Below, piece by piece: positions 1-64,000 of a stretch of 64,000 bases of DNA. The stretch's first letter is position 1. Every line of letters starts with the position of its first letter. Below the pieces are notes generated by a model that worked only from the letters and a program-made list of their open reading frames with translations, had not been told where the DNA came from and searched no databases. The position numbers were made by a program, and so were the translations under genes. The stretch is from Sphingobium indicum BiD32 (GTDB lineage Bacteria; Pseudomonadota; Alphaproteobacteria; Sphingomonadales; Sphingomonadaceae): contig NZ_CAVK010000061.1 of assembly GCF_000382885.1 (NCBI RefSeq), positions 1-64,000 on the forward strand. Reading direction: 5' to 3'.

Positions 1-47
1 CTACACTAGATCGCTCGTCGGCAGCGTCAGATGTGTATAAGAGACAG
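1..47 (+). other. Illumina Nextera i5 adapter (artefact)
   Basis: The window opens with the tail of the P5 primer (CTACAC, 1-6), the 8-nt index TAGATCGC (7-14), the Nextera linker TCGTCGGCAGCGTC (15-28) and the Tn5 mosaic end AGATGTGTATAAGAGACAG (29-47). These are known library-preparation sequences in their exact order. The genome therefore starts at base 48, at a contig end, and anything to the left is unknown. Confidence 0.98.
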
Positions 48-49
48 GG

Positions 50-514
50 CTCACGCCGGCCCTCGCCGACTGGCTGCGCGACGAGACCGGCGACACGCAT
101 CGCGGCAACGATGTCGCGGCCCTCAACCCCGGCTACTCCTGCTGGTCGGGCGAGTTCTCCATCGTGCAGAGCGGCGTGGACGCCGACCTGTTCGACCTCG
201 ACGCGCACCCCTAGGGTTCGCAGGCGGGCGAACTCGAGACCAGGCTCGCCCGGACCATGATCGATGCGACGCTGCATCCGGTCCCTTCGGGCTTCATCTC
301 GGTCCTCGCCGCCGTCCCACGCGAGAACCAGCCCGTGCTGGCGATCCGGCTCAGCGGCTACACCTGCTCGATCTTCGAACTGCTCACCGCGCGGTACATG
401 CCGACCTACCGCCCGCGCTCGCCCTGGCGCGACATCTCGAACGATGCGGTTGGCGACAGCGGAAGCGACATCATCGGTTGGCGCGAAGCGGCCGACTGGA
501 TCAGGCCGAACTGA
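50..514 (+). pseudogene. unknown protein, 5' truncated and split by one nonsense codon
   Basis: One reading frame runs from the adapter junction to the stop at 512-514 with coding-like composition, interrupted only by TAG at 212-214. The codon lies between CCC and GGT, and a single T-to-G change would restore GAG (Glu). Upstream of the stop the frame reads as an ordinary protein (for example NPGYSCWSGEF); downstream it continues with SGFISVLAAVPRENQPVLAI. A shorter protein could start at ATG 257, but it has no convincing ribosome-binding site. I do not recognise the family. The stop may be a real mutation or an error near the contig end. Confidence 0.5.
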
Positions 515-529
515 GCACGGCGGCAGGCT

Positions 530-559
530 CGGCGGCCGTCGGCCGCCGGCTCCTCTTTT
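530..559 (+). terminator. rho-independent terminator
   Basis: A perfect 8-bp stem (CGGCGGCC at 530-537, GGCCGCCG at 541-548) with a 3-nt loop is followed by a pyrimidine run ending in TTTT. It lies 15 bases after the stop at 514 and would end transcription of the broken gene. Confidence 0.6.
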
Positions 560-1266
560 CCTGCCGGGGTGGTCCGCTCACGCCGGTTTCGGTCTCGCCG
601 CCCTGGGCTACGGCGGTCGCCCTTGCGTCTGGTGAGCCGGAACCCGGCTTGGCTCGATCGACGCATTCCCCTCATGCTGGCGCGTTCACCCCAAGGTACC
701 CGGTTTGTATCACGGCATGTACTGCGCCTTGTGCGGCGCTTTCGCTCGTGGGGGCGCCATCGTCGGACGTCTTTGCCTGCCGCCTCGATCCTACTTCATG
801 ACACTGCCGGCCCGGCATTGGGCCGACTTGCGGGCGTACGATGCGATCCGGCTGCGCCAACGTTCCCGTCCGCGACAGCCCGGCATGCCAGATCTCCGCG
901 CAAGAAACGGATTTAGCCGTAATGGCAGTTTCCGGACCTTCTCTCATCCCTGGGAGAGGGGGCGCTGATCCTGGTTCTGTGCCGTTTCGACTGAACGGGA
1001 AGGAGCAGGGGGCGGCGCATCCCGCCCTTCGCCATGCTCAGGACGGGACCGGGGCTCTATTCGCTAAGCCGCGGGTTCGCACGTGCCGCGCGGACCTGCG
1101 GCCAAGCTCACGGAGCCAGGCCTGCGGCCCGTCTCCGCCCATTCGGGTGACGAACCCGCTTGCGGGGGGATCACAGGGAGAGGTTCGTACACCCCTATTC
1201 CTCTCTTGTGTCTGCCTAGTGTGGCATGCGGGGTTGGCGGTCCGTCGAGCATGAGCGGTCCCCCCA
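560..1266. other. intergenic region, no supported gene
   Basis: About 700 bases in which the open frames lack coding character and ribosome-binding sites. Small hairpins are visible (for example around CTCTCATCCCTGGGAGAG near 944-961), but I can assign no function. The region could hold decayed sequence or a promoter for the downstream gene. Confidence 0.4.
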
Positions 1267-1333
1267 ATTTTTCCGCGCGGACGCTGGCGCGACCACTCGG
1301 AAAAATCGGTTCCCCCACTCCCCGCTGGCGCGG
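1267..1333 (+). repeat. leader element, copy 1 (T-rich inverted repeat plus C-rich block)
   Basis: A perfect 9-bp inverted repeat (ATTTTTCCG 1267-1275, CGGAAAAAT 1298-1306) is followed by AAAATCG (1302-1308), a C-rich run and CCGCTGGCGCGG (1322-1333). The same order with nearly the same spacing occurs at 3937-4025 in front of an unrelated gene. The element ends about 120 bases before the start codon at 1457. Confidence 0.6.
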
Positions 1334-1375
1334 CGTTAACCAGGGTCCGGCCGCGGGCCGGCTTCCCGGTTAACG
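1334..1375 (+). repeat. imperfect 42-bp palindrome in the leader of the DUF2493 gene
   Basis: The outer arms CGTTAACC (1334-1341) and GGTTAACG (1368-1375) pair perfectly and the GC-rich centre pairs with a few mismatches. It sits where the second leader copy has a smaller hairpin (GCCGGCAAGCCGGC near 4027). It could be an operator or a leader RNA hairpin. Confidence 0.5.
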
Positions 1376-1456
1376 TGCCGGACCTCCCTGACCGCCGCAT
1401 GCCGTGAGCAAGACCTCATCGCGTGGATGAGACATCCAAAAGCCATGGAGGCTCAC

Positions 1457-2458
1457 ATGACCAAGTCTTTTGCAAACTTTGCCGACCTCGCCAGCTTCAT
1501 AGCCAGCGAAACCGGAACCGACGGACGCAGCCCGGCTTACGAGCACGCTTTCATCGAACATGACGAGCGCGCGAAGCTCTCGCCCGTCGACGAGACCGAG
1601 CAGCTTGAAATGCCCGATCCGGAGCAAGCCCGAGCCGCTGTCGAGATGGTGATGGCGACGCTGTTCGACGTGTTCCGCGACACTCGCCTGGAAGCTTTCG
1701 CCAGCGACCTCGCCTGGGGCTTCGTCAACAGCTTCCATGTCGTCGCGAAGCGCATCAGTGACCGCGAAGACGATGCCGCCAAGGAGCTTGGCGATCTCGC
1801 CCGCAGCTTCGACCCGAGCGAGATCTACGCCTCGCAACTCGAAGAAGCGCAACTGCTTTGCCAGACGCTCCAGGGATGCCGCGATGCGATGGAATGCATG
1901 CGCGATCACGCCGCCGAGGTTTATCGCGTGGAGACCGGACGGCCCTATTCGCCGACGCGCGGCAGCCGGGTTTCCAACGGCGTCACTGCCTCGATGATCG
2001 ACGCCCGCGACTATCTTGCCGCGAGGGGGCGGGAGCGGCGCGAGCAGTTCACGCCCGAAGGCCCTGTCGTCGCATTCTCGGGCGGACAGGCCTGGGAAGA
2101 TCACGAGCTGCTCTGGAAGGGCCTGGACATGATCAAGGGCCGCATTCCGGAAATGATCCTCGCCACGACCGCACAAACCAAAGGCTGCGATGCCATCGCG
2201 CAAGCCTGGGCGGCAGCACGCGGCGTCAAGGTCATCATGTTCCGCCTGGATCGCCGTCTCGGAGCCAAGGCCGCCTTCGTCCGCAACGACCGCTTACTCG
2301 CCCTGAAGCCGGTGGAGGCCGTCGTCTGCGAAGGCTCTGGCATCCAGATGAATCTCGCCCAGAAGCTGCGGCAGGCGGGCGTTCCGCTCCACGTCGTGAA
2401 GCTCGACCAGCAGCGCAACACGGCTCCGGGCACCCAGCGCATGGCGCACAGGGCCTGA
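1457..2458 (+). CDS. DUF2493 (YspA-like, SLOG-type) domain protein
   Basis: A protein of 333 residues. The N-terminal two thirds is acidic and helical with no recognised fold. The C-terminal part (about residues 203-320) begins with a glycine-rich turn after a hydrophobic strand (VVAFSGGQAW), alternates strands and helices, and has a second such turn (AVVCEGSGI), as in the Rossmann-like nucleotide-binding DUF2493/SLOG family. The start at 1457 is chosen because GGAGG lies at 1447-1451; two in-frame ATGs upstream lack this. The family is common on alphaproteobacterial plasmids next to transfer genes; its substrate is unknown. A terminator and a T-arm-like hairpin follow directly. Confidence 0.75.
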   Translation: MTKSFANFADLASFIASETGTDGRSPAYEHAFIEHDERAKLSPVDETEQLEMPDPEQARAAVEMVMATLFDVFRDTRLEAFASDLAWGFVNSFHVVAKRISDREDDAAKELGDLARSFDPSEIYASQLEEAQLLCQTLQGCRDAMECMRDHAAEVYRVETGRPYSPTRGSRVSNGVTASMIDARDYLAARGRERREQFTPEGPVVAFSGGQAWEDHELLWKGLDMIKGRIPEMILATTAQTKGCDAIAQAWAAARGVKVIMFRLDRRLGAKAAFVRNDRLLALKPVEAVVCEGSGIQMNLAQKLRQAGVPLHVVKLDQQRNTAPGTQRMAHRA

Positions 2459-2473
2459 CCTGAGTGCATCGAC

Positions 2474-2514
2474 GAGAGGCTCCGGCACCCGCCGGGGCCT
2501 CTCCTCTCCTTTTT
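2474..2514 (+). terminator. rho-independent terminator after the DUF2493 gene
   Basis: A 12-bp stem with one G-T pair (2475-2486 with 2491-2502), a 4-nt loop and a T run at 2510-2514. It begins 16 bases after the stop codon. Confidence 0.85.
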
Positions 2515-2525
2515 GCGCGGCGCAC

Positions 2526-2560
2526 GCGGTGGGCGGGGGCATCGAACCCCCGCCCACCGC
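2526..2560. repeat. 14-bp hairpin with CATCGAA loop, copy 1 (T-arm-like on the minus strand)
   Basis: The arms 2526-2539 and 2547-2560 are perfectly complementary over 14 bases and enclose CATCGAA (2540-2546). Read on the minus strand the top of the hairpin is GGGGGTTCGATGCCCCC, which has the loop pattern of a tRNA T-arm on a much longer stem. A second copy with the same loop and a mostly different stem is at 4392-4426. It lies 12 bases beyond the terminator, so it is unlikely to be the terminator itself. Confidence 0.8.
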
Positions 2561-2654
2561 CGAGGCTGCTGGCCCGCGACCCGGCCGGTGCCGCCGCATC
2601 GGGAGCCGAGGAAAGAGGGGGAACAAAAGCGGCTTGCCCAAGGAGTAAAAGACC

Positions 2655-3221
2655 ATGTCCGTCCTCTTCCGCATCGCTGTTCCCGCCGATGATGCAACCG
2701 ATCCGCACGCAGTCATCACCGCCCGCCAGCTCGCCGGCTTCCGTCGCTTTCTGCGCGCCGAGGGCGAGCGGATCGGCGTCGACCTCATGGAGCCCGACGA
2801 ATATCTTGGCGACAGCTTCGAGGTGCGTGTCTGTCCTCTGGCGCTCGCCGCGGTGACGGGCCAGTTTGACCATGATCCAGCCATCATCACCGTGGTCGAA
2901 GAGGCCCAGTTCAGGGGCCGCCGCATCGCCATCCATCATAGCGCCGGCGATGCGGAAATCCGGATGCGGGTTGCCCTGACATCGGACTGCGGTCTCGAGC
3001 TCGATCTTGCCTATGGCAATGCCTATGCGTTGCTCGAAGCACTCGACATCGAGGCCGAAAGCGTCGGCGATATCGCTCTTGCAACCCTCCGCGAGCGGCT
3101 CGCCGATCCGGCGACGCCGGCCCGCGCGGCCGAACGACGCGTCGAGCACTATCTTCCCCGACTGGAGCGCCTCGTTGCCAGCGCCAGTGTCAGCGACGAG
3201 GCGCGGCTCGTCTGGGCTTGA
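2655..3221 (+). CDS. unknown protein, 188 residues
   Basis: It begins with a strong ribosome-binding site (AAGGAG at 2639-2644) before ATG 2655. The protein is acidic, mixes strands and helices, and has no signal peptide or membrane segment. I recognise no motif. It lies in the string of small plasmid-backbone genes upstream of the transfer genes. Codon use matches the neighbours, which supports a real gene. Confidence 0.65.
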   Translation: MSVLFRIAVPADDATDPHAVITARQLAGFRRFLRAEGERIGVDLMEPDEYLGDSFEVRVCPLALAAVTGQFDHDPAIITVVEEAQFRGRRIAIHHSAGDAEIRMRVALTSDCGLELDLAYGNAYALLEALDIEAESVGDIALATLRERLADPATPARAAERRVEHYLPRLERLVASASVSDEARLVWA

Positions 3222-3246
3222 TCCCAAGACTAAGGACCGCAAATAG

Positions 3247-3438
3247 TCAGCAGGACCCTTGCGCCGGCATCTTTGTTGCGGACCCGAGCACGGTGTCGAT
3301 CGCCATCTGCAGATGGCCTGCCGCGATGTCCTCACCCAGCGTGTCGAGCAGTGGCATGACCTTTCGCATGAGCACGATCGCGAGCGCACGCGTGGCTGTC
3401 TGGTCAGCCTTTGGCCGGTTGTCGACGTCCTCGAGCAT
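3247..3438 (-). CDS. unknown small protein, 63 residues
   Basis: The minus-strand ATG at 3438 is preceded by GGAGGGATGA, a good ribosome-binding site. The protein is predicted to be helical (RALAIVLMRKVMPLLDTLGE) without cysteine pairs or a membrane segment. It converges with the gene ending at 3221, with 25 bases between the stops. No family is recognised; a small DNA-binding or antitoxin-like role is possible but not shown. Confidence 0.5.
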   Translation of the reverse strand: MLEDVDNRPKADQTATRALAIVLMRKVMPLLDTLGEDIAAGHLQMAIDTVLGSATKMPAQGSC

Positions 3439-3502
3439 TCATCCCTCCGGAGCGTGTCGTGATGCCCATGCAGGGGTTCGGGGGACATGCTGAACCCGGA
3501 AA

Positions 3503-3525
3503 CTCCCGCGCGCTGGGCGCGGGAG
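3503..3525. repeat. 8-bp GC-rich hairpin
   Basis: CTCCCGCG (3503-3510) pairs with CGCGGGAG (3518-3525) around a 7-nt loop. It directly adjoins the left arm of the 16-bp inverted repeat at 3525-3540. Confidence 0.6.
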
Positions 3526-3656
3526 CCGGGGCTCGAAAACACAGTCGAAACAGTGCGCCTACGCTTTTAGTACCGGGGTACCTGGACATATGCGCAGGCA
3601 CCCCGGCGTGAACCTCACACCGAGTGCCGTTATCGACAGGGTTTTCGAGCCCCGGC
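3525..3656. repeat. 132-bp element bounded by perfect 16-bp inverted repeats
   Basis: GCCGGGGCTCGAAAAC (3525-3540) recurs as its exact reverse complement at 3641-3656. Between them are further palindromes, including GTACCGGGGTAC and a CCGGGGT/ACCCCGG pair. The element has no coding frame of note. Possible readings are a recombination or replication site, a small non-autonomous mobile element or a structured RNA. No clear target-site duplication is visible. Confidence 0.55.
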
Positions 3657-3936
3657 GCCACCGTTTTCGCAGCGCGCTTCAGCCCTATCACAGCCATCCA
3701 TCCGCACCAAGCCGAACAGGATACGCAACATTATCGCGGGCACCCGATATAGTGGTGAAGACTGCCGAAGGGGCGGCGATTGGCGACAGGGACGCCTCGC
3801 TCGCGTGCCGCGCAGACCCTTCGGTCCGCACGCCGCTACGCCTCGCGTCGGACGCATCCCCGAGAGGAAAAATCTCTCACAGCCTTCCCATGTTGTCGGG
3901 CGAACGAGGCCGCCTCAAGGACGGCGGGGCCCCACC
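3657..3936. other. intergenic leader region upstream of the 74-residue gene
   Basis: No supported gene. A possible promoter is the TATAGT hexamer near 3750, but the -35 side is not convincing. Confidence 0.3.
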
Positions 3937-4025
3937 ATTTTCTTCGGCGGGTCGAGCGGTGGTGCCAAGCAATCGGCGGTGGTGGCCGCCGAAGAAAATC
4001 GTGACCCCCGCCGCCGCTGACGCGG
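3937..4025 (+). repeat. leader element, copy 2 (T-rich inverted repeat plus C-rich block)
   Basis: A perfect 14-bp inverted repeat (ATTTTCTTCGGCGG 3937-3950, CCGCCGAAGAAAAT 3986-3999) is followed by AAAATCG (3995-4001), a C-rich run and CCGCTGACGCGG (4014-4025). The order and spacing copy 1267-1333. The gene start at 4110 follows with GGAGGCCAACATG, against GGAGGCTCACATG in the first copy. Confidence 0.6.
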
Positions 4026-4109
4026 TCGCCGGCAAGCCGGCGATCCTTGACCCGGCCTCGCCCGCCCGACGCGCCTGACCCTGTCATTCAAGACAGCCAG
4101 GAGGCCAAC

Positions 4110-4334
4110 ATGCAGACCATCACGAACCCCGCCGCCGCCGATCACGCAGCCTACTTCGCCGCCGTCGCATGCGCCGAGCGCCGAGCGCTCCACAGCTACT
4201 TCGACCAGCACGTCATCCAGGACGGTGAGCTTGGCTATCTCGCCATCGACGAAGGTGATTATGGCGCGCTGACGCCGGGCATGATCGACCGGATCGTCTA
4301 CACCGCGCAGGGCGGGGTGCTCGACGAATATTGA
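4110..4334 (+). CDS. unknown small protein, 74 residues
   Basis: The start at 4110 is set by GGAGG at 4100-4104; a longer frame to 4047 has no such signal. The protein begins with an Ala-rich helix (DHAAYFAAVACAERRALHSY) and ends in an acidic stretch (GGVLDEY). It has no recognised domain. It shares leader and trailer elements with the DUF2493 gene but not protein sequence. Confidence 0.6.
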   Translation: MQTITNPAAADHAAYFAAVACAERRALHSYFDQHVIQDGELGYLAIDEGDYGALTPGMIDRIVYTAQGGVLDEY

Positions 4335-4343
4335 ACGACAGAA

Positions 4344-4376
4344 GGGAGGGGCGCGGCGTCGCCTCTCCCCTTTTTT
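4344..4376 (+). terminator. rho-independent terminator
   Basis: Arms 4344-4353 and 4360-4369 pair over 10 positions with one G-T, followed by six T at 4371-4376. It begins 10 bases after the stop codon. Confidence 0.9.
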
Positions 4377-4391
4377 GTTGTGAGGATGGAG

Positions 4392-4426
4392 ACGGACATG
4401 GGGGGCATCGAACCCCCCATGTCCGT
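4392..4426. repeat. 14-bp hairpin with CATCGAA loop, copy 2 (T-arm-like on the minus strand)
   Basis: The arms 4392-4405 and 4413-4426 are perfectly complementary and enclose CATCGAA (4406-4412). Stem length and loop equal those at 2526-2560, but the lower stem differs in both arms together (compensatory change). It lies 15 bases past the terminator of the plus-strand gene and 29 bases past the stop of the minus-strand gene. Confidence 0.8.
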
Positions 4427-4455
4427 ACCGCGAGTTGCCTCGCGGCGGGGGCTTG

Positions 4456-4674
4456 TCACGCAGTCAGGCGTTTTTCCACTTCCTCGATTCCGAGGCTGCG
4501 AATGCGCGCCAGCAGTGCATTCAACCGCTTTGCGTCCAGCTTGAGCAGACCAGCCCTTTCGACAGCCTGAACCGCTGCATCGCGTTCCTTTTCTTCCAAC
4601 CGTTGCCGCCGCTCTTCGAGCTTGCGGGCGTCCTCCGCTAACGCTGCTCTTTCCTGTTCCAATGTGCGTGCCAT
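4456..4674 (-). CDS. small coiled-coil protein, 72 residues
   Basis: The first 40 residues are almost all charged and Leu/Ala (EQERAALAEDARKLEERRQR), a typical coiled coil. The C-terminal part (LDAKRLNALLARIRSLGIE) resembles a short helical DNA-binding tail seen in small plasmid proteins. A weak AAGAGG lies upstream of ATG 4674. Its function is unknown; a role as a relaxosome accessory or plasmid-maintenance protein is a guess from position only. Confidence 0.55.
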   Translation of the reverse strand: MARTLEQERAALAEDARKLEERRQRLEEKERDAAVQAVERAGLLKLDAKRLNALLARIRSLGIEEVEKRLTA

Positions 4675-5187
4675 GAAGGGCCTCTTGGTTCACGCTGATC
4701 GGGCTATGAACCTGTTCGTTATAAGGCAGGTTTGCCGCACTGGAAGCGCAAGTTCGCGTATCGGTCATCAACGGCCCAGCTATCGTTGCCTGAGGACCGC
4801 CTTCCGTCTGCTCCGCCGCCCGAGCGATCGCTTCACGCTCAATCGCGCTCGAAAGCTTCCGTCCACTGGACGGCCTGGCGCCCCGCCGGCGGCGATATCC
4901 CATCCATATCGACCGCGTCACATGACGCCCCTGGGACTGGATCAGCCCTGGTGCAGAGAAGCACACCGAACGCACCAAGGTGCATGGGGTTCTGAAACAA
5001 TTCCAGATACTTACAGCGATCTGATTGCGTATGCGGCTGTGGGACAGCTTTTCGGGGCCTCCGAGACCCGCGGATTTCTGCCATTCCAGCGTGTTACGCG
5101 AGAACACATGGTTTCAATGCCACCCGATTTTCTTGCCCTGGTCTTCGAACTCATCTATAAATAGCAACGGTTTCTGAGACCCCGCCA
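4675..5187. other. 513-bp non-coding region upstream of the transfer genes (possible oriT)
   Basis: No frame here has coding character. It contains inverted repeats (AACCTG 4709-4714 with CAGGTT 4727-4732; CCGTCCACTGGACGG near 4859-4873). MobF relaxases usually act on an oriT close to their own operon, so this gap is the natural place to look. I cannot identify a nic site by eye. Confidence 0.3.
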
Positions 5188-5205
5188 GCCTCCCTGCTAG
5201 GAGGC
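5188..5205 (+). promoter_or_regulatory. hairpin that sequesters a ribosome-binding site
   Basis: GCCTCC (5188-5193) and GGAGGC (5200-5205) form a 6-bp stem over CTGCTA. GGAGG at 5200-5204 is the ribosome-binding site of the TTG-started gene at 5211. In mRNA this stem would hide the site and could limit expression of the coupling-protein operon. Confidence 0.5.
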
Positions 5206-5210
5206 TTGGT

Positions 5211-5501
5211 TTGACTTCCCCCTACAAGCATTGCTCGATCCGCCTCGACCGCGGCAAATATGATCGCGTCGTAGCGCTCGCCGCGGAGCGCGGATGCACG
5301 CCGTCCGACCTGCTCCGGCTGGCCGTCGACGGGTTCCTTTCGGCGGGCCAGTTGCTGAGCTCCAGCCATCGCCGGATCGCCCGCATCAGCGAGTTTCAGC
5401 AGCTCGCCCTCGATATCATCATCCGCGAGCAGTTTCCCGAATATCGCGACCGCATCATCGCGGAAACCGACAAGCGCCTGGAGCAATATCATGGCGCGTG
5501 A
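5211..5501 (+). CDS. ribbon-helix-helix-like accessory protein
   Basis: A protein of 96 residues starting at TTG, supported by GGAGG six bases upstream. The N-terminus has the pattern of a ribbon-helix-helix protein: a short polar strand (KHCSIRLDR), a helix (KYDRVVALAAERG), then TPSDLLRLAVDGF. The rest is helical. Such proteins often bind DNA next to relaxase and coupling-protein genes and help form the relaxosome. It overlaps the coupling-protein start by 11 bases, so the two are probably translated together. Confidence 0.6.
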   Translation: MTSPYKHCSIRLDRGKYDRVVALAAERGCTPSDLLRLAVDGFLSAGQLLSSSHRRIARISEFQQLALDIIIREQFPEYRDRIIAETDKRLEQYHGA

Positions 5502-7800
5502 GGACATCCGCAGCGACGGCCGACCCGTCCCTTTGACCCACCACAGCGCGCGCGGCCGCGTGCAGCGCAATGCCGGCAATTTCACCCGCGGCAGCCAGCT
5601 TCTCACCCACGAGATGATGATGTGGTTCTCGGGCGCCAAGCTGCCCTTCATGCTCTGGTTCTTCGCCTTCGTTGGCGCCTGGTTCATCATCATGTCGCTC
5701 AAGCTCGACGAGCACGGTTTCCAGCTCGTCTGCATGAAGATCTATGCGACGCTCTGGAACTGGATCGACCTCAATCCGAACAAGCGCGTCAACGTCACGC
5801 TGCCAAGCGGCGAGATCATGCGGACCGTGATGCAGGCGGTCCCCTATATCCCCGAGGTCATCAAGGCGTGGTCCGTGGCGATGCGCGGTCTCCTGGGTGC
5901 CTTTCTCATCTCGATCTTCATCACCATTCCCGTGGCCATATGGTTCGTGGACCTGTCCCACCGGCGCGGTCGTTCGATCCTTCAGGAACGACACGAGCGC
6001 GGCGCCATGCTGGTCGACCGCAGCGTGCTCCTTACCGAGATCAACGAACACAACCGCGCGAAGTTCGAAGAGGAAGCCGCCGAGTTCCTTCCTGGCATGT
6101 CCTCGCGGCAAGTCCTCGCGCTGCCGTTTCGCGCGCGGAAGGAAGCCGGCATCCATCATCCCTACACACTTGCCGGGATCCCGTTCCCGCATCGCACCGA
6201 GCAATCCCACGTCATGCTCATTGGCACGACCGGCTCGGGCAAGACGACCGAGCTCAGGAGTCTCGTCACCCAGATGCGCGAGCGCCAGGACACGGCCGTC
6301 ATCTTTGATCTCACCGGCGCATATGTCGAAGCCTTCTACGATCCCTCACGCGACACGATCCTCAATCCCATGGACCAGCGCTGCCCGGCCTGGTCGATCT
6401 TCAACGACTGCCGCACGCACAGCGAGTTCACCGCCGCCGCCGCAGCCTTGATCCCGTCGGATGGCGGCTCTTCCGAACCCTTCTGGGCGCTGGCCGCGCG
6501 CACCCTCTTCATCGAGATGTGCGTCCGGTTGCAGGAGCGTGGCCAGACGTCCAACCTTGCCCTCTCCGAGAACCTGATGACGGCGGACCTGAAGCGCGTT
6601 CACCGTTTCCTCGCCAACACCATCGCCGATCCGCTGACCGCTCCGGAAGCTGCGCGCATGGCGGAATCGATCCGCGCCGTCTTCAACACCAATGCGCAGG
6701 TGCTGCGCTTCCTTCCAGACGAGGGCGAACCCTTCTCGATCCGCGACTGGATCACGCGGGACAAGAAGCCCGGATCGATCCTGTTCGTCACATCGAGCTA
6801 TGTCGATCTGCCGATGAACCGGGCGCTGCTCACGCTGTGGATGGATCTTGCGATCAACCGACTGATGACCTTGCCGCGCACCCGTTCGCTGCGCACCTGG
6901 TTCATGTTCGACGAGCTCGGCGCACTGCATCGTCTGCCGGCGATCGAGAATGGCCTCCAGACGGCGCGCGCGTTCGGCGGCGCCATGATCCTCGGCATCC
7001 ACAGCTTCGAGAAGCTGGTCGAGGTCTATGGCGAACAGGGAGGCCGAAATCTCGCCTCGCTCGCCCGCTCCAAACTCATCCTCGCGACCGCAGACCTCGA
7101 CACCGCCGAGCAGTGCGCACGATACATCGGCAACCGCGAAGTCCGTCAGATGGATGAAGCCTATTCCTATGGCTACAACAACACCCGCGACGCCTCGACG
7201 CTGACACCGCGCAAACAGGTCGAGCCGCTCGTCATTGCCGACGACATCACCAACCTGCCCTCGATGCACGGCTTCGTGAAATTCCCCGACGGCTTCCCGG
7301 CTGCGCGGATCCTGCTCGAGTGGAAGGACTATCCACAGATCGCCCAGGGCTTCGTCCAAAGGCCCGATGTCGGACCGGTGCGATCAAGGCGCGGAGAGGA
7401 GGTGTTCGAGGAGGATGAGGCGGGGGAAGCCGGCGGACGGGACGGCGCAAACCAGGTCGTGGAGGAGGTGTCCGAAACCGGCAATGTCGCGAAGGATCTC
7501 GCAGCGCGCATCCTCTCGGCCGAGGTCGAGGAGGAGACCGAGGCAACGGCCGAGAGGGCGGGACAGCGCGCCGATGATCGCGGTGACCAGCCCGCCCCGC
7601 AGACCCACGCGGCCGACCGTGCACAGGCCGCGCGTTCGCCCGGCGAGGAGCAGACCGTCTCCGGCCGCGACCGCGATGATCGGCGCGATGGTCGCCACGC
7701 GCCAACGGCTGGCCCCCAGGTCGAGGATCAGACGCTTGCAGAGTTGCGCCAGGATTTCTCATCGGGTCGCGACCATGACGGCATGGACATGGGGATCTGA
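5491..7800 (+). CDS. traD: TraD/TrwB-type conjugative coupling protein
   Basis: A protein of 769 residues. Two membrane segments lie at about 51-70 and 132-153, followed by a cytosolic ATPase. The Walker A motif GTTGSGKT is at 245-252; the Walker B region reads TWFMFDELGAL with a conserved post-Walker stretch (LQTARAFGGAMILGIHS). These are features of VirD4-family type IV coupling proteins, hexameric ATPases that hand relaxase-bound DNA to the secretion channel. The last 150 residues are acidic and low-complexity, probably a binding tail. Its stop overlaps the relaxase start (TGATG), the usual traD-traI order. No VirB/Tra channel genes are in the window. Confidence 0.92.
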   Translation: MAREDIRSDGRPVPLTHHSARGRVQRNAGNFTRGSQLLTHEMMMWFSGAKLPFMLWFFAFVGAWFIIMSLKLDEHGFQLVCMKIYATLWNWIDLNPNKRVNVTLPSGEIMRTVMQAVPYIPEVIKAWSVAMRGLLGAFLISIFITIPVAIWFVDLSHRRGRSILQERHERGAMLVDRSVLLTEINEHNRAKFEEEAAEFLPGMSSRQVLALPFRARKEAGIHHPYTLAGIPFPHRTEQSHVMLIGTTGSGKTTELRSLVTQMRERQDTAVIFDLTGAYVEAFYDPSRDTILNPMDQRCPAWSIFNDCRTHSEFTAAAAALIPSDGGSSEPFWALAARTLFIEMCVRLQERGQTSNLALSENLMTADLKRVHRFLANTIADPLTAPEAARMAESIRAVFNTNAQVLRFLPDEGEPFSIRDWITRDKKPGSILFVTSSYVDLPMNRALLTLWMDLAINRLMTLPRTRSLRTWFMFDELGALHRLPAIENGLQTARAFGGAMILGIHSFEKLVEVYGEQGGRNLASLARSKLILATADLDTAEQCARYIGNREVRQMDEAYSYGYNNTRDASTLTPRKQVEPLVIADDITNLPSMHGFVKFPDGFPAARILLEWKDYPQIAQGFVQRPDVGPVRSRRGEEVFEEDEAGEAGGRDGANQVVEEVSETGNVAKDLAARILSAEVEEETEATAERAGQRADDRGDQPAPQTHAADRAQAARSPGEEQTVSGRDRDDRRDGRHAPTAGPQVEDQTLAELRQDFSSGRDHDGMDMGI

Positions 7801-10800
7801 TGCTCTCGGTCGCCGGCGTCCGCTCCGCTTCCGGTGCCGCGAACTATTTCGCGAAGGACGACTATTACACGGTCGAGGGTTCGTCCGAGATCAGCGCTTG
7901 GGGAGGGGAGGGGGCTGACGCGATCGGGCTTGCCGGCGAGGTGTCCAAGGACGCCTTCGAAGGCGTTCTGAACGGTATCCTGCCGAGCGGCGAAGCCGTC
8001 GCCCAGGTCGAAAACCGGCGCGCTGGCTATGATCTCACCTTCTCCATGCCGAAGTCCGCCTCGGTCATGGCCTATGTCGCCGACGACAAGCGCGTGCTCG
8101 GCGCCAACATGGCCGCGGTCAAGGCCACTATGGCCTGGGTCGAAAAGAACCTCGCCGAAGGGCGGCGCGACGTCGAAGGCCGCAAGGTTCCGGTCCAGAC
8201 CGGCAATCTCGTCTACGCCCTCTTCCAGCACGATACGAGCCGGGCGCTCGACCCGCAGGCTCATATCCACGCGGTCATCGCCAACCTGACGCGCATGCCG
8301 GACGGCAAATGGCAGGCGCTCCATGCCGACAAGATCTGGAGCCACAACAGCATCATCGGCTCGATCTATCATGCGTACCTGCGTTCCGAACTGGAGCGGA
8401 TCGGCTACCAGATCGACCTGAAAGGCAAGCACGGCACCTTCGAAATTACCGGCGTGCCCAAAGCAGTGATCGAGGAATATAGTCAGCGGCGCGAGGAGAT
8501 CCTCGATCGCGCGACGAAGCTCGGCATCAAGTCGCCCGAAGGCCTGCGAGAAATCACCAAGCGCTCGCGTGATCCCAAGCTCGACGTGGAGGATCGCGCT
8601 GCGCTCAAACAGGACTGGATCGACCGCGCGGCGGCACTCGGCTTCGACGGAAAGGATCTCGCCGCCGCGGCAGAGGCGCGTGCGGGACTGGCGCCGCCCG
8701 AAGGTGCCCTCGAACGCGGCTACCGGGCAATCGCGGATGCCATTGATGGTGCCCGGACAAGGCTCGGCAGCTTGGCCCGCCCTCGCGATCCCCTTGTCGA
8801 CAATGCTCTTGTCCGTGCCGTCAAATCGCCCGGCGAAGCGCGCGCGCAGCTCGCGGTCGCATCGGCGGTGCGGATCCTGTCGGAGCGCGAAGCGGCCTGG
8901 CCGGTCCATCTGCTCTCCAAGACAGCGATCGATCTCGGACTCAAGGGTGTCACCGTCGACATGATCGAACGGCGGATCGACCGGTTGGTCCAGAACCGCC
9001 AGCTCATACCCGGCGTTGCGACGGCAGCGGACAGAACCGGCCGGATGGTGACGACACAGGAGGCCCTGCGCACCGAAGAGAAAATTCTTGGCGCCGTCGA
9101 AGAGGGGAAGAGCAAGGCCGAGCCGCTGCTACCGCATGCAGATGCGCCCCAGCGGTTGCAGGATGCCGCGACGCGCGCCCTCAATCCCGGCCAGCTGGCC
9201 GCCGCGACGATGATCCTCTCCTCGGCTGATCGCACCGTGTCGGTCCAGGGTGTCGCCGGCGCCGGTAAATCGACCATGTTGCAGGCGGTCGCGCGCGTGG
9301 CGGAAGCCGAAGGCCGGACTGTCACCGGCCTCGCCTTCCAGAACAAGATGGTGGCAGACCTTGCCGAGGGCGCGGGTATCAAGGCCCAGACGATTGCCTC
9401 CTTCGTGCTCGCCAATGAACGTTTCATCGCTGAGCGCGACACGCCTCGCTATCAAGAGGCCCGCGAAAAGTTCGGCGGCACCATGGTCATCGTGGACGAG
9501 ACCTCGATGGTGTCGTCCAGCGATATGCTGAAGCTGCATCAGATCAGCAGCGCGCTTGGGCTCGACAAACTTGTGCTGGTCGGCGACCGCCAGCAGCTAT
9601 CCTCGATCGATGCCGGCAAGGCCTTCGCCATGATCCAGGCGGGCGGCGGTACCCTGGCGCGTATGGACCAGAATATCCGCCAACGGACCGACAAGCTCCG
9701 TACCGTCGCGGCTCTCGCCAACGTCGGCAGGGCGAGCGCGGCGATGAAGGTGCTCGGGGACCGCGTCGTCGAGACGGCGGAACCGGCGGCTGCCGCGGCC
9801 GATATGTGGCTCGCGCTTTCGGAGCCGGAGCGTGGGGTGACTGCCGTCTTCGCCTCGGGCCGCGACGCGCGCGCCGTCATCAATCAGCGCATCCAGGACG
9901 GCCTCGTCGCTGAAGGCGGCGTCAAGGGCGAGGCTATTCATCTGACGGTCTACGAGCGCGTCAACACGACGCGCGAGGAGCTGCGCTACGCCTCGACCTA
10001 TCGGGCTGGCCAAACACTCGAGGTCGGGAGGGGCGGCGCGCAGGACGTCGGTCTCGCCGGCGGACGTTATGATGTGCTGAAGGTCCATGCGGGCGGTAAG
10101 GTCGAACTGGCCGACGGACGTCGCAAGATCCGGTTCGATCCCCAGAAACTCTCACCGACCGAGCAGCGTGATCGGCTACAGCTCTCCGAAAAGAAGACGC
10201 TCCAGCTGCGCGAAGGCGATCGTATCCGCTGGACCGCCAACGACAAGGAGCGGGGCCTTCACAACGCGGCTCTCGCGCGGGTCCTAGCCGTGGATGCGTC
10301 CGGCGTGACGGTTGAGACTGCAGACAAGGGCCGGCTGACGCTAGGGCTCGGTGATCCCATGCTGTCCCGCCTCGACCTTGCCTACAGCCTCAACATGCAC
10401 ATGGCGCAAGGAATCACCACCGACAAGGCGATCACGGTCATGTCGGCGCATGAGCGCAACCTCTCGAACCAGCGCCTTTTCAACGTCGGCGTGACCCGCG
10501 TGCGCGACGAGCTCACGATAATGGTCGACGATCGGGAGAAACTCGAGCGCCAGCTCGACATGAACCCGGGTAACAAGACCTCCGCGCTGGAGACGCTGGG
10601 TTGGCTCGACATCGACGGCAGGAAGGGCCCCAGCGCCCAGCCGCGCGAGAAATTCGATCCCGGACCAATCGATGGCATCGACCTTTCGGATCTCCCACCG
10701 CTACCGAGCGACTTGCCGCCCCTGCCGACCGGTCCAGCCACGGGCCCGGCAGCGAAGGATCCGAAAGCACCGCCTGATCTGAAGCCCGAACGGGCCGATC

Positions 10801-10844
10801 CGCTGCCGCCGCTTCCCGAGCGCAGCTTGGGACTCGATTTGTGA
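7800..10844 (+). CDS. traI: MobF relaxase-helicase (TrwC/TraI type)
   Basis: A protein of 1014 residues, close to TrwC (about 970). The relaxase domain covers roughly 1-290: candidate catalytic tyrosines Y16, Y22 and Y23 near the N-terminus, and the metal-binding triad H144, H155 and H157 in FQHDTSRALDPQAHIHAV, with TrwC spacing. The helicase begins near 450 with Walker A GVAGAGKS (484-491) and Walker B VDETSM (D566, E567). The enzyme nicks oriT, stays bound to the 5' end and unwinds the strand for transfer. The C-terminus is proline-rich and low-complexity. It is translated directly after traD. Confidence 0.93.
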   Translation: MLSVAGVRSASGAANYFAKDDYYTVEGSSEISAWGGEGADAIGLAGEVSKDAFEGVLNGILPSGEAVAQVENRRAGYDLTFSMPKSASVMAYVADDKRVLGANMAAVKATMAWVEKNLAEGRRDVEGRKVPVQTGNLVYALFQHDTSRALDPQAHIHAVIANLTRMPDGKWQALHADKIWSHNSIIGSIYHAYLRSELERIGYQIDLKGKHGTFEITGVPKAVIEEYSQRREEILDRATKLGIKSPEGLREITKRSRDPKLDVEDRAALKQDWIDRAAALGFDGKDLAAAAEARAGLAPPEGALERGYRAIADAIDGARTRLGSLARPRDPLVDNALVRAVKSPGEARAQLAVASAVRILSEREAAWPVHLLSKTAIDLGLKGVTVDMIERRIDRLVQNRQLIPGVATAADRTGRMVTTQEALRTEEKILGAVEEGKSKAEPLLPHADAPQRLQDAATRALNPGQLAAATMILSSADRTVSVQGVAGAGKSTMLQAVARVAEAEGRTVTGLAFQNKMVADLAEGAGIKAQTIASFVLANERFIAERDTPRYQEAREKFGGTMVIVDETSMVSSSDMLKLHQISSALGLDKLVLVGDRQQLSSIDAGKAFAMIQAGGGTLARMDQNIRQRTDKLRTVAALANVGRASAAMKVLGDRVVETAEPAAAAADMWLALSEPERGVTAVFASGRDARAVINQRIQDGLVAEGGVKGEAIHLTVYERVNTTREELRYASTYRAGQTLEVGRGGAQDVGLAGGRYDVLKVHAGGKVELADGRRKIRFDPQKLSPTEQRDRLQLSEKKTLQLREGDRIRWTANDKERGLHNAALARVLAVDASGVTVETADKGRLTLGLGDPMLSRLDLAYSLNMHMAQGITTDKAITVMSAHERNLSNQRLFNVGVTRVRDELTIMVDDREKLERQLDMNPGNKTSALETLGWLDIDGRKGPSAQPREKFDPGPIDGIDLSDLPPLPSDLPPLPTGPATGPAAKDPKAPPDLKPERADPLPPLPERSLGLDL

Positions 10845-10892
10845 CGTGACTGCCGCCGGCGTGGTGCCGGGGCGAAATGAAGGAGATGAACG

Positions 10893-11093
10893 ATGGGTTG
10901 GGAATTCGAAGAAGCCGGAAAGTTCGGCAGCGAACGGGCGGCCGAAGACTATGCCAAGCGCAACAATATCGATCCGCGAGACGTGCAAATCACCCGCAAG
11001 GGCGAGGAGGTCGAGCTCAATATCCGCCGGTCGGCGCTCGATGGCCGCAATCTGCGTGACAATGGCGAGGGCCGCCGGGATGGCTGGCGCTGA
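10893..11093 (+). CDS. unknown small protein, 66 residues
   Basis: A strong AAGGAGATGAACG precedes ATG 10893. The protein is charged and soluble (GWEFEEAGKFGSERAAEDYA) with no recognised domain. It follows traI after 48 bases and probably belongs to the same transcript. Codon use is like its neighbours. Confidence 0.6.
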   Translation: MGWEFEEAGKFGSERAAEDYAKRNNIDPRDVQITRKGEEVELNIRRSALDGRNLRDNGEGRRDGWR

Positions 11094-11198
11094 TGACCTT
11101 CATCGTTTCGGCCTTCGCGATACTGGTGCACACGTCCGATCTGCTGGGAGAACAGGGTCCACAGCGGGTCTCATGGGCGTACGGATACTGAAAAAAGA

Positions 11199-11330
11199 TC
11201 AGTGGACGCTAAGGGCCCATATTGCCTGGGTGCCCAGCGTTATGGACAGCAACACCAGCCCGACCAAGGTGCGAAGCTGCGATTGTGAGAGGCGGCGTTT
11301 ATGCGCGTCCGGTGCTGAGAGAATGTACAT
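11199..11330 (-). CDS. small single-pass membrane protein, 43 residues
   Basis: An ORF below the usual size limit, running from ATG 11330 to TGA 11199. After a basic stretch (HKRRLSQSQLR) comes one hydrophobic helix (TLVGLVLLSITLGTQAIWAL), a plausible inner-membrane protein with its basic end in the cytosol. An AAAGGG lies about 10 bases before the start. A competing 32-residue frame exists on the plus strand at 11093-11191. The rest of the 11,094-11,447 gap holds nothing I can support. Confidence 0.4.
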   Translation of the reverse strand: MYILSAPDAHKRRLSQSQLRTLVGLVLLSITLGTQAIWALSVH

Positions 11331-11447
11331 GCGTTACTGCGCCCTTTCTCGATTTCCGCAGCTTCGGCTGTTCGCGCGTGTGGACCTATCCGCAATACTA
11401 CGCAGTGAGTTGTCCAAAGGTCGTGGTGCCGGACAGTCCGTTGATGG

Positions 11448-12458
11448 TCAGGCCAGAAGCTCCGTGCCAATCTGATGGATGGCGCGCCCGCTTTTTTCGA
11501 AGCTGGAGATGTTGCGGATCGTGGTCTCCGCGATGGCCCAGAGCGCTTCGCGTGTAAAAAACCCCTGATGGCCTGTGATCAAGACATTGGGGAATGTCAA
11601 AAGACGAGCGAAGACGTCATCCTGCAGCATGCTTTCCGACAAGTCCCTGAAAAAGAGGTCTCCCTCCTCCTCATAGACATCGAGCCCCAAGGCCCCGATG
11701 CGCTCTGACTTCAGGCCGGCAATGACGGCTCTCGTATCCACGACAGCTCCCCGGCTCGTGTTGATCAGCATGGTTCCCTTGCGGATCAGCTGAAGCGCGT
11801 CGTCGTTGATCAGATGGTGCGTTTGGGGTGTCAGGGGACAATGAATGGTTATGATGTCCGACTGTTGCAGCAGCTCTGCGAGCGGGACATATTCTATGCC
11901 CAACTGCCGGAGTTTTGCATCGGGGGCCGGATCGAAAGCCAAAAGCCGACAACCGAACCCTTGAAGGATGCGCGCCACCGCCGCGCCAATCCTGCCAGTT
12001 CCAACGATGCCAACGGTTCGCGCGCTGAGATTGAACCCGAGCAAGCCATCCAGAGCGAAGTTGCCTTCGCGAACCCGGACATAGGCCCGGTGCAACTTTC
12101 GGTTGAGTGAGAGGATCAGCGCGACAGTGTGCTCGGCGATCGCTTCCGGCGAATAGGCCGGGACACGCGCGACCGCGATCCCAAGCGCTTCGGCCGCTTT
12201 GAGGTCGACGTGGTTGAAGCCAGCGCTTCGCAACGCAACCAATCGCGTTCCATGACCACGAAGCGCCGCGAGCACTGTGTGATCGAGGCGGTCATTGACG
12301 AAGGCGCAGATCGCGTCAGCTCCTGCGGCTAACGCTACGGTCTGTTCTGAAAGGCCAGCTTCGAGATATCGCAATATATGCGCATGACCGTCTGCCGCAT
12401 TTGCCAGATCGAGGAACTCTCGATCATAACTCCGGGTGCTGAATACCGCGACCTCCAC
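11448..12458 (-). CDS. ldhA: D-lactate dehydrogenase (D-2-hydroxyacid dehydrogenase family)
   Basis: A protein of 336 residues, the usual length. It carries the NAD-binding motif GIVGTGRIG, the catalytic Arg region (RSAGFNHVDL, NTSRGAVVD), and the Asp/Glu-rich and final His elements DVYEEEGDLFF and LITGHQGF, which are typical of fermentative LdhA. It reduces pyruvate to D-lactate with NADH. The start is GTG at 12458, behind AGGAGAAG. It is transcribed away from fixLJ, so the two may share a control region. A fermentative enzyme beside an oxygen sensor fits a low-oxygen response. Confidence 0.88.
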   Translation of the reverse strand: MEVAVFSTRSYDREFLDLANAADGHAHILRYLEAGLSEQTVALAAGADAICAFVNDRLDHTVLAALRGHGTRLVALRSAGFNHVDLKAAEALGIAVARVPAYSPEAIAEHTVALILSLNRKLHRAYVRVREGNFALDGLLGFNLSARTVGIVGTGRIGAAVARILQGFGCRLLAFDPAPDAKLRQLGIEYVPLAELLQQSDIITIHCPLTPQTHHLINDDALQLIRKGTMLINTSRGAVVDTRAVIAGLKSERIGALGLDVYEEEGDLFFRDLSESMLQDDVFARLLTFPNVLITGHQGFFTREALWAIAETTIRNISSFEKSGRAIHQIGTELLA

Positions 12459-12920
12459 CTTCTTGCTTCTCCTCGCTCGGGCGCCGAACGGCGGGCCGGT
12501 CCAAGTATGATCAGCTCATGCAGCACCTTGCATGCAACGACCCGGGGGTGTCGGCAGCCAACCGATCCGGATCTCATGTGCAGCCGAAAGTATGTCTGCA
12601 GCAGCGTTCCCTCTATCCGGAAACTTACTGAGGTTGCGGCCTGTTCGTGCAGGAGGCGCTGTCTAGTGTTAGCGCGCTGCGAAAGGAATCCGCAGGTGGT
12701 GCTTGCGATCCCCTGGGTCCGGTCTCGTGCCGCGTCCAGGGGAATGCCGATTGGCCGTTCGGAGAGGCATGCTTGGTTGGCCCCGGAACTTTTGTTGGCT
12801 CCGCAGGATGAGAATTGATAAAAACCCTCTGGAAAGGGGAGATCCCAGCCAAGTGCTGCCTCCTGTGAAAGATCGTTTGGGGGCAGGGCCATAATTGATG
12901 CGGAACGGCAATCCGGAACA
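12459..12920. other. 462-bp divergent promoter region between ldhA and fixL
   Basis: No supported ORF. I looked for TTGAT-N4-ATCAA type FNR/FixK sites by eye and found none. It must hold the promoters of both flanking genes, but I cannot place them. Confidence 0.4.
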
Positions 12921-14801
12921 ATGGGGGATCTCTCGGCGACGACGTTCATCGAGCAATCCATTCTCCGCCAGTTCCTGACCGCGGTTCTTGCCGGGATCGC
13001 CATTGCGATCATTGCCGTCCTGACGCGCGAGCAGCTCGCCGAACATGTCGATGTACGTGTGCACTATTTCGTGAATCTGGGCGTGGCGACCATGGTACTG
13101 GTCGCATTGCGACCTGGCATTGTTGTTATTTCGAGTGTGGCGGTTACTACGCTTATAACGCTTATCGTGGTGGATGGCTGGCCTGACACCGTCAGTCAAT
13201 TGCTCGCTGTCGGCCTATTTCTAGCTGGTATGATCCTGCTTTGGCAAAACCATTGCCAAACTGCTTTGGCGGCCCGTCGGCTTGCGGACAGGACGGCTAT
13301 ATTGGCCGAGGAGTTGAACCTTCTGATCGATGGTGCCGAGGGCTATGCGATCTATATGCTCGACCCCGAGGGGAAGGTGACGATCTGGAACCAGGGGGCC
13401 GAACGCCTGAATGGCTGGACCGCCGCAGAGATGGTCGGCAGGCCGATGGAGCTCTTCTATCCAACCGATGCGGTCGCGGCAGGCAAACCCAAGTCTTTCC
13501 TGGCGCAGGCCGCGGAGAAGGGCAAGATCGAGGTTGACGACTGGCAGGTGCGCAAGGACGGTAGCGAGTTCCTCGCCGGCATCTCCATCACGGCCTTAAA
13601 GGAAGCGGGTGACGCACTGCGAGGTTTTGCAACGATCGTCCACGACATCACCGACCAGCGCGCGCTGGAAAGCTCATTGCGAAACAGCGAAGCTCACCTC
13701 CGTTCTATCCTCTCGACGGTGCCAGATGCGATGATCGTCATCGACGAGCGCGGGGTGATCATATCCTTCAGCGCGGCCGCTGAGCGCCTGTTCCAATATA
13801 CACAAGCCGAAGTAACCGGATCCAATGTCAGCATACTCATGCCGTCACCGGATCGCGAACGTCACGATGGCTACCTCTCCCGCTATCTGAGCACCGGGGA
13901 ACGGCATATCATCGGGATCGGCCGCGTCGTTTTCGCAATGCGCAAGGATGGCTCGACATTCCCGATGGAACTGTCCGTTGGCGAGGCTATGGGCGAAGAG
14001 CAGCGGCTCTTCACGGGCTTCATTCGCGATCTTACAGATCGCCAGCGCACCCAGGAGAAGCTTGAGGAGCTTCAGTCCGAACTGATTCATGTCGCACGGG
14101 TAAGCGCGATGGGGACCATGGCCTCGACCCTTGCACATGAGTTGAACCAACCGATCACAGCGGTCGCAAATTATGTGGAAGCCATTCGGGATCTGCTGGC
14201 CGATCCTGACCCTGAGGATTTCCCTGAAATCCATGAGGCGCTCGGAGACGCAGCTAGGGAGGCGATGCGGGCAGGCCATATCGTGCGCCGACTGCGTGAT
14301 TTTGTCGCAAGGGGCGAGATTGAGAAGACCGTCGAGAGCTTACCCAACCTCATCAATGAAGCCGCGGCGTTTGGATTGTTGGGCGCGAACGAAAAATCTA
14401 TCCAAACAAGAATGGATATCGATCATGAGGCTGCAAGTGTTTTCGTCGATAAAATCCAGATACAGCAGGTCCTGGTGAACCTGATCCGCAACGCGGTTGA
14501 TGCCATGGGCCAATCTGCTCAGCGCTTGCTCACAATCCGTACGCTACCCGACCAACATGGCTTCGTACGGGTTACTGTCGCTGACACGGGGCCCGGCGTG
14601 GTGCCTGAGGTTGCTGCGCAGCTCTTCACGGCTTTCGTCAGCACAAAATCGGAGGGCATGGGGCTGGGCCTCTCCATTTGTCGCACTATCGTGGAAGCTA
14701 ATGGTGGCCGAATCTGGATGGAACCTCCGGGCGGGAGCGGCGGCACGCAATTCCATTTCACTTTGGTAAGGGCGGAGGCGGAGAACCCTGATGGAAGATA
14801 A
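12921..14801 (+). CDS. fixL: FixL-like heme-PAS oxygen-sensor histidine kinase
   Basis: A protein of 626 residues. Membrane helices span about 15-115. PAS 1 lies at about 130-250 and PAS 2 at about 255-375. PAS 2 has the FixL heme signature: the proximal His is H315 in [11 protein letters not shown] and the distal Arg is R335 in HIIGIGR, with the 20-residue spacing of rhizobial FixL. The phospho-acceptor is H406 in LAHELNQP; the ATP site shows N524, DTGPG (555-559) and GLGL (581-584). Oxygen on the heme should switch the kinase off. The start is ATG 12921 with a weak ribosome-binding site. It overlaps fixJ by 11 bases. Confidence 0.92.
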
Positions 14802-15405
14802 GCGTGTCATTCACATAGTCGACGATGAGGAGGCCATTCGTCGTTCGGCTGGTTTCATGCTGAAGAAATCGGGGTTTGCCGTAACGCCGTGGGTTTCTGG
14901 CGTGGAATTCCTGAAGCATGTCAAGAAGGCCGAGCAAGGCTGTATCCTTCTTGATGTCCGCATGCCCGAGATGGACGGCCTCGAGGTTCAGCAGGAGCTT
15001 AGCGAGCGCGGTGTTTCCATGCCGGTTGTCGTATTGACCGGCCATGGCGACGTCTCGATTGCGGTGCGTGCCATGAAGGCGGGTGCTGTGGATTTCATCG
15101 AAAAGCCGTTCGAGAAAGCAGTTTTGCTGAATGCGATCGAAAGTGCCTTCGAGCGTCTGGCTGACACCGAAGGACGCGCCAGCCGCGCCGCCGATGCGGC
15201 AATCCTCGTCGCCGGGCTTTCGGCACGAGAGCAGGATGTGCTCAAGGGACTGGCACAGGGGCTGCCCAACAAAACCATAGCCTATGATTTGGGAATTTCG
15301 CCCCGAACGGTCGAAGTTCACCGCGCGAACCTGATGGCGAAACTAGGCGTTCGTAGCCTGTCGGAAGCGCTCCGGATAGCCTTTGCGGCAAGCGTTGCCG
15401 ATTGA
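14791..15405 (+). CDS. fixJ: FixJ-like response regulator
   Basis: A protein of 204 residues, the FixJ length. The receiver domain (1-125) has the acidic pocket DDEE near residue 11, the phosphorylated D55 in [13 protein letters not shown], and FIEKPF with the conserved lysine. The C-terminal LuxR/GerE helix-turn-helix (about 140-200) contains [19 protein letters not shown] and [12 protein letters not shown]. As the partner of FixL it should activate low-oxygen promoters when phosphorylated. No fixK or other Crp/Fnr-type target is in this window. Confidence 0.92.
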
Positions 15406-15491
15406 GGATCAGGAGACTTACGTAACGACCCTGCCAGGAATTGCTGACATTGCCAATGGGCCAGCAATGCTGCTGGGTTCGATGGTGCGAC

Positions 15492-15908
15492 ATGGCAGGC
15501 GAAATTATTGCATCTCCATCTCCAGAACGCCCCCGACTTCTCCTGGTCGAGGACGACGCCGGTGTGCGGCGATCCTTGCAGCTTCTATTGCGAGCACGAG
15601 GTTTCGATGTCCGCGCCTATGCGACGGCCGGGGCGTTGCTGGCCGACCCACTGGCTCAGGATGCCTGTTGCGTGGTGGCCGACTACAGGCTGGAGGAGAC
15701 CGATGGGATCGAAGTGTTGTCCCGGCTACGAGCAGAAGGGTGGTCGGGGCCTGCGGTTCTGATCACAGCTTTCCCGTCAGCGGATCTCAGCGAAAGGGCT
15801 TTGGCGCATGGCTTCAGTCGGGTTCTCGAAAAGCCCTTTCGCGAACATGCACTTGGCGATGCCGTGGCGCAGTTGACCGGCACGAGTGAAGCACATTCCC
15901 TGTCGTGA
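15492..15908 (+). CDS. single-domain response regulator (FixJ-type receiver)
   Basis: A protein of 138 residues starting at ATG 15492; a longer frame to 15441 gives an implausible N-terminus. It is a receiver domain only: LLLVEDD near 17-22, phospho-acceptor D64 in VVADYRLEETDG, and LEKPF near the end. There is no output domain. It may act as a phosphate sink or as a FixT-like modulator of FixL; this is inference from position behind fixLJ. The stop overlaps the following cytochrome frame. Confidence 0.8.
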   Translation: MAGEIIASPSPERPRLLLVEDDAGVRRSLQLLLRARGFDVRAYATAGALLADPLAQDACCVVADYRLEETDGIEVLSRLRAEGWSGPAVLITAFPSADLSERALAHGFSRVLEKPFREHALGDAVAQLTGTSEAHSLS

Positions 15909-15922
15909 CCGGGGAGTTCGCT

Positions 15923-16303
15923 GTGCGCGCAATCTTCACGCTGGTTTGCCTCGTCGCCCTTTCGGCCGTTGGCGGAACAAATATGCCGGAGCGAGCGAAA
16001 GCCGGGGTGGATGCGCTCCAGCCAGGAGACAGCGCTGCGACACGCGGGCTCGCTTTTGCTGGGATGTACTGTTCGGCTTGCCACGCCGTGAACACCGGTA
16101 ATTCGCGCGAGCCCGCAGCGCCGCCCTTCGAGGCTGTGGTCAACGTGCCCGGGCTGACTGCTGAAACACTCAAGTCCTGGTTGAGGGACTCGCACAATTA
16201 TCCGGAGGTCATGAATTTCGAGATCGCAGCCGCGCAAATAGACGATCTTTCCTCCTACATGCTGACCCTACAGCACCCGGATTACCGGCCTCCGATCCAG
16301 TAG
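15923..16303 (+). CDS. small c-type cytochrome
   Basis: A protein of 126 residues from GTG 15923, chosen because GGGGAG lies at 15911-15916 and it gives a clean signal peptide (MRAIFTLVCLVALSAVGG). The heme site CSACH is at 50-54, and a C-terminal MLTLQ may supply the axial Met. It is periplasmic and carries electrons; its partner is unknown. It follows the fixLJ genes after 14 bases and may share their transcript. Confidence 0.8.
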   Translation: MRAIFTLVCLVALSAVGGTNMPERAKAGVDALQPGDSAATRGLAFAGMYCSACHAVNTGNSREPAAPPFEAVVNVPGLTAETLKSWLRDSHNYPEVMNFEIAAAQIDDLSSYMLTLQHPDYRPPIQ

Positions 16304-16389
16304 TGCTTCCTCGCAACCTGCTGTCATGAAGCAGAGGCGGTAAGGCCTGCCAAGTTCGACCGGGAAGGCGTAACCTTGGGGGGTCTGGT

Positions 16390-16503
16390 TCAAAGCACTT
16401 CAGGGTTAGACTGCAGGGCGCGCCATTCTTTGGTTTTCTTTACTGCCATCACGCCCGAAGCATCGATGACCTGGATATAGCGGATGACCGTTACGATGAG
16501 CAT
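16390..16503 (-). CDS. possible 37-residue ORF
   Basis: The frame MLIVTVIRYIQVIDASGVMA... ends in KKTKEWRALQSNPEVL. It looks like genuine protein sequence, but it has no ribosome-binding site and an in-frame stop just upstream. It may be the remnant of a longer gene. The surrounding gap (16,304-16,529) shows nothing else. Confidence 0.2.
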   Translation of the reverse strand: MLIVTVIRYIQVIDASGVMAVKKTKEWRALQSNPEVL

Positions 16504-16521
16504 GCGGTGCGTGCATGGTCA

Positions 16522-16541
16522 GGCCTCATCTAGATGAGGCC
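16522..16541. repeat. perfect 20-bp palindrome
   Basis: GGCCTCATCTAGATGAGGCC is a perfect palindrome that overlaps the TAG stop of the minus-strand membrane protein gene. There is no T tract on either side, so a simple terminator is doubtful. It could be a dimeric-protein binding site. Confidence 0.5.
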
Positions 16542-16994
16542 GTGGGCGCCGGCCATGGCGCCCCCTGTGGCGATCAGGGAAGCAAGAAGCAGAATCCGAT
16601 GCATGCGCTCCATGCGCGCAAAGTCGCGCTCCGGGGTGCGGCTTTGCGCCATCCGCCTGTGCAGGAAGAGCGGTTCGGCAACGTAGAGCATCGCTGCAAA
16701 AATTGCCCAGACCGCTACCATCGCGTGCATCCACCAGAAGCGAAGGTCGGAAAAGCGATACCAGAGATCGGCGCGATAAATCATCCAGAGACCGGAAAGA
16801 CCGGCAAGCCCGACCCACAACCGGGCCTGCCAGGCGAATCCTGCTTCGAACCGATGGAATGCTGCGAGCCGTTCACCCGGAGCGTTGTTCCGGCGGATCG
16901 CCGGCATCAGGACGGTGGTGACGAACGCAACCCCTCCGATCCAGGGCACGATGGCGAGTATGTGGAGAACACGCGCCAAGGTGAAATCGTCCAT
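16530..16994 (-). CDS. integral membrane protein, CopD/DUF2269-like
   Basis: A protein of 154 residues. The start at 16994 is set by AGGAGG. It has four hydrophobic segments, with histidines at the membrane edge (LARVLHILAIVPWIGGVAF, RFWWMHAMVAVWAIF) as in the CopD and related heme- or copper-linked families. It is the last gene of the globin and flavohemoglobin operon, 29 bases after hmp. A link to NO handling is inferred from the operon only. Confidence 0.65.
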   Translation of the reverse strand: MDDFTLARVLHILAIVPWIGGVAFVTTVLMPAIRRNNAPGERLAAFHRFEAGFAWQARLWVGLAGLSGLWMIYRADLWYRFSDLRFWWMHAMVAVWAIFAAMLYVAEPLFLHRRMAQSRTPERDFARMERMHRILLLASLIATGGAMAGAHGLI

Positions 16995-17029
16995 CACCAC
17001 CTCCTCTCAGAAGCAGATCATGCCTGCCT

Positions 17030-18241
17030 TCAAGCTGCCAGAAGTTCGTCGGCAGGACCGAAGAACTCATAATGGATACGGTCGTTGGCGACACCATTCA
17101 GTGACAGCGCAGCGACCAATGCCCGGAGAAACGGCCGTGGTCCGCACAGAAAATAATCGGCTTCATCGACAGGTGTGTTTGCCGTCAGCCACTCGGCATC
17201 GATAAGGCCGGCGACATCATAGTCATGTTCAGCGACATCGGCTGCGCGCGGTGCCTGGTAGAAGATCGTGGTGCGGCCATTGTGATGTCGTTCGGTGAGC
17301 GCGCGGATATGGGCGCCCATGGCATGCGTCGTGCCGTCGAGGGTCCCATGTGCGAAGTGCACCGCAACGTCTGGATGCTTGGCAACGATATGCTCGAGCA
17401 TGGATACCATGGGTGTGAGGCCCACGCCTCCCGAAAGCAGAACCACCGGACGTTCGGGCCGTTCCGCGAGGAAGAATTCACCGGCAGGCGGAGCGACCTT
17501 GAGCAGAGTTCCGGACTTTGCTTCGTCATGGAGCCAACCCGATGCCAGCCCTTGGGGTTCGCGCTTCACGGAGATGCGGTAGGTCTTGCCGTTGGGGGCA
17601 TCCGAGATCGAATAGTTTCGTTTGATCGGCGGATGTCCGGGGATTTCGAGCCAGAAGGTCAGATATTGACCCGGCTTGTGCCGGATGACGGAACCGCCGT
17701 CCTTGGGGCGGAGCGTAAAAGAGGTGATGATCTCGCTCTCGCGCCGGACGTCATCGATGATGAAATCCCTCCAGCCGCTCCAGCCGCCATCCGCAGAAGC
17801 AAGATCACGATAGATATGTCCTTCGCGAGCGATCAGGATGTTTGCTAGGAACCAATAGGCTTCGCCCCAGGCAGCCAGGATTTCGTCGGTTGCTGCGTCG
17901 CCCAGCACCGCCTTGATCGCGCCGAGTAATGCTTCGGCGACATGCGGATAATGTTCCGGAAGAATCTGCAGACCGACGTGTTTTTGCGCGATCCGCTCGA
18001 CGGCCGGTGCAAGGGCACCGAGGTTGTCGATGTTGCTGGCATAGGCGAGGATGGCCCCGGTCAACGCTCTGGGCTGTGACCCGCTATCGCCATGATGCGA
18101 TTGATTGAAGAGATCCCGAATCTCTTCATTCTGGAACATCCGGGAATACATTTCATGGACAATGTCGAGCCCATGCGCCTCGAGCGCGGGAACGGTGGCT
18201 TTGACGAGCGAAATGGTCTCGCCGCTCAAGGTCTGCGACAT
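17030..18241 (-). CDS. hmp: flavohemoglobin, nitric oxide dioxygenase
   Basis: A protein of 403 residues. The globin domain (1-140) has proximal H88 in IAQKHVGL. The ferredoxin-reductase part binds FAD through RNYS (208-211) and NAD(P)H through GGVGLTPM (about 271-278). It converts NO and O2 to nitrate using NAD(P)H and is the main aerobic NO detoxifier. The start is ATG 18241 behind AGGAG; an extra TTG codon upstream is not needed. It is the third gene of an operon behind a truncated globin with NsrR-like sites, so NO induction is likely. Confidence 0.96.
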   Translation of the reverse strand: MSQTLSGETISLVKATVPALEAHGLDIVHEMYSRMFQNEEIRDLFNQSHHGDSGSQPRALTGAILAYASNIDNLGALAPAVERIAQKHVGLQILPEHYPHVAEALLGAIKAVLGDAATDEILAAWGEAYWFLANILIAREGHIYRDLASADGGWSGWRDFIIDDVRRESEIITSFTLRPKDGGSVIRHKPGQYLTFWLEIPGHPPIKRNYSISDAPNGKTYRISVKREPQGLASGWLHDEAKSGTLLKVAPPAGEFFLAERPERPVVLLSGGVGLTPMVSMLEHIVAKHPDVAVHFAHGTLDGTTHAMGAHIRALTERHHNGRTTIFYQAPRAADVAEHDYDVAGLIDAEWLTANTPVDEADYFLCGPRPFLRALVAALSLNGVANDRIHYEFFGPADELLAA

Positions 18242-18283
18242 CAAAATCTCCTGCTGGTATGAAAAAGGACCCTGATATATTTT

Positions 18284-18553
18284 TCAGAGGCTGGGTGGTT
18301 CGTGATAGAAATCGACCTGCATGCGCATCGGGCCGAGCGCGGTGACATAGTGGACCTGTTCCGGCGCGACCAACCCCGGGGCGCCCGGGGTTAGAACCTG
18401 CTCTGCGTGCGGCTCGACATAGGTCAAATTCAATTCGCCCTCGAGCACGCGGATGATGCCCCAGACGCCTTCCTTGGTCTGGTGGTTGGCTCGTAGCGCC
18501 GCAGGAAGGGTGATTTCGTCGAAGATCGGCGTCGAGCGATAAGGCTCAGCCAT
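18284..18553 (-). CDS. DUF1971 (YeaR/TehB-like) protein
   Basis: A protein of 89 residues with a cupin-like pattern: PIFDEITLPAALRANHQTK, GVWGIIRVLEGEL, and LVAPEQVHYVTALGPMRMQV. The start at 18553 is chosen for AAGGAAC upstream. Relatives (YeaR of E. coli) are induced by nitrate and NO. Its biochemical role is unknown. It sits between the truncated globin and hmp, which supports an NO-stress role. Confidence 0.82.
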   Translation of the reverse strand: MAEPYRSTPIFDEITLPAALRANHQTKEGVWGIIRVLEGELNLTYVEPHAEQVLTPGAPGLVAPEQVHYVTALGPMRMQVDFYHEPPSL

Positions 18554-18604
18554 GTCTGTTCCTTGCAGCAATGGACAAAAGGGGAGATGCGGGACGGTTC
18601 CTGG

Positions 18605-19006
18605 TCACGCAGCCGCCTTTGCTGGCGGAACGTCCGGAAGTTTGAAGAAAAGAGCGAGCTGCAGGCTCTCGGCGATCCGTGCCGCCTTCGCTTGGAGCGC
18701 GGCGGCGGCCTCGGGCTCCATCAGTTCGGCGGTCGTGCTGTTCCAGAGGCTGAGCCACCGCTCGAAAAGCTCCGGCGTAATACGCTCGCCATGTTTGCGA
18801 TGGGCCGGCACGGGCTGCCCCTTGTAGCGTCCGCTGGTCAGCATGACCGACGACCAGAAGGCGGTCAGCTTCTCGAGATGCTCAGGCCAATCGTTGATCG
18901 CGTCGTTAAAGATCGGCCCCAACGCATCATCGGCGCGCACCCGGGCGTAGAAACTCTCGACGAGCTTTTCCAACCGCCTTTCGTCGATTCCTTTGATCGC
19001 AGTCAC
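18605..19006 (-). CDS. group III truncated hemoglobin
   Basis: A protein of 133 residues. The proximal His is H72 (AHRKHGERI) and W88 lies in the G helix (RWLSLWNSTT), matching the group III globin Ctb of Campylobacter in position. B-helix F19 and Y20 line the distal pocket. Such globins bind O2 and NO and are linked to nitrosative stress. The start is GTG 19006 behind GGAG. It is the first gene of the operon with DUF1971, hmp and the membrane protein. Confidence 0.9.
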   Translation of the reverse strand: MTAIKGIDERRLEKLVESFYARVRADDALGPIFNDAINDWPEHLEKLTAFWSSVMLTSGRYKGQPVPAHRKHGERITPELFERWLSLWNSTTAELMEPEAAAALQAKAARIAESLQLALFFKLPDVPPAKAAA

Positions 19007-19019
19007 GACTCATGCTCCA

Positions 19020-19080
19020 ATCATGCATCTGTAATGCATCTATATGCACTCGCCAAAAATTTGCAAGCAAAACACATCTT
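19020..19080 (-). promoter_or_regulatory. tandem NsrR-like operator upstream of the globin operon
   Basis: On the minus strand, AGATGCATTAC (19031-19041) and AGATGCATGAT (19020-19030) lie head to tail, with AGTGCATATAG just before and AAGATGTGTTT at 19070-19080. The published NsrR half-site is close to AAGATGCATTT. The sites end 14 bases before the GTG start, where a repressor would block transcription or translation. Confidence 0.6.
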
Positions 19081-19128
19081 GCAGTAGCCTCGGTTCGTCA
19101 GATTCTGCGGGCATGCGCGACAGCAGCC

Positions 19129-19818
19129 TCAAAATAGAATGATCGTCGGATCTGGTCCGAAAAGAGTGGCATGGGCAAGAAGCAGCGCGGCATAGGCGAT
19201 GATCGTGATGACGGCCGTCATCGCGAAGCTGTGTCCAGGCCACGCCCGGCTGCCTGGGCCTCGCAACATTGCCCAGAATGGTATGACCGATGTCCGCCTG
19301 GCAAGATCGGGCCAGCCCAGACCCAATTGGCGCTGCTTCCGCCGGTCGATGATCGGCATGGCCAGGAGTGCGAACGCTGCGAAGCCGCCGAACAGGATTA
19401 CCGAGACGAGGTCTCCGTTGGGAATGACGTGACAGGCTGACCAGAACACAAAGCCCCACAAAATAGGGTGGCGCGTTATTCCCACTAAACCGGGCTTCTT
19501 CGGATCGAAGCGATTGGCCATGAAGCCGACGGACAGGGGGTTTGGGATGATTGTGCCACCGATCAGAAAAAACAATGCCACCGGCATCACCAGGATCGGA
19601 GCCCAGTATAGGGATGGCTCCGGAGCCCAAAGCGGGATGTAGGGCGCGTGCCGCGCCGCTACGATCAGCCAGCCGAGGAGAGCAAGGGAGATCAAGGCGT
19701 ATATCGCGATATAGAACCGCTCACCAAGAATCCCGACCAGCGCCGCGCGCGTACGCGGCCGGGCCGGGATGCTATGGCTTGCAAGGAATATGGCGAGCGC
19801 CGCCAGAAACTCGGTCAT
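19129..19818 (-). CDS. nnrU: NnrU family membrane protein
   Basis: A protein of 229 residues with about six hydrophobic helices. It contains the family stretch VGITRHPILWGFVFWSACHV, with its conserved Arg-His-Pro, and polar residues between helices (LASHSIPARPRTRAAL). NnrU-like proteins occur with denitrification and NO genes and resemble isoprenylcysteine-type membrane methyltransferases, but their reaction is unknown. It lies just upstream of the NsrR-like sites and could read through into the globin operon. Confidence 0.85.
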   Translation of the reverse strand: MTEFLAALAIFLASHSIPARPRTRAALVGILGERFYIAIYALISLALLGWLIVAARHAPYIPLWAPEPSLYWAPILVMPVALFFLIGGTIIPNPLSVGFMANRFDPKKPGLVGITRHPILWGFVFWSACHVIPNGDLVSVILFGGFAAFALLAMPIIDRRKQRQLGLGWPDLARRTSVIPFWAMLRGPGSRAWPGHSFAMTAVITIIAYAALLLAHATLFGPDPTIILF

Positions 19819-20228
19819 GCTCTCAGACTGCCTCTACTCGGCAGCGCGTGCACATCCGTAAAGTTCCGAGGTTTGGCTGCACCTAACTGATTGCAAAAGA
19901 ACGGGACGGGACCAGCGAGACATCTTCATTACGGCGTTGCACGCCCGGTTTCTGTCATGAAGGTATGATGCCCTCCCATCCGAACATACGTTCGTGTCCC
20001 CCCACGGACCGTCGCATGGAAGCCACCGGTAAACCATCTGCCTGGCCGACACTGCTCATTTCGCGCGGAGCGCATGTCAGGCAATGGAACGTATCCAGGG
20101 CGGCGGCCGATGCTGCGCTCGACCAGCACGGGGCCATGCCTGGCGCTGAAACACTACGTAGAACACCCAAATGAATCTCTCTTGGGCGCGGGGTAGCCAA
20201 TACCGGTACCGGCAAATTGGAGAGCATA
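19819..20228. other. 410-bp divergent intergenic region
   Basis: No supported gene. A weak NsrR-like half-site (GAAGATGTCTC on the minus strand, near 19,918-19,928) is about 100 bases upstream of nnrU. GGAGA at 20219-20223 is the ribosome-binding site of the stress protein. Confidence 0.35.
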
Positions 20229-21050
20229 ATGGCTATCAAGGATATTCTCGCCGTGGTCGATACCGGGGACAGGGATGAGCAGTTCGTGCGCGATGCGCTG
20301 GCCTTCGCCGAATTCCATGGCGCCAGCCTTTCGATCCTTGTCCTGTCAGCTCTTCCCTCGACCGATTACGCGCTGACTATCGCGCGACCCTATGTCTTTC
20401 TTCAGGAATATACGGATGCGGTCGAAGTCAAGCAGCAGCGTATCGCCAAGCTTGCCCGAGCTTCCAATGTCGAACTCCGGACAATATCCGACCTGCCAGC
20501 CAATATCTTCACGAAGTCCGCGGTCTACGCGCGTTACGCCGACGTCGTCCTGTTCGGCCCTGCCGGTAACTACGACTACCCGCCGATCCGCCGTGAAACA
20601 ATCGAAAGCATCCTGTTCGCGTCAGGTCGGCCGGTGCTCGTCCTGCCTAACGGGCACAAGCCTCGCGCGCTTGCGCATCTGGCGATTGGCTGGAACGCAA
20701 CCCGCGAAGCGACCCATGCGCTACGCGATGCTACAGCCTTTGCCATGCCGGGTGCCAAGATCGACGTGATCGTTCTCGATGCCAAGCCCTCAACGAAGGG
20801 TCACGGTTCTGAGCCGGGGACGGATATCGCGCGGCATCTCGCTCGGCACGGATTCGCATCGACGGTCGTTCCCAGTTCCGCAGGTGAATTGTCCGATGCG
20901 GATGCGTTGGTCAAAGCTGCGCGCGAACGCGGCGCCGGGCTGCTGTCGCTTGGAGCCTATGGACATTCCCGCCTGCGTGAGATCATTCTTGGCGGAGTTA
21001 CACGAGATCTGCTTGGCGGAGCTGCGATTCCCCTGCTGTTTTCGCACTGA
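20229..21050 (+). CDS. universal stress protein, tandem UspA type
   Basis: A protein of 273 residues, about twice a single Usp domain. The first half begins IKDILAVVDT; the second half ends with the nucleotide-loop pattern LLSLGAYGHSRLREIILGGVTRDLL and a final strand (IPLLFSH). The first half lacks the full glycine-rich ATP loop. The start at 20229 is preferred over TTG 20217 because GGAGA is five bases upstream. Usp proteins support survival in stasis and low oxygen. Catalase follows 36 bases downstream. Confidence 0.85.
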   Translation: MAIKDILAVVDTGDRDEQFVRDALAFAEFHGASLSILVLSALPSTDYALTIARPYVFLQEYTDAVEVKQQRIAKLARASNVELRTISDLPANIFTKSAVYARYADVVLFGPAGNYDYPPIRRETIESILFASGRPVLVLPNGHKPRALAHLAIGWNATREATHALRDATAFAMPGAKIDVIVLDAKPSTKGHGSEPGTDIARHLARHGFASTVVPSSAGELSDADALVKAARERGAGLLSLGAYGHSRLREIILGGVTRDLLGGAAIPLLFSH

Positions 21051-21086
21051 TCCGGGCGCGCTGTCGCCAGAAGAGGAGGCAAGACC

Positions 21087-22601
21087 ATGTCCGATTCCAT
21101 CCTGAACAAGGGGACCTGCCCCGTCACCCACCTGACCACGGCCTTCGGCGCCCCGGTACCCGACAACCAGAACTCGCAGACCGCCGGCCCGCGCGGGCCG
21201 CTGCTGTCGCAGGACGTCTGGCTGAACGAAAAGCTCGCCAACTTCGTGCGCGAGGTGATCCCCGAGCGGCGGATGCACGCCAAGGGTTCGGGCGCGTTCG
21301 GGACCTTCACCGTCACCCACGACATCACCCGCTACACCCGCGCCAAGATCTTCTCTGAGATCGGCAAGAAGACCGAGATGTTCGCCCGCTTCACCACCGT
21401 CGCCGGCGAGCGCGGCGCGGCCGATGCCGAGCGCGACATCCGCGGCTTCGCGCTGAAGTTCTACACCGAGGAAGGCAACTGGGACATGGTCGGTAACAAC
21501 ACGCCGGTCTTCTTCCTGCGCGACCCGCGCAAGTTCCCCGACCTCAACAAGGCGGTGAAGCGCGATCCGCGGACTAACCTGCGTTCGGCCACCAACAACT
21601 GGGACTTCTGGACCCTGCTGCCCGAGGCGTTCCACCAGGTGACGATCGTGATGTCCGACCGGGGCATCCCCAAGAGCTACCGCCACATGCATGGCTTCGG
21701 CAGCCACACCTACAGCTTCTGGAACGAGGCGGGCGAGCGGTTTTGGGTCAAGTTCCACTTCAAGACCCAGCAGGACATCGAGAACCTGACCGACGCGCAG
21801 GCGGCGGAGCTGGTCGGCGGCGACCGCGAAAGCCACCAGCGCGATCTCTACGAGGCGATCGAGCGCGGCGACTTCCCGAAGTGGACGATGTACGTCCAGA
21901 TCATGCCCGAGGCGGAGGCCGAGACCTATCGCTTCCACCCGTTCGACCTGACCAAGGTCTGGTACAAGGCGGACTACCCACTGATCGAGGTCGGCGAGTT
22001 CGAACTGAACCGCAATCCGGAGAACTTCTTCCAGGACGTCGAGCAAAGCGCCTTCGCGCCCTCGACGGTGCCGCCGGGCATCGGCTTCTCGCCCGACAAG
22101 ATGCTCCAGGCGCGGCTGTTCAACTATGCCGACGCCCAGCGTTACCGCCTGGGGGTCAACCACCACCAGATTCCGGTCAACGCCCCGCGCTGCCCGGTGT
22201 TCAGTAACCACCGCGACGGCCAGGGGCGGATGGACGGCAACTACGGCGGTTTGCCGCACTACCAGCCGAACAGCTTCGGCCAGTGGGTGGACCAGCCCGA
22301 CTTCGGCGAGCCGCCGCTCAAGATCAACGGCGATGCCGCCTTCTGGAACTACCGCGAGGACGACGACGACTACTTCACCCAGCCGCGCAAGCTGTTCGAG
22401 CAGATGAGCCCGGCGCAGCAGGAGGCCCTGTTCGCCAACACGGCCCGCGCGATGGGCGACGCGCCGGACTTCATCAAGCAGCGGCACATCGACAACTGCA
22501 CCCGCTGCGATCCGGCCTATGGCGCCGGTGTGGCCCGGGCTTTGGGCATGGCGGCGCGAGCGGTGAGCGAACTACCCACTGTCCCGGAACTCGCCGAGTA
22601 G
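21087..22601 (+). CDS. katA: monofunctional heme catalase
   Basis: A protein of 504 residues, small-subunit clade. The catalytic His is H64 in [18 protein letters not shown], the distal Asn lies in [10 protein letters not shown], and the heme-ligand Tyr in [14 protein letters not shown]. It breaks down H2O2 in the cytosol. Third codon positions are almost all G or C, more so than in neighbouring genes, which points to high expression or a separate origin. GAGGAGG lies just before the start. Confidence 0.96.
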
Positions 22602-22879
22602 CTGCGGGCGGGACATCCGGAATCCGGACCCAGGCGCCACCGTTCTCTCCGGTCCGGCGACTGGGATACCGTTTACATTGCGGCTTTCTGGCAGGAAGGA
22701 CATGGGTCGCCACGCCGGATTGCCGGGAATGGGTGTATGATGGATAAACTCCGGGCTGAAACCGGGCGTGGCCGATACTGGGCATATAGTCGATTGGCCA
22801 TCAAGGTGCGGGTGCAGAGGGTATGACATGGCAATGAAACACCGGACTACGCTTATGGTGATTAACAGGCGGTAGTGGC

Positions 22880-23260
22880 TTGCAGCTACCTCCATCTCGA
22901 AGCAAACAAGTCGTTCTGGTTGTTGATGATGAAGACCAGATACGTACCATGCTTGTCACCCACCTGACCTGCTGTGGTTTTGAGGTGATCGAAGCTGGTA
23001 GCGCGGACCATGCATTGCGCGTGATGCATGGTCGCTGCGACATTCGGGAAGTCGTAACCGATATCCAGATGCCAGGATCGATCGACGGTCTCGCGCTTGC
23101 GCATCTTTTGCGAGAACGAGATCCTGGACTAGCTCTGCTGATTTCATCGGGCGGTGTCTTCCCTACGGATGGTGAACTGCCGGAAGGGGCGAGTTTCCTT
23201 CATAAACCTTACAGGATGAGTCGTCTTGTCGCAGCACTGAGCGCGCTTCTGGGCGGGTAG
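22880..23260 (+). CDS. single-domain response regulator (CheY-like)
   Basis: A protein of 126 residues: VVLVVDDED at 11-19, phospho-acceptor D61 in VVTDIQMPGSIDGL, and FLHKPYR with the conserved lysine. There is no output domain. The likely start is TTG 22880 with a weak ribosome-binding site. Receiver proteins of this kind often modulate hybrid kinases; no partner is next to it. Confidence 0.78.
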   Translation: MQLPPSRSKQVVLVVDDEDQIRTMLVTHLTCCGFEVIEAGSADHALRVMHGRCDIREVVTDIQMPGSIDGLALAHLLRERDPGLALLISSGGVFPTDGELPEGASFLHKPYRMSRLVAALSALLGG

Positions 23261-23317
23261 GTTTTGCCAAACCGGATTGGCGTGATCGGATGACCAGCAT
23301 CGTTCGATTCAAACAAG

Positions 23318-23357
23318 CATCTGCGACACTTTACCGCCGGTCAAAGTGTCACAGATG
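23318..23357. promoter_or_regulatory. 15-bp inverted repeat overlapping a start codon
   Basis: CATCTGCGACACTTT (23318-23332) and AAAGTGTCACAGATG (23343-23357) pair at 14 of 15 positions across a 10-bp spacer. The right arm ends in the ATG of the next gene. This is a good candidate operator for autoregulation, or a hairpin that masks the start. Confidence 0.55.
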
Positions 23358-23999
23358 ACAAATGGTCGCGAGCGAGCATTGGGGGATTCACTTTTCGTTC
23401 TACCTGTGCATGATTCTTCCATGCTCCAGACCAGCCTCATCGCCGATCCTGATGCCGGACCGCTCGATATGCCCGGTGTCGTCGAACTGCTCGCGCAAAG
23501 TTCGTCACGACCCCGCTACGCGTACATGGTCCTTGACCTTATCGCCAAGATTGCCGGTGCCGATGGCAGCGCCGGTCCGCTCGTTTTCCACGACGGGCAT
23601 GCTATCCCGATCAGGGAATGGCTCTGCGACGCGCTCTCCCCGATGGCAGGCAGTTTCCCGCGCCGGCTTGCCCTTGTCGCCCGCGTTCGCGAGGAAATGA
23701 CAAATGCCGGGTCATTGCCGGCCGATCCGCGGGCGGCCGATCGGGAAATCGACAGCGAAGTCCGCGCCAGGGTCCGAGCGTCCGGCAAGACCAATGTGAG
23801 CCGTGCCGTATCCGACCTCGTCCGTGCCGGCATGCTGCATCGACATTACCAAGGTTACCGCGTCGATCATCACAATCGCGGCGGCCAACGCCAGGCAGTA
23901 TACACATTGTCGCCGATCGTTCGCAAACTGTTCCAGGCTGGCCGTCCGCTGACGGTTCCCGTTAAGCTACCGCAACAAGGCGCGCTGGCTTTTGGCTGA
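23355..23999 (+). CDS. unknown protein with a winged-helix-like C-terminus
   Basis: A protein of 214 residues from ATG 23355. The middle has paired helices (VVELLAQSSSRPRYAYMVLDL). The end shows a helix-turn-helix and wing-like pattern (TNVSRAVSDLVRAGMLHRHY, GYRVDHHNRGGQRQAVYTLS), which suggests DNA binding. It has no clear ribosome-binding site. The large inverted repeat over its start fits self-regulation. No family is recognised. Confidence 0.55.
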   Translation: MTNGRERALGDSLFVLPVHDSSMLQTSLIADPDAGPLDMPGVVELLAQSSSRPRYAYMVLDLIAKIAGADGSAGPLVFHDGHAIPIREWLCDALSPMAGSFPRRLALVARVREEMTNAGSLPADPRAADREIDSEVRARVRASGKTNVSRAVSDLVRAGMLHRHYQGYRVDHHNRGGQRQAVYTLSPIVRKLFQAGRPLTVPVKLPQQGALAFG

Positions 24000-24026
24000 T
24001 CGCGCAATGTGCGTCTGGGCGACCAG

Positions 24027-25286
24027 TCAGGACGTGAAGAACTGCTGGGTTCCATGGGCTTCGATCGCCTCGGCCAGTCGGCCGAGCGCATGGACATAGG
24101 CAGCACTCCGCATCGTGATCTTGCGTTCGCTCGCCCGCTCCAAAATCGCGCGGCCTTCAGCTTCCATGCTGGCTTTCAGCCTTTCGTGAATCTCGGCGAC
24201 TGTCCAATAATAGCCCTGCCTGTTCTGCACCCATTCGAAATAGGACACCGTCACGCCGCCGGCATTGGCGAGAATATCGGGGAGGACCGTTACTCCGCGG
24301 GCACTCAGGAGGTCATCCGCGGCCGGTGTTATGGGGCCGTTCGCCAATTCGACGATCACCTTGGCTTTCACGCTCGCGGCATTGTCCGCATGGATGAGGT
24401 TTTCGAGCGCCGCTGGAACGAGCACATCACAGTCCACTCCGACAATGTCGCCGGGTACCAGTGCCCCGACACCATCAGAGCCCACGAGGCTCGCGAGCCC
24501 AGCATCCCGTTTGGCCTCGATCAGCCGGTCGAACGGGATGCCCGCTGCCGAATGGACGCCGTGGCGGGAATCCGAGACGGCAACAATCCGGTAGCCGATT
24601 TCGGCCAGCAGGCGAGCCATATGACTTCCCGCGTTCCCAAAGCCCTGGATCGCAACGCGTGAACCAGGGCCCACCCCGAGTTCGTTTTCGAGATGGCGCA
24701 GCAGATAGAACCCGCCGCGCGCCGTCGCATCATCGCGGCCGAGCGATCCGCCCAGGGCAATCGGTTTGCCCGTGATGACCGCCGGAGACACACGGCCGAC
24801 GATCGACGCGTACTCGTCGGCCATCCAGCCCATGATCATGGCGTTGGTATAGACATCGGGGGCAGGGATATCCCTGTCCGGTCCGATGATGCCCGAGAAG
24901 GCTTGCATATAGGCGCGCGACAGTCGCTCCAGCTCGGCTTTCGAGAGCTTGCGCGGGTCGACCTGGACAGCGCCTTTGCCGCCGCCATAGGGCAGGTTCA
25001 TCACCGCGCACTTGAAGGTCATCCAGAACGCAAGCGTCTCGACCTCATCCACCGTCGCATCGGGATGAAACCGGATGCCCCCCTTGGTCGGCCCCCGCGT
25101 ATCGTCATAGCGACAGCGCCACGCCATGAAGGATTTGCGAGAACCATCGTCCATTCTGATCAGCAGCCGCGTCTTGGTCGTTTCCCGCGGGTATTTGAGC
25201 TTTTCAAGAACATCAGGATCGAGCTTGAGATGCTGCGCGGCGTCATCGAGCCGGGTGAGTGCCTGGTCGAGCAGGGTTGCGCTCAT
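24027..25286 (-). CDS. gdhA: glutamate dehydrogenase (Glu/Leu/Phe/Val family)
   Basis: A protein of 419 residues, a typical length. It has the substrate motif MNLPYGGGKGAVQVDPR with the catalytic lysine, PAPDVYTNAMIMGWM, and the NAD-binding motif GFGNAGSHMA. It interconverts glutamate with 2-oxoglutarate and ammonium. GGAAAATCT precedes the start. The Rnk-like gene lies 30 bases upstream on the same strand and may be cotranscribed. Confidence 0.95.
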   Translation of the reverse strand: MSATLLDQALTRLDDAAQHLKLDPDVLEKLKYPRETTKTRLLIRMDDGSRKSFMAWRCRYDDTRGPTKGGIRFHPDATVDEVETLAFWMTFKCAVMNLPYGGGKGAVQVDPRKLSKAELERLSRAYMQAFSGIIGPDRDIPAPDVYTNAMIMGWMADEYASIVGRVSPAVITGKPIALGGSLGRDDATARGGFYLLRHLENELGVGPGSRVAIQGFGNAGSHMARLLAEIGYRIVAVSDSRHGVHSAAGIPFDRLIEAKRDAGLASLVGSDGVGALVPGDIVGVDCDVLVPAALENLIHADNAASVKAKVIVELANGPITPAADDLLSARGVTVLPDILANAGGVTVSYFEWVQNRQGYYWTVAEIHERLKASMEAEGRAILERASERKITMRSAAYVHALGRLAEAIEAHGTQQFFTS

Positions 25287-25316
25287 AGATTTTCCTTGCC
25301 GTGAATAGAGACCTGA

Positions 25317-25730
25317 TCAGTCGTTGCGCACGATTTGCGCGACTTCCACGATCTTGAGCTCGCGCTCATTGCCTTCGCGATCAGGCCACAGGATCGACTG
25401 TCCTTTTCGAAGTCCGATGAGCCCTGCGCCGACCGGCGTCAGGATCGAAATTCGTCCCGCTGAAATGTCCGCTTCCCTGGGATAGGTGAGCTGGTAGCTG
25501 TATTCCTTGCCACTTGCTTCATCGATGAAGCGGACGGTGGCGTGCATTGTCACGACGTCGTCGGGAATGCGCTCGCCCGGGTGCGTCGTGGCGCGCGCGA
25601 GCTCATTGAGCAGCAACTCGCTCACTTGCGGCGAACGCTCCTGCGCTGCCATGGCCAGGTCGGTCAGGGCGTCGGCTTCGGTATCAATCATATGTATCGG
25701 CGGCCGTCGGCGCGCCTTGGTGTTCGTCAT
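25317..25730 (-). CDS. rnk: GreA/GreB-type C-terminal domain protein (Rnk family)
   Basis: A protein of 137 residues. The C-terminal half has the FKBP-like fold of GreA, GreB and Rnk (VTMHATVRFIDEASGKEYSY, ISILTPVGAGLIGLRKGQSI). The N-terminus is short and lacks the acidic GreA coiled coil, as in Rnk, which binds RNA polymerase and affects nucleoside diphosphate kinase levels. Confidence 0.85.
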   Translation of the reverse strand: MTNTKARRRPPIHMIDTEADALTDLAMAAQERSPQVSELLLNELARATTHPGERIPDDVVTMHATVRFIDEASGKEYSYQLTYPREADISAGRISILTPVGAGLIGLRKGQSILWPDREGNERELKIVEVAQIVRND

Positions 25731-25951
25731 CGATTTCGCTTTCCAAATGAGCAGCTACCGCCAATGCGGCGCCGTCTTCGCATGAGATGATCTGTGCCCC
25801 GAGTTCGGGGCAGCGCGCACCGGAACCCGGGGCTAAAGGCCCGCGAGAATCTGCCCCCCGTGGTGGCGAAAGCGAAAATGGCAGTGATGAGTCTGCATCC
25901 TGTCATGATGTCGGGGTCTCCGCCTCGAGTCAAACGAGAACCCTCCAAGCC

Positions 25952-27580
25952 TCAAATCAAGAACCGGGCCTCGAAGAGATCGATCTCCCGGACGAGCCTG
26001 CGAGCGGCCTCGCTGCCCAGCTCCCGATTGCGAACGCGGCGGAAAACCTCCTGGCGCTCTGCCCTGAGCGCTGCAAGACGAAGATCGCGTTCGATCGCTT
26101 CGTCGCGCTTTCGCATTTCCTGCTGCTGAGGTTCAGCTGCCGGATGCCCGATCCGCTCGCGGTAAAGGTCCATGAGGCGGGCGGCGATGTTGACATAGGC
26201 GTCGGCGTCCTTCCGGCCGTCGGCAAGGCGGTGCTGGGTACGCTCGATTGCGGCAATCGCGGCTTCTGCCGCTGCGGTCCGCGCCGCATCGACTTGCGCG
26301 TCGCGGGCCGGTTCGGGCGGCATCTCGAGGCCGCGCATCATCAGAGGCAGTCCGATCGATCCGGCAATCAACGAGAAGATGATCACCCCCATCGCCAGGA
26401 AGATCGCGAGATCGCGCGCGGGGAAGGGCGTGCCGTCCAACATCGTCAGGGGCAGTGTGAGTACGCCGGCAAGGGTGATTGCGCCTCGCACACCGGCGAA
26501 GGACATGGCTCCGATGACCCGCCAATGGGGCTGTGCACGATCTTTCCTGCGTCGGAACAGCGTCAATCGGAAGGATAGCCAGACCCAGACAAAGCGGAGG
26601 GCCGCAAGACCGAGGCTGATCGCGATGACATAGTTGATCAGCCACCAAGGCGCATGATGACCGGTCAAGTGGACGGATGCGGCGGCACCGGCAAGAATGG
26701 TCGGCAATTGTTCGCCTAGCAGTACGAATATGACTCCATTGGCGGTGAACTGGATCACATCCCAAACTGTCGTCCGCCGGATCCGCGTGACGGCCAGGGC
26801 ATTTCCACGCGCCTCGACGATGCTCATGGTGAGCCCGGCAGCCACCGAGGCGAGGATACCCGAGCAATGGAGGTGTTCGGCCACCAGATAGGCGCCGAAA
26901 GGAATGAGCAGACTGATCAGGATCTGCGAGCTGCTTTCTTCTCCCAGGCGCCGCGTGATGACAGCTTTGGCCCAACCGACAAGCCAGGTTAGTCCCGCCC
27001 CCACGCCCAGGCCGCCCAGTGCAGCCCACAGAAAATCGAATGTTGCTGCGCCCAGCGAAAATGTGCCGGTCAGCGTCGCGGCTATCGCAAAACGCAGGCA
27101 AACAAGACCTGACGCATCGTTGAGTAGAGATTCGCCCTCGAGGATATGCATCATCCGTTTGGGAATGGGCGTTCGTTGCGCGATCGCGGCGACCGCAATC
27201 GGATCGGTTGGTGAGACCACTGCGGCCAAGGCGAAAGCGACCGGTAGCGGCATGGCGGGCAGCAGCCAGTGGATGAAGAGCCCCATGCCGAGGACCGTGA
27301 CAACCACAAGACCGAGCGCGAGTTCAAGGACTGTCGTACGATCCTTGAAGAGATCCTCGCTCGGTAGGCGCCAACCATCGAGAAAAAGTAGTGGTGGAAG
27401 GAAGAGAAGAAAGAAGATGTCCGGATCGAGTACGACCCGCCAGCCCGCCACCAGTCCAATGGCCGCGCCCATGGCGATTTGAACCAACGGGCGCGGTAGG
27501 GAAAATGGGAGAAGCCGAGCCAGAATGCCGCTCATGACAACGGCGAACAGCAATGCCAGGATGAGCGTTACAGTTTCCAA
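25952..27580 (-). CDS. Na+/H+ antiporter, CPA1 family
   Basis: A protein of 542 residues with about twelve membrane helices in the first 400. Conserved features are VVSPTDPIAVAAI and GESLLNDASGLV, the ion-binding region of CPA1/NhaP exchangers. The last 130 residues are a charged helical cytosolic tail (ERTQHRLADGRKDADAY). It exchanges Na+ or K+ for protons across the inner membrane. The start is TTG 27580; no ATG is close by. Confidence 0.92.
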   Translation of the reverse strand: METVTLILALLFAVVMSGILARLLPFSLPRPLVQIAMGAAIGLVAGWRVVLDPDIFFLLFLPPLLFLDGWRLPSEDLFKDRTTVLELALGLVVVTVLGMGLFIHWLLPAMPLPVAFALAAVVSPTDPIAVAAIAQRTPIPKRMMHILEGESLLNDASGLVCLRFAIAATLTGTFSLGAATFDFLWAALGGLGVGAGLTWLVGWAKAVITRRLGEESSSQILISLLIPFGAYLVAEHLHCSGILASVAAGLTMSIVEARGNALAVTRIRRTTVWDVIQFTANGVIFVLLGEQLPTILAGAAASVHLTGHHAPWWLINYVIAISLGLAALRFVWVWLSFRLTLFRRRKDRAQPHWRVIGAMSFAGVRGAITLAGVLTLPLTMLDGTPFPARDLAIFLAMGVIIFSLIAGSIGLPLMMRGLEMPPEPARDAQVDAARTAAAEAAIAAIERTQHRLADGRKDADAYVNIAARLMDLYRERIGHPAAEPQQQEMRKRDEAIERDLRLAALRAERQEVFRRVRNRELGSEAARRLVREIDLFEARFLI

Positions 27581-27675
27581 AGGCGGCCTCGCTCACGGGT
27601 CTCGATGAAATCTCCCTCGTGTCACAGCCGCGCGGATGTGATCCTCCCAGCCTTGAGCGAAAACGATGAAAGTGC

Positions 27676-27924
27676 TCAGAGGACCACTTCGGCTTCATCC
27701 CGAACGGGAATATCGGCCTTCACCTGGCTCACCGGATCGCCGACCAGGATCGCGAACTTCGCGCCCTTGTAGTAGATGTCTGGGCGATGCCAGGCCTTCG
27801 TTACGGTGACAAAGGCGCCATCGATCTCGATCTCATCACCGGGTTTGGGCGCGCGCGCGAAGTGGAAGCAACCCCTGGATGCCGCGGAACGGCTGTCGCG
27901 ACCGGCAAGGACGTCTATGAGCAT
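27676..27924 (-). CDS. unknown small protein, 82 residues
   Basis: The start at 27924 has GAGGAA upstream. The protein is mostly beta (PGDEIEIDGAFVTVTKAWHR, KGAKFAILVGDPV) and soluble. It follows the superoxide dismutase after 12 bases and is the last gene of the peroxiredoxin operon. No family is recognised. Confidence 0.6.
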   Translation of the reverse strand: MLIDVLAGRDSRSAASRGCFHFARAPKPGDEIEIDGAFVTVTKAWHRPDIYYKGAKFAILVGDPVSQVKADIPVRDEAEVVL

Positions 27925-27936
27925 GTCGATTTCCTC

Positions 27937-28638
27937 TCACGTTACAGGGGTCGTTTTCGGCGCGGGATAGTGCCAGGGTTCACCCTGGCCGAGCGCTGCG
28001 GCATATTGTTGCTCCGCGAAGTGCCAGTTCGCGAGCCTGTCCCACCAGGAAGCGAGCCAAGCGGCTCGATCCTGCCGAAAATCGATATAGTAGGCGTGCT
28101 CCCAGACGTCGCAGGCAAGAAGCGGTGTTACTCCATCTGCAAGAATGGGAATGCCTGCATCATGGGTCGAGATCAGCTCCAGCGCACCGCCTTTGACAAT
28201 GAGCCACACCCAGCCTGAACCGAAATGGCCGGTGCCCTCAGCTATGAACCGCTGCCCGAGAGCATCGTGGCTACCAAAGGCCGTCGAGATCGCGTTCGCA
28301 AGATCGCCCGAGGGTTTCGATGGCGTTGCACTCATGCTCTCCCAGAAGAAGCTGTGGTTCCAGGCTTGGGCGGCGTTGTTGAAGAGGCCCTTTGCTCCGC
28401 TGCCTTGTGCGATACGGACGATTTCCTCGAGCGTGTGGGCCGAGAAATTCTGCTCACCAAGCAGCCGGTTGAGTGTCTCAACATAGCGGGCATGGTGCTT
28501 GCCATGATGGATCTCCAGCGTTTCGGCGGAAAGCACTGGTGCAAGTGCCTCAATGCCATACGGCAAGGGTGGAAGTTCGAACACCGGCGCCTCCTCATCA
28601 TGATCGGCAAGTGTGCCGTTCAGATCTCGGTCAGCCAT
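27937..28638 (-). CDS. sodB: superoxide dismutase, Fe/Mn type
   Basis: A protein of 233 residues. Metal ligands are visible in EIHHGKHHARYVETLN, AAQAWNHSFFW and the C-terminal DVWEHAYYIDFRQ. A 20-residue acidic N-terminal extension (DLNGTLADHDEEAP) is longer than usual, without a signal-peptide pattern. It turns superoxide into H2O2 and O2 in the cytosol. It overlaps the preceding gene by 8 bases. Confidence 0.94.
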   Translation of the reverse strand: MADRDLNGTLADHDEEAPVFELPPLPYGIEALAPVLSAETLEIHHGKHHARYVETLNRLLGEQNFSAHTLEEIVRIAQGSGAKGLFNNAAQAWNHSFFWESMSATPSKPSGDLANAISTAFGSHDALGQRFIAEGTGHFGSGWVWLIVKGGALELISTHDAGIPILADGVTPLLACDVWEHAYYIDFRQDRAAWLASWWDRLANWHFAEQQYAAALGQGEPWHYPAPKTTPVT

Positions 28639-28876
28639 GGGAGTTCTCCTTAAGGACTATTGAACAACGGTCTCGATCCGGACGGGGCGCCCGTGTCAGG
28701 GCATCTCGCCAGGCGGTCATGGAGTGATCGCGCGCGATCACCAGGTGTCCGCAGGCGCGCATGGTTACCTTGTTCATGAAAGTCGCCTCAGAGAGCCTGG
28801 ACGAGATCTCGGCAATAGGTGGCTGACCCGTTCGACAGCCGCGTATCAAGGCGAATATTTCTGGCTCAATCGGCAT
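28631..28876 (-). CDS. unknown protein, 81 residues
   Basis: The frame begins at ATG 28876 inside the end of the preceding gene and ends overlapping the sodB start, a tight arrangement that argues for a real gene. The protein is polar with Cys13 and a second Cys in TMRACGHLV. I recognise no domain. Confidence 0.5.
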   Translation of the reverse strand: MPIEPEIFALIRGCRTGQPPIAEISSRLSEATFMNKVTMRACGHLVIARDHSMTAWRDALTRAPRPDRDRCSIVLKENSHG

Positions 28877-29279
28877 CGGCTACCTCTGCCAATCTGGCAT
28901 TCAGCGCTGCGATGCACAGCGCGATCGCATCGATCGGATGAGATCCATACCATTCGCCCCGCGTGCCTAGAACGATGACATCGCCCTGCGCCATCTCGAT
29001 CCAGCATCCCGGGGGTATCAGCGTTGTCGCTGCCGACTGACTGGAAGAATAAAGGAGGGCGCGGACACGCGCTCCATTGTCCTGTCGCCAGATTCCGGCC
29101 TCAACGCCGCTCAACTCGGTGAGTGCGGGAAACACGGCCATCGCAATCAGCGCATCGAGTTGACGGCTGGCCGCAGTGGCCGCCTTGCAGGCCTCAATCG
29201 CTTCGATCAGTCTCGCGCGCTCCCCGCGGGTGCTGGCGCTCGCACAGAGTGACAAGCCGCCTGTCAGGAAAGATGTCAT
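28866..29279 (-). CDS. unknown protein, 137 residues
   Basis: It starts at ATG 29279 overlapping the carbonic anhydrase stop (ATGA) and overlaps the next gene by 11 bases. A helical N-terminal half (RLIEAIEACKAATAASRQLD) is followed by a beta-rich half (CWIEMAQGDVIVLGTRGEW). No signal peptide and no known family. Its place between carbonic anhydrase and sodB suggests a role in the same stress response. Confidence 0.6.
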   Translation of the reverse strand: MTSFLTGGLSLCASASTRGERARLIEAIEACKAATAASRQLDALIAMAVFPALTELSGVEAGIWRQDNGARVRALLYSSSQSAATTLIPPGCWIEMAQGDVIVLGTRGEWYGSHPIDAIALCIAALNARLAEVADAD

Positions 29280-29923
29280 GGCTCTGTCTGCCAAGGGCCC
29301 CTCACGGGCTCACAGACCTGCTGCAGCAAGCCGTCCCCGATCGCATAGACCCAACCGTGCAGCGTCAGTGGCGCGCGCTGGTCCCATGCGCGTCGTATCA
29401 GCGGGTTCGCGGCAAGTGCTTCGACCTGAGAGAGAATGTTACGTTCACACAGGCGATCCGCATCTGCCTGCGCGGAGCAGCCATGAGCCTCATGAAGCGC
29501 ACGGACTGGCGCCAGCCATACTCCGATAGCGTCATCGGTCGCTGGTGCCATCGCAGCCTGGATGCCGCCGCATCCATAGTGGCCAACCACGATGATGTGT
29601 TCGACTTTGAGAACATCGACTGCGAACTGCAAAGCGGCTGAGAAGTTCGGATCGCTATCAACCGCCAAATTGGCGACGTTGCGGTGAACGAACATCTCAC
29701 CTGGATCAAGATCGACGATCTCGGTCGCCGGGACCCTGCTGTCAGAACACCCTATCCAGAAATAGCGGGGATGCTGCTGTCCTACGAGGCGTTTGAAGAA
29801 ACTCGGATCGTCACCTGTCTTGGCCTGGGCCCATGCGCGATTGCGGGAAAACAGGGAATGGCAGTCATCGCGCCCTTCGGCGATGACTGGCTCCTCATTC
29901 CAATTTTCCCTCGTCGATCTCAT
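29276..29923 (-). CDS. can: beta-class carbonic anhydrase
   Basis: A protein of 215 residues with the zinc ligands C59, H115 and C118 and the Asp-Arg dyad D61-R63 (CSDSR, GHYGCGG). It interconverts CO2 and bicarbonate. Its start overlaps the peroxiredoxin stop and its stop overlaps the next start, so it belongs firmly to the peroxiredoxin-SOD operon. Confidence 0.95.
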   Translation of the reverse strand: MRSTRENWNEEPVIAEGRDDCHSLFSRNRAWAQAKTGDDPSFFKRLVGQQHPRYFWIGCSDSRVPATEIVDLDPGEMFVHRNVANLAVDSDPNFSAALQFAVDVLKVEHIIVVGHYGCGGIQAAMAPATDDAIGVWLAPVRALHEAHGCSAQADADRLCERNILSQVEALAANPLIRRAWDQRAPLTLHGWVYAIGDGLLQQVCEPVRGPWQTEP

Positions 29924-30561
29924 CGCACGGATGCCTGTAAATCGACGATCCGGAGATAGGGCTTAAGTGTCTTGTAGCCTTGCGGAAACTGCCGCGCGGC
30001 TTCCTCATCGGATAGCTTCGGCGAGATCACGACTGGCTCGCCCGGTTCCCAGTTGACCGGGGTCGCGATACTGCGAGCGTCGGTCAACTGGAGGCTGTCG
30101 ATAGCACGGAGAATCTCAGTAAAATTCCGGCCTGTGGACGGAGGGTAGGTGAGGATCAGCCGGATCTTGCGAGACGGATCGATGACGAAGACCGACCGCA
30201 CCGTGACCGTAGGGTCGCTTTCTGGATGGATCATGTCGTAGAGGGTCGAGACCTTGCCGTCCGGGTCGGCGATCATTGGGAAATCAAGCTTGGCGCCCTG
30301 GGTTTCCTGAATATCGCTTTCCCATTTATGGTGCGCTTCGACGGGATCAACCGAAAGCCCGATCGGCTTGACGTTCCGCTTATCCCATTCCGGACGAAGC
30401 TTAGCCACTTCGCCGAGTTCGGTCGTGCAGACTGGCGTAAAATTCTTGGGATGGCTGAATAAAACGCTCCAACTTCCGCCGAGCCAGTCATGGAAGCTGA
30501 TGCGGCCGTGGGTGCTGTCCTGCTCAAAATCGGGGGCGATCTGCCCGAGTTGAATGGTCAT
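29920..30561 (-). CDS. 1-Cys peroxiredoxin (Prx6 type)
   Basis: A protein of 213 residues from ATG 30561, set by AGGAG. The peroxidatic cysteine is C45 in NFTPVCTTELG, and there is no other cysteine in the protein, so it is a 1-Cys enzyme. The long C-terminal part (from about 165) is typical of Prx6. It reduces peroxides in the cytosol with an outside thiol donor. It leads the operon that contains carbonic anhydrase and sodB. A 24-bp motif shared with the LysR promoter lies about 43 bases upstream. Confidence 0.93.
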   Translation of the reverse strand: MTIQLGQIAPDFEQDSTHGRISFHDWLGGSWSVLFSHPKNFTPVCTTELGEVAKLRPEWDKRNVKPIGLSVDPVEAHHKWESDIQETQGAKLDFPMIADPDGKVSTLYDMIHPESDPTVTVRSVFVIDPSRKIRLILTYPPSTGRNFTEILRAIDSLQLTDARSIATPVNWEPGEPVVISPKLSDEEAARQFPQGYKTLKPYLRIVDLQASVR

Positions 30562-30603
30562 GGGAACTCCTGGATGCTGTTCGTTCAATGTGGGGGAGTG
30601 ACG

Positions 30604-30627
30604 TCCATCAAACAAACGAATGTTATT
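30604..30627 (-). promoter_or_regulatory. shared 24-bp motif, copy 1 (peroxiredoxin promoter)
   Basis: This stretch matches 31345-31368 at 21 of 24 positions; the core is CCATCAARCAAAYGAATRTT. It lies between the membrane-protein gene and the peroxiredoxin gene. It is AT-rich against a GC-rich background and may bind the adjacent LysR regulator. Confidence 0.55.
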
Positions 30628-30658
30628 AATGGTTGCCGGCAAAAATAATGTTGTAATG

Positions 30659-30895
30659 TTAGTGACCGTTTTGCGGAGGCGCCAGCCAGCCGACCCTCAA
30701 CAGCGCAACCGGCAGGGCGACAAGCACCACGAGATTGCCATCTTCCTCGCTGACAATGCCTTCCTGGTTGAGCTTCCACACGAAGAGGCGGATTGTCGCG
30801 ATGGCAATTCCGATCGCGATCACCCAATAGGGAATGGCTGATGTTCGCGGCAGCCGTGGTCTCCGCCTGTACTGGTCATTGTCACTGTTGCTCAT
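30659..30895 (-). CDS. small membrane protein, 78 residues
   Basis: It starts at ATG 30895, inside the end of the preceding gene. A basic N-terminus (RRRPRLPRT) is followed by two hydrophobic helices (IPYWVIAIGIAIATIRLFVW and NLVVLVALPVALLRVGWLA). No family is recognised. Confidence 0.55.
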   Translation of the reverse strand: MSNSDNDQYRRRPRLPRTSAIPYWVIAIGIAIATIRLFVWKLNQEGIVSEEDGNLVVLVALPVALLRVGWLAPPQNGH

Positions 30896-31349
30896 CACGG
30901 CGTCCCTTCCTTGGAGTCCGGCCGTGCCCCTCTTCATCGGCCTCATTGGAAGATTTTTGGTCTTCGGCACTGGCCGATGGGGGCCAGACGATGCTGAAAT
31001 CAAATGGAGGCGGAACCTCCCTGAAGGGGATTGGCGCATCGCGGTGTGCCTGGCGCTCCATGTCCAATGCAAGGATGACGCCGGCACAGACCGCTACCAC
31101 GAAGACCATGACGGCCAAGAACACTGTATCGGTGATCGCGCCGGCAGCATGAAAGCCGTAGAGCGCAACGCCAATCGCGAGAACCAGCATGGCAAGCGCC
31201 AGACAGATCTTCCAGAATTCTGCTTTCGGCGGCGGTTCGGGGCGAAAGTGGCCCAGCGGTTTCATGTCTCGATCAACCCATCCATGCAGCAGTGTCCCCA
31301 AGAACCACGCTGCTTCTTGCGGAAACACCTTCGACCCGTTAGCATCCAT
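30882..31349 (-). CDS. membrane protein of unknown function, 155 residues
   Basis: The likely start is ATG 31349, within the shared 24-bp motif; another possible start is ATG 31265. Two membrane helices lie in the middle (ICLALAMLVLAIGVALYGF, FLAVMVFVVAVCAGVILAL), flanked by polar ends. It is divergent from the LysR gene with only 46 bases between starts, the classic layout of a LysR target. Confidence 0.55.
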   Translation of the reverse strand: MDANGSKVFPQEAAWFLGTLLHGWVDRDMKPLGHFRPEPPPKAEFWKICLALAMLVLAIGVALYGFHAAGAITDTVFLAVMVFVVAVCAGVILALDMERQAHRDAPIPFREVPPPFDFSIVWPPSASAEDQKSSNEADEEGHGRTPRKGRRDEQQ

Positions 31350-31368
31350 CAAGCAAATGAATATTATT
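31345..31368. promoter_or_regulatory. shared 24-bp motif, copy 2 (LysR divergent promoter)
   Basis: It lies in the short gap between the divergent LysR gene and the membrane-protein gene and overlaps the latter's presumed start. It matches the copy at 30604-30627 with three transitions only. Confidence 0.55.
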
Positions 31369-31395
31369 GTGCGTTGAGCGTAGGGAATTTGAGGA

Positions 31396-32244
31396 ATGGA
31401 TATCAGTGTCGCGCGCACGTTTCTGGAGGTCGTGAAAACCGGGAGCTTCGTGGGTGCGGCGGCCAATCTCAATCTTACCCAGACCGCGGTGAGCGCCCGC
31501 ATCCGCGTTCTGGAGGACCAACTCGATCGTCCCGTGTTCATTCGCAACAAGGCCGGTGCGAAACTGACACCGGCCGGTGAGCAGTTTCTGCGTTTCGCGA
31601 CCACGCTGGTTCAAGTCTGGGAACGGGCGCGTCGGTCCGTGGCGTTGCCACCAGGCCGGGAAACGGTGGTGACGGTCGGCGCCGAGCTCAGCCTCTGGAG
31701 TCCGTTGCTGCGCCATTGGTTGCTCTGGATGCGGCGTGAATGCCCAGAGATTGCGGTCAGCACGCAGATCGACACATCCGAACGCCTCATGGAGCAGGTG
31801 CAAGACGGATCGTTGGACGTCGCGATTCTTTACGCCGCGCCCAGTCGCCCTGGCGTCATTGCCGAGCTTCTGTTCGAGGAGAAGCTGGTGCTTGTCAGGA
31901 CGACACCGACCAACAGGGCTCTGGCCCCTGAGGACCATGTGCAGATCGACTGGGGCGACGAATTCGCGGCCAGCTATCACGCTGCGTTTCCCGATCACCC
32001 TAATGCAGTCGTGTCGATCAGCTATGGACCGCTCGCACTAGAATATATCCTGGCGACCGGTGGTAGTGGCTATTTTCGCAAGGGCTTTATCCGGTCCTAT
32101 CTGGAGGAAGGTCGGCTAGCACTCGTCCCGGGAAGTCCAGAGTTTTCCTATTCGGCTTATGTCGTCCATTCGACAAAAGCCGATGCCGGCGTGATGGACC
32201 GCATCCGGGCCGGCCTGAGGGCCGCGGCGGCAATCGCGGCATGA
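31396..32244 (+). CDS. LysR-type transcriptional regulator
   Basis: A protein of 282 residues. The N-terminal winged helix-turn-helix (1-60) reads ARTFLEVVKTGSFVGAAANL, then LTQTAVSARIRVLEDQL. The effector domain follows (about 90-270), with no cysteine pair of the OxyR kind, so direct peroxide sensing by disulfide is not indicated. Position and the shared motif suggest that it controls the divergent membrane genes and the peroxiredoxin operon. Its stop overlaps the next start. Confidence 0.9.
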   Translation: MDISVARTFLEVVKTGSFVGAAANLNLTQTAVSARIRVLEDQLDRPVFIRNKAGAKLTPAGEQFLRFATTLVQVWERARRSVALPPGRETVVTVGAELSLWSPLLRHWLLWMRRECPEIAVSTQIDTSERLMEQVQDGSLDVAILYAAPSRPGVIAELLFEEKLVLVRTTPTNRALAPEDHVQIDWGDEFAASYHAAFPDHPNAVVSISYGPLALEYILATGGSGYFRKGFIRSYLEEGRLALVPGSPEFSYSAYVVHSTKADAGVMDRIRAGLRAAAAIAA

Positions 32245-32738
32245 CCAACGAACCATCCTCACCCGTGTGTTACGGGGCGCAGGCGGACGATGCCTATATG
32301 GGTTATGCTTCCCGCGATGAAATTCTTGCCGCGTTGGACGAGCTGCTGGAGGCCGAGCGAGCCGGCACCCGCGTGGCATTGGCCAGCGCTCGCTCTTTGG
32401 AAGGCGCGGCCTATCGCGATCTGATGCAGGCAGTGCGAGACGACGAGGCGCGTTGGTGCGCCATGCTGTCGCGGCAGATCGAGCGGCTGAACGGTCTGCC
32501 CTCGCGTAAGACGGGAGCTTTTCATCAGAAAGCTCTGGCTATTGCTGAACCTTTCGAGCGACTCGCTTTTCTCAACCGTGGGCAAGCTTGGGTCGTGCGA
32601 AAGCTCGAGGCGCTGACACCGCGTGTGCGCGATGACGCTTTGCATGCCGATCTGCGCGCGATGCTGGATAGCCACCGCATCAATATCGAGCGGGCATCGG
32701 CGTTTCTGGAAGCAAATCCGACCTCCAAACGGGATTAA
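32241..32738 (+). CDS. DUF6306-like ferritin-type helical protein
   Basis: A protein of 165 residues, translationally coupled to the LysR gene (ATGA). It is nearly all helical with acidic pairs spaced as in a four-helix bundle (LDELLEAERAGTRVALASAR, LMQAVRDDEARWCAMLSRQI). The pattern is that of small ferritin-like proteins of the DUF6306 type. Metal binding is likely but not proven; a link to oxidative stress follows from context. Confidence 0.6.
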   Translation: MTNEPSSPVCYGAQADDAYMGYASRDEILAALDELLEAERAGTRVALASARSLEGAAYRDLMQAVRDDEARWCAMLSRQIERLNGLPSRKTGAFHQKALAIAEPFERLAFLNRGQAWVVRKLEALTPRVRDDALHADLRAMLDSHRINIERASAFLEANPTSKRD

Positions 32739-32829
32739 GTGTCTCGGAAGCGGCCCGGTTCCTGTTTGCATGTGCCGATCGATGTCAACCATCTTGAGCC
32801 AAGGGCGTCCGAGCGTTATGGTATATTCG

Positions 32830-32840
32830 AGATGCATGTT
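32830..32840 (+). promoter_or_regulatory. NsrR-like half-site upstream of hemA
   Basis: AGATGCATGTT matches the half-site pattern found before the globin operon. It lies 43 bases before the hemA start. Only one half is clear, so confidence is modest. Confidence 0.35.
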
Positions 32841-32882
32841 TTCCCGCAACCGCGCGGAAGAAGCTTTTTAGGACCCTTGTCC

Positions 32883-34157
32883 ATGACTTCACAAAGCACC
32901 ACTGCCGCTGCGATTGCCAAAGTATCAGCTCCCGACCGGAAGATGCGATATGACGCAATCTTTGACGCCGCACTGGCGAAGCTTCACGGCGAGGGGCGCT
33001 ATCGGGTCTTCATTGATATTCTGCGCAACAAGGGATCCTTTCCCGATGCCCGCTGCTTTGCCGGGCATAACGGCCCCAAGCCGATCACCGTATGGTGCTC
33101 CAACGACTATCTCTCAATGGGACAACACCCCAAGGTCATTGCCGCCATGGAGGAGGCATTGCATGACGTAGGAGCTGGATCTGGCGGCACACGCAATATC
33201 GGGGGCAATACCCACTATCATCTCGATCTCGAAGCCGAGCTCGCCGATCTTCACGGCAAAGAAGGCGCATTGCTGTTCACGTCGGGATACATTTCCAACG
33301 AGGCGACGCTCTCGACGCTGGCCAGAGTTCTGCCAGGGTGCGTGATCTTCTCCGACGCACTCAACCATGCCAGCATGATTGCGGGTATTCGCAATTCCGG
33401 TTGCGAGAAAAAGGTGTGGCGGCACAATGATCTTGAGCATCTGGAGCAGCTACTCGCTGAAACGAATCCGGCGCTGCCCAAGCTGATCGCCTTTGAGAGC
33501 GTCTATTCCATGGATGGTGATGTCGCCCCTATCCATGCCATTTGCGATCTCGCGGAGAAGTATGGCGCGCTCACCTATCTTGACGAGGTTCATGCGGTCG
33601 GGATGTACGGCCCGCGTGGCGGCGGGATATCCGACCGCGACGAGGCTGCAGGCCGCATCACTGTCATCGAGGGCACTCTTGCCAAGGCGATCGGTGTCAT
33701 GGGTGGTTACATCGCGGCAGATCACCGCGTCATCGATGTTATCCGCAGTTACGCCCCCGGCTTCATTTTTACCACGTCGCTATCCCCGGTGCTGGTCGCC
33801 GGTGCACTGGCAAGCGTGCGCCACCTCAAGTCGTCGAGTGCTGAACGCGAAGGACAACAAGCGTCTGCCGCCAGACTCAAATGCGCGCTCGCCGAGGCGG
33901 GATTGCCTGTGATGGCCTCGACCACGCATATCGTGCCACTGATGGTCGGTGATCCGGTCAAGGCCAAGAAGATCAGCGATATCCTGCTTGCCGAATATGG
34001 CGTCTATGTGCAGCCGATCAACTATCCGACGGTTCCGCGCGGAACCGAACGGCTTCGCTTTACACCGGGTCCGTCGCATAGCGTCGAAATGGTACGCGAC
34101 CTCACACAAGCGCTTGTCGAGATCTGGCATCGCCTCGACATGCGCCTGGCCGCCTAG
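32883..34157 (+). CDS. hemA: 5-aminolevulinate synthase
   Basis: A protein of 424 residues. Features are the substrate loop [27 protein letters not shown] with the PLP-ring Asp (D234), and the PLP lysine K268 in [14 protein letters not shown]. It condenses glycine and succinyl-CoA, the first step of heme synthesis in alphaproteobacteria. The start at ATG 32883 is chosen because upstream frame codons look non-coding. It probably adds to a chromosomal copy and feeds the many heme proteins here. Confidence 0.96.
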
Positions 34158-34191
34158 GCGCGCTTCGTCCGCGTCCCGCCTCAGTCGGATA

Positions 34192-34635
34192 TCACCCTGT
34201 GCCGATTCCGAGTGGCGACTGCCGGTTCATCAGCCGGCGCATTGCTTCGCGGTCGGCCAGCAAATCCGAGACCTTATAGGAATCGAATACCGCCATCATC
34301 GCTTGCATCCCTTGCGCGAGAACACCTGTCAGGCCGCAAGCAGGCGAAAGGGCGCAGCCCGAACAATCCGCGAGTTGAAAGCCTTCCTCGGTTTTGCGCA
34401 CCACTTCGCCGACGGTGATTGTATCCGCCGGACGCGCAAGGCGCATGCCGCCCGTGCGTCCACGCACGGTCTCAATAAAGCCATCGTGCGCGAGTGCGTT
34501 CACAACCTTCATCAGATGATTGTGAGACACGTCATAGGTACGCGCGATTTCGCCGATCGAGCACAGGCGCTCATCGTTGAGCGCCAGATGGATCAAGACC
34601 CTAAGCGAATAATCCGTGTAGCGCGTAAGTCGCAC
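34192..34635 (-). CDS. nsrR: NsrR-type Rrf2 regulator
   Basis: A protein of 147 residues from GTG 34635, with CAGGAGTGG upstream; the long upstream frame is not coding. The helix-turn-helix region reads MRLTRYTDYSLRVLIHLAL and TYDVSHNHLMKVVNALAHDG, diagnostic of NsrR. Cysteines C91, C94 and C100 (CSGCALSPACGL) are the Fe-S ligands; the cluster reacts with NO and releases DNA. The protein should repress the nearby NO and nitrite genes. It is divergent from the multicopper oxidase operon. Confidence 0.92.
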   Translation of the reverse strand: MRLTRYTDYSLRVLIHLALNDERLCSIGEIARTYDVSHNHLMKVVNALAHDGFIETVRGRTGGMRLARPADTITVGEVVRKTEEGFQLADCSGCALSPACGLTGVLAQGMQAMMAVFDSYKVSDLLADREAMRRLMNRQSPLGIGTG

Positions 34636-34887
34636 ATTCCACTCCTGAGAGGAACGCCAGTCCAGTTCTATACCTGTATATCTCGGACATGTTAAGTGCC
34701 CGATCCCGGCTGCCTTGGGTCGCAGACCGGTTCCAGGGAGTATGGATCCCATCGCGTGCCAGTAGGGGCGTCGGCGAGCGGCCAACGCCGGCTCAGACGA
34801 ACTGGCGCCCAAGCAATCTTATATCAAAATTATTGCGCCTGAGGCACAAACTAATTCGTTAGGCACCCCGTTCGCTCTCTCATAGCA

Positions 34888-34910
34888 TTGATGCAGATTC
34901 TATACATCTT
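34888..34910 (+). promoter_or_regulatory. NsrR-like operator at the multicopper oxidase/nirK operon
   Basis: TTGATGCAGAT (34888-34898) and CTATACATCTT (34900-34910, reverse AAGATGTATAG) form an 11-1-11 dyad with the GATGYA cores of NsrR sites. It ends 13 bases before the start at 34924. An identical type of site is found at the globin operon. Confidence 0.6.
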
Positions 34911-34923
34911 ATAGGAATGTATG

Positions 34924-36018
34924 ATGCCGAACATTACGCGACGGGATGCCGTGCTGACGGGTCTGGGGGCAGCAGTTGCAGTTCCGGCGCTGACGGCGGC
35001 GGCGACCTCCTCGAATGCCCGTGAACCAGCAAAGCATCCGAAAGCGAAGGCCGGAGCGGCGTACCACAAGTTCGAAATGAACATCGAAGAGACGCGTATC
35101 ACGCTCGTCGGCAAGCAGACGTTCCAAACCTTTGCCTTCGGCGGGCAGGTGCCAGCGCCCCTGTTCCATGTGCGGGAAGGCGATGAGGTCGAGGTCGTTC
35201 TGAACAACCTTACGACGCTTCCGCATACGATACATTGGCATGGGCTGCTGCAGAGAGGCAGCTGGGAAATGGACGGCGTGCCCGACATGACGCAGCTCGG
35301 CATCCAGCCGGGCGACAGCTTCACGTACAAGTTCGTCGCCGAACCCGCGGGTACGATGTGGTATCATTGCCATGTCAATGTGAACGAACATGTCGCTACC
35401 CGCGGCATGTGGGGGCCGTTCATCATCGACCCGATCAAGCCGACACCGATCGAACGCGAGGTCACGGGCGACTACATCCTCATGTTCTCGGAGTGGGCGT
35501 CGGCCTGGGCCGACAAGCTGGGGCAGGGCGGCATGCCTGGCGACGTGTTCGATTATTTCACGATCAACGGGAAATCCTTCCCCGAAACCCAACCCATCCG
35601 GGTCAAGGAAGGCGATGTCATCCGCTTGAGGATGTTCGGCGCGGGCGGCGGATTCCACTCGATCCACATCCATGGCCACGTCTTCCAGATCACCTTCAAG
35701 GACGGGCATCCCTTGCCCGCGCCGATCAACGCCGACACCGTCCTCGTGGGACCGGGCGAGCGCTACGACATCATCCTGCGCTGCGATAATCCCGGTCGCT
35801 GGATGATCCATGACCACATCGACCATCATACGATGAACGGCCATACGCCGCATGGCGGGGTCATGACCCTGATCGAATATGAGGGCATCCCGCGAGACCA
35901 GCCCTGGTACCACTGGGCTCACAAGGAGTTCGTCCCGGACTTCTACTACGAGCAGAGCCTCAAGAAGCCCCACGGGATCTACCCGAACCCTGTCTTCAAG
36001 GGTGTCCCGGTCAGTTGA
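34924..36018 (+). CDS. two-domain multicopper oxidase (type C)
   Basis: A protein of 364 residues. A twin-arginine-type leader (TRRDAVLTGLGAAVAVPAL) sends it to the periplasm. Domain 1 has HTIHWHG (H101, H104, H106) and WYHCHVNVNEH (H148, C149, H150, H156) with M162, a full type 1 copper site. Domain 2 has HSIHIHGH (245-252) and IHDHIDHHTM, where Asp297 replaces the cysteine, so only domain 1 can hold type 1 copper. This is the two-domain laccase-like arrangement. The start at 34924 follows AGGA. It leads an operon with two cytochromes and nirK; its substrate is unknown. Confidence 0.85.
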   Translation: MPNITRRDAVLTGLGAAVAVPALTAAATSSNAREPAKHPKAKAGAAYHKFEMNIEETRITLVGKQTFQTFAFGGQVPAPLFHVREGDEVEVVLNNLTTLPHTIHWHGLLQRGSWEMDGVPDMTQLGIQPGDSFTYKFVAEPAGTMWYHCHVNVNEHVATRGMWGPFIIDPIKPTPIEREVTGDYILMFSEWASAWADKLGQGGMPGDVFDYFTINGKSFPETQPIRVKEGDVIRLRMFGAGGGFHSIHIHGHVFQITFKDGHPLPAPINADTVLVGPGERYDIILRCDNPGRWMIHDHIDHHTMNGHTPHGGVMTLIEYEGIPRDQPWYHWAHKEFVPDFYYEQSLKKPHGIYPNPVFKGVPVS

Positions 36019-36028
36019 GGAGGCCACT

Positions 36029-36727
36029 ATGAAAGCACCGGTTATCTTCGCCGCATGCGCGGGTGTCGCCGTTCTGGTCTTCGCAGCCCGCCCTGCCGTG
36101 GTGGACGCCCAAGGGGCTAGTTCGGAACTGGTCACGCAATGCGCTTCCTGTCACGCGCTGACCAAGCCAGCCAACCCCACGGTGGATCATCTGTGGACGC
36201 GAAAAGGCCCGGACCTCTGGTACGCAGGCGACAAGTTCAATCGGGACTGGCTCGCAAGCTGGCTGCAGAACCCGACGACCATCCGCCCTGGCGGCGTATT
36301 CTGGTTTAAGCACGCGAAGGCTGGCGAACCTCGCGACACGATCGACGCCGCCGCCGTCGAGAAGCATCCGAAAGTCGACGCAGCCACAGCTGGCCGATTG
36401 GCCGATGCATTGCTGCAACTGAAGAGCGGCCTTGCTCCCGATGGCGTCTACAAGCCGGAAGCCGCGAACATGACGATGGGCAAGCTGGCCTTCAGCAAGC
36501 TGCGCGGCTGTGTCGCCTGCCATCAGGATGCTCGAGGGCAGGGCGGGCTTTCCGGACCGGAACTCTACGATGCCGGCCAGCGACTGCGCCCTGACTATGT
36601 CATCGCATACACCAAGAACCCACAGCAGTTCGATCCGCACATCTGGATGCCGACCGCCACGCTGTCGGAGCCCGATCTTCAGCGCCTCACCGGTTACATC
36701 ACGTCATTGGGCAAGGAGAACAAGTGA
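36029..36727 (+). CDS. diheme c-type cytochrome
   Basis: A protein of 232 residues with a signal peptide (VIFAACAGVAVLVFAARPAV) and two heme sites, CASCH (38-42) and CVACH (161-165). GGAGG lies between the multicopper oxidase stop and this start. It is periplasmic and probably carries electrons between the membrane chain, the multicopper oxidase and NirK. Its stop overlaps the next start. Confidence 0.88.
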   Translation: MKAPVIFAACAGVAVLVFAARPAVVDAQGASSELVTQCASCHALTKPANPTVDHLWTRKGPDLWYAGDKFNRDWLASWLQNPTTIRPGGVFWFKHAKAGEPRDTIDAAAVEKHPKVDAATAGRLADALLQLKSGLAPDGVYKPEAANMTMGKLAFSKLRGCVACHQDARGQGGLSGPELYDAGQRLRPDYVIAYTKNPQQFDPHIWMPTATLSEPDLQRLTGYITSLGKENK

Positions 36728-37116
36728 TGCTCCGCTATGGATTGGCTGCGCTGAGCCTGATCGCGCTGGGTGCCGGGGTCATCTTGCATCAACCCGCGAC
36801 GGCGGGGACGGAAAGCCCGAAGATCCAGGCCACCGCCCACCTCTACGATACCTATTGTGCACAGTGCCACGGGGTCCAGCGCAACGGGAAAGGCGTCAAT
36901 ACCGTCGGCCTGTCGGTCCAGCCACGCGATCATAGCGATACCGTCGCCATGTCCTCGCTGCCACGCGAACAGATGATCAAGGCAATTTCCGATGGTGGAG
37001 CCTCGGTCAACAAGTCGGCGCTCATGCCTTCCTGGTCGGCCGTCCTTACCAAGGATCAGATCGAGGATATGGCCGACTACCTGATCTACGTCTGTAAATG
37101 TGACCAGAAAAAGTGA
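36727..37116 (+). CDS. monoheme c-type cytochrome
   Basis: A protein of 129 residues: a signal peptide (GLAALSLIALGAGVILHQP), heme site CAQCH (44-48), and a C-terminal methionine region (KSALMPSWSAVLT). It overlaps the diheme gene by one base (TGATG). It may be the direct electron donor to NirK, which follows 27 bases later. Confidence 0.87.
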   Translation: MLRYGLAALSLIALGAGVILHQPATAGTESPKIQATAHLYDTYCAQCHGVQRNGKGVNTVGLSVQPRDHSDTVAMSSLPREQMIKAISDGGASVNKSALMPSWSAVLTKDQIEDMADYLIYVCKCDQKK

Positions 37117-37143
37117 CCAAGAACCACAAACAGGGGTGACAAC

Positions 37144-38067
37144 ATGCGAAAGACTCTACTTTTTGCCGCTTCCGCGCTTATCGGTCTTGCCTGGCAGCCT
37201 GTGCTTGCCAAAGATATTGAATTGCGTCTGACAGCGAAAGAGGTCTCGCTGCCGATCGACAACAAGGGAACGATGCAGGCCTCCTGGACCTTTGAGGGAC
37301 AGGTTCCCGGTCCCGTGCTGCGGGTTACCGAGGGCGACCGTGTCACGATCATCCTGACCAACGATCCAGCCAACAAGAACTCGCATTCGATCGACCTCCA
37401 CGCTGCGCGCGTTGACGTGGTCAAGGACTTCGAGGCGATCAAACCAGGTGAGACGAAGACGTTCAGTTTCGTCGCAACCTATCCTGGCGCGTTCTACTAT
37501 CATTGCGGCTCCGACCCGATGTACCAGCATATCGCCCGGGGCATGTTCGGCGTCATCCTGGTCGACCCGAAGGATGCCAAGGCACTCCCGCCTGCCGATC
37601 GCGAATATATACTGGTCCAGTCCGAGGTTTATTCTAACCCCGACGACCTGCATTCGATCATGAAGAGCGACTGGCAACATGTCGTCTTCAACGGGGTTGC
37701 TTTCAAATATGACCCTGTCCACGATCCCGCATCAACGAAGATGCTGGTTGCCAAGCCCGGCGAGCGCGTTCGGGTCTACTTCGTCAACGCTGGTCCCAAC
37801 GAATATTCAACACTGCATCCGATCGCGGGCATCTGGGATGCTGTCTATCCCAGCGGCAATCCCAAGAACAAGAAGGTCGGCATGCAGAGCCTGGTTGTGG
37901 GCCCCGGCGATGGCGCGACCTTTGACCTGATCTCTCCGGTCGAGGGTGCCAACGTGATCGTTGACCACTCCATGTCGCATGCCCACACCGGTGCCATGGC
38001 GGTCGTCATGTTCTCGAACGACGCCGACCCCAAGATGGGGCGCGGGAACCTCATCCTCGTACCCTGA
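37144..38067 (+). CDS. nirK: copper nitrite reductase, NirK type
   Basis: A protein of 307 residues with signal peptide (LLFAASALIGLAWQPVLA). Type 1 copper ligands are H81, C121, H129 and M134; type 2 ligands are H86 and H120, with active-site Asp D84. These follow the spacing of classical NirK exactly. The second domain offers H225 and H275 or H281 for the catalytic His and last type 2 ligand. It reduces nitrite to NO in the periplasm. It is shorter than most NirK (340-380). A related multicopper role cannot be fully excluded. Confidence 0.82.
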   Translation: MRKTLLFAASALIGLAWQPVLAKDIELRLTAKEVSLPIDNKGTMQASWTFEGQVPGPVLRVTEGDRVTIILTNDPANKNSHSIDLHAARVDVVKDFEAIKPGETKTFSFVATYPGAFYYHCGSDPMYQHIARGMFGVILVDPKDAKALPPADREYILVQSEVYSNPDDLHSIMKSDWQHVVFNGVAFKYDPVHDPASTKMLVAKPGERVRVYFVNAGPNEYSTLHPIAGIWDAVYPSGNPKNKKVGMQSLVVGPGDGATFDLISPVEGANVIVDHSMSHAHTGAMAVVMFSNDADPKMGRGNLILVP

Positions 38068-38205
38068 GGTTACGCTCGATCCCCGTCGCCCCGCGCGCGC
38101 AATGCGCCGGCGCCGCGGCCTCGATGAACCCGGCCGGCCATCCCCCTCATCCTGGGCGGCCGGGTCTTCACCCGAGGTCGCGGCGTAACCCGATGCAGGC
38201 CCAAT

Positions 38206-40257
38206 GTGCACAGGTGCCATCCTACTCTTCCCGGACAGTCGTCGCGCAGACGCAGGCCGCCCCAACAAGCACATTGTTTCGCGCTAGGTCTTGCTGGGCT
38301 GGTCAGCGCGTTCATGGTGGTGGCGCCCACACGCGCGCAAACCGTGGTTCCTGCCAGCGGCGCTGACGACGCCACGATCGTTGTGATCGGCCGAATAGCG
38401 GCCAACGATGCCGAGGGCCGCGTGCATGCGACGCCCGGCGGCAGCAGCGTCGTCACCTACGAGGACTACGCTGACAAATCTCTCGTTTCGCTTCGCGACA
38501 CGCTTGCGTTCGCGCCAGGCGTTTATACGCAGCCGCGTTTCGGCCAGGAAATCCGGATATCCATTCGCGGCTCAGGCCTATCGCGCGGCTATCATATGCG
38601 CGGGCTGACGCTACTCCAGGATGGCGTCCCGATTAATCTTGCCGACGACAATGGCGACTTCCAGGAGCTTGAGCCTGCTTTCTTCGATCATCTCGAGGTT
38701 TACCGCGGCGCCAACGCGCTGCGCCTGGGATCGGGAACGCTCGGCGGAGCGATCAATGGCATCACACCAAGGGGCGATCGGTCCCATGGCCTCTATGCCA
38801 GGCTCGATTTCGGCTCCTTCGACATGGTCCGCGGCCTGGCGTCGTTTGGTTTCGGGGATCGTGACACGAACGGCTGGCTCGCGGCGAGCGCGGATACGCA
38901 GCGTGGCGACCGCGATCACGCCAGACGTCACTCGCTGCGCCTTAACGGCAACGCTGGTCTTCGGCTCTCCGACACTATCGTAACCCGGTTTTATCTCAGC
39001 GCGAACAGCATCAACCAGCAACTTCCCGGTGCGCTGACCCGGGCAGCGGCCCTTGCCGCGCCGCGTACCGGTAACTTCTCGGGAGACCAGGCGCGGGACA
39101 TCGATTCACTCCGCATGCAGAACCGCACCACGTTTGAGCTGGGCCGCGCAACGCTCGATGTGGGCGCCTTCCTCAATACCAAGCATCTGTTCCATCCCAT
39201 TTATCAGGTAATCGATCAGGACTCGACCGATCGCGGGGTCTTCGCGCGTCTCGACTATGCAGCGGGCCCCGTCGAGATGACGTTAGGCGGCGAAACGCGG
39301 TGGGGTACCAACCGCGCCAAACGCTTCCTCAATGTCGATGGGCAACGGGGAGCCCTGACCTTCGATGCTCGCCAGACAGCGCGCACCAGCACGCTCTACG
39401 CCGAATTCAGATTGAGGCCTGCCGCAGATCTTCAACTGATCGCGGGCGCAATCTACGCCGATGGATACCGGCGTCAGACGCAGTCCGTGCCTGCTCCAGT
39501 TCTTGGTGAGGCGTCCTATCACAGCTTTTCGCCTCGTTTCGGCCTTCTCTGGGAGCCGACCCGTTCGATCCAGGTCTACGCCAATTTCAGCCGTTCGGCT
39601 GAGTTTCCAACTTTCGTAGAGCTGGCCCAGATTGCGGCCTTCGTCCCGGTGCGCGAACAGCGTGCCTGGACGGTTGAGATCGGAACGCGCGGGACGGCGG
39701 GCTGGGTTAGCTGGGACGTTTCGTTGTACAGGGCCAAGCTGCAGGGTGAGATGCTTCAGTTCGCCCTGGGCCGCGATGTTCCCGCCTCGACCTTCAACGC
39801 CGACCGAACCCTGCATCAAGGGATAGAGGCTGGTTTGACGCTCGAACCCAATGCCTGGCTCAGAATCCGGCAAATCTGGCAATATTCGGATTTCCGCTTC
39901 CGAGATGATGCTCAGTTTGGGAGCAACCGCCTACCCGTTGTGCCGCGTCATGTCTTGCGAACCGAGATCCGGCTCGGCACCGATGCTCTCCATATCGCCC
40001 CGAACCTCGAATGGGTGCCCGAAGGGGCCTGGGCCGATTATGCCAATACAACCCGTGCGCCGGGTTATGCGATGCTAGGCCTGACGGTAGGGGCGAAGCT
40101 CGGGCGCAATCTCGATATCTTTGTCGATGCCCGCAATGTGACGGACAGGAAAGCGATCGGCGACATATCCGCGGTCATCAGATCCAGTCCTGCCTCCGAG
40201 ATCTATTATCCCGTGGAAAGGCGAGCAATCTACGCCGGCTTCAGGGTCCGGATATGA
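38206..40257 (+). CDS. TonB-dependent outer-membrane receptor
   Basis: A protein of 683 residues. After a signal peptide (LGLAGLVSAFMVVAPTRAQ) comes the plug domain (SLRDTLAFAPGVYTQPRFGQ, ISIRGSGLSRGYHMRGLTLL, VYRGANALRLGSGTLGGAIN), then a barrel ending in an aromatic strand (IYAGFRVRI). The plug resembles iron-chelate receptors of the FecA kind. The start is taken as GTG 38206 and is uncertain. Placed behind the nirK operon, it may import copper or an iron chelate; this is inference. Confidence 0.88.
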   Translation: MHRCHPTLPGQSSRRRRPPQQAHCFALGLAGLVSAFMVVAPTRAQTVVPASGADDATIVVIGRIAANDAEGRVHATPGGSSVVTYEDYADKSLVSLRDTLAFAPGVYTQPRFGQEIRISIRGSGLSRGYHMRGLTLLQDGVPINLADDNGDFQELEPAFFDHLEVYRGANALRLGSGTLGGAINGITPRGDRSHGLYARLDFGSFDMVRGLASFGFGDRDTNGWLAASADTQRGDRDHARRHSLRLNGNAGLRLSDTIVTRFYLSANSINQQLPGALTRAAALAAPRTGNFSGDQARDIDSLRMQNRTTFELGRATLDVGAFLNTKHLFHPIYQVIDQDSTDRGVFARLDYAAGPVEMTLGGETRWGTNRAKRFLNVDGQRGALTFDARQTARTSTLYAEFRLRPAADLQLIAGAIYADGYRRQTQSVPAPVLGEASYHSFSPRFGLLWEPTRSIQVYANFSRSAEFPTFVELAQIAAFVPVREQRAWTVEIGTRGTAGWVSWDVSLYRAKLQGEMLQFALGRDVPASTFNADRTLHQGIEAGLTLEPNAWLRIRQIWQYSDFRFRDDAQFGSNRLPVVPRHVLRTEIRLGTDALHIAPNLEWVPEGAWADYANTTRAPGYAMLGLTVGAKLGRNLDIFVDARNVTDRKAIGDISAVIRSSPASEIYYPVERRAIYAGFRVRI

Positions 40258-40331
40258 GTGGGACAGCGGCGCTGCCAAACCAGATTCTCCGATGGTCGTC
40301 GCTGTCGCGGCACGACGCTCGATAGGAACAT

Positions 40332-41033
40332 CTACTTCGCTTGCTTGGTGCCGCCGCACAGCTTTTCGATCGTTCTTTCGGTCATCGCTTCGCAGTTTGC
40401 GCCAGCAAAGGGGAAGCTCCCTCTGAGGCTCGCCTCCACATCTGGCGCAAGTGCTTCGCGCAGTCGGCGGCGGGCGCGGAATAGTCGTGTCTTTACGGTC
40501 GCCGGCATCAATTGCAGCGCATCGGCGATTTCCTCGATGGACATCTCTTCCACCTCCCGCATGACAAAAACGAGCCGGAAATCTTGCGGCAATGTGCTGA
40601 TCGCGGCTTCGATAAGGGCGCGGATCTGTTTGATGGCGACAGTGCTATCAGGTCCGCCAAGCTCTGTTGATCCGCCCATCAGCTTTTCCCGATATTCGTC
40701 AAGGTGAACGACCGATTCCGTGTCCAGGCGCGCCAGGCGCCGGCGTGCGGCACGCTCTCGGCCGAGCGCTTCATTGATGACGATGCGCGTGAGCCAGGTT
40801 GATAGTGAAGAACGCCCCGCGAAGCTTTCGATTGCGCCGAAGGCCCGAACGTAGCAGGCCTGAACGGCATCCTCGGCGTCTGCGCGGTTGCCGAGAATGC
40901 TCCAGGCTGCGCGGAACAGCCGTTGATTGTTCCTTTCGGTCATAAGCCGGACCGCAGCTGCGTCGCGTTGTCCGATACGCCGGGCCAGTTCGAGGTCCGA
41001 CAGTTGCGCGACCTCCTGCTTGGGAACCGCCAT
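40332..41033 (-). CDS. ECF-family RNA polymerase sigma factor
   Basis: A protein of 233 residues. Region 2 contains RLFRAAWSILGNRADAEDAV and STWLTRIVINEALGR; region 4 contains STLPQDFRLVFVMREVEEMS and LQLMPATVKTRLFRARRRL. The C-terminal tail of about 45 residues has two cysteines (NCEAM, KLCGG) and could sense redox or metal. No anti-sigma gene is adjacent. It follows folE in one operon with AGGAGG before the start. Confidence 0.9.
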   Translation of the reverse strand: MAVPKQEVAQLSDLELARRIGQRDAAAVRLMTERNNQRLFRAAWSILGNRADAEDAVQACYVRAFGAIESFAGRSSLSTWLTRIVINEALGRERAARRRLARLDTESVVHLDEYREKLMGGSTELGGPDSTVAIKQIRALIEAAISTLPQDFRLVFVMREVEEMSIEEIADALQLMPATVKTRLFRARRRLREALAPDVEASLRGSFPFAGANCEAMTERTIEKLCGGTKQAK

Positions 41034-41042
41034 TGCTGCCTC

Positions 41043-41696
41043 CTAGCGTCCCGTGCCGCCAAGCGGCAGGGCGGCGAGAAGATCGCGGCGCAGCTGTTGG
41101 TCATCGTTGAACTCACCGAGCCAGCAATGTGTGACCATCGACACGCCGTGCTGCCTGACACCGCGGCCGGACATGCAGCCATGGCTTGCCTCGATCACGA
41201 CCGCGACGCCGCGTGGTTTCAAGACGTCTTCCAAAGTCTGTCCGATCTGCCTCGTCAGTCGTTCCTGAAGCTGGAGGCGGCGGGCAAAGGCGTCGACCAG
41301 GCGAGAAAGCTTGGAAATGCCGACGACACGGGATGCAGGTCGATAAGCGACATGGGCGAAGCCGGTAATCGGTGCGAGATGATGCTCGCAGGTCGATGTC
41401 AAAGGGATTGCTCGCAGCATGATCGTATCCTGGTATTCCAAAGCCTCGCCGAAAGTACGTGTGAGAAGAGTTGCGGGATCGATCGCGTATCCCCCAAACC
41501 ATTCACGCCAGGCTCGGGCTACTCGCTCAGGCGTACCAACCAATCCCTCGCGCATGGGGTCGTCCCCCGTGGCGGAAATCAAAATCGACACTGCGCGCTC
41601 GATGTCGGCGTCGTTCGGGCGCGATCTTGATCCGCATAGGGAGGCGGTCCCGCTATAGTTCACATCGGCGGCCAATCCGCCCTCGCAAAGATCCAT
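41043..41696 (-). CDS. folE: GTP cyclohydrolase I
   Basis: A protein of 217 residues with the zinc and active-site motifs TSTCEHHLAPITG and SHGCMSGRGVRQHG. The latter is slightly unusual: many homologs have CMTMRGV. It makes dihydroneopterin triphosphate for folate or biopterin. GGAGGAAATAGCCC precedes the start. It is followed by the ECF sigma gene after 9 bases, an unusual pairing. Confidence 0.94.
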   Translation of the reverse strand: MDLCEGGLAADVNYSGTASLCGSRSRPNDADIERAVSILISATGDDPMREGLVGTPERVARAWREWFGGYAIDPATLLTRTFGEALEYQDTIMLRAIPLTSTCEHHLAPITGFAHVAYRPASRVVGISKLSRLVDAFARRLQLQERLTRQIGQTLEDVLKPRGVAVVIEASHGCMSGRGVRQHGVSMVTHCWLGEFNDDQQLRRDLLAALPLGGTGR

Positions 41697-41852
41697 GGGC
41701 TATTTCCTCCAACAACCACCTTTCCCGTTTGATGCCATAATCGGACGAGGGTTCCCCAGAAGAGATCACTGGAACTTCGGGAACCTTGGCGCCCCCTCGA
41801 CATCCAAGCTTCGTATGGGGAGAGGTTTCCCTGCTGGAAGAAGGATATCGGG

Positions 41853-42380
41853 ATGCTCAAGAAATTCGCCATTATCGGATCAGCGAGCTTGCTGACATTG
41901 TCTGGAGCGGTCCTGGCGCACGGCAGTAACGGCATCAATGACGCCCAGATCGCGCACGTCGCCTATACAGCCGGTGTGATTGACGTCAGCGCTGCAAAAC
42001 AGGCCTTGGAGAAATCAAAGAACAGGGCGGTCCGCGAGTTTGCCGAGCAGATGGTTCGCGATCACGAGGCGGTCAACAATCAGGCATTGGCTTTGGTTCA
42101 GAAGCTCGGTGTGAAGCCGGAAGACAATGGGACAAGCCAGGAGCTTTCCCGGCAGGCCGCAACGGAACATGCCACTCTTGCTCGGCTTGATGGCGCGGCC
42201 TTCGACCAGGCCTATCTGCGCAACGAGATTGCCTATCATCGATCGGTGAACATGGCGCTGAAGGATACGCTCATACCCAGCACGCACAACGGCGAACTGA
42301 AAGCGCTTCTCCAAACAGGACTCACTCTGTTTACCGAACATCAGGCCCATGCCGAACAACTCGCGGCGAGTGCCCGCTGA
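41853..42380 (+). CDS. DUF4142 exported ferritin-like protein
   Basis: A protein of 175 residues with a signal peptide (KKFAIIGSASLLTLSGAVLA). The rest is a helical bundle of the DUF4142 type (QIAHVAYTAGVIDVSAAKQA, EFAEQMVRDHEAVNNQALAL). These proteins are predicted periplasmic and are linked to stress and sigma-factor regulons. It is divergent from folE and coupled to the cupredoxin gene by TGATG. Confidence 0.88.
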   Translation: MLKKFAIIGSASLLTLSGAVLAHGSNGINDAQIAHVAYTAGVIDVSAAKQALEKSKNRAVREFAEQMVRDHEAVNNQALALVQKLGVKPEDNGTSQELSRQAATEHATLARLDGAAFDQAYLRNEIAYHRSVNMALKDTLIPSTHNGELKALLQTGLTLFTEHQAHAEQLAASAR

Positions 42381-42712
42381 TGCCTGCGCGCAGCACGGTA
42401 GTGTTCGCGATCGCTGTCCTGGCGCTCTCGACCTCCGCCGTGCCAGCGTCGGTGCCCGCACCCCGGACCTACACGGTGATCATCGACAAGATGAAGTTCG
42501 GCCCCGTCCCATCGGGCCTGCGGGTTGGCGATAAGATCCGCTGGATCAATCGTGACCTGTTTCGGCACACGGCCACTGCAACCAACCGGAGTTTCGAAAT
42601 CGACCTCCTGCCGGCCACGGAGGGAACACTTGTGCTGAAGCGAGCGGGCACGGTCACATTTTTCTGCAAGTTCCATCCAGGAATGCGGGGGCAGCTCGTC
42701 GTTCGGCGATAA
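42380..42712 (+). CDS. cupredoxin (plastocyanin/azurin-like blue copper protein)
   Basis: A protein of 110 residues with a signal peptide (VVFAIAVLALSTSAVPA). Copper ligands are visible as His in LFRHTATA and the Cys-His-Met cluster FFCKFHPGM. It is a periplasmic electron carrier. A link with the nearby nirK and oxidase genes is plausible but not shown. Confidence 0.87.
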   Translation: MPARSTVVFAIAVLALSTSAVPASVPAPRTYTVIIDKMKFGPVPSGLRVGDKIRWINRDLFRHTATATNRSFEIDLLPATEGTLVLKRAGTVTFFCKFHPGMRGQLVVRR

Positions 42713-42760
42713 GGCAACCTGTGTTTCGCGGCGCTCTCCCACGGCCTTGGTCATTCAGGC

Positions 42761-43960
42761 TCAACCCGGCCGGCCATCGGCTCGTGGCAATATGTAGATG
42801 CGCATGGCCCAGAGGATCCAGGGCAGAAATGCGATCAGCCAGCCGGCGGCGGCCACGGCCTGCCACGCCAGCCAATCGTTCACCAGTTCGGCGGCGATCC
42901 GCACGATACAAACGAACTGGACCGCAGCGAATGTATAGGCGGCGACCGGGGGCAACGAAAGTGGCCGTCCGGAATGCCCTTGCGTGACCCGGGTCACCAT
43001 TGCGACGAGGATACTGCCGAAGAAGCCGATAAACAGGGCATGGGCAGGAGCCTTGCCAAGGATGACGGCTCCCTTGAGTGCGAAGACGATATCCTGCACC
43101 GTAAAGAGGGCAAAGGCTGCTGGTAGCCAGGCGAGGCCAGCATAGAGGACGAACAGCAAGGGTGGCATGCGTCGCCCCGGAAACCACCGCATGAACAGAA
43201 GCAAGGCCAATAGGAACAGCGGGAGATCAGAGAGCCAAAGCCACTCCGCTGGCAAAGCCAATCGAAGCAAGAACAGCCCCCATCCCGCTCCAAGAGCCCA
43301 TTTGGGTCGCCATGGCTCGTACCCGGGCAATGCGCTTGCCGAGAAGAACGGTATCATCCGGTGTGCAACGGTGAAGTAGACAGGCAGCAGCAGCCCGAAA
43401 GTCCCGATCCGGATAGTCTTGTCAGCCAGGACCTCGTTTCCGGTTACGAGATAGACTAGCCAAAAAAGCAAGCCGACCGCGCCCGCGCACAGAGCCGCAA
43501 AGCATCCCAGGGCATGCCATGTCTTGCCCCGGTCCCGGACAACAAGTCTCGCGAGCGGAACCAGCCCGATGATCCAGCCGGTCAGGGTCGCGATGGTGCC
43601 TGGTATGACGGCCGCGTGCCAGCCCACGGCGCCGGCTATCGTCAGGGCTTGCCCGCCTACCAATCCGGCGCCGACCGGCCACGCCACGCGTCGACCAAGA
43701 TCCGGTTCGCCGATCCAGCGGGGAAAAACAGTCAGCAGGAAACCAAAGAAGAAGCTCGGTAGGACTTGATACTGCATCAGAAAGGCGTGCAGGCGCCCCG
43801 CATAGGGATCGGGTTGCGGCATAGGGAAGACATCCCATCGGGCGGTAATCAGCCAGGCCGCCCACCACGCCATCGCCAACAAGAGGTTGAGCCCGCCAAC
43901 GAAAAACATCAACCGGTGCGGCGCGCGCGTAAGGTTCGACATGGAAAGCGATGCTGACAT
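42761..43960 (-). CDS. nnrS: NnrS family heme/copper membrane protein
   Basis: A protein of 399 residues with about twelve membrane helices. Family features include LHAFLMQYQVLPSFFFGFLL and a second conserved part, VTRVTQGHSGRPL. NnrS proteins hold heme and copper and protect cells from NO during denitrification. It follows ccoS after 45 bases and is the last gene of the cbb3 operon, which ties NO protection to the oxidase. Confidence 0.93.
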   Translation of the reverse strand: MSASLSMSNLTRAPHRLMFFVGGLNLLLAMAWWAAWLITARWDVFPMPQPDPYAGRLHAFLMQYQVLPSFFFGFLLTVFPRWIGEPDLGRRVAWPVGAGLVGGQALTIAGAVGWHAAVIPGTIATLTGWIIGLVPLARLVVRDRGKTWHALGCFAALCAGAVGLLFWLVYLVTGNEVLADKTIRIGTFGLLLPVYFTVAHRMIPFFSASALPGYEPWRPKWALGAGWGLFLLRLALPAEWLWLSDLPLFLLALLLFMRWFPGRRMPPLLFVLYAGLAWLPAAFALFTVQDIVFALKGAVILGKAPAHALFIGFFGSILVAMVTRVTQGHSGRPLSLPPVAAYTFAAVQFVCIVRIAAELVNDWLAWQAVAAAGWLIAFLPWILWAMRIYILPRADGRPG

Positions 43961-44005
43961 GATTCATTGTTTCCCTGGCCGTTGGCGAGGGGCGGTACGC
44001 GCTGC

Positions 44006-44155
44006 TCAGAGCGGCCGATCCTCATCATTCAGAATGCGTTCCGCAGCGCCTGCGACGTCCTCATATTGCCCGCTTTTGAGCGCCCAGAAAAACAGAGCCA
44101 GGCCCATCGCGCCAAGAGCGAGTGAGATTGGTATCAGGTACCACAGGACGTTCAC
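44006..44155 (-). CDS. ccoS: cbb3 oxidase maturation protein CcoS
   Basis: A protein of 49 residues from GTG 44155, too short for common ORF limits. It overlaps the ccoI stop (GTGA). One membrane helix (WYLIPISLALGAMGLALFFW) is followed by the CcoS pattern WALKSGQYEDVAGAAERIL, then NDEDRPL. CcoS helps insert cofactors into CcoN. Confidence 0.93.
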   Translation of the reverse strand: MNVLWYLIPISLALGAMGLALFFWALKSGQYEDVAGAAERILNDEDRPL

Positions 44156-46395
44156 GCGCTGTCATCCGCTTGCTTCCAGCGTGCCGGATGCGGGGTAAGA
44201 CGCAGAGCATTCGCGACAACGAGGATCGACGAGCCTGACATGGCCAGGGCGGCAATCAGCGGCGTGACGTAACCGGCAATGGCCGCCGGTAGCGCAACGA
44301 CATTGTACAGCACGGCCAGAACGAAATTCTGCCGAATTAATCGGTCCGCCTTCCGGGCGATGCCGATTGCGAAGGGCACACTGCCCAGATCAGACCTGAG
44401 AAAGACGAAATCGGCGGCCTGCCGCCCGACATCGGCGGCGCTCCCGGGCGCTATGGAGACATGGGCAGCGACCAGCGCCGGGGCGTCGTTCAGACCGTCG
44501 CCGACCATCAACGCCTTATGCCCGGCTCGTGCGAGCGTTTGCAGATGGGCCGTCTTCTCCGGGGGCAGCAGTCCCGCCTGGACCTGCTCGATCCCGAGCT
44601 CCGCAGCCACCGGCAATACCGCGGCGGCCGTATCGCCGGACATGATCTCGATCGCATAGCCTTCGTCGCGAAGGGCGCCGATGGTCGGGGCTGCGCCTGG
44701 GCGCAAAGCGTCCTCTAATGCGAACGATCGCACGAGCTGGCCGTTGCACGCTAACGCTGTGCCGGTACTGTCCTTGTCGATGGCGCCGCCGGTCACCCAT
44801 CCACCGCGCCCCAGGCGCCAGACATCCTCGCCGATCCGTGCCTCAAGACCCAGACCGGCATGTTCGGCGATCGTATCGAACGCGATATCGGCGGGCGGGG
44901 CGGCGTCGGCGAGAGCTTGCGCATAGGGATGATGGGAGTGGGAGCCGATGCGCGCCGCGATTGCGAGATAGGCGTCGTCGCCGGCCACATCCCGGCGCAG
45001 CCGGGGGCGGCCAAGGGTCAGAGTGCCTGTCTTGTCGAAGATCACCGTATCAATTTCGACCAGCCGTTCCATCGCGGAGCCGTCCTTCACCATGACCCCG
45101 TGCTCGAACAAGGCGCGCGCGGCCATCACCTGAACCATGGGCACTGCGAGCCCGAGCGCGCAGGGACATGTGATGATCAGCACCGCGACCGCGATGGTCA
45201 CGGCATGATGCCAGTCGCCCGCCGCGATCATCCAACCCAGAAAGCTGAGTAGCGCGGCGCTGTGAACCACGGGAGCGTAGAGGCGCGCTGCGCGGTCTGC
45301 CACGCGGCGAAAATGGGAGCGGCCGCCTTCCGCCGCCTCCATGAGGCGCATCATTTCGGCAAGGAAGCTGTTGCGCGATGCCGCAGTGGCACGAATGGTG
45401 AGAGATCCAGTCAGGTTGAGCGTTCCTGCACGCAGGCTGCTGCCCGGAGCAACCGGTTCCGGCATGCTCTCGCCCGTCGCTAGCGCCGCATCGATATCGG
45501 ATTGTCCCTCGAGCACAACCGCGTCGACGGGGATACGGTCGCCGGCTCGCAGCAGGATGGTCATGCCCGGTTCAAGCTCCGCCGTCGGCACATAGGTACG
45601 CTGGCCGTCCGGGGTGATGACGGTTGCCCCATAGGCGGCAAGGCGGCCGAGCCCCTTTACGGCCGTACGCGCCTTTTCGCGCATCGCATGATCGAGAGTC
45701 CGCCCGATGAGCAGGAAGAAGAGCAATGAGACGGATGCGTCGAAATAGGCATGGGGTTGGTGCACGATCGTGTCGTAGAGGCTCATCGCAAAAGCGAGCA
45801 GCACACCGATCGAAATCGGCACGTCCATATTGGTCCGCCCATGCCGCAGCGCCTGCCAGGCGGATTGGAAGAACACCTTTCCTGAATAAGCGAGCGTGGG
45901 CAGCGCGATCGCCGCCGACAACCAGTGAAACAGGTCCCGGGTTTCGCCGGCAGCACCAGACCACACCGAGATCGAGAGCCCCATGATGTTCATCGAGGCA
46001 AAGCCAGCAACCGCCAGAGCCCGGATCAGGGCCCCGAGTTGCGGATCTTTTGCGTCCTCATGTGCTTCATAGAGATATCCGTCATAACCGAGACCGGCCA
46101 GTGCATCGGCAAGCGGCGGTGGCCCCTCATTCTCCCGCCAGTCGACTGCGACACGCTTGGTCGAGAGGTTGACGCGCGCGCGTGTGACGCCGGGGAGACG
46201 GCCGAGAGCCTCCTCTATCTTGCGGATACAACCGCCGCAGCTGATGCCCGGAACCGACAGGTCCGTCTGGCGAAGACCCGTATCGACCTCCCGGCTCGCA
46301 AGGAGCAACTCGTCGGCCGACAACCGGGCGAGGGCAGACGCTCCGGTCACGGCATCACCGGACCGCGCGATAGGCGTGCCAGGTCGCATGGCCAA
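44152..46395 (-). CDS. ccoI: copper-translocating P-type ATPase (CcoI/FixI)
   Basis: A protein of 747 residues. The N-terminal heavy-metal domain has CGGC (C53, C56). The membrane motif CPC is near 409, the phosphorylated DKTGT near 454, then GDGLND. CcoI exports or delivers copper for cbb3 oxidase assembly. Its start overlaps the DUF2189 gene by 41 bases, and its stop overlaps ccoS. Confidence 0.94.
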   Translation of the reverse strand: MAMRPGTPIARSGDAVTGASALARLSADELLLASREVDTGLRQTDLSVPGISCGGCIRKIEEALGRLPGVTRARVNLSTKRVAVDWRENEGPPPLADALAGLGYDGYLYEAHEDAKDPQLGALIRALAVAGFASMNIMGLSISVWSGAAGETRDLFHWLSAAIALPTLAYSGKVFFQSAWQALRHGRTNMDVPISIGVLLAFAMSLYDTIVHQPHAYFDASVSLLFFLLIGRTLDHAMREKARTAVKGLGRLAAYGATVITPDGQRTYVPTAELEPGMTILLRAGDRIPVDAVVLEGQSDIDAALATGESMPEPVAPGSSLRAGTLNLTGSLTIRATAASRNSFLAEMMRLMEAAEGGRSHFRRVADRAARLYAPVVHSAALLSFLGWMIAAGDWHHAVTIAVAVLIITCPCALGLAVPMVQVMAARALFEHGVMVKDGSAMERLVEIDTVIFDKTGTLTLGRPRLRRDVAGDDAYLAIAARIGSHSHHPYAQALADAAPPADIAFDTIAEHAGLGLEARIGEDVWRLGRGGWVTGGAIDKDSTGTALACNGQLVRSFALEDALRPGAAPTIGALRDEGYAIEIMSGDTAAAVLPVAAELGIEQVQAGLLPPEKTAHLQTLARAGHKALMVGDGLNDAPALVAAHVSIAPGSAADVGRQAADFVFLRSDLGSVPFAIGIARKADRLIRQNFVLAVLYNVVALPAAIAGYVTPLIAALAMSGSSILVVANALRLTPHPARWKQADDSA

Positions 46396-47137
46396 GCCAC
46401 GGGAAGACGATGATCAGTCCAATGAACCCCGTCGCCGCCGACAACAGAAACAGAATGAGCACAAGGACGCCCCAGATGAGCATGACCGACAGATTGTTCC
46501 AGACCAGCGCCCAACTCGTGCCCATGGCAGTCAGGGCATCAACCCGCTTGTCGAGCATCATGGGAATGGAGAATGCGGAGATCGCAAACGAGAATGCTGC
46601 GAACAGGCCGCCGATCAGAGTTCCCACGACGAGCATGGCGATCCCGGTCGACGTCGTGAACAACATCGGCGCAATGTGATCAAGCCCGGGGAAAGGCCGG
46701 ACGCCGAAGAACAGCGCATAGATGATCACTGCGGCACGCATCCATAGTAGCATGACGCCGCACAGGAGAGCGCCCGTGAACAGGACCTGTCCGCCCGCAC
46801 GCGCATGCGGCAGGAGCATGTGCCGCAGCGAAACCGGCTCGCCGAGTTCAAGCGCCCGGCTTTTGTCATAGAGGCCGATCGCCAGTGCGGGGGCAAAGAC
46901 GAGAAAACCGGCGACCGCCGGGAACAGGGCGTAATCGAGCGTGAGCCAGATCAACCCGGCGACGATGCCCGCCGAGAGCAGAAAAACGAAAACGCCGTAC
47001 AGGAGGCTTGGGCCAGGATGGTTGACGAGATCGTGCCAGCCTGCGCGCAACCACGCGAGCGGGGCGCCTGGCCCAAGATCGCGTGCATAGAGGCGTTCCG
47101 TCGGGAGCGGCGGGACGACAGGCGGGATGGTGGTCAT
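46355..47137 (-). CDS. DUF2189 integral membrane protein
   Basis: A protein of 260 residues with about six membrane helices in a DUF2189 pattern (AWLRAGWHDLVNHPGPSLLY, GFLVFAPALAIGLYDKSRAL). The family is common in alphaproteobacteria, often beside cytochrome oxidase genes. Here it lies where ccoG and ccoH are usually found. Its function is unknown; a role in oxidase assembly is inferred from position. Confidence 0.85.
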   Translation of the reverse strand: MTTIPPVVPPLPTERLYARDLGPGAPLAWLRAGWHDLVNHPGPSLLYGVFVFLLSAGIVAGLIWLTLDYALFPAVAGFLVFAPALAIGLYDKSRALELGEPVSLRHMLLPHARAGGQVLFTGALLCGVMLLWMRAAVIIYALFFGVRPFPGLDHIAPMLFTTSTGIAMLVVGTLIGGLFAAFSFAISAFSIPMMLDKRVDALTAMGTSWALVWNNLSVMLIWGVLVLILFLLSAATGFIGLIIVFPWLGHATWHAYRAVR

Positions 47138-47155
47138 CGTCTTCTCCCCATCAGT

Positions 47156-47344
47156 TCAGCATGACGATTTGGCGGCGCCAAATGCACCTGACGATCGCGC
47201 CGACCCGTCGGATTTCACATGAGTGACGCATTGTGGCTGCGAGGTCGACGCGACATAAACCAGATGCGCATTTGCGAGCAGGACGGCGGCCAGAGCAGCA
47301 ATCGTCAGCCCAATGTAGAAGCCGCGTGACTGAGGGAGCCTCAT
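47156..47344 (-). CDS. small membrane protein of the cbb3 operon, 62 residues
   Basis: It starts at ATG 47344 overlapping the ccoP stop (ATGA). There is one helix (FYIGLTIAALAAVLLANAHL) followed by a short tail with Cys39 and a C-terminal Cys62 (QPQCVTHVK, AAKSSC). It is too short for CcoH and lacks its domain, though it starts like one. It may be an assembly or copper-delivery peptide. Confidence 0.65.
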   Translation of the reverse strand: MRLPQSRGFYIGLTIAALAAVLLANAHLVYVASTSQPQCVTHVKSDGSARSSGAFGAAKSSC

Positions 47345-48219
47345 TGCTTACCTCCCCTGTCGAGGAGATAGAGGGTCAGGATCTTGCGGTCGACCGGGCT
47401 CAGGCGGTGCGCCCAGGCTGGCATTTCGCCCTGCCGCCCTTCGTAGATCGTCGTATAGATCGCGCTGATGTCACCGCCATAGAGCCAGGTCTGGTCGGTC
47501 AGGTTCGGCGCGCCGACCTGTAGGTTTCCATGGCCCTGATCTCCATGGCAGGCAACGCAGTTGGCCGCGAAGACCTCCCGGCCTTTCGCGACCGATGCGG
47601 CTTTCCCTTTCGCCCAGGCGGGGTCTGACAGGGTTTTCACATAGTCGGCTACCGCGAGAACCGCATCGTTGTCGAGGGTCCCGTCTTTCCCGAACGCCAG
47701 CATCTGGCTGACACGGGTGTCTTTGCTTGCCGGACTGTTGATGCCGACCTCGATCGTATGTGCGATCGTATCGGGGGAGCCGCCCCACAGCCAATCCCGA
47801 TCGGTGAGGTTGGGAAAGCCCGAATTGCCCTTTGCGTCCATGCCGTGACAGGCCGCGCAATTGTCACCGAACAAGCGGTAACCGTCCTCGCGCACATAGG
47901 CCATCAATTCCGGGTTGGCGCTGATCTGGCCGTAGCTCATAGCGCCGATCTGATGCATCCAGTTCGACCGCGCCTCGGCGGCCGCGCTGACCCGCCTGGC
48001 AACGATCTCGCGCTGGTCGTTGTCGAGCAGGCCCCGTGTATGGGTCTTGCCCAGCGGCCAGGCCGGCATGAGGATCCAGTAGCCGATCGAAAAGATCACG
48101 GTCAGGATAAGGAAGAGCCAGACTGCCTTGGGAACGGGTGTGTTGAGTTCCTTGATCCCGTTCCACTCGTGACCGGTGGTCATGTGCCCGCTATGGGGAT
48201 CGCGTTCGCTTACCGCCAT
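47341..48219 (-). CDS. ccoP: cbb3 oxidase diheme subunit CcoP
   Basis: A protein of 292 residues. One membrane helix (about 33-50, AVWLFLILTVIFSIGYW) is followed by two cytochrome c domains with CAACH (121-125) and CVACH (221-225). It passes electrons from soluble cytochromes to CcoO and CcoN. Its start overlaps ccoQ by 10 bases. Confidence 0.96.
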   Translation of the reverse strand: MAVSERDPHSGHMTTGHEWNGIKELNTPVPKAVWLFLILTVIFSIGYWILMPAWPLGKTHTRGLLDNDQREIVARRVSAAAEARSNWMHQIGAMSYGQISANPELMAYVREDGYRLFGDNCAACHGMDAKGNSGFPNLTDRDWLWGGSPDTIAHTIEVGINSPASKDTRVSQMLAFGKDGTLDNDAVLAVADYVKTLSDPAWAKGKAASVAKGREVFAANCVACHGDQGHGNLQVGAPNLTDQTWLYGGDISAIYTTIYEGRQGEMPAWAHRLSPVDRKILTLYLLDRGGKQ

Positions 48220-48380
48220 GGCTTGTCCTCGTCTTCTATGATGTCGCGCGCAGCCTTGTCGAACCGGGTTCTGTTGGCAGGCCAGCAGGCATAGAGCAGG
48301 GCTGCGGCTGCCAATGCGAGCAGGTAGAAAAGACCAAAGGACTTGGCGAAGCCGACCAACGTATAATGCCCTATGTCCAT
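48210..48380 (-). CDS. ccoQ: cbb3 oxidase small subunit CcoQ
   Basis: A protein of 56 residues starting at ATG 48380 (HYTLVGFAKSFGLFYLLALA). It has one membrane helix and a polar tail (FDKAARDIIEDEDKPWR), as in CcoQ, which stabilises the complex. It lies 7 bases after the ccoO stop. Confidence 0.88.
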   Translation of the reverse strand: MDIGHYTLVGFAKSFGLFYLLALAAAALLYACWPANRTRFDKAARDIIEDEDKPWR

Positions 48381-48387
48381 GACAGCT

Positions 48388-49113
48388 CTATTCCTTCGGA
48401 GGCGGCGGCTGGTGCGCGGCGTCGCTGAGTTTGCCGAGGATCTGCAGATAGGCGACGAGCGCATCCATCTCGGAGACGGTGGCCTTGTCGCCATCGAACG
48501 AACGGATCTGCGTCGCGTCACCGTAGCGCTTCGTCAGGCCGGCCGTATCGTCGTCGGGCGAGGCTTGCGCGACCGCGTCGTCAGACGCATTCTCGATCAT
48601 GGCATCGGTATAGGGAACGCCAACCGCGCGCAGGGCGCGCAGATCATCGCCGAGGTGCTTCGTTTGGAGTTGGCTTTCGCTTAGCCACTTGTAGCGCGGC
48701 ATGATCGACTGGGGCACGACGTCACGTGGATTCTTGAGGTGGGCAGTGTGCCACTGGTCCGAATATTTTCCCCCAAGCCGCGCGAGGTCCGGCCCCGTGC
48801 GCTTCGAGCCCCAGAGCATCGGATGGTCATATTTGGACTCGACCGCGAGCGAATAGGGGCCGTAGCGCTCGACCTCGTCCTGCAAGGTGCGCACCATCTG
48901 CGAATGGCAGGCGTAGCACCCCTCTCGCATGTAGATATTGCGGCCGGCGAGTTCGAGCGGCGTGTAGACGCGCATGCTGGGATCGCTTTCCACCGTGTCG
49001 TCTATCGTGAAGAGCGGCGCAATCTCGATCAGCCCGCCGATGCTCGCGACGATCATGATCGTCACCGCTAGTGCGATGGACTTGCGTTCGATCCGATAAT
49101 GGGTTCCGAACAT
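48388..49113 (-). CDS. ccoO: cbb3 oxidase monoheme subunit CcoO
   Basis: A protein of 241 residues. It has an N-terminal membrane anchor (about 12-34) and one heme c site CYACH (66-70) followed by SQMVR, as in all CcoO proteins, with the conserved GPDLARLGGKYSD. It follows ccoN after 6 bases. Confidence 0.96.
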   Translation of the reverse strand: MFGTHYRIERKSIALAVTIMIVASIGGLIEIAPLFTIDDTVESDPSMRVYTPLELAGRNIYMREGCYACHSQMVRTLQDEVERYGPYSLAVESKYDHPMLWGSKRTGPDLARLGGKYSDQWHTAHLKNPRDVVPQSIMPRYKWLSESQLQTKHLGDDLRALRAVGVPYTDAMIENASDDAVAQASPDDDTAGLTKRYGDATQIRSFDGDKATVSEMDALVAYLQILGKLSDAAHQPPPPKE

Positions 49114-49119
49114 CGGCGC

Positions 49120-50766
49120 TTATTCCGCAGGCTGGAGGTTGACGGGCAGGGGGATGTCGCCTGAAGCGGCAGGCAGCTCCGATGGCCGGCGGATCGTCAT
49201 CCAGATATTGTAGCAACCGACGATCGCGCCGAGCAGGAAGAGCAGCCCACCGATCGCACGCGCCACATAATAGGGATGCATCGCGACCATGGTGTCGAGG
49301 AACGAATAGGTCAGCGTGCCGCTGTCGTTATAGGTCCGCCACATCAGGCCCTGGATGATGCCTGAGTTCCACATCGCGAAGACGTAGATCAGCGTGCCCG
49401 CGAGCGCGAGCCAGAAGTGGACCTCGACGAGGACGGGAGAATACATCCGCTCGCGCTTCCACAGCCATGGCACGACCGCGTAGATCGAGCCGAAGGTGAT
49501 GAGCGCGACCCAGCCCATTGCGCCCGCATGCACATGCCCGATTGTCCAGTCGGTATAGTGCGACAGAGCATTGACCGACCGGATCGCCATGAACGAACCT
49601 TCGAAGGTCGAGAGGCCATAGAAGACCGCGGCCATCATCATGAAGCGTAGCGTCGCATCATCGCGGACCTTGTCCCAGGCGCCATTGAGCGTGAGCAGCG
49701 CGTTGGCGGCGGCGATCCATGACGGCACGAGCAGCATCACCGAGAAAGTCATACCCAGCGTCTGCACCCATTGCGGCAGTGCCGTGTAGTGGAGGTGGTG
49801 CGAGCCCGCCCACATGTAGAAGAAGGTGATCCCCCAGAATCCGATGATCGACATGCGGTAGGAGTAGATCGGGCGCCCGGCGCGCTTGGGAAGATAGTAA
49901 TACAGCATGCCCAGAAAGCCAGCGGTCAGGAAGAACGCCACGGCATTATGCCCGTACCACCACTGGGTCATCGCATCCTGCACGCCCGAGAACAGCGAAT
50001 AGCTTTTCGCACCGGCGAACGAGGCCGGAACGGCAAGGTTGTTCACGACATGGAGGATCGCCACTACCAGAATGAACGCCAGATAATACCAGTTGGCGAC
50101 ATAGATGTGGGGCTCCTTGCGCCGGGCAAGCGTACGCAGATAGAGCACAAGATAGACGACCCAGACGATGACGAGCCAAATATCGGCATACCATTCGGGC
50201 TCGGCATATTCCTTCGACTGGGTGATCCCCAGGAAGTAGCCAGAGATCGCGAGAAGACAGAACAGGTTGTAGCCGACGAGCACGAACCACGGACTGAACT
50301 GGTCCGGCAGGCGTGCGCGGGACGTGCGCTGCATCACATGGAAGGAGGTGGCGATCAGGGCATTGCCACCGAACCCGAAGATCACGCCGGTGGTATGGGC
50401 AGGTCGGAGCCGCCCGAAGCTCGACCAGGCCGCGTCAAACGTCAGATCCGGAAAAGCCAGCAACCAGGCGACCCAATCGCCGATGAACATGCCGAACACC
50501 GCCCAAAGCATGGCTACGACGATCCCCGCCTTGCTGGGGTCGTCATAGTAGCTGGCCAGGCGCGCCGCAGCCGGCTCAGGCTGATAATAGTCCCTGAGCA
50601 CAAAACAGAACACGGCAAGACTGAAAAGCAGCACGATGAATCCATGCGCCTGCATTGGATCGGCGCGGTTCGCCCCTGCTGCGGCCATCGCCAGTCCGAC
50701 GAAAGCCACAATGACGAGTATCGCCATGCTCCACTGGCGCTCGCTTACGGTCAGTCCTGATACCAC
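49120..50766 (-). CDS. ccoN: cbb3 oxidase catalytic subunit CcoN
   Basis: A protein of about 548 residues if started at GTG 50766, where GGAGGG is nine bases upstream; ATG 50808 is an alternative that overlaps an inverted repeat. Twelve helices contain the heme and copper ligands RPAHTTGVIFGFGG, WYGHNAVAFFL, AGSHHLHYTALP and GHVHAGAMGW. The catalytic tyrosine is in PIYSYRMSIIG. It reduces O2 with very high affinity, fitting a microaerobic regime under FixLJ. It is the first gene of a nine-gene operon ending in nnrS. Confidence 0.95.
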   Translation of the reverse strand: MVSGLTVSERQWSMAILVIVAFVGLAMAAAGANRADPMQAHGFIVLLFSLAVFCFVLRDYYQPEPAAARLASYYDDPSKAGIVVAMLWAVFGMFIGDWVAWLLAFPDLTFDAAWSSFGRLRPAHTTGVIFGFGGNALIATSFHVMQRTSRARLPDQFSPWFVLVGYNLFCLLAISGYFLGITQSKEYAEPEWYADIWLVIVWVVYLVLYLRTLARRKEPHIYVANWYYLAFILVVAILHVVNNLAVPASFAGAKSYSLFSGVQDAMTQWWYGHNAVAFFLTAGFLGMLYYYLPKRAGRPIYSYRMSIIGFWGITFFYMWAGSHHLHYTALPQWVQTLGMTFSVMLLVPSWIAAANALLTLNGAWDKVRDDATLRFMMMAAVFYGLSTFEGSFMAIRSVNALSHYTDWTIGHVHAGAMGWVALITFGSIYAVVPWLWKRERMYSPVLVEVHFWLALAGTLIYVFAMWNSGIIQGLMWRTYNDSGTLTYSFLDTMVAMHPYYVARAIGGLLFLLGAIVGCYNIWMTIRRPSELPAASGDIPLPVNLQPAE

Positions 50767-50805
50767 GCTCCGAGTCCCTCCTGCCGGCAGGTAAGCCTCC
50801 CGTAG

Positions 50806-50840
50806 CATTAAAGAAGTATTGGTGGTACTTCTATTTAATG
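50806..50840 (-). promoter_or_regulatory. inverted repeat in the ccoN leader
   Basis: CATTAAAGAAGTA (50806-50818) mirrors TACTTCTATTTAATG (50826-50840), with a two-base insertion in one arm. It is AT-rich, sits 40 bases upstream of the GTG start and does not match the FNR/FixK consensus. It is a candidate operator for the cbb3 operon. Confidence 0.5.
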
Positions 50841-50955
50841 CGCCCGCGTGAGCAGGCATGTTGCCGGTGAGCGGCGGCGTGCGACCGATCGGGATGGAGC
50901 ACAAGAAGCTGCTGGAAAAGGTGGCCGGGCCTGCCAGTCGGAACCCGCCTTAAGG

Positions 50956-51960
50956 CTAGGACGTAAGCATCCGGTGCAAGCCATTCGCTACGCAATTCGC
51001 GGGTTCCGCGGCAGTCGCAACGTGAAGACCCGTCGCTTCCGATATCATCGCACTCATTAGTGGCATCAAAGCACCACCCCCTGTCAGCATGACCCCCCGA
51101 TCATAGATATCCTGGCTCAATTCCGGAGCGGTGCGCCCGAGTACGGTCCGCACGACATGCACAATTTGTTCGACATGCTTTTCAACAGCCTGATCGAAAT
51201 CCGAAGCAGCAACTTCGATCGCCTTCGGTAAGCCCGCCCTGAGGCAGCGCCCCCCGACCACGATTGGGGTTTCGCGCTCGACCTGCGGGCCCTGACATTT
51301 CGCTGCGTAGTCGAGCTTCAGCTGCTCGGCGCTCAGGTCCCCGATCAGGAATTTATGCTGCAGATGCAGGCGATCGGCAAAAGCCTTGTCGAGCGCTGCG
51401 CCGCCGATCCGAACAGTGCCCGTTTCACAGCGTCCACCCAGCGAGAAAATTGCCACCTCAGTGGTCCCGGCACCGCATTCGATAATCATTGAGCCCGCGG
51501 CTTGTTCAACTGGCAGTCCTGCTCCGACCGCCGCTGCGAACGGCTCGTCAACCAGAACTACCTTGCTAAAACCCGCATCATTGGCGGCGGTCAGCATCGC
51601 GCTGCGTTCGGCCTGAGTTGCATCGGCGGGCACGCCGATGAGCGCATTGGGCGTTCGCATGCGCTTCCCGCCAGTGGCCTGCGACAAAGCGTAGCGCAGC
51701 AGCCCCTTGGCGGCGTCTATATCTTGCAGGACTCCGCGGCAAAGTGGCCGTTTGACACTAAGATTCGCCGGTGTGCGGTCAAGCATCGACCGTACCTCCG
51801 CTCCCACCGCCACTAGGTCGGAAAATCCGTTACGTCGTGAAAAACAGCAGAGCGAAGGCTCGTCGAAAACAATGCCTTCATCGCTACGCATGACGCGTAT
51901 ATTTGCGGTCCCGAAATCGATCGCGATCTCGGGCCGTCTCCATGACAAGATCGAGGCCAC
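50956..51960 (-). CDS. MreB-like actin homolog
   Basis: A protein of 334 residues with MreB phosphate and nucleotide motifs (IAIDFGTANIRV, IIECGAGTTEVAIFSLGG, VMLTGGGALMPLM). Chromosomal MreB normally lies with mreCD; here there are none and the sequence has diverged (many cysteines, MreB consensus only partly kept). It starts at GTG 51960 with a poor ribosome-binding site. It may be a plasmid-encoded paralog acting in shape, segregation or anchoring; its function is uncertain. Confidence 0.8.
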   Translation of the reverse strand: MASILSWRRPEIAIDFGTANIRVMRSDEGIVFDEPSLCCFSRRNGFSDLVAVGAEVRSMLDRTPANLSVKRPLCRGVLQDIDAAKGLLRYALSQATGGKRMRTPNALIGVPADATQAERSAMLTAANDAGFSKVVLVDEPFAAAVGAGLPVEQAAGSMIIECGAGTTEVAIFSLGGRCETGTVRIGGAALDKAFADRLHLQHKFLIGDLSAEQLKLDYAAKCQGPQVERETPIVVGGRCLRAGLPKAIEVAASDFDQAVEKHVEQIVHVVRTVLGRTAPELSQDIYDRGVMLTGGGALMPLMSAMISEATGLHVATAAEPANCVANGLHRMLTS

Positions 51961-52208
51961 GCAATCGCACTAGCAGGTCCAGCGGCCATTGTCTCATTTC
52001 CTGAACCTGCCGTTGGAACGAGCTGTAGCCTCCACGCAGCGCGAGTTCCCGTCTCCCTGCCATGACTCCCGCGACCGCACGGCCCCCAGGGTTCCTATGA
52101 TAGCCTAATCAGCCAGCAGAGCCCTGGCTGCGCAGAACCAGCACCGTGCATGGAGACGAGAACAGATGCGTGCATAACAGCAGGAGGACTGGGACGGCGT
52201 CGGGCCCG

Positions 52209-53867
52209 TCATCTGATCAGCGGCAGCGTTTCGAATTGATGGAACGGGGGCGGGCTCGAAAGCGTCCATTCGAGCGTCGTTGCCCCCTCACCCCACGGAT
52301 TGTCACCCGCCTGCTTGCCCCAGATGAACGACCAAGCAATGTTGATGAAAAAGAAGATCATGCCGACCGCCATCACCGCGTAGCCGATCGACGCGATATG
52401 ATTCCAATAGCCAAAAGCCTCAGGATAGTCGGGGTACCGTCGTGGCATGCCCTGGAGGCCCAGGAAATGCATCGGGAAGAACAGGATATTCACACCAATG
52501 AAAAATATCCAGAAGTGCAGCTTGCCGAGAAGCTCACTGTACATGCGTCCCGTCATCTTGGGGAACCAGAAATAGAATCCCGCAAACAATGAAAATACAG
52601 CGCCGAGTGACAGAACATAATGGAAATGTGCAATGACGTAATACGTGTCCTGCAAGGCATCGTCGATACCGCCATTGGCCAACACCACGCCCGTGACCCC
52701 GCCGATCGTGAACATGAAAATGAAACCCAGTGCCCAGAGCAACGGTGTCCGGAATGTCAGTGAACCGCCCCATAGAGTCGCGAGCCAGGAGAAGACCTTG
52801 ATCCCTGTCGGCACGGCGATGACCATCGAGGCTGCCGTGAAATAGATCTTCACGTTGACCGAGAGGCCGACGGTGAACATGTGGTGTGCCCAAACGATGA
52901 ACCCGATCACGGCGATGGCCACCATTGCGTAGGCCATGCCGAGATAGCCGAAGATCGGCTTCCGACTGAAAGTCGACGTCACATGGCTGACGATCCCGAA
53001 CCCGGGAAGGATCATGATGTACACCTCTGGATGTCCGAAGAACCAGAACAGGTGCTGGTAGAGCAGGGGATCGCCGCCTCCGGCCGGATCAAAGAACGTC
53101 GTGCCGAAATTTCGGTCGGTCAAAAGCATCGTGATCGCGGCAGCAAGCACTGGCAGAGCGAAAAGTAGCATGAAGGCCGTCACCAGGATCGCCCAACAAA
53201 AGAGAGGCATCTTGTGAAGCGTCATGCCGGGCGCACGCATGTTCAGGATGGTCGTGATAAAGTTGATCGCCCCCAGAATGGAGGAGATACCGGCCAGATG
53301 CATCGAGAAGATGACCATATCGACGGCCGGACCCGGCGATCCGCTCGTCGCGAGGGGCGCGTAGAGCGTCCATCCGGTTCCAGCGCCATTGCCCGATCCA
53401 CCCGGCACGAAGGCTGAGGCGAGGAAAAGCGGGAAGGCTGCAGCCAATAGCCAGAAGCTGACATTGTTCAGCCGGGGGAACGCCATGTCGGGCGCGCCGA
53501 TCATGAGGGGAACGAGCCAGTTCCCAAAACCTCCGACCATGGCTGGCATGATCACGAAGAAGATCATGATGAGGCCGTGCGCGGTGACAAGAACGTTCCA
53601 AAGGTGCAGCGCGCCTGAAAAGTCGCCACTTCCGAGCCAGAGCGGAAGATACTGGATACCCGGATGGGCTAGTTCCAACCGCATCAGTCCCGAGATAGCA
53701 CCGCCCAAAATACCCGCCATGATCGAGAAAATCAGGTAAAGTGTCCCGATGTCCTTGTGATTGGTCGACATGAACCAGCGAGGAAAAAAGGCCGGTTTGT
53801 CATCGTGCCGGGCATGATCTTCATCCGCAGACGCATGAAATTCACTTGTTGCTGCAGCACCGGTCAT
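52209..53867 (-). CDS. ctaD: cytochrome c oxidase subunit I, aa3 type (orphan)
   Basis: A protein of 552 residues. It has the copper-B His-Tyr motif [26 protein letters not shown], and the D-channel stretch [20 protein letters not shown], all of A-type oxidases. It has no subunit II, III or assembly gene next to it, so it must borrow partners from elsewhere or be inactive. The neighbours are an MreB paralog and a HemD-like gene. Confidence 0.93.
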
Positions 53868-54097
53868 TGCCGTCTCCTCCGCGCAAACTGGAGACGACGG
53901 AGTTCAGAAACCGCTTAAACGCTGTACGCCGGCAAAACTATTCGCACTGGCGGGAGCAGGACTGCACGGCCTCTCGTCACGATGAGGTGGCGGATCGTCT
54001 CTTCGATCTCGGGCCTATCATTCTGCCTATCCGCAACAAAGATCATCTTTTCGTTGGAATGCAGCAAGAAAATTGGGGTTTCGTGCCGGGGTGTGCG

Positions 54098-54820
54098 TCA
54101 GGTGCTGCCATTCAGCACGGCCATCAGATCCGCTTCGTTCGGTCGTGCCGCAACCACCGTGCGTGCACCAGGGAGGCCTTCAAATGCGGCGGCTGCTGCC
54201 GCAGAAATGCACACGACCTTGCCTTTCCAGCAAGGAATTTGCTGTCGTAGCCAGCTTGCAACATGTCGCCCTGCTCGCGGTGAGTGGATCATGATAGCCT
54301 CGATCAGCGCCAGCTTTCCAGCGATCCAGTCGAGATCCTGCGGCCTCGCCTCGACTGCCTCGTATACGCATTGCCTCTGAGTCATAAATCCGTCCTCTCG
54401 CAGCATCTCCAGCAGATTTCCTGCCGGCTGGGCAGCGCTCAAGTGAAGAATTTTCGATCCAGGGCGCATCGTTTCGCGGATGAGCCTGCGAAGATCGTGC
54501 ACGTCGCCCGCCGCCGAAGCGACGTTGCGATAGCCACGCAACCTGGCAAATCGTGCGCTATGGTCGCCGACCGCGAAGACCGGTAGCGTTGCCAATGACG
54601 GGAAGAAGCGATGCCGGCGTATGCCCTGGAGGCTAGTGAATACCAGGGCATCGGGCACAGCAATGGGCTCACCGGACCGGATTGTCGTGACGCGCAGAAC
54701 CGGCTCGATCAAGGGGTTGAACCCTTCGGCTCGCAGATGCCGAGCCGTCAGGAGATTGTGGGGCGCAGTCCGGGTTACCCAAACCAGCCGGTCACTATTG
54801 GAGCTGGCTTCGAACCGCAC
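54098..54820 (-). CDS. hemD: uroporphyrinogen-III synthase-like protein
   Basis: About 240 residues from GTG 54820. It opens with RLVWVTRTAPHNLLTARHL and shows the paired domains of HemD (DALVFTSLQGIRR, VFAVGDHSARFARLRGYRNV, VVCISAAAAAAFEGL). HemD closes the linear tetrapyrrole for heme and siroheme. Identity between HemD members is low, so the call rests on fold pattern and length. The start overlaps the preceding small gene by 26 bases. It would support the heme and siroheme enzymes coded here. Confidence 0.75.
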   Translation of the reverse strand: MRFEASSNSDRLVWVTRTAPHNLLTARHLRAEGFNPLIEPVLRVTTIRSGEPIAVPDALVFTSLQGIRRHRFFPSLATLPVFAVGDHSARFARLRGYRNVASAAGDVHDLRRLIRETMRPGSKILHLSAAQPAGNLLEMLREDGFMTQRQCVYEAVEARPQDLDWIAGKLALIEAIMIHSPRAGRHVASWLRQQIPCWKGKVVCISAAAAAAFEGLPGARTVVAARPNEADLMAVLNGST

Positions 54821-55145
54821 GCCAGTAACCGTCGATAGCGCTAGCGAGCAATCCTGCATCGGCATCGGAGCCGAGGACATCCCTCAATATGGGGGCGAGC
54901 CCATCTCCGAACCGACTGTAGTAATGCCGCGCGACGGGCTGCCCTGCAAACGCAGTGGCGGACGCTTCCGGTTCGCGCAAGGATGTGATCAGGGTCTCGA
55001 CAAGACGGTGAGCCGCGTCGTTGTCTTCGCGCGAAGGCTCGTCCCCTATTGGCCCTGTCAGATAGAGTGCCATCGACGCCTCGATCTGCGCCCGGCGGGC
55101 GATCAGTGGTTGAGCAGGGTCCGTCCCCTTGGAATGACTTGTCAT
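54795..55145 (-). CDS. unknown protein, 116 residues
   Basis: It starts at ATG 55145 behind GGAGAGAG; the longer frame upstream is not coding. The protein is helical and acidic (LIARRAQIEASMALYLTGPI, PVARHYYSRFGDGLAPILRD). I recognise no family. It overlaps the HemD-like gene and is probably cotranscribed with it. Confidence 0.55.
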   Translation of the reverse strand: MTSHSKGTDPAQPLIARRAQIEASMALYLTGPIGDEPSREDNDAAHRLVETLITSLREPEASATAFAGQPVARHYYSRFGDGLAPILRDVLGSDADAGLLASAIDGYWRAVRSQLQ

Positions 55146-55610
55146 TTCTCTCTCCAGCACCCTTGAGGTGTGATTCTCGCCGTGGCGCTGTTCCCAGCGC
55201 AAAAAAGGGAGGGGCCATCGGCTGCCGGGGCCCGGAAGATCCTCGACCGCGGTCGGAACGAACCCGGTTAGAGCCCGTGCCGCGCCGAGGGGTGCAGGCG
55301 CGTCATCAGGCGACCGCCATGAGCTTGCATGCGTAGGACCATCAAGAAGTGACTCATCGGCAGTGGCATAGCAGCTTGCTTGCTGCAAAACCACGCGCAT
55401 TCGTGGCTCCGGCGCATCGAGCAGCCAACCGATCTACCGGGGTTTCCAGGCATCCGGACGGAGGTGAGGGCACTCGCCCATATTGAGCGGTGCCTGTCAT
55501 TGCGTGAACGGGAACCCAGGACTGGAGCGGAACGATGGTCCGCTCCAGCCTTCTGTTCTTTGGCCTAGCCGAAACGGTGCCAGGCGCACCGCAGCCGGCC
55601 CCCTCACCGA
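55146..55610. other. intergenic region with one strong hairpin
   Basis: No supported gene. CTGGAGCGGA (55522-55531) and TCCGCTCCAG (55539-55548) form a perfect 10-bp stem followed by CCTTCTGTTCTTT, which could end plus-strand transcripts. Confidence 0.5.
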
Positions 55611-55853
55611 TCAGGCCATCAGCGACAGCGCTTCGGCGATCTGGTCCTTGATCACCAGGCGGCGTTTACGCAAGCCGGTTTCGTGATCTTGCGATACAGG
55701 CTGGAGGTTGGTCTCCGCCACATGAATTTCGTCGTTCACTGCGTCATAATCCGCGAGCAGTTGCGCGAAGCGAGGATCCGAAACCTTCAGTGCATGAATC
55801 TTGTCCATCTGCCCCGGAAACTCTTCCCCCAAGGTATGCGGCGTGTTCGACAT
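55611..55853 (-). CDS. DUF465 (YdcH-like) protein
   Basis: A protein of 80 residues. It is a helical hairpin with the family pattern ALKVSDPRFAQLLADYDAVN, HVAETNLQPVSQDHETGLRK, and RLVIKDQIAEAL. GGAG lies before ATG 55853. DUF465 proteins are small and of unknown role, common in proteobacteria. Confidence 0.85.
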   Translation of the reverse strand: MSNTPHTLGEEFPGQMDKIHALKVSDPRFAQLLADYDAVNDEIHVAETNLQPVSQDHETGLRKRRLVIKDQIAEALSLMA

Positions 55854-55992
55854 GTCATACTCCGTTGTGTGTTCCCTAGGTGAAATAGGTGATGCGACGG
55901 AGCGCGCCCATAAGTAGCTTTCCTAATGCCTGGCGCTCGCGGTTCGCTTGCCAAACAAGCCCAAACGAGGTCAGATCAGTCACTGCAGGCAG

Positions 55993-57594
55993 TCAGTTCC
56001 TGCTCTCCTTTCGCTTCTCGCGATGGGCTTGGTAAGAATGCAGTATCTCCGCCATCCGGGCGAGAGCCTCGCGCCTGGCAGACGCACTTTCAATGTCCTG
56101 CAGCTGCCTCTTCAGGCGGGCCGAGAAGTCGGCATAGTCATTCTGCCAGTCGCGCTCGACCGCCCCCTGCAACTCAGGATTTCCTGTCTTCAAGCGTCTG
56201 GCTGGCGCGCGGGCGCCTAATGCATAGGTCTCGCCGATCTTGGGTGCGATGATCGATGCTGCGGCGTCTTCGCACTGCATCAGGCGCCGCAAGGTTTCGA
56301 TTGAACCGGCTTCTCCATGGCTGAGGAAGAGACTGCCCTCGATCGGCTGTCGCGCCCTGATCCACCGCTGAAGATCATTTTGGTCGGCGTGCGCGGAATA
56401 GGTGTCGATCCGCCGAATCTGGGCACGGACCGCCACATCCTGTCCCCAGATGCGCACGCGGCTTGCTCCGTCGAGGATCGTTCGCCCCAGTGACCCGGCT
56501 GCCTGGAAGCCGACAAACAGGATCGTTGACTCGCGTCGGGCGAGATTGTGCCGCAGATGGTGGCGAATGCGCCCTGCCTCGCACATCCCGGATGCGGCCA
56601 TGATGATCGCACCTGATATTTCGTTCAGGCGCATCGATTCCATGGTGCTGCCGGTGTAATGAAACGAGGGATGGCGGAAAATCTCGCCCGAACCCATGTC
56701 TTCGAGTTCATCCGCATGCTTAGCGAACACTTCGGTCGCGCGTGTCGCCAGCGGTGAATCGATAAAGACCTGCGGATGGGCCAGGCGGCCAGTGTTGATA
56801 AGCGTCGCAATGTCGAGCAACAGTTCCTGGGTGCGCTCGAGCGCGAAAACCGGGATGACAAGGTTGCCGCCACGCGTGAGGGCGGCCTTGATTTCCGCCT
56901 CCAGCAAAGTCCGCCGTTGTTCGATCGTCACATCCTCGCGAACGCGATCGCCGTAAGTGCTCTCGCAGATCACATGATCCAGTGCGGAAGGCCCCTCAGG
57001 GTCGGCATGAAACGCCTTGTGATCCGGTCCCAGATCTCCGGAGAAGAGTAGCCGGGAACCACCCACCTCGATTTCGACGGACGCAGATCCCAGGATGTGC
57101 CCAGCATTCCAGAGCCTGGCTTTGAAGCCGGGCGCCACGTCGGACCAAAGATTTAGTGCGATCGTCTCGATCTGCTCGTAGGCAGTCTTGGAATCCTCTT
57201 CGGTGTAGATCGGCTCGGCGGGCGTTTCGTCACGTCTGTCCTGGCGGCGATTACGCCGTTCGGCCTCACTTTCCTGGATGCGCCCGGCGTCGGGCAACAT
57301 GTAATAGAGGAGGTCGCGCGTATGTGGTGTCGCGTAGATCGGTCCGCGATAGCCTTCCGCGACAAGCTTCGGCAACAGGCCGCTATGGTCGATATGCGCG
57401 TGGGTCAGGACGACCGCTGCAAGTTTGCTCACATCAAACGAAAATGGCTCCCGGTTCAGCGCTTCCAGAGTGCGCGGCCCCTGGAACAGACCGCAATCGA
57501 TAAGGATTGTCTGTCCGCCATACTGGAGTTCCATGCAGGAACCGGTGACGGCACCAGCGGCGCCGTAAAAGGTGATCCTTGGTTCGTTGCTCAT
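55993..57594 (-). CDS. metallo-beta-lactamase/beta-CASP hydrolase
   Basis: A protein of 533 residues. The zinc motif HAHIDHSG (H65, H67, D69, H70) is followed by the beta-CASP insert and C-terminal motifs GFQAAGSLGR, YSAHADQND and FLSHGE. This is the CPSF/RNase J-like nuclease family; single bacterial members are presumed RNA nucleases. A charged C-terminal helix of about 50 residues is added. No partner gene is near; it is divergent from cysJ. Confidence 0.9.
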   Translation of the reverse strand: MSNEPRITFYGAAGAVTGSCMELQYGGQTILIDCGLFQGPRTLEALNREPFSFDVSKLAAVVLTHAHIDHSGLLPKLVAEGYRGPIYATPHTRDLLYYMLPDAGRIQESEAERRNRRQDRRDETPAEPIYTEEDSKTAYEQIETIALNLWSDVAPGFKARLWNAGHILGSASVEIEVGGSRLLFSGDLGPDHKAFHADPEGPSALDHVICESTYGDRVREDVTIEQRRTLLEAEIKAALTRGGNLVIPVFALERTQELLLDIATLINTGRLAHPQVFIDSPLATRATEVFAKHADELEDMGSGEIFRHPSFHYTGSTMESMRLNEISGAIIMAASGMCEAGRIRHHLRHNLARRESTILFVGFQAAGSLGRTILDGASRVRIWGQDVAVRAQIRRIDTYSAHADQNDLQRWIRARQPIEGSLFLSHGEAGSIETLRRLMQCEDAAASIIAPKIGETYALGARAPARRLKTGNPELQGAVERDWQNDYADFSARLKRQLQDIESASARREALARMAEILHSYQAHREKRKESRN

Positions 57595-57711
57595 TGGTTC
57601 ACCCGGCTCCAGCTTGGATGGAAATTCTCGTAGCCTTAGTCGCTGGTGAGGTTCGGGCTATGCGAGATATCCCGTAGTGCCTTGCTCGAGAAAAGAGAAT
57701 TTGAAACCACA

Positions 57712-57729
57712 TTATTTGCATTAAAATAA
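57712..57729. promoter_or_regulatory. AT-rich inverted repeat upstream of cysJ
   Basis: TTATTT (57712-57717) and AAATAA (57724-57729) flank GCATTA inside a 50-bp AT-rich stretch that stands out from the GC-rich background. It is a likely control region for the sulfur genes or the divergent hydrolase. LysR-type regulators such as CysB favour such sites; this is inference. Confidence 0.35.
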
Positions 57730-57874
57730 CAATAATAGTCATTTGCCTTATGGATCATCCTCTCGCAAAATTGCGCTCTGAGTGAGAGACGCTTCATCAC
57801 AACGGTGCCCGGAAGAGAGGATCCTGATCACAGGCCGGAGCGCAGGAAGGAGCAAAAAGCCGAGGACGATACAC

Positions 57875-59671
57875 ATGAACGCACCGGAATCGCCAGGGAA
57901 CCCCCTGACCCTGGACCAATGGCGACAGGTCGAAGAACTGACCCGGTCGCTTGATCCGATGCAGATGTGCTGGCTCAGCGGTTACTTCTCAGGGTTAGAC
58001 GCCGGTTCGCGGCCGCCCCGCCCGCAGCCGGCGTCTTCCGTTTCCGCCCGGGCATTGACCATTCTGTATGGGACCGAAACAGGGAATTGCGCGGAACTCG
58101 CAAGAGCCCTCAAAACCGCCGTCGAGGAGAAGGGGCTCACTTGCACTCTATCGGACATGACCGATTACAAGGTGCGCCAGCTCTCCCAGGAACAGGATCT
58201 TCTGGTCATTGTCAGCACCTATGGAGAGGGCGACCCGCCGCAGCCTGCGACCGGTTTTTTCGAATTCATCGAGGGGCGGAAAGCCCAGAAGATGGACGGC
58301 GTGCGGTTCGCCGTGCTCGCTCTCGGCGATTCAACCTACGAATATTACTGTCAGGCCGGCAAGCGCCTCGATCAACGTCTCGAGGAGCTCGGCGGACACC
58401 GTCTCATCGCCCGCGTCGACTGCGATGTGGACTATGAGGACCCCGCCGACGCATGGATAAGCGCTGTTTCGGATCAGCTTGCGGCCGAGGCGCACGCTGG
58501 TCCGCCTCTCACTGCAGTTACTCAAGCCCATCCGATCGCCACGGCGCCATCGGCCTACGACAAACGCAATCCTTTTCCCGCGCCCATCATCGAGAACATG
58601 GCGATCGTTGGCCGCGGCTCGACGAAGGAAACGCGGCATATCGAATTCTCGATCGCCGGTTCGGGTCTTGTCTACGAACCTGGCGATGCGCTCGGCATCG
58701 CCGCCTCAAACGATCCCGCGGTGGTCGTCGACTTGCTGGAAGCATTGGGCTTGGCGTCAGAAACGAAGTTCGAGCTCAAGGGCCAGGTCTCTACCGTGGA
58801 GGAGGCCCTGACTCATCGCTTCGAGATCACGGCCGCGACGCCCCGTTTTCTCGATTACTGGGCGCTGCTCAGCGAAGCACCCTTCCTGCGGCAACTGCAG
58901 GAGGAGGACCGCGCTGGTGAGCGCTCTGTCTTCCTGCGGACCCACCATATTCTGGACATCGTGCGCCGCTTCCCGGTGCGAGATGTGATGCCCCAGGGCT
59001 TTGTCGCGGCCCTGCGTCCCCTCCAGCCGCGGCTCTATTCGCTGGCTTCAAGTCTTTGTGCGACCCCCGACGAAGCCCATCTCACGGTTGCACCGCTGCG
59101 TTACGGCCTCCACGGCACTGCGCGGAGCGGCGTTGCCTCAGGTCTCCTCGCCGACCGTGCGGAAATCGATACGGTCCTGCCGGTCTACATCCAGAGCAAC
59201 CAGCATTTCCGGTTGCCAGCCAACGATGCCCCGATCCTCATGATCGGAGCGGGCACCGGCGTCGCGCCCTATCGCGCCTTCCTTCAGGAGCGCGAAGCAC
59301 GCGGCATCGCTGCCCAGAGTTGGCTGTTCTTTGGTGAACGCAATTTCCGCACGGACTTCCTCTACCAGACCGAATGGCAGGGCTGGCTCAAGGACGGCAC
59401 CTTGAGCCGGATGGATGTCGCCTTCTCGCGCGACCGGGCTGACAAGATATACGTCCAGCACCGCCTGAAGGAGCAGGCACGCGACATCTTCGCCTGGCTG
59501 GAGGAAGGCGCTCATATCTATGTCTGCGGCGACGCGGCCAATCTCGCGCCTGACGTGCACGAGGCGCTGATCGATATCGTCGCCCATGAAGCTCACACCG
59601 GCCGCGAAGCCGCAGAGGACTATGTCCGTTCGCTTCAGGCCGACCGCCGCTATCAGCGTGATGTCTATTGA
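57875..59671 (+). CDS. cysJ: sulfite reductase flavoprotein subunit
   Basis: A protein of 598 residues from ATG 57875 (CGAGGA upstream). The flavodoxin domain has the FMN loop YGTETGN (65-71); the reductase domain has FAD motif RLYSLASS and NADPH motif GAGTGVAPYRAFLQ, ending in the usual aromatic (DVY). It passes NADPH electrons to CysI. Next comes cysI, 11 bases on. A nitrite-reducing side role cannot be excluded. Confidence 0.93.
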   Translation: MNAPESPGNPLTLDQWRQVEELTRSLDPMQMCWLSGYFSGLDAGSRPPRPQPASSVSARALTILYGTETGNCAELARALKTAVEEKGLTCTLSDMTDYKVRQLSQEQDLLVIVSTYGEGDPPQPATGFFEFIEGRKAQKMDGVRFAVLALGDSTYEYYCQAGKRLDQRLEELGGHRLIARVDCDVDYEDPADAWISAVSDQLAAEAHAGPPLTAVTQAHPIATAPSAYDKRNPFPAPIIENMAIVGRGSTKETRHIEFSIAGSGLVYEPGDALGIAASNDPAVVVDLLEALGLASETKFELKGQVSTVEEALTHRFEITAATPRFLDYWALLSEAPFLRQLQEEDRAGERSVFLRTHHILDIVRRFPVRDVMPQGFVAALRPLQPRLYSLASSLCATPDEAHLTVAPLRYGLHGTARSGVASGLLADRAEIDTVLPVYIQSNQHFRLPANDAPILMIGAGTGVAPYRAFLQEREARGIAAQSWLFFGERNFRTDFLYQTEWQGWLKDGTLSRMDVAFSRDRADKIYVQHRLKEQARDIFAWLEEGAHIYVCGDAANLAPDVHEALIDIVAHEAHTGREAAEDYVRSLQADRRYQRDVY

Positions 59672-59682
59672 AGGGACTTGAA

Positions 59683-61401
59683 ATGACAGACACTACCCTG
59701 ATCGACCGTAGCCGGGACCTGTCACAGTCGCTCGAACGGCTCGGGCCGGACGAAGCCATGAAGGATCGCAGCAACTATCTGCGCGGCTCCATCGCGGAAG
59801 GCTTGCTGGACCGGATAACGGGTGCTGTTCCTTCGGCCGATGACGTGAAGCTGATGAAGTTTCACGGCATCTATCAGCAGGACGACCGCGACCTGCGCGA
59901 TGAGCGCCGCCGTCAGAAGCTGGAACCGGCCTATCAGTTCATGATCCGGGTCCGCCTGCCGGGTGGCGTCTGCACGCCGGCGCAGTGGCTCAAGCTCGAT
60001 GAACTCGCCCGTCGCCACGGTGGCGAGACGCTGCGCCTCACTACGCGTCAGACCTTCCAGTTTCATTGGGTTCTCAAAGACAGCTTGCGGCCGATCATTC
60101 AGGGTCTGCATGAGGCCTTGCTCGATACCGTTGCCGCCTGCGGCGATGACAGCCGCGGCGTGATGTGCACCGTCAACCCGCAGAGCTCGCGGTTTCATGC
60201 CGAAGTCGCCGCCATGGCAAAGCGGGTGAGCGATCACGTCATTCCCAAGACCAGAGCCTATCATGAGATCTGGTATGGCAGCGAACTGGCGGCCAGCTCG
60301 GAAGCGGAAGAACCTTTCTACGGGCGAACCTATTTGCCGAGAAAGTTCAAGATCGGCTTTGCGCTTCCGCCCTCCAATGACATTGATGTCTACGCACAGG
60401 ATCTCGGTTTCATCGCGATCGGTGGCGCCGCTGGCCTGGAGGGGTTCAACGTTGCCATTGGCGGCGGCATGGGCCGCACCGACCAGGCGCCGGAAACCTA
60501 CCCGCGCCTGGCCAGCGTCATTGGCTTTGTTCCCGTCGATCGCGTCATAGCTTGCGCCGACGCTGTGATGACCGTCCAGCGCGATTACGGCGACCGCAAG
60601 GACCGCCAGCGCGCGCGTTTCAAATATACGATAGACGACAAGGGCCTCAACTGGATCAAGGCTGAGATCGAACGCATCATGGGGCTACCGTTCGAGAACG
60701 CGCGGCCCTGCGACTTTACTTCCAACGGCGACAGTTATGGCTGGAACTCCACGCCCGACGGTCGGCATCATCGGACGCTCATTGTCGAGAACGGCCGTCT
60801 CGATCTGACGCTGCTTGATGCGCTACGCGACATTGCGCGAACCCACCATGGTACCTTTCGGCTAACACCCAATCAGAATCTGATCATAGCCGGCGTCCGC
60901 TCCGAAGATCGGCCGGCGATCGATGCGATCCTTGCCGAGCACTTTCCTGACATTGATCATTTGTCTGTTCTCAGGCGCAACGCCATCGCCTGCGTGGCCT
61001 TTCCCACATGCGGTCTCGCCATGGCGGAGAGTGAGCGCTACCTGCCCAAACTGCTCGACAGGATCGAGGCAATCCTTGCTGATAACGGGCTCACCGATGA
61101 GCCTATCACGGTCAGGATGAGCGGTTGCCCGAACGGCTGCTCGCGGCCCTATATTGCAGAAATAGGGCTCACCGGCCGTGCTCCGGGTAAGTACAATCTC
61201 TATCTGGGGGGCGGTTTTCACGGCGAGCGACTGAATCGCATGGTTCGCGAGAATATCGGTGAGCCTGCAATCCTCGAGATTCTGGCAGAGGCGATCGGGC
61301 GTTTCGCCCGTGAACGGGAACCCGGCGAGCATTTTGGAGACTTCACCATCAGGGCCGGCATTGTCCGCGAAGTTACGGAGGGGCGCCACTTCAATGACTG
61401 A
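59683..61401 (+). CDS. cysI: sulfite reductase hemoprotein subunit
   Basis: A protein of 572 residues. The siroheme-Fe4S4 ligands are C437 and C443 (CVAFPTCGLAMAESER) and C482 and C486 (SGCPNGCSRPY). It also has TTRQTFQFHWV and the basic substrate loop near NPQSSRFH. It reduces sulfite to sulfide by six electrons. The start at ATG 59683 is preferred over TTG 59668. Its stop overlaps the next gene. Confidence 0.94.
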   Translation: MTDTTLIDRSRDLSQSLERLGPDEAMKDRSNYLRGSIAEGLLDRITGAVPSADDVKLMKFHGIYQQDDRDLRDERRRQKLEPAYQFMIRVRLPGGVCTPAQWLKLDELARRHGGETLRLTTRQTFQFHWVLKDSLRPIIQGLHEALLDTVAACGDDSRGVMCTVNPQSSRFHAEVAAMAKRVSDHVIPKTRAYHEIWYGSELAASSEAEEPFYGRTYLPRKFKIGFALPPSNDIDVYAQDLGFIAIGGAAGLEGFNVAIGGGMGRTDQAPETYPRLASVIGFVPVDRVIACADAVMTVQRDYGDRKDRQRARFKYTIDDKGLNWIKAEIERIMGLPFENARPCDFTSNGDSYGWNSTPDGRHHRTLIVENGRLDLTLLDALRDIARTHHGTFRLTPNQNLIIAGVRSEDRPAIDAILAEHFPDIDHLSVLRRNAIACVAFPTCGLAMAESERYLPKLLDRIEAILADNGLTDEPITVRMSGCPNGCSRPYIAEIGLTGRAPGKYNLYLGGGFHGERLNRMVRENIGEPAILEILAEAIGRFAREREPGEHFGDFTIRAGIVREVTEGRHFND

Positions 61402-62566
61402 CAACAGGATCGAACTTCCTCGTCCGGAGACGATAACGGCCGCCTATGGCGTCGCGGCCGACCCCGCTTTTGGCGCGGTCGCCCCACCGCTCTATCTCTC
61501 CAGTACCTACGAGTTCGCCGGCTTCGACGAACCACGTGTCTACGATTATGGCAGAGCGGGCAATCCGACCCGGAATCTTCTCGCCGATGCTCTTGCCAAG
61601 CTGGAGGGTGGGGCAGGGGCCATCATCACCTCGAGCGGGATGTCTGCTCTCGATCTGCTCGTCAGCCGCCAACGGCCGGACGATCTGATCCTCGCGCCGC
61701 ATGACTGCTATGGCGGCACCATGCGCCTGCTCAAGGCACGAGCGGACCGCGGTCACTGCTCGGTTCGTTTCGTCGATCAATCGGATATAGCTGCCTATGC
61801 CGCCGCTTTGGAAGAGTTTCCGGCGCTTGTGCTGATCGAAACGCCGAGCAATCCGCTGATGCGGGTCGTCGATATCGCCGCCCTCGCCACGAAGGCGAGG
61901 ACCGTCGGGGCCAAGATTGCCGTCGACAACACATTCCTGTCTCCCGCAATCCAGCGGCCGATCGCACTGGGCGCGGACTATGTCGTCCATTCCACCACAA
62001 AATACCTCAATGGCCATTCTGACGTGATTGGCGGAGCAGTCGTCGCAGCGGATCCCGCCGAGGTCGGCGAACTGCGTCAATGGGCGAACGTCGTCGGCAG
62101 TGCAGGAGCTCCTTTTGATTCCTGGCTGACCCTGCGCGGCATGCGCACGCTTTTTGCGCGCATGGAACGACAACAAATCAACGCCATGGCTATCGCTCAT
62201 TATCTCGAGCGCCATCCGGTCGTGGCAAAAGTCCACTATCCGGGTCTCTCATCGCATCCCGGCCATGCTATCGCTTCGCGCCAGCAACGCGGCTTTGGCG
62301 CCATGTTGAGCTTCGAGCTGGCGGGCGGCGTATCGGCCGTTCGGCAGTTCATCGCCTCGGTCCGGTTCTTCACGCTCGCGGAATCCCTCGGGGGCGTCGA
62401 AAGCCTGGTTGCTCACCCGGCCACCATGACCCATGCCGATATGGGAGTGGAGGCTCGCGCTGCCGCAGGTATCAGCGACAGTCTGCTGCGGCTCTCGGTT
62501 GGCCTGGAGGCCGAGCAGGATCTGCTTGCCGGTCTTGCCGAAGGCCTCGCAGCATGTCGGGACTGA
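61394..62566 (+). CDS. metB: PLP-dependent trans-sulfuration enzyme (MetB/MetZ type)
   Basis: A protein of 390 residues. Motifs are YDYGRAGNPTRNLLADALAK, SSGMSALDLL, and the PLP lysine K203 in HSTTKYLNGHSDVIGG; the end has SLGGVESLVAHPATMTH. It could be cystathionine gamma-synthase or O-succinylhomoserine sulfhydrylase; sequence alone does not decide, but placement behind sulfite reductase favours direct sulfide use. It overlaps cysI by 8 bases. Confidence 0.88.
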   Translation: MTDNRIELPRPETITAAYGVAADPAFGAVAPPLYLSSTYEFAGFDEPRVYDYGRAGNPTRNLLADALAKLEGGAGAIITSSGMSALDLLVSRQRPDDLILAPHDCYGGTMRLLKARADRGHCSVRFVDQSDIAAYAAALEEFPALVLIETPSNPLMRVVDIAALATKARTVGAKIAVDNTFLSPAIQRPIALGADYVVHSTTKYLNGHSDVIGGAVVAADPAEVGELRQWANVVGSAGAPFDSWLTLRGMRTLFARMERQQINAMAIAHYLERHPVVAKVHYPGLSSHPGHAIASRQQRGFGAMLSFELAGGVSAVRQFIASVRFFTLAESLGGVESLVAHPATMTHADMGVEARAAAGISDSLLRLSVGLEAEQDLLAGLAEGLAACRD

Positions 62567-62603
62567 CAAGTCCTGGCGCCCCAACGAAGGGAGGAAAGAA
62601 TCC

Positions 62604-62849
62604 ATGCCTGGCTATGTACTGATCGTCGATATCTTCGGTGCTATGCTCGCTTTCGCCGGCTTCTCGATGGCCTTCCGCCAAAGGGCGGTCCGGCGTCTCA
62701 TCGGCCGCCCGTCACCGCCCGCCACATCGATTGCTCGTGCGAACAATGAAGATGATCCGATCACCTACATCCTGCGCATTGCAGGCATCATGATCATGGT
62801 CTTTGGCATCGTGATGGGCGGGATGGTCACCCTGGTCAACCTGAGGTAA
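62604..62849 (+). CDS. small membrane protein, 81 residues
   Basis: The start at 62604 follows GGGAGGA. Two hydrophobic segments (YVLIVDIFGAMLAFAGFSM and YILRIAGIMIMVFGIVMGGM) flank a basic loop. No family is recognised. It is 37 bases past metB and probably in its operon. Confidence 0.6.
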   Translation: MPGYVLIVDIFGAMLAFAGFSMAFRQRAVRRLIGRPSPPATSIARANNEDDPITYILRIAGIMIMVFGIVMGGMVTLVNLR

Positions 62850-62874
62850 CGCGGTTCACGCTGGCCCGGAGGCA

Positions 62875-63354
62875 ATGATGGATGAGGTTTCTGCTTCTCC
62901 CGCACCAGACTGGCATGTCAGCCAGTGGTTCAATACCGATCCGCTCACCCTGACAGCATTGCGCGGCAAGGTCATCGTGCTCCACGCGTTCCAGATGCTC
63001 TGTCCGGGCTGTGTCGCCAACGGCATACCTCAGGCGCAGCGGATCGCTCGCTTCTTCGGCCCCGATCATGTTGCCGTCATCGGTCTGCATACGGTGTTTG
63101 AGCATCACGAGGCGATGCCTCCTCAGGCACTCGCAGCCTTCATCCACGAATATCGCCTGACCTTCCCCATCGGCGTCGATCTTCCTGGCAAGACCGGGCC
63201 GATCCCACAGACGATGGCGGCCTATGCGATTCAGGGCACGCCGTCCTTGATCCTGATCGATCGACGGGGGTTAATGCGAAAACATGCCTTGGGAACCGAG
63301 GAGGATATGCGTGTCGGTGCCGATATCGCATTTCTCCTGGCAGAAGCAGGATAG
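62875..63354 (+). CDS. thioredoxin-like redox protein (TlpA/peroxiredoxin fold)
   Basis: A protein of 159 residues. After an N-terminal strand (LRGKVIVLHAFQM) it carries CPGC in LCPGCVANGIPQ and ends with IQGTPSLILIDRRG, as in TlpA and other redoxins. It lacks a signal peptide, so it is probably cytosolic. The role is unknown; it could reduce a disulfide or peroxide. GGAGG lies before the start. Confidence 0.8.
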   Translation: MMDEVSASPAPDWHVSQWFNTDPLTLTALRGKVIVLHAFQMLCPGCVANGIPQAQRIARFFGPDHVAVIGLHTVFEHHEAMPPQALAAFIHEYRLTFPIGVDLPGKTGPIPQTMAAYAIQGTPSLILIDRRGLMRKHALGTEEDMRVGADIAFLLAEAG

Positions 63355-63358
63355 TCTT

Positions 63359-63682
63359 ATGACCCATGAATATGACGATCCCATCGCCCCCGAACTGCTC
63401 GCGGAGGCCGCTCGGTTCGTTGCCGGGCGGCACCGCGTCGAGGCTCGGAGCCTGGAAGAACTTGTCGAAGAGGTCGTCGTTCAACGCTTCTGCGGCAGTA
63501 CCAACTCGACGCAAAACCGCAGCGGGGCGGTTCTTGTCGGGTTGAAGCAGGAAATCACGCGCCAGGTCCACATCATTGTCGCCAATCGCGACGTGATCGA
63601 CGAGGTCGATGAAGCTTCGATCGAATCTTTCCCAGCGAGCGATCCGCCGGCCTGGATCGGCGGTGGGACAAGGAGAAGCTGA
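63359..63682 (+). CDS. unknown protein, 107 residues
   Basis: It begins 4 bases after the preceding stop. The N-terminus is acidic and helical (PIAPELLAEAARFVAGRH), and the C-terminus has SIESFPASDPPAWIGGGT, a proline-rich ending I have seen in other small alphaproteobacterial proteins. No catalytic motif is seen. Confidence 0.6.
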   Translation: MTHEYDDPIAPELLAEAARFVAGRHRVEARSLEELVEEVVVQRFCGSTNSTQNRSGAVLVGLKQEITRQVHIIVANRDVIDEVDEASIESFPASDPPAWIGGGTRRS

Positions 63683-63684
63683 TC

Positions 63685-64000
63685 ATGGGCACCGTACACA
63701 TCAAGCGGATTTACGCATCTCCCGCACCGGAGGACGGCTTCAGGGTTCTCGTCGATCGTCTCTGGCCGAGGGGGCTCTCGAAGGAGGCCGCTCACGTCGA
63801 TCTTTGGCTCAAGGAGATCGCACCGAGCCAGGCCCTTCGCGAATGGTTCGGCCATGACCCCGCCCACTTTACCGAATTCCGGGAAAAATATCGCGAGGAA
63901 CTCGACGGTAATCCCGAACCCGTCGCCCGCATTGGCGCGCTCGCCAAGAGCCAAGACGTCACGCTGCTCTACGGCGCCAGGGATACCCGAATAAACCAAG
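63685..64000 (+). CDS. DUF488 family protein (3' end outside the window)
   Basis: The first 105 residues are present. It has the family start VHIKRIYASPAPEDGFRVLV, DRLWPRGLSK, and LREWFGHDPAHFTEFREKY, as in DUF488 proteins of unknown function. The gene runs past base 64,000, so its end is not seen. GGAG precedes ATG 63685. Confidence 0.88.
   Translation, partial: MGTVHIKRIYASPAPEDGFRVLVDRLWPRGLSKEAAHVDLWLKEIAPSQALREWFGHDPAHFTEFREKYREELDGNPEPVARIGALAKSQDVTLLYGARDTRINQ

Follow-up and report, generated by a model that had tools for sequence, protein, structure and literature searches.

Introduction

Only for a few mobile elements is it known how the recipient cell first deals with the incoming single-stranded DNA. 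The paper on sso of ICEBs1 states that, before it, virtually nothing was known about ssDNA handling for any ICE, and it describes sso elements as orientation-specific stem-loops (PMC4595007). Two further papers describe Frpo stem-loops that rebuild −35 and −10 boxes (PMC11541004, PMC9849209), and one of them places Frpo1 and Frpo2 in the leading region of F (PMC9849209). A third kind of stem-loop is the nic hairpin of the MOBF relaxases of R388 and F, a covarying inverted repeat on the T-strand.

Herein, we describe two hairpins in a 64,000-nucleotide stretch of Sphingobium indicum BiD32 (assembly GCF_000382885.1, contig NZ_CAVK010000061.1, positions 1 to 64,000), called the window throughout. 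Comparison of related genomes shows the hairpins to be members of a recurring family with a near-fixed loop and a covarying stem, situated just inside the leading region and oriented to the tra genes. The family resembles sso/ssi elements such as sso1 of ICEBs1, described as stem-loop DNA that acts on the single-stranded form of the element and does so in one orientation (PMC4595007). Unlike sso1, to which it is likened by description only, it consists of a single short hairpin, whose loop is fixed and whose stem is free, and it has a fixed place in the leading region. The hairpins also share with the Frpo and ssi promoters of F-like plasmids that they are, by our strand assignment, T-strand stem-loops in the leading region. 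Frpo elements are much longer. A nic inverted repeat like those of R388 and F is present in the window's own predicted oriT, whereas the family hairpins lie about 0.5–7 kb away, in the leading region. A literature search of partial coverage yielded no published description that we recognized as this hairpin element. The hairpin element is conserved and strand-polarized, is easy to mutate, and has a predictable position in many conjugative elements of sphingomonads. It was found by evolutionary signal alone, and the question that it raises is directly testable in Sphingobium matings.

Hairpins and Neighboring Features of the Window

The features considered here are listed in order of position.

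1427..2458, plus strand: DUF2493/YAcAr (SLOG family) gene, 5' of hairpin 1 (Pfam PF10686)
2474..2503, plus strand: rho-independent terminator 3' of the DUF2493 gene, from the terminator scan; plus-strand G·T polarity conserved in orthologues
2526..2560, minus strand: hairpin 1 (site 1), stem of 14 bp; the loop reads CATCGAA on the plus strand and TTCGATG on the minus strand, i.e., TCGAT closed by T·G
2655..3221, plus strand: leading-region protein of 188 aa, unmatched in Pfam and NCBIfam
4110..4334, plus strand: leading-region protein of 74 aa, unmatched in Pfam and NCBIfam
4344..4369, plus strand: rho-independent terminator 3' of the 74-aa gene, from the terminator scan; plus-strand G·T polarity conserved in orthologues
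4392..4426, minus strand: hairpin 2 (site 2), 14-bp stem; loop identical to that of hairpin 1
4428..4445, minus strand: accessory hairpin CCGCGAG-TTGC-CTCGCGG, adjoining hairpin 2 on its 5' side (minus strand)
4456..4674, minus strand: convergently encoded protein of 72 aa in the interval from hairpin 2 to oriT, unmatched in Pfam and NCBIfam
4961..4984, minus strand: predicted oriT nic, inverted repeat GCACC-TT-GGTGC followed by GTTCGGTGT^GC, with the nick between 4963 and 4962, from comparison with R388 and F
5491..7800, plus strand: type IV coupling protein TraD/TrwB (Pfam PF10412, NCBIfam)
7800..10844, plus strand: MobF relaxase-helicase TraI/TrwC (Pfam PF08751, NCBIfam)

Both hairpins lay exactly where the preliminary description had placed them, with perfect 14-bp stems and the common loop CATCGAA. 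The arms (2526-2539/2547-2560 and 4392-4405/4413-4426) were 14 nt each and 100% complementary. As had been claimed, the top five pairs were alike and the remainder had changed in both arms. Folded as DNA on the minus strand, hairpin 1 reached −21.6 kcal/mol (z −7.7) and hairpin 2 reached −18.3 kcal/mol (z −6.8); whichever strand was folded, both fell 6–8 standard deviations under shuffles. The loop heptamer alone was not enriched in the window, with 10 found vs a shuffle mean of 15.1. Since the heptamer is not rare there, the signal resides in the hairpin. No Rfam family matched the window at the gathering score.

A terminator scan of 1200-5500 reported two stems, one at 2474 and one at 4344, and neither hairpin, in agreement with the earlier view that the hairpins are not terminators. 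Because two sites do not exceed the shuffle mean of 2.9, the identification of these two stems as terminators rests on their conservation in orthologues. The order of stop codon, terminator, and hairpin that had been put forward held in lineages A and B of the related loci described below. It failed in lineages C and D, where no terminator is visible before the hairpin, and the terminator was thus ruled out as an obligatory partner. The flank holding the accessory hairpin had a mean z of −2.0 (DNA fold) in the site-2 group, with 14/23 below −1.5. A tandem accessory hairpin was rejected as a general trait of the family, the flank z being −1.0 in lineage B, +0.4 in lineage C, and weak in the rest (−0.3).

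A Hairpin Family with Covarying Stems

Across the family, the loop reads C-ATCGA-R, and the stems differ yet are kept through paired changes. The core GGGGCATCGAACCCC occurred in four copies in the own genome and in none for the backward control. Two of these copies lie outside the window (C30 and C187), with stems of 13–14 positions, one mismatch, and a different stem sequence. With up to two mismatches allowed, the own genome gave 27 matches vs 3 for the backward control. The exact core (15-mer) was found at 21 places in 16/199 genomes of the window's family, and the backward pattern was found at none. At least 9/12 pairs were formed at 17 of these 21 places, the other four being L021, L022, L026, and L027.

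Covariance model R1 and alignment A1 were built from sequences chosen for a GGG-loop-CCC core and for forming 9 or more of 12 pairs. At E ≤ 0.001, R1 matched 62/397 family genomes, with four matches in the own genome. A search of the order with R1 gave 17/196 genomes, every one in the window's own family, and a search of the class gave 3/385 genomes, the own one included. Removing 20 opposite-strand readings of the same hairpins from 149 listed rows left 129 places. Several loci entered twice, with identical sequence, from two collections (e.g., L129 and L228), so the 129 places correspond to 87 distinct hairpins.

Thirty-six distinct hairpins, picked with a pairing requirement, had 91.7% of cells paired and 135 double-change cells, each reached in 0/500 shuffles. 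In this set, 11/14 pairs had changed on both sides, and the covariation score was likewise reached in 0/500 shuffles; two of the five measures were not above shuffles (double-change pairs, 37/500; pair types, 347/500). Orthologous copies of site 2 were 100% paired with 7/15 pairs changed on both sides, and those of site 1 were 92.8% paired with 4/16 pairs changed on both sides, with the covariation score reached in 0/500 shuffles for either site. The earlier statement that pairing was kept while sequence changed therefore holds both for the orthologous sites and for the 36 distinct hairpins. The preliminary description had proposed a covariance-model search and would have taken a lack of further copies, or of covarying stems, as a sign of chance similarity. 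The search returned further copies, in the 62 family genomes given above, and their stems covaried.

The hairpins had also been likened to a tRNA T-arm, with a tRNA-modification mimic as one suggested function. A tRNA T-loop pattern needs T54 and A58 able to pair. The window hairpins share with the T-arm a 7-nt loop, TTCGATG on the minus strand, and belong to the 37/87 distinct hairpins with T at position 54. Unlike the T-arm, the family has C at this position in 49/87 hairpins, and its stems run up to 14 bp. The first base of the minus-strand loop was C in 49, T in 37, and G in 1, and the plus-strand loops were CATCGAG (46), CGTCGAG (2), CATTGAG (1), CATCGAA (37), and CATCGAC (1). The C at T54 makes a tRNA mimic unlikely. 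ARAGORN found no tRNA in the window, as the earlier statement that the hairpins are not tRNAs would have it, and the T-arm reading was rejected on this null result together with loop position 54. Judged over all copies, the minus-strand loop is better described as TCGAT with a closing pair of C-G or T·G.

Location in the Leading Region of Conjugative Elements

Conjugative plasmids similar to the window come from Sphingobium, Novosphingobium, Sphingopyxis, and others. Seventeen related plasmid loci were compared, 15 picked from 30 matches to the site-1 stretch and 2 from 63 matches to the site-2 stretch. Site 1 was present in 17/17 loci, 15 of them chosen by the site-1 stretch itself. Site 2 was present in 14/15 loci chosen by site 1 and in 2/2 chosen by site 2. 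The locus without site 2 was L139, whose 12 kb shows no match to TraD or the 74-aa gene. The loop in the 17 orthologous loci was CATCGA[A/G], the exception being CGTCGAG at site 2 of L132. Nine complete sphingomonad MobF plasmids (2.94 Mb), drawn from those already known to carry hairpins, were searched with R1 at E ≤ 0.1. PLSDB typing was MOBF for four of them, and the remainder had an annotated mobF gene beside the site. The search found two hairpins per leading region and 0 elsewhere; pSWIT01 carried four, in two leading regions.

Orientation to the transfer genes was constant. TraD was found at 95/129 places (92 loci) and lay on the same strand and right of the hairpin in 95/95. MobF was found at 91/129 places, on the same strand at 89, and DUF2493 at 106/129 places, on the same strand at 106/106. 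Identity to the window's TraD ranged from about 30% to 100% across lineages, and the constant orientation extended to systems whose TraD is only about 30–50% identical. The hairpin slot is after DUF2493 and after the 74-aa gene in lineage A, before the 74-aa homologue in lineage B, flanked by an SSB gene (seen in L195) and the 74-aa homologue in lineage C, and before DUF2493 in lineage D. As the gene slots differ among lineages A to D, what the hairpin keeps is its neighborhood and orientation, not its exact slot.

TrwC was present in 128/397 family genomes, namely 48/62 with the hairpin vs 80/335 without (odds ratio 10.9, p = 1.5e-15, a value that is only nominal because the genomes are related). 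With 80/128 TrwC genomes giving no match, many MOBF systems are without a scorable hairpin. Twenty TrwC loci for which no match was listed were looked at more closely, six of them from genomes with a hairpin elsewhere. Four (L410, L411, L413, and L421) had a TCGAT-loop hairpin under the cutoff, three (L417, L418, and L423) had a hairpin with loop GATCG or GTTCG, and L412 had a stem with a different loop at the homologous place. For the other 12/20, no such hairpin was among the best stems listed.

Predicted Origin of Transfer and Transferred Strand

The minus-strand GTTCGGTGT^GC of the window resembles cgcaccGAAAggtgcgTATTGTCT^ATAG of R388 and GCGTGGGGTGT^GG of F, in which the carets mark what we take to be the nick positions. 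In R388, trwA-trwB-trwC lie on one side of oriT and stb and ssb on the other, and the window is laid out alike. In the 92 loci, the F/R388-like nic motif GCGTNNGGTGTG had 49 occurrences, each of which lay on the YTCGATG strand and right of the hairpin; on the opposite strand or left of the hairpin, it had none. Lineage C and D loci were mostly without a close nic match. Examined by eye, the nic inverted repeat showed paired changes between lineages. On the resemblance of nic to R388 and F and on its constant strand, we infer that the minus strand of the window is transferred as the T-strand from a cut at about 4962. The hairpins did not fit as the MOBF relaxase site itself, since candidate nic matches lie at least 212 bases from the hairpin start and not a few bases 3' of it.

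Strand Polarity of the Stems

A strand that folds may keep G·T in its stem, and the complement then reads A·C. Among 72 distinct tra-linked hairpins (17 clusters), G·T fell on the T-strand in 20 events vs 3 on the complement (p = 0.0005). Comparing G·A with C·T in the same hairpins gave 15 to 8 events, the same lean but not significant (p = 0.21; raw counts 45 to 9). In 71/72, the bases that close the loop form C-G or T·G on the T-strand, and DNA folding favored the T-strand in 60 and the other strand in 11. The adjacent terminators of the orthologous loci served as a comparison under the same strand-neutral procedure. Their ratio of G·T to A·C on the plus strand was 36 to 0, and that of the hairpins was 1 to 7.

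As judged from these substitutions, the terminators fold as plus-strand RNA and the hairpins are conserved for the opposite strand. A plus-strand mRNA element was rejected on account of this polarity, which is the reverse of that in the neighboring terminators. Taken with the T-strand assignment, the opposite polarity suggests that the element is probably ssDNA and not mRNA, and we consider it very probable that the hairpins are T-strand DNA hairpins. An RNA element on a minus-strand transcript, be it an antisense RNA or the 3' untranslated region of the 72-aa gene, would give the same minus-strand polarity, and the minus-strand 72-aa gene does end about 30 bases before hairpin 2. We nonetheless regard such an RNA as quite improbable. 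Rfam gave no match in the window, and because the hairpins lie at differing places between plus-strand genes in the several lineages, such RNAs would have to come from separate antisense transcripts.

Single-stranded plasmid DNA, which the strand polarity and the site beside oriT suggest, was an option absent from the preliminary description. The polarity test (G·T vs A·C in stems, with terminators as the control) could find similar elements elsewhere.

Proposed Role in the Recipient

A protein-binding site had been among the first options named, and a site recognized by a protein or polymerase is still rated likely. Our tentative proposal is that a T-strand hairpin in the leading region of MOBF elements could act as a single-strand initiation or recognition signal. 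With the T-strand nicked at about 4962, about 0.54 kb of it would enter the recipient ahead of hairpin 2 and about 2.4 kb ahead of hairpin 1. In the recipient, each hairpin would fold on the entering single strand, and its TCGAT loop on a G/C-capped stem would be recognized by a protein or polymerase. The recognized hairpin would then start conversion of the strand to duplex, as an sso/ssi-like single-strand initiation site. The single orientation on the predicted transferred strand that an sso/ssi element should have was seen at 95/95 TraD places and in the polarity of 20 to 3. Speaking against an initiation role, priming at a site 0.5 kb from the 5' end would achieve little before the strand circularizes. 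More tentative still is the idea of a new signal class, in which a stem free to vary carries a 5-base loop and which divergent MOBF elements bear on the T-strand. A Sphingomonadaceae host factor might read plasmid and dispersed copies alike, and its recognition of incoming plasmid ssDNA within the first kilobases might lead to priming or protection.

The T-strand hairpin might instead be a landing site for an element or host protein that makes no primer, e.g., DUF2493/SLOG, and that protects or marks the incoming ssDNA. Such a partner would fit the presence of DUF2493 in the locus of 106/129 places, always on the same strand and in lineages A to D, and a protein that reads the loop would be expected to leave it fixed and the stem free. 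PF10686 is described as a SLOG family, and SLOG is related to DprA. However, PF10686 occurs in 161/397 genomes and is commoner than the hairpin (62/397), and the dispersed copies lie away from DUF2493. We consider a landing site of this kind rather unlikely.

A Frpo-like single-strand promoter was also weighed, in which the folded T-strand would recruit RNA polymerase and leading genes would be expressed before the second strand. Hairpin 1 sits 94 bases before a plus-strand gene, lineages C and D have a plus-strand gene about 0.3–0.4 kb right of the hairpin, and Frpo elements are located in leading regions (PMC11541004, PMC9849209). Several observations speak against a promoter of this kind, which we consider improbable. 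The hairpin stems are G+C-rich, and an E. coli-type consensus scan, on the linear sequence only, gave no −35/−10 boxes like those of Frpo and no sigma-70-like site at either hairpin of the window. Hairpin 2 faces oriT and precedes no plus-strand gene. A conserved inverted repeat at 3913-4017, 5' of the 74-aa gene, looks like a better promoter candidate.

Dispersed Copies

Seventeen of the 129 places had no query tra or leading gene in the locus. Twelve of these lie in dispersed palindromes (class E), and the other five are L145, L150, L156, L190, and L152. Strand polarity was absent from class E among the 129 places (2 vs 3 events). As class E copies lie away from conjugation genes, the hairpin signal is not exclusive to conjugation. 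The family thus shares with REP and other dispersed palindromes that copies with the same loop occur inside dispersed palindromes of some sphingomonads. The richest case was genome G028, with 24 matches at E ≤ 0.1. Its 20 fetched stretches were all class E, with hairpins within two kinds of palindrome, a constant loop, and differing stems. These copies would suit REP-like repetitive hairpins kept by chance in the plasmids, an explanation that we find very improbable. Unlike dispersed palindromes, the leading-region copies are orthologous and oriented; their sites are common to several genera, two per leading region and in one orientation, a pattern that random insertion would not produce. Viral contigs held 89 stretches with the core 15-mer, and their stems were mostly short.

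Inverted Repeats of the Leading Region

A second conserved structure lies ahead of the 74-aa gene in the window.

3913-4017: inverted repeat with arms TTTTCTTCGGC / GCCGAAGAAAA
4110-4334 (+): 74-aa gene

The arms are spaced 38-39 nt apart, and pairing continues outward with mismatches. The left arm TTTTCTTCGGC was exact in 11 of 18 loci, and both arms were exact in 10 of 18. Besides the window, structures of this type were found in the fetched loci L127, L128, L129, L131, L134, L135, L137, L138, L141, and L142. The structure is a candidate single-strand promoter.

Another long inverted repeat of the leading region occupies window positions 3525-3656 (GCCGGGGCTCGAAAAC ... GTTTTCGAGCCCCGGC), with arms 100 nt apart; its right arm recurs in L127 at 13191. 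L138 carries a duplicated reverse transcriptase/maturase gene (2225-4090 and 9853-11718), the second copy lying approximately 0.5 kb past site 2, the second hairpin. At oriT in lineages A and B (divergent tra systems), paired changes also occur in the inverted repeat that lies on the 5' side of the predicted nic, while GCGTNNGGTGT^G is mostly constant.

Hairpins in Other Loci

Long-stemmed CATCGAG hairpins were present in L289, L355, L356, L378, and further loci, with many Rhodobacteraceae among the matches listed. In these four named loci, g(c/t)tgcc(g/a)cgg follows the hairpin. Among the matches listed, at least seven of ten outer pairs were found in 33 of 83 scored places, and the tra queries matched only six of the loci, all sphingomonad-like. 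Four consecutive CATCGAR hairpins, all with different stems, lie inside 0.65 kb of an Acidobacteria MAG (L328, 88-728).

Genome G028 (L269-L288) contains dispersed palindromes of two types, gggaggggttggggtggg and ctctccccttgtgggagag, each enclosing one hairpin with the family loop and a stem of its own sequence. Dispersed palindromes with a family-loop hairpin also occur in L199, L207, and L214. L412 has a strong stem with an unrelated loop (Tpos 3389), at a distance from the TrwC relaxase gene equal to that of the L411 (Tpos 3391) and L413 (3388) hairpins. The viral contigs L097, L100, and L075 share an element that carries a 7-bp ccggggCATCGAAccccgg hairpin and has conserved flanks.
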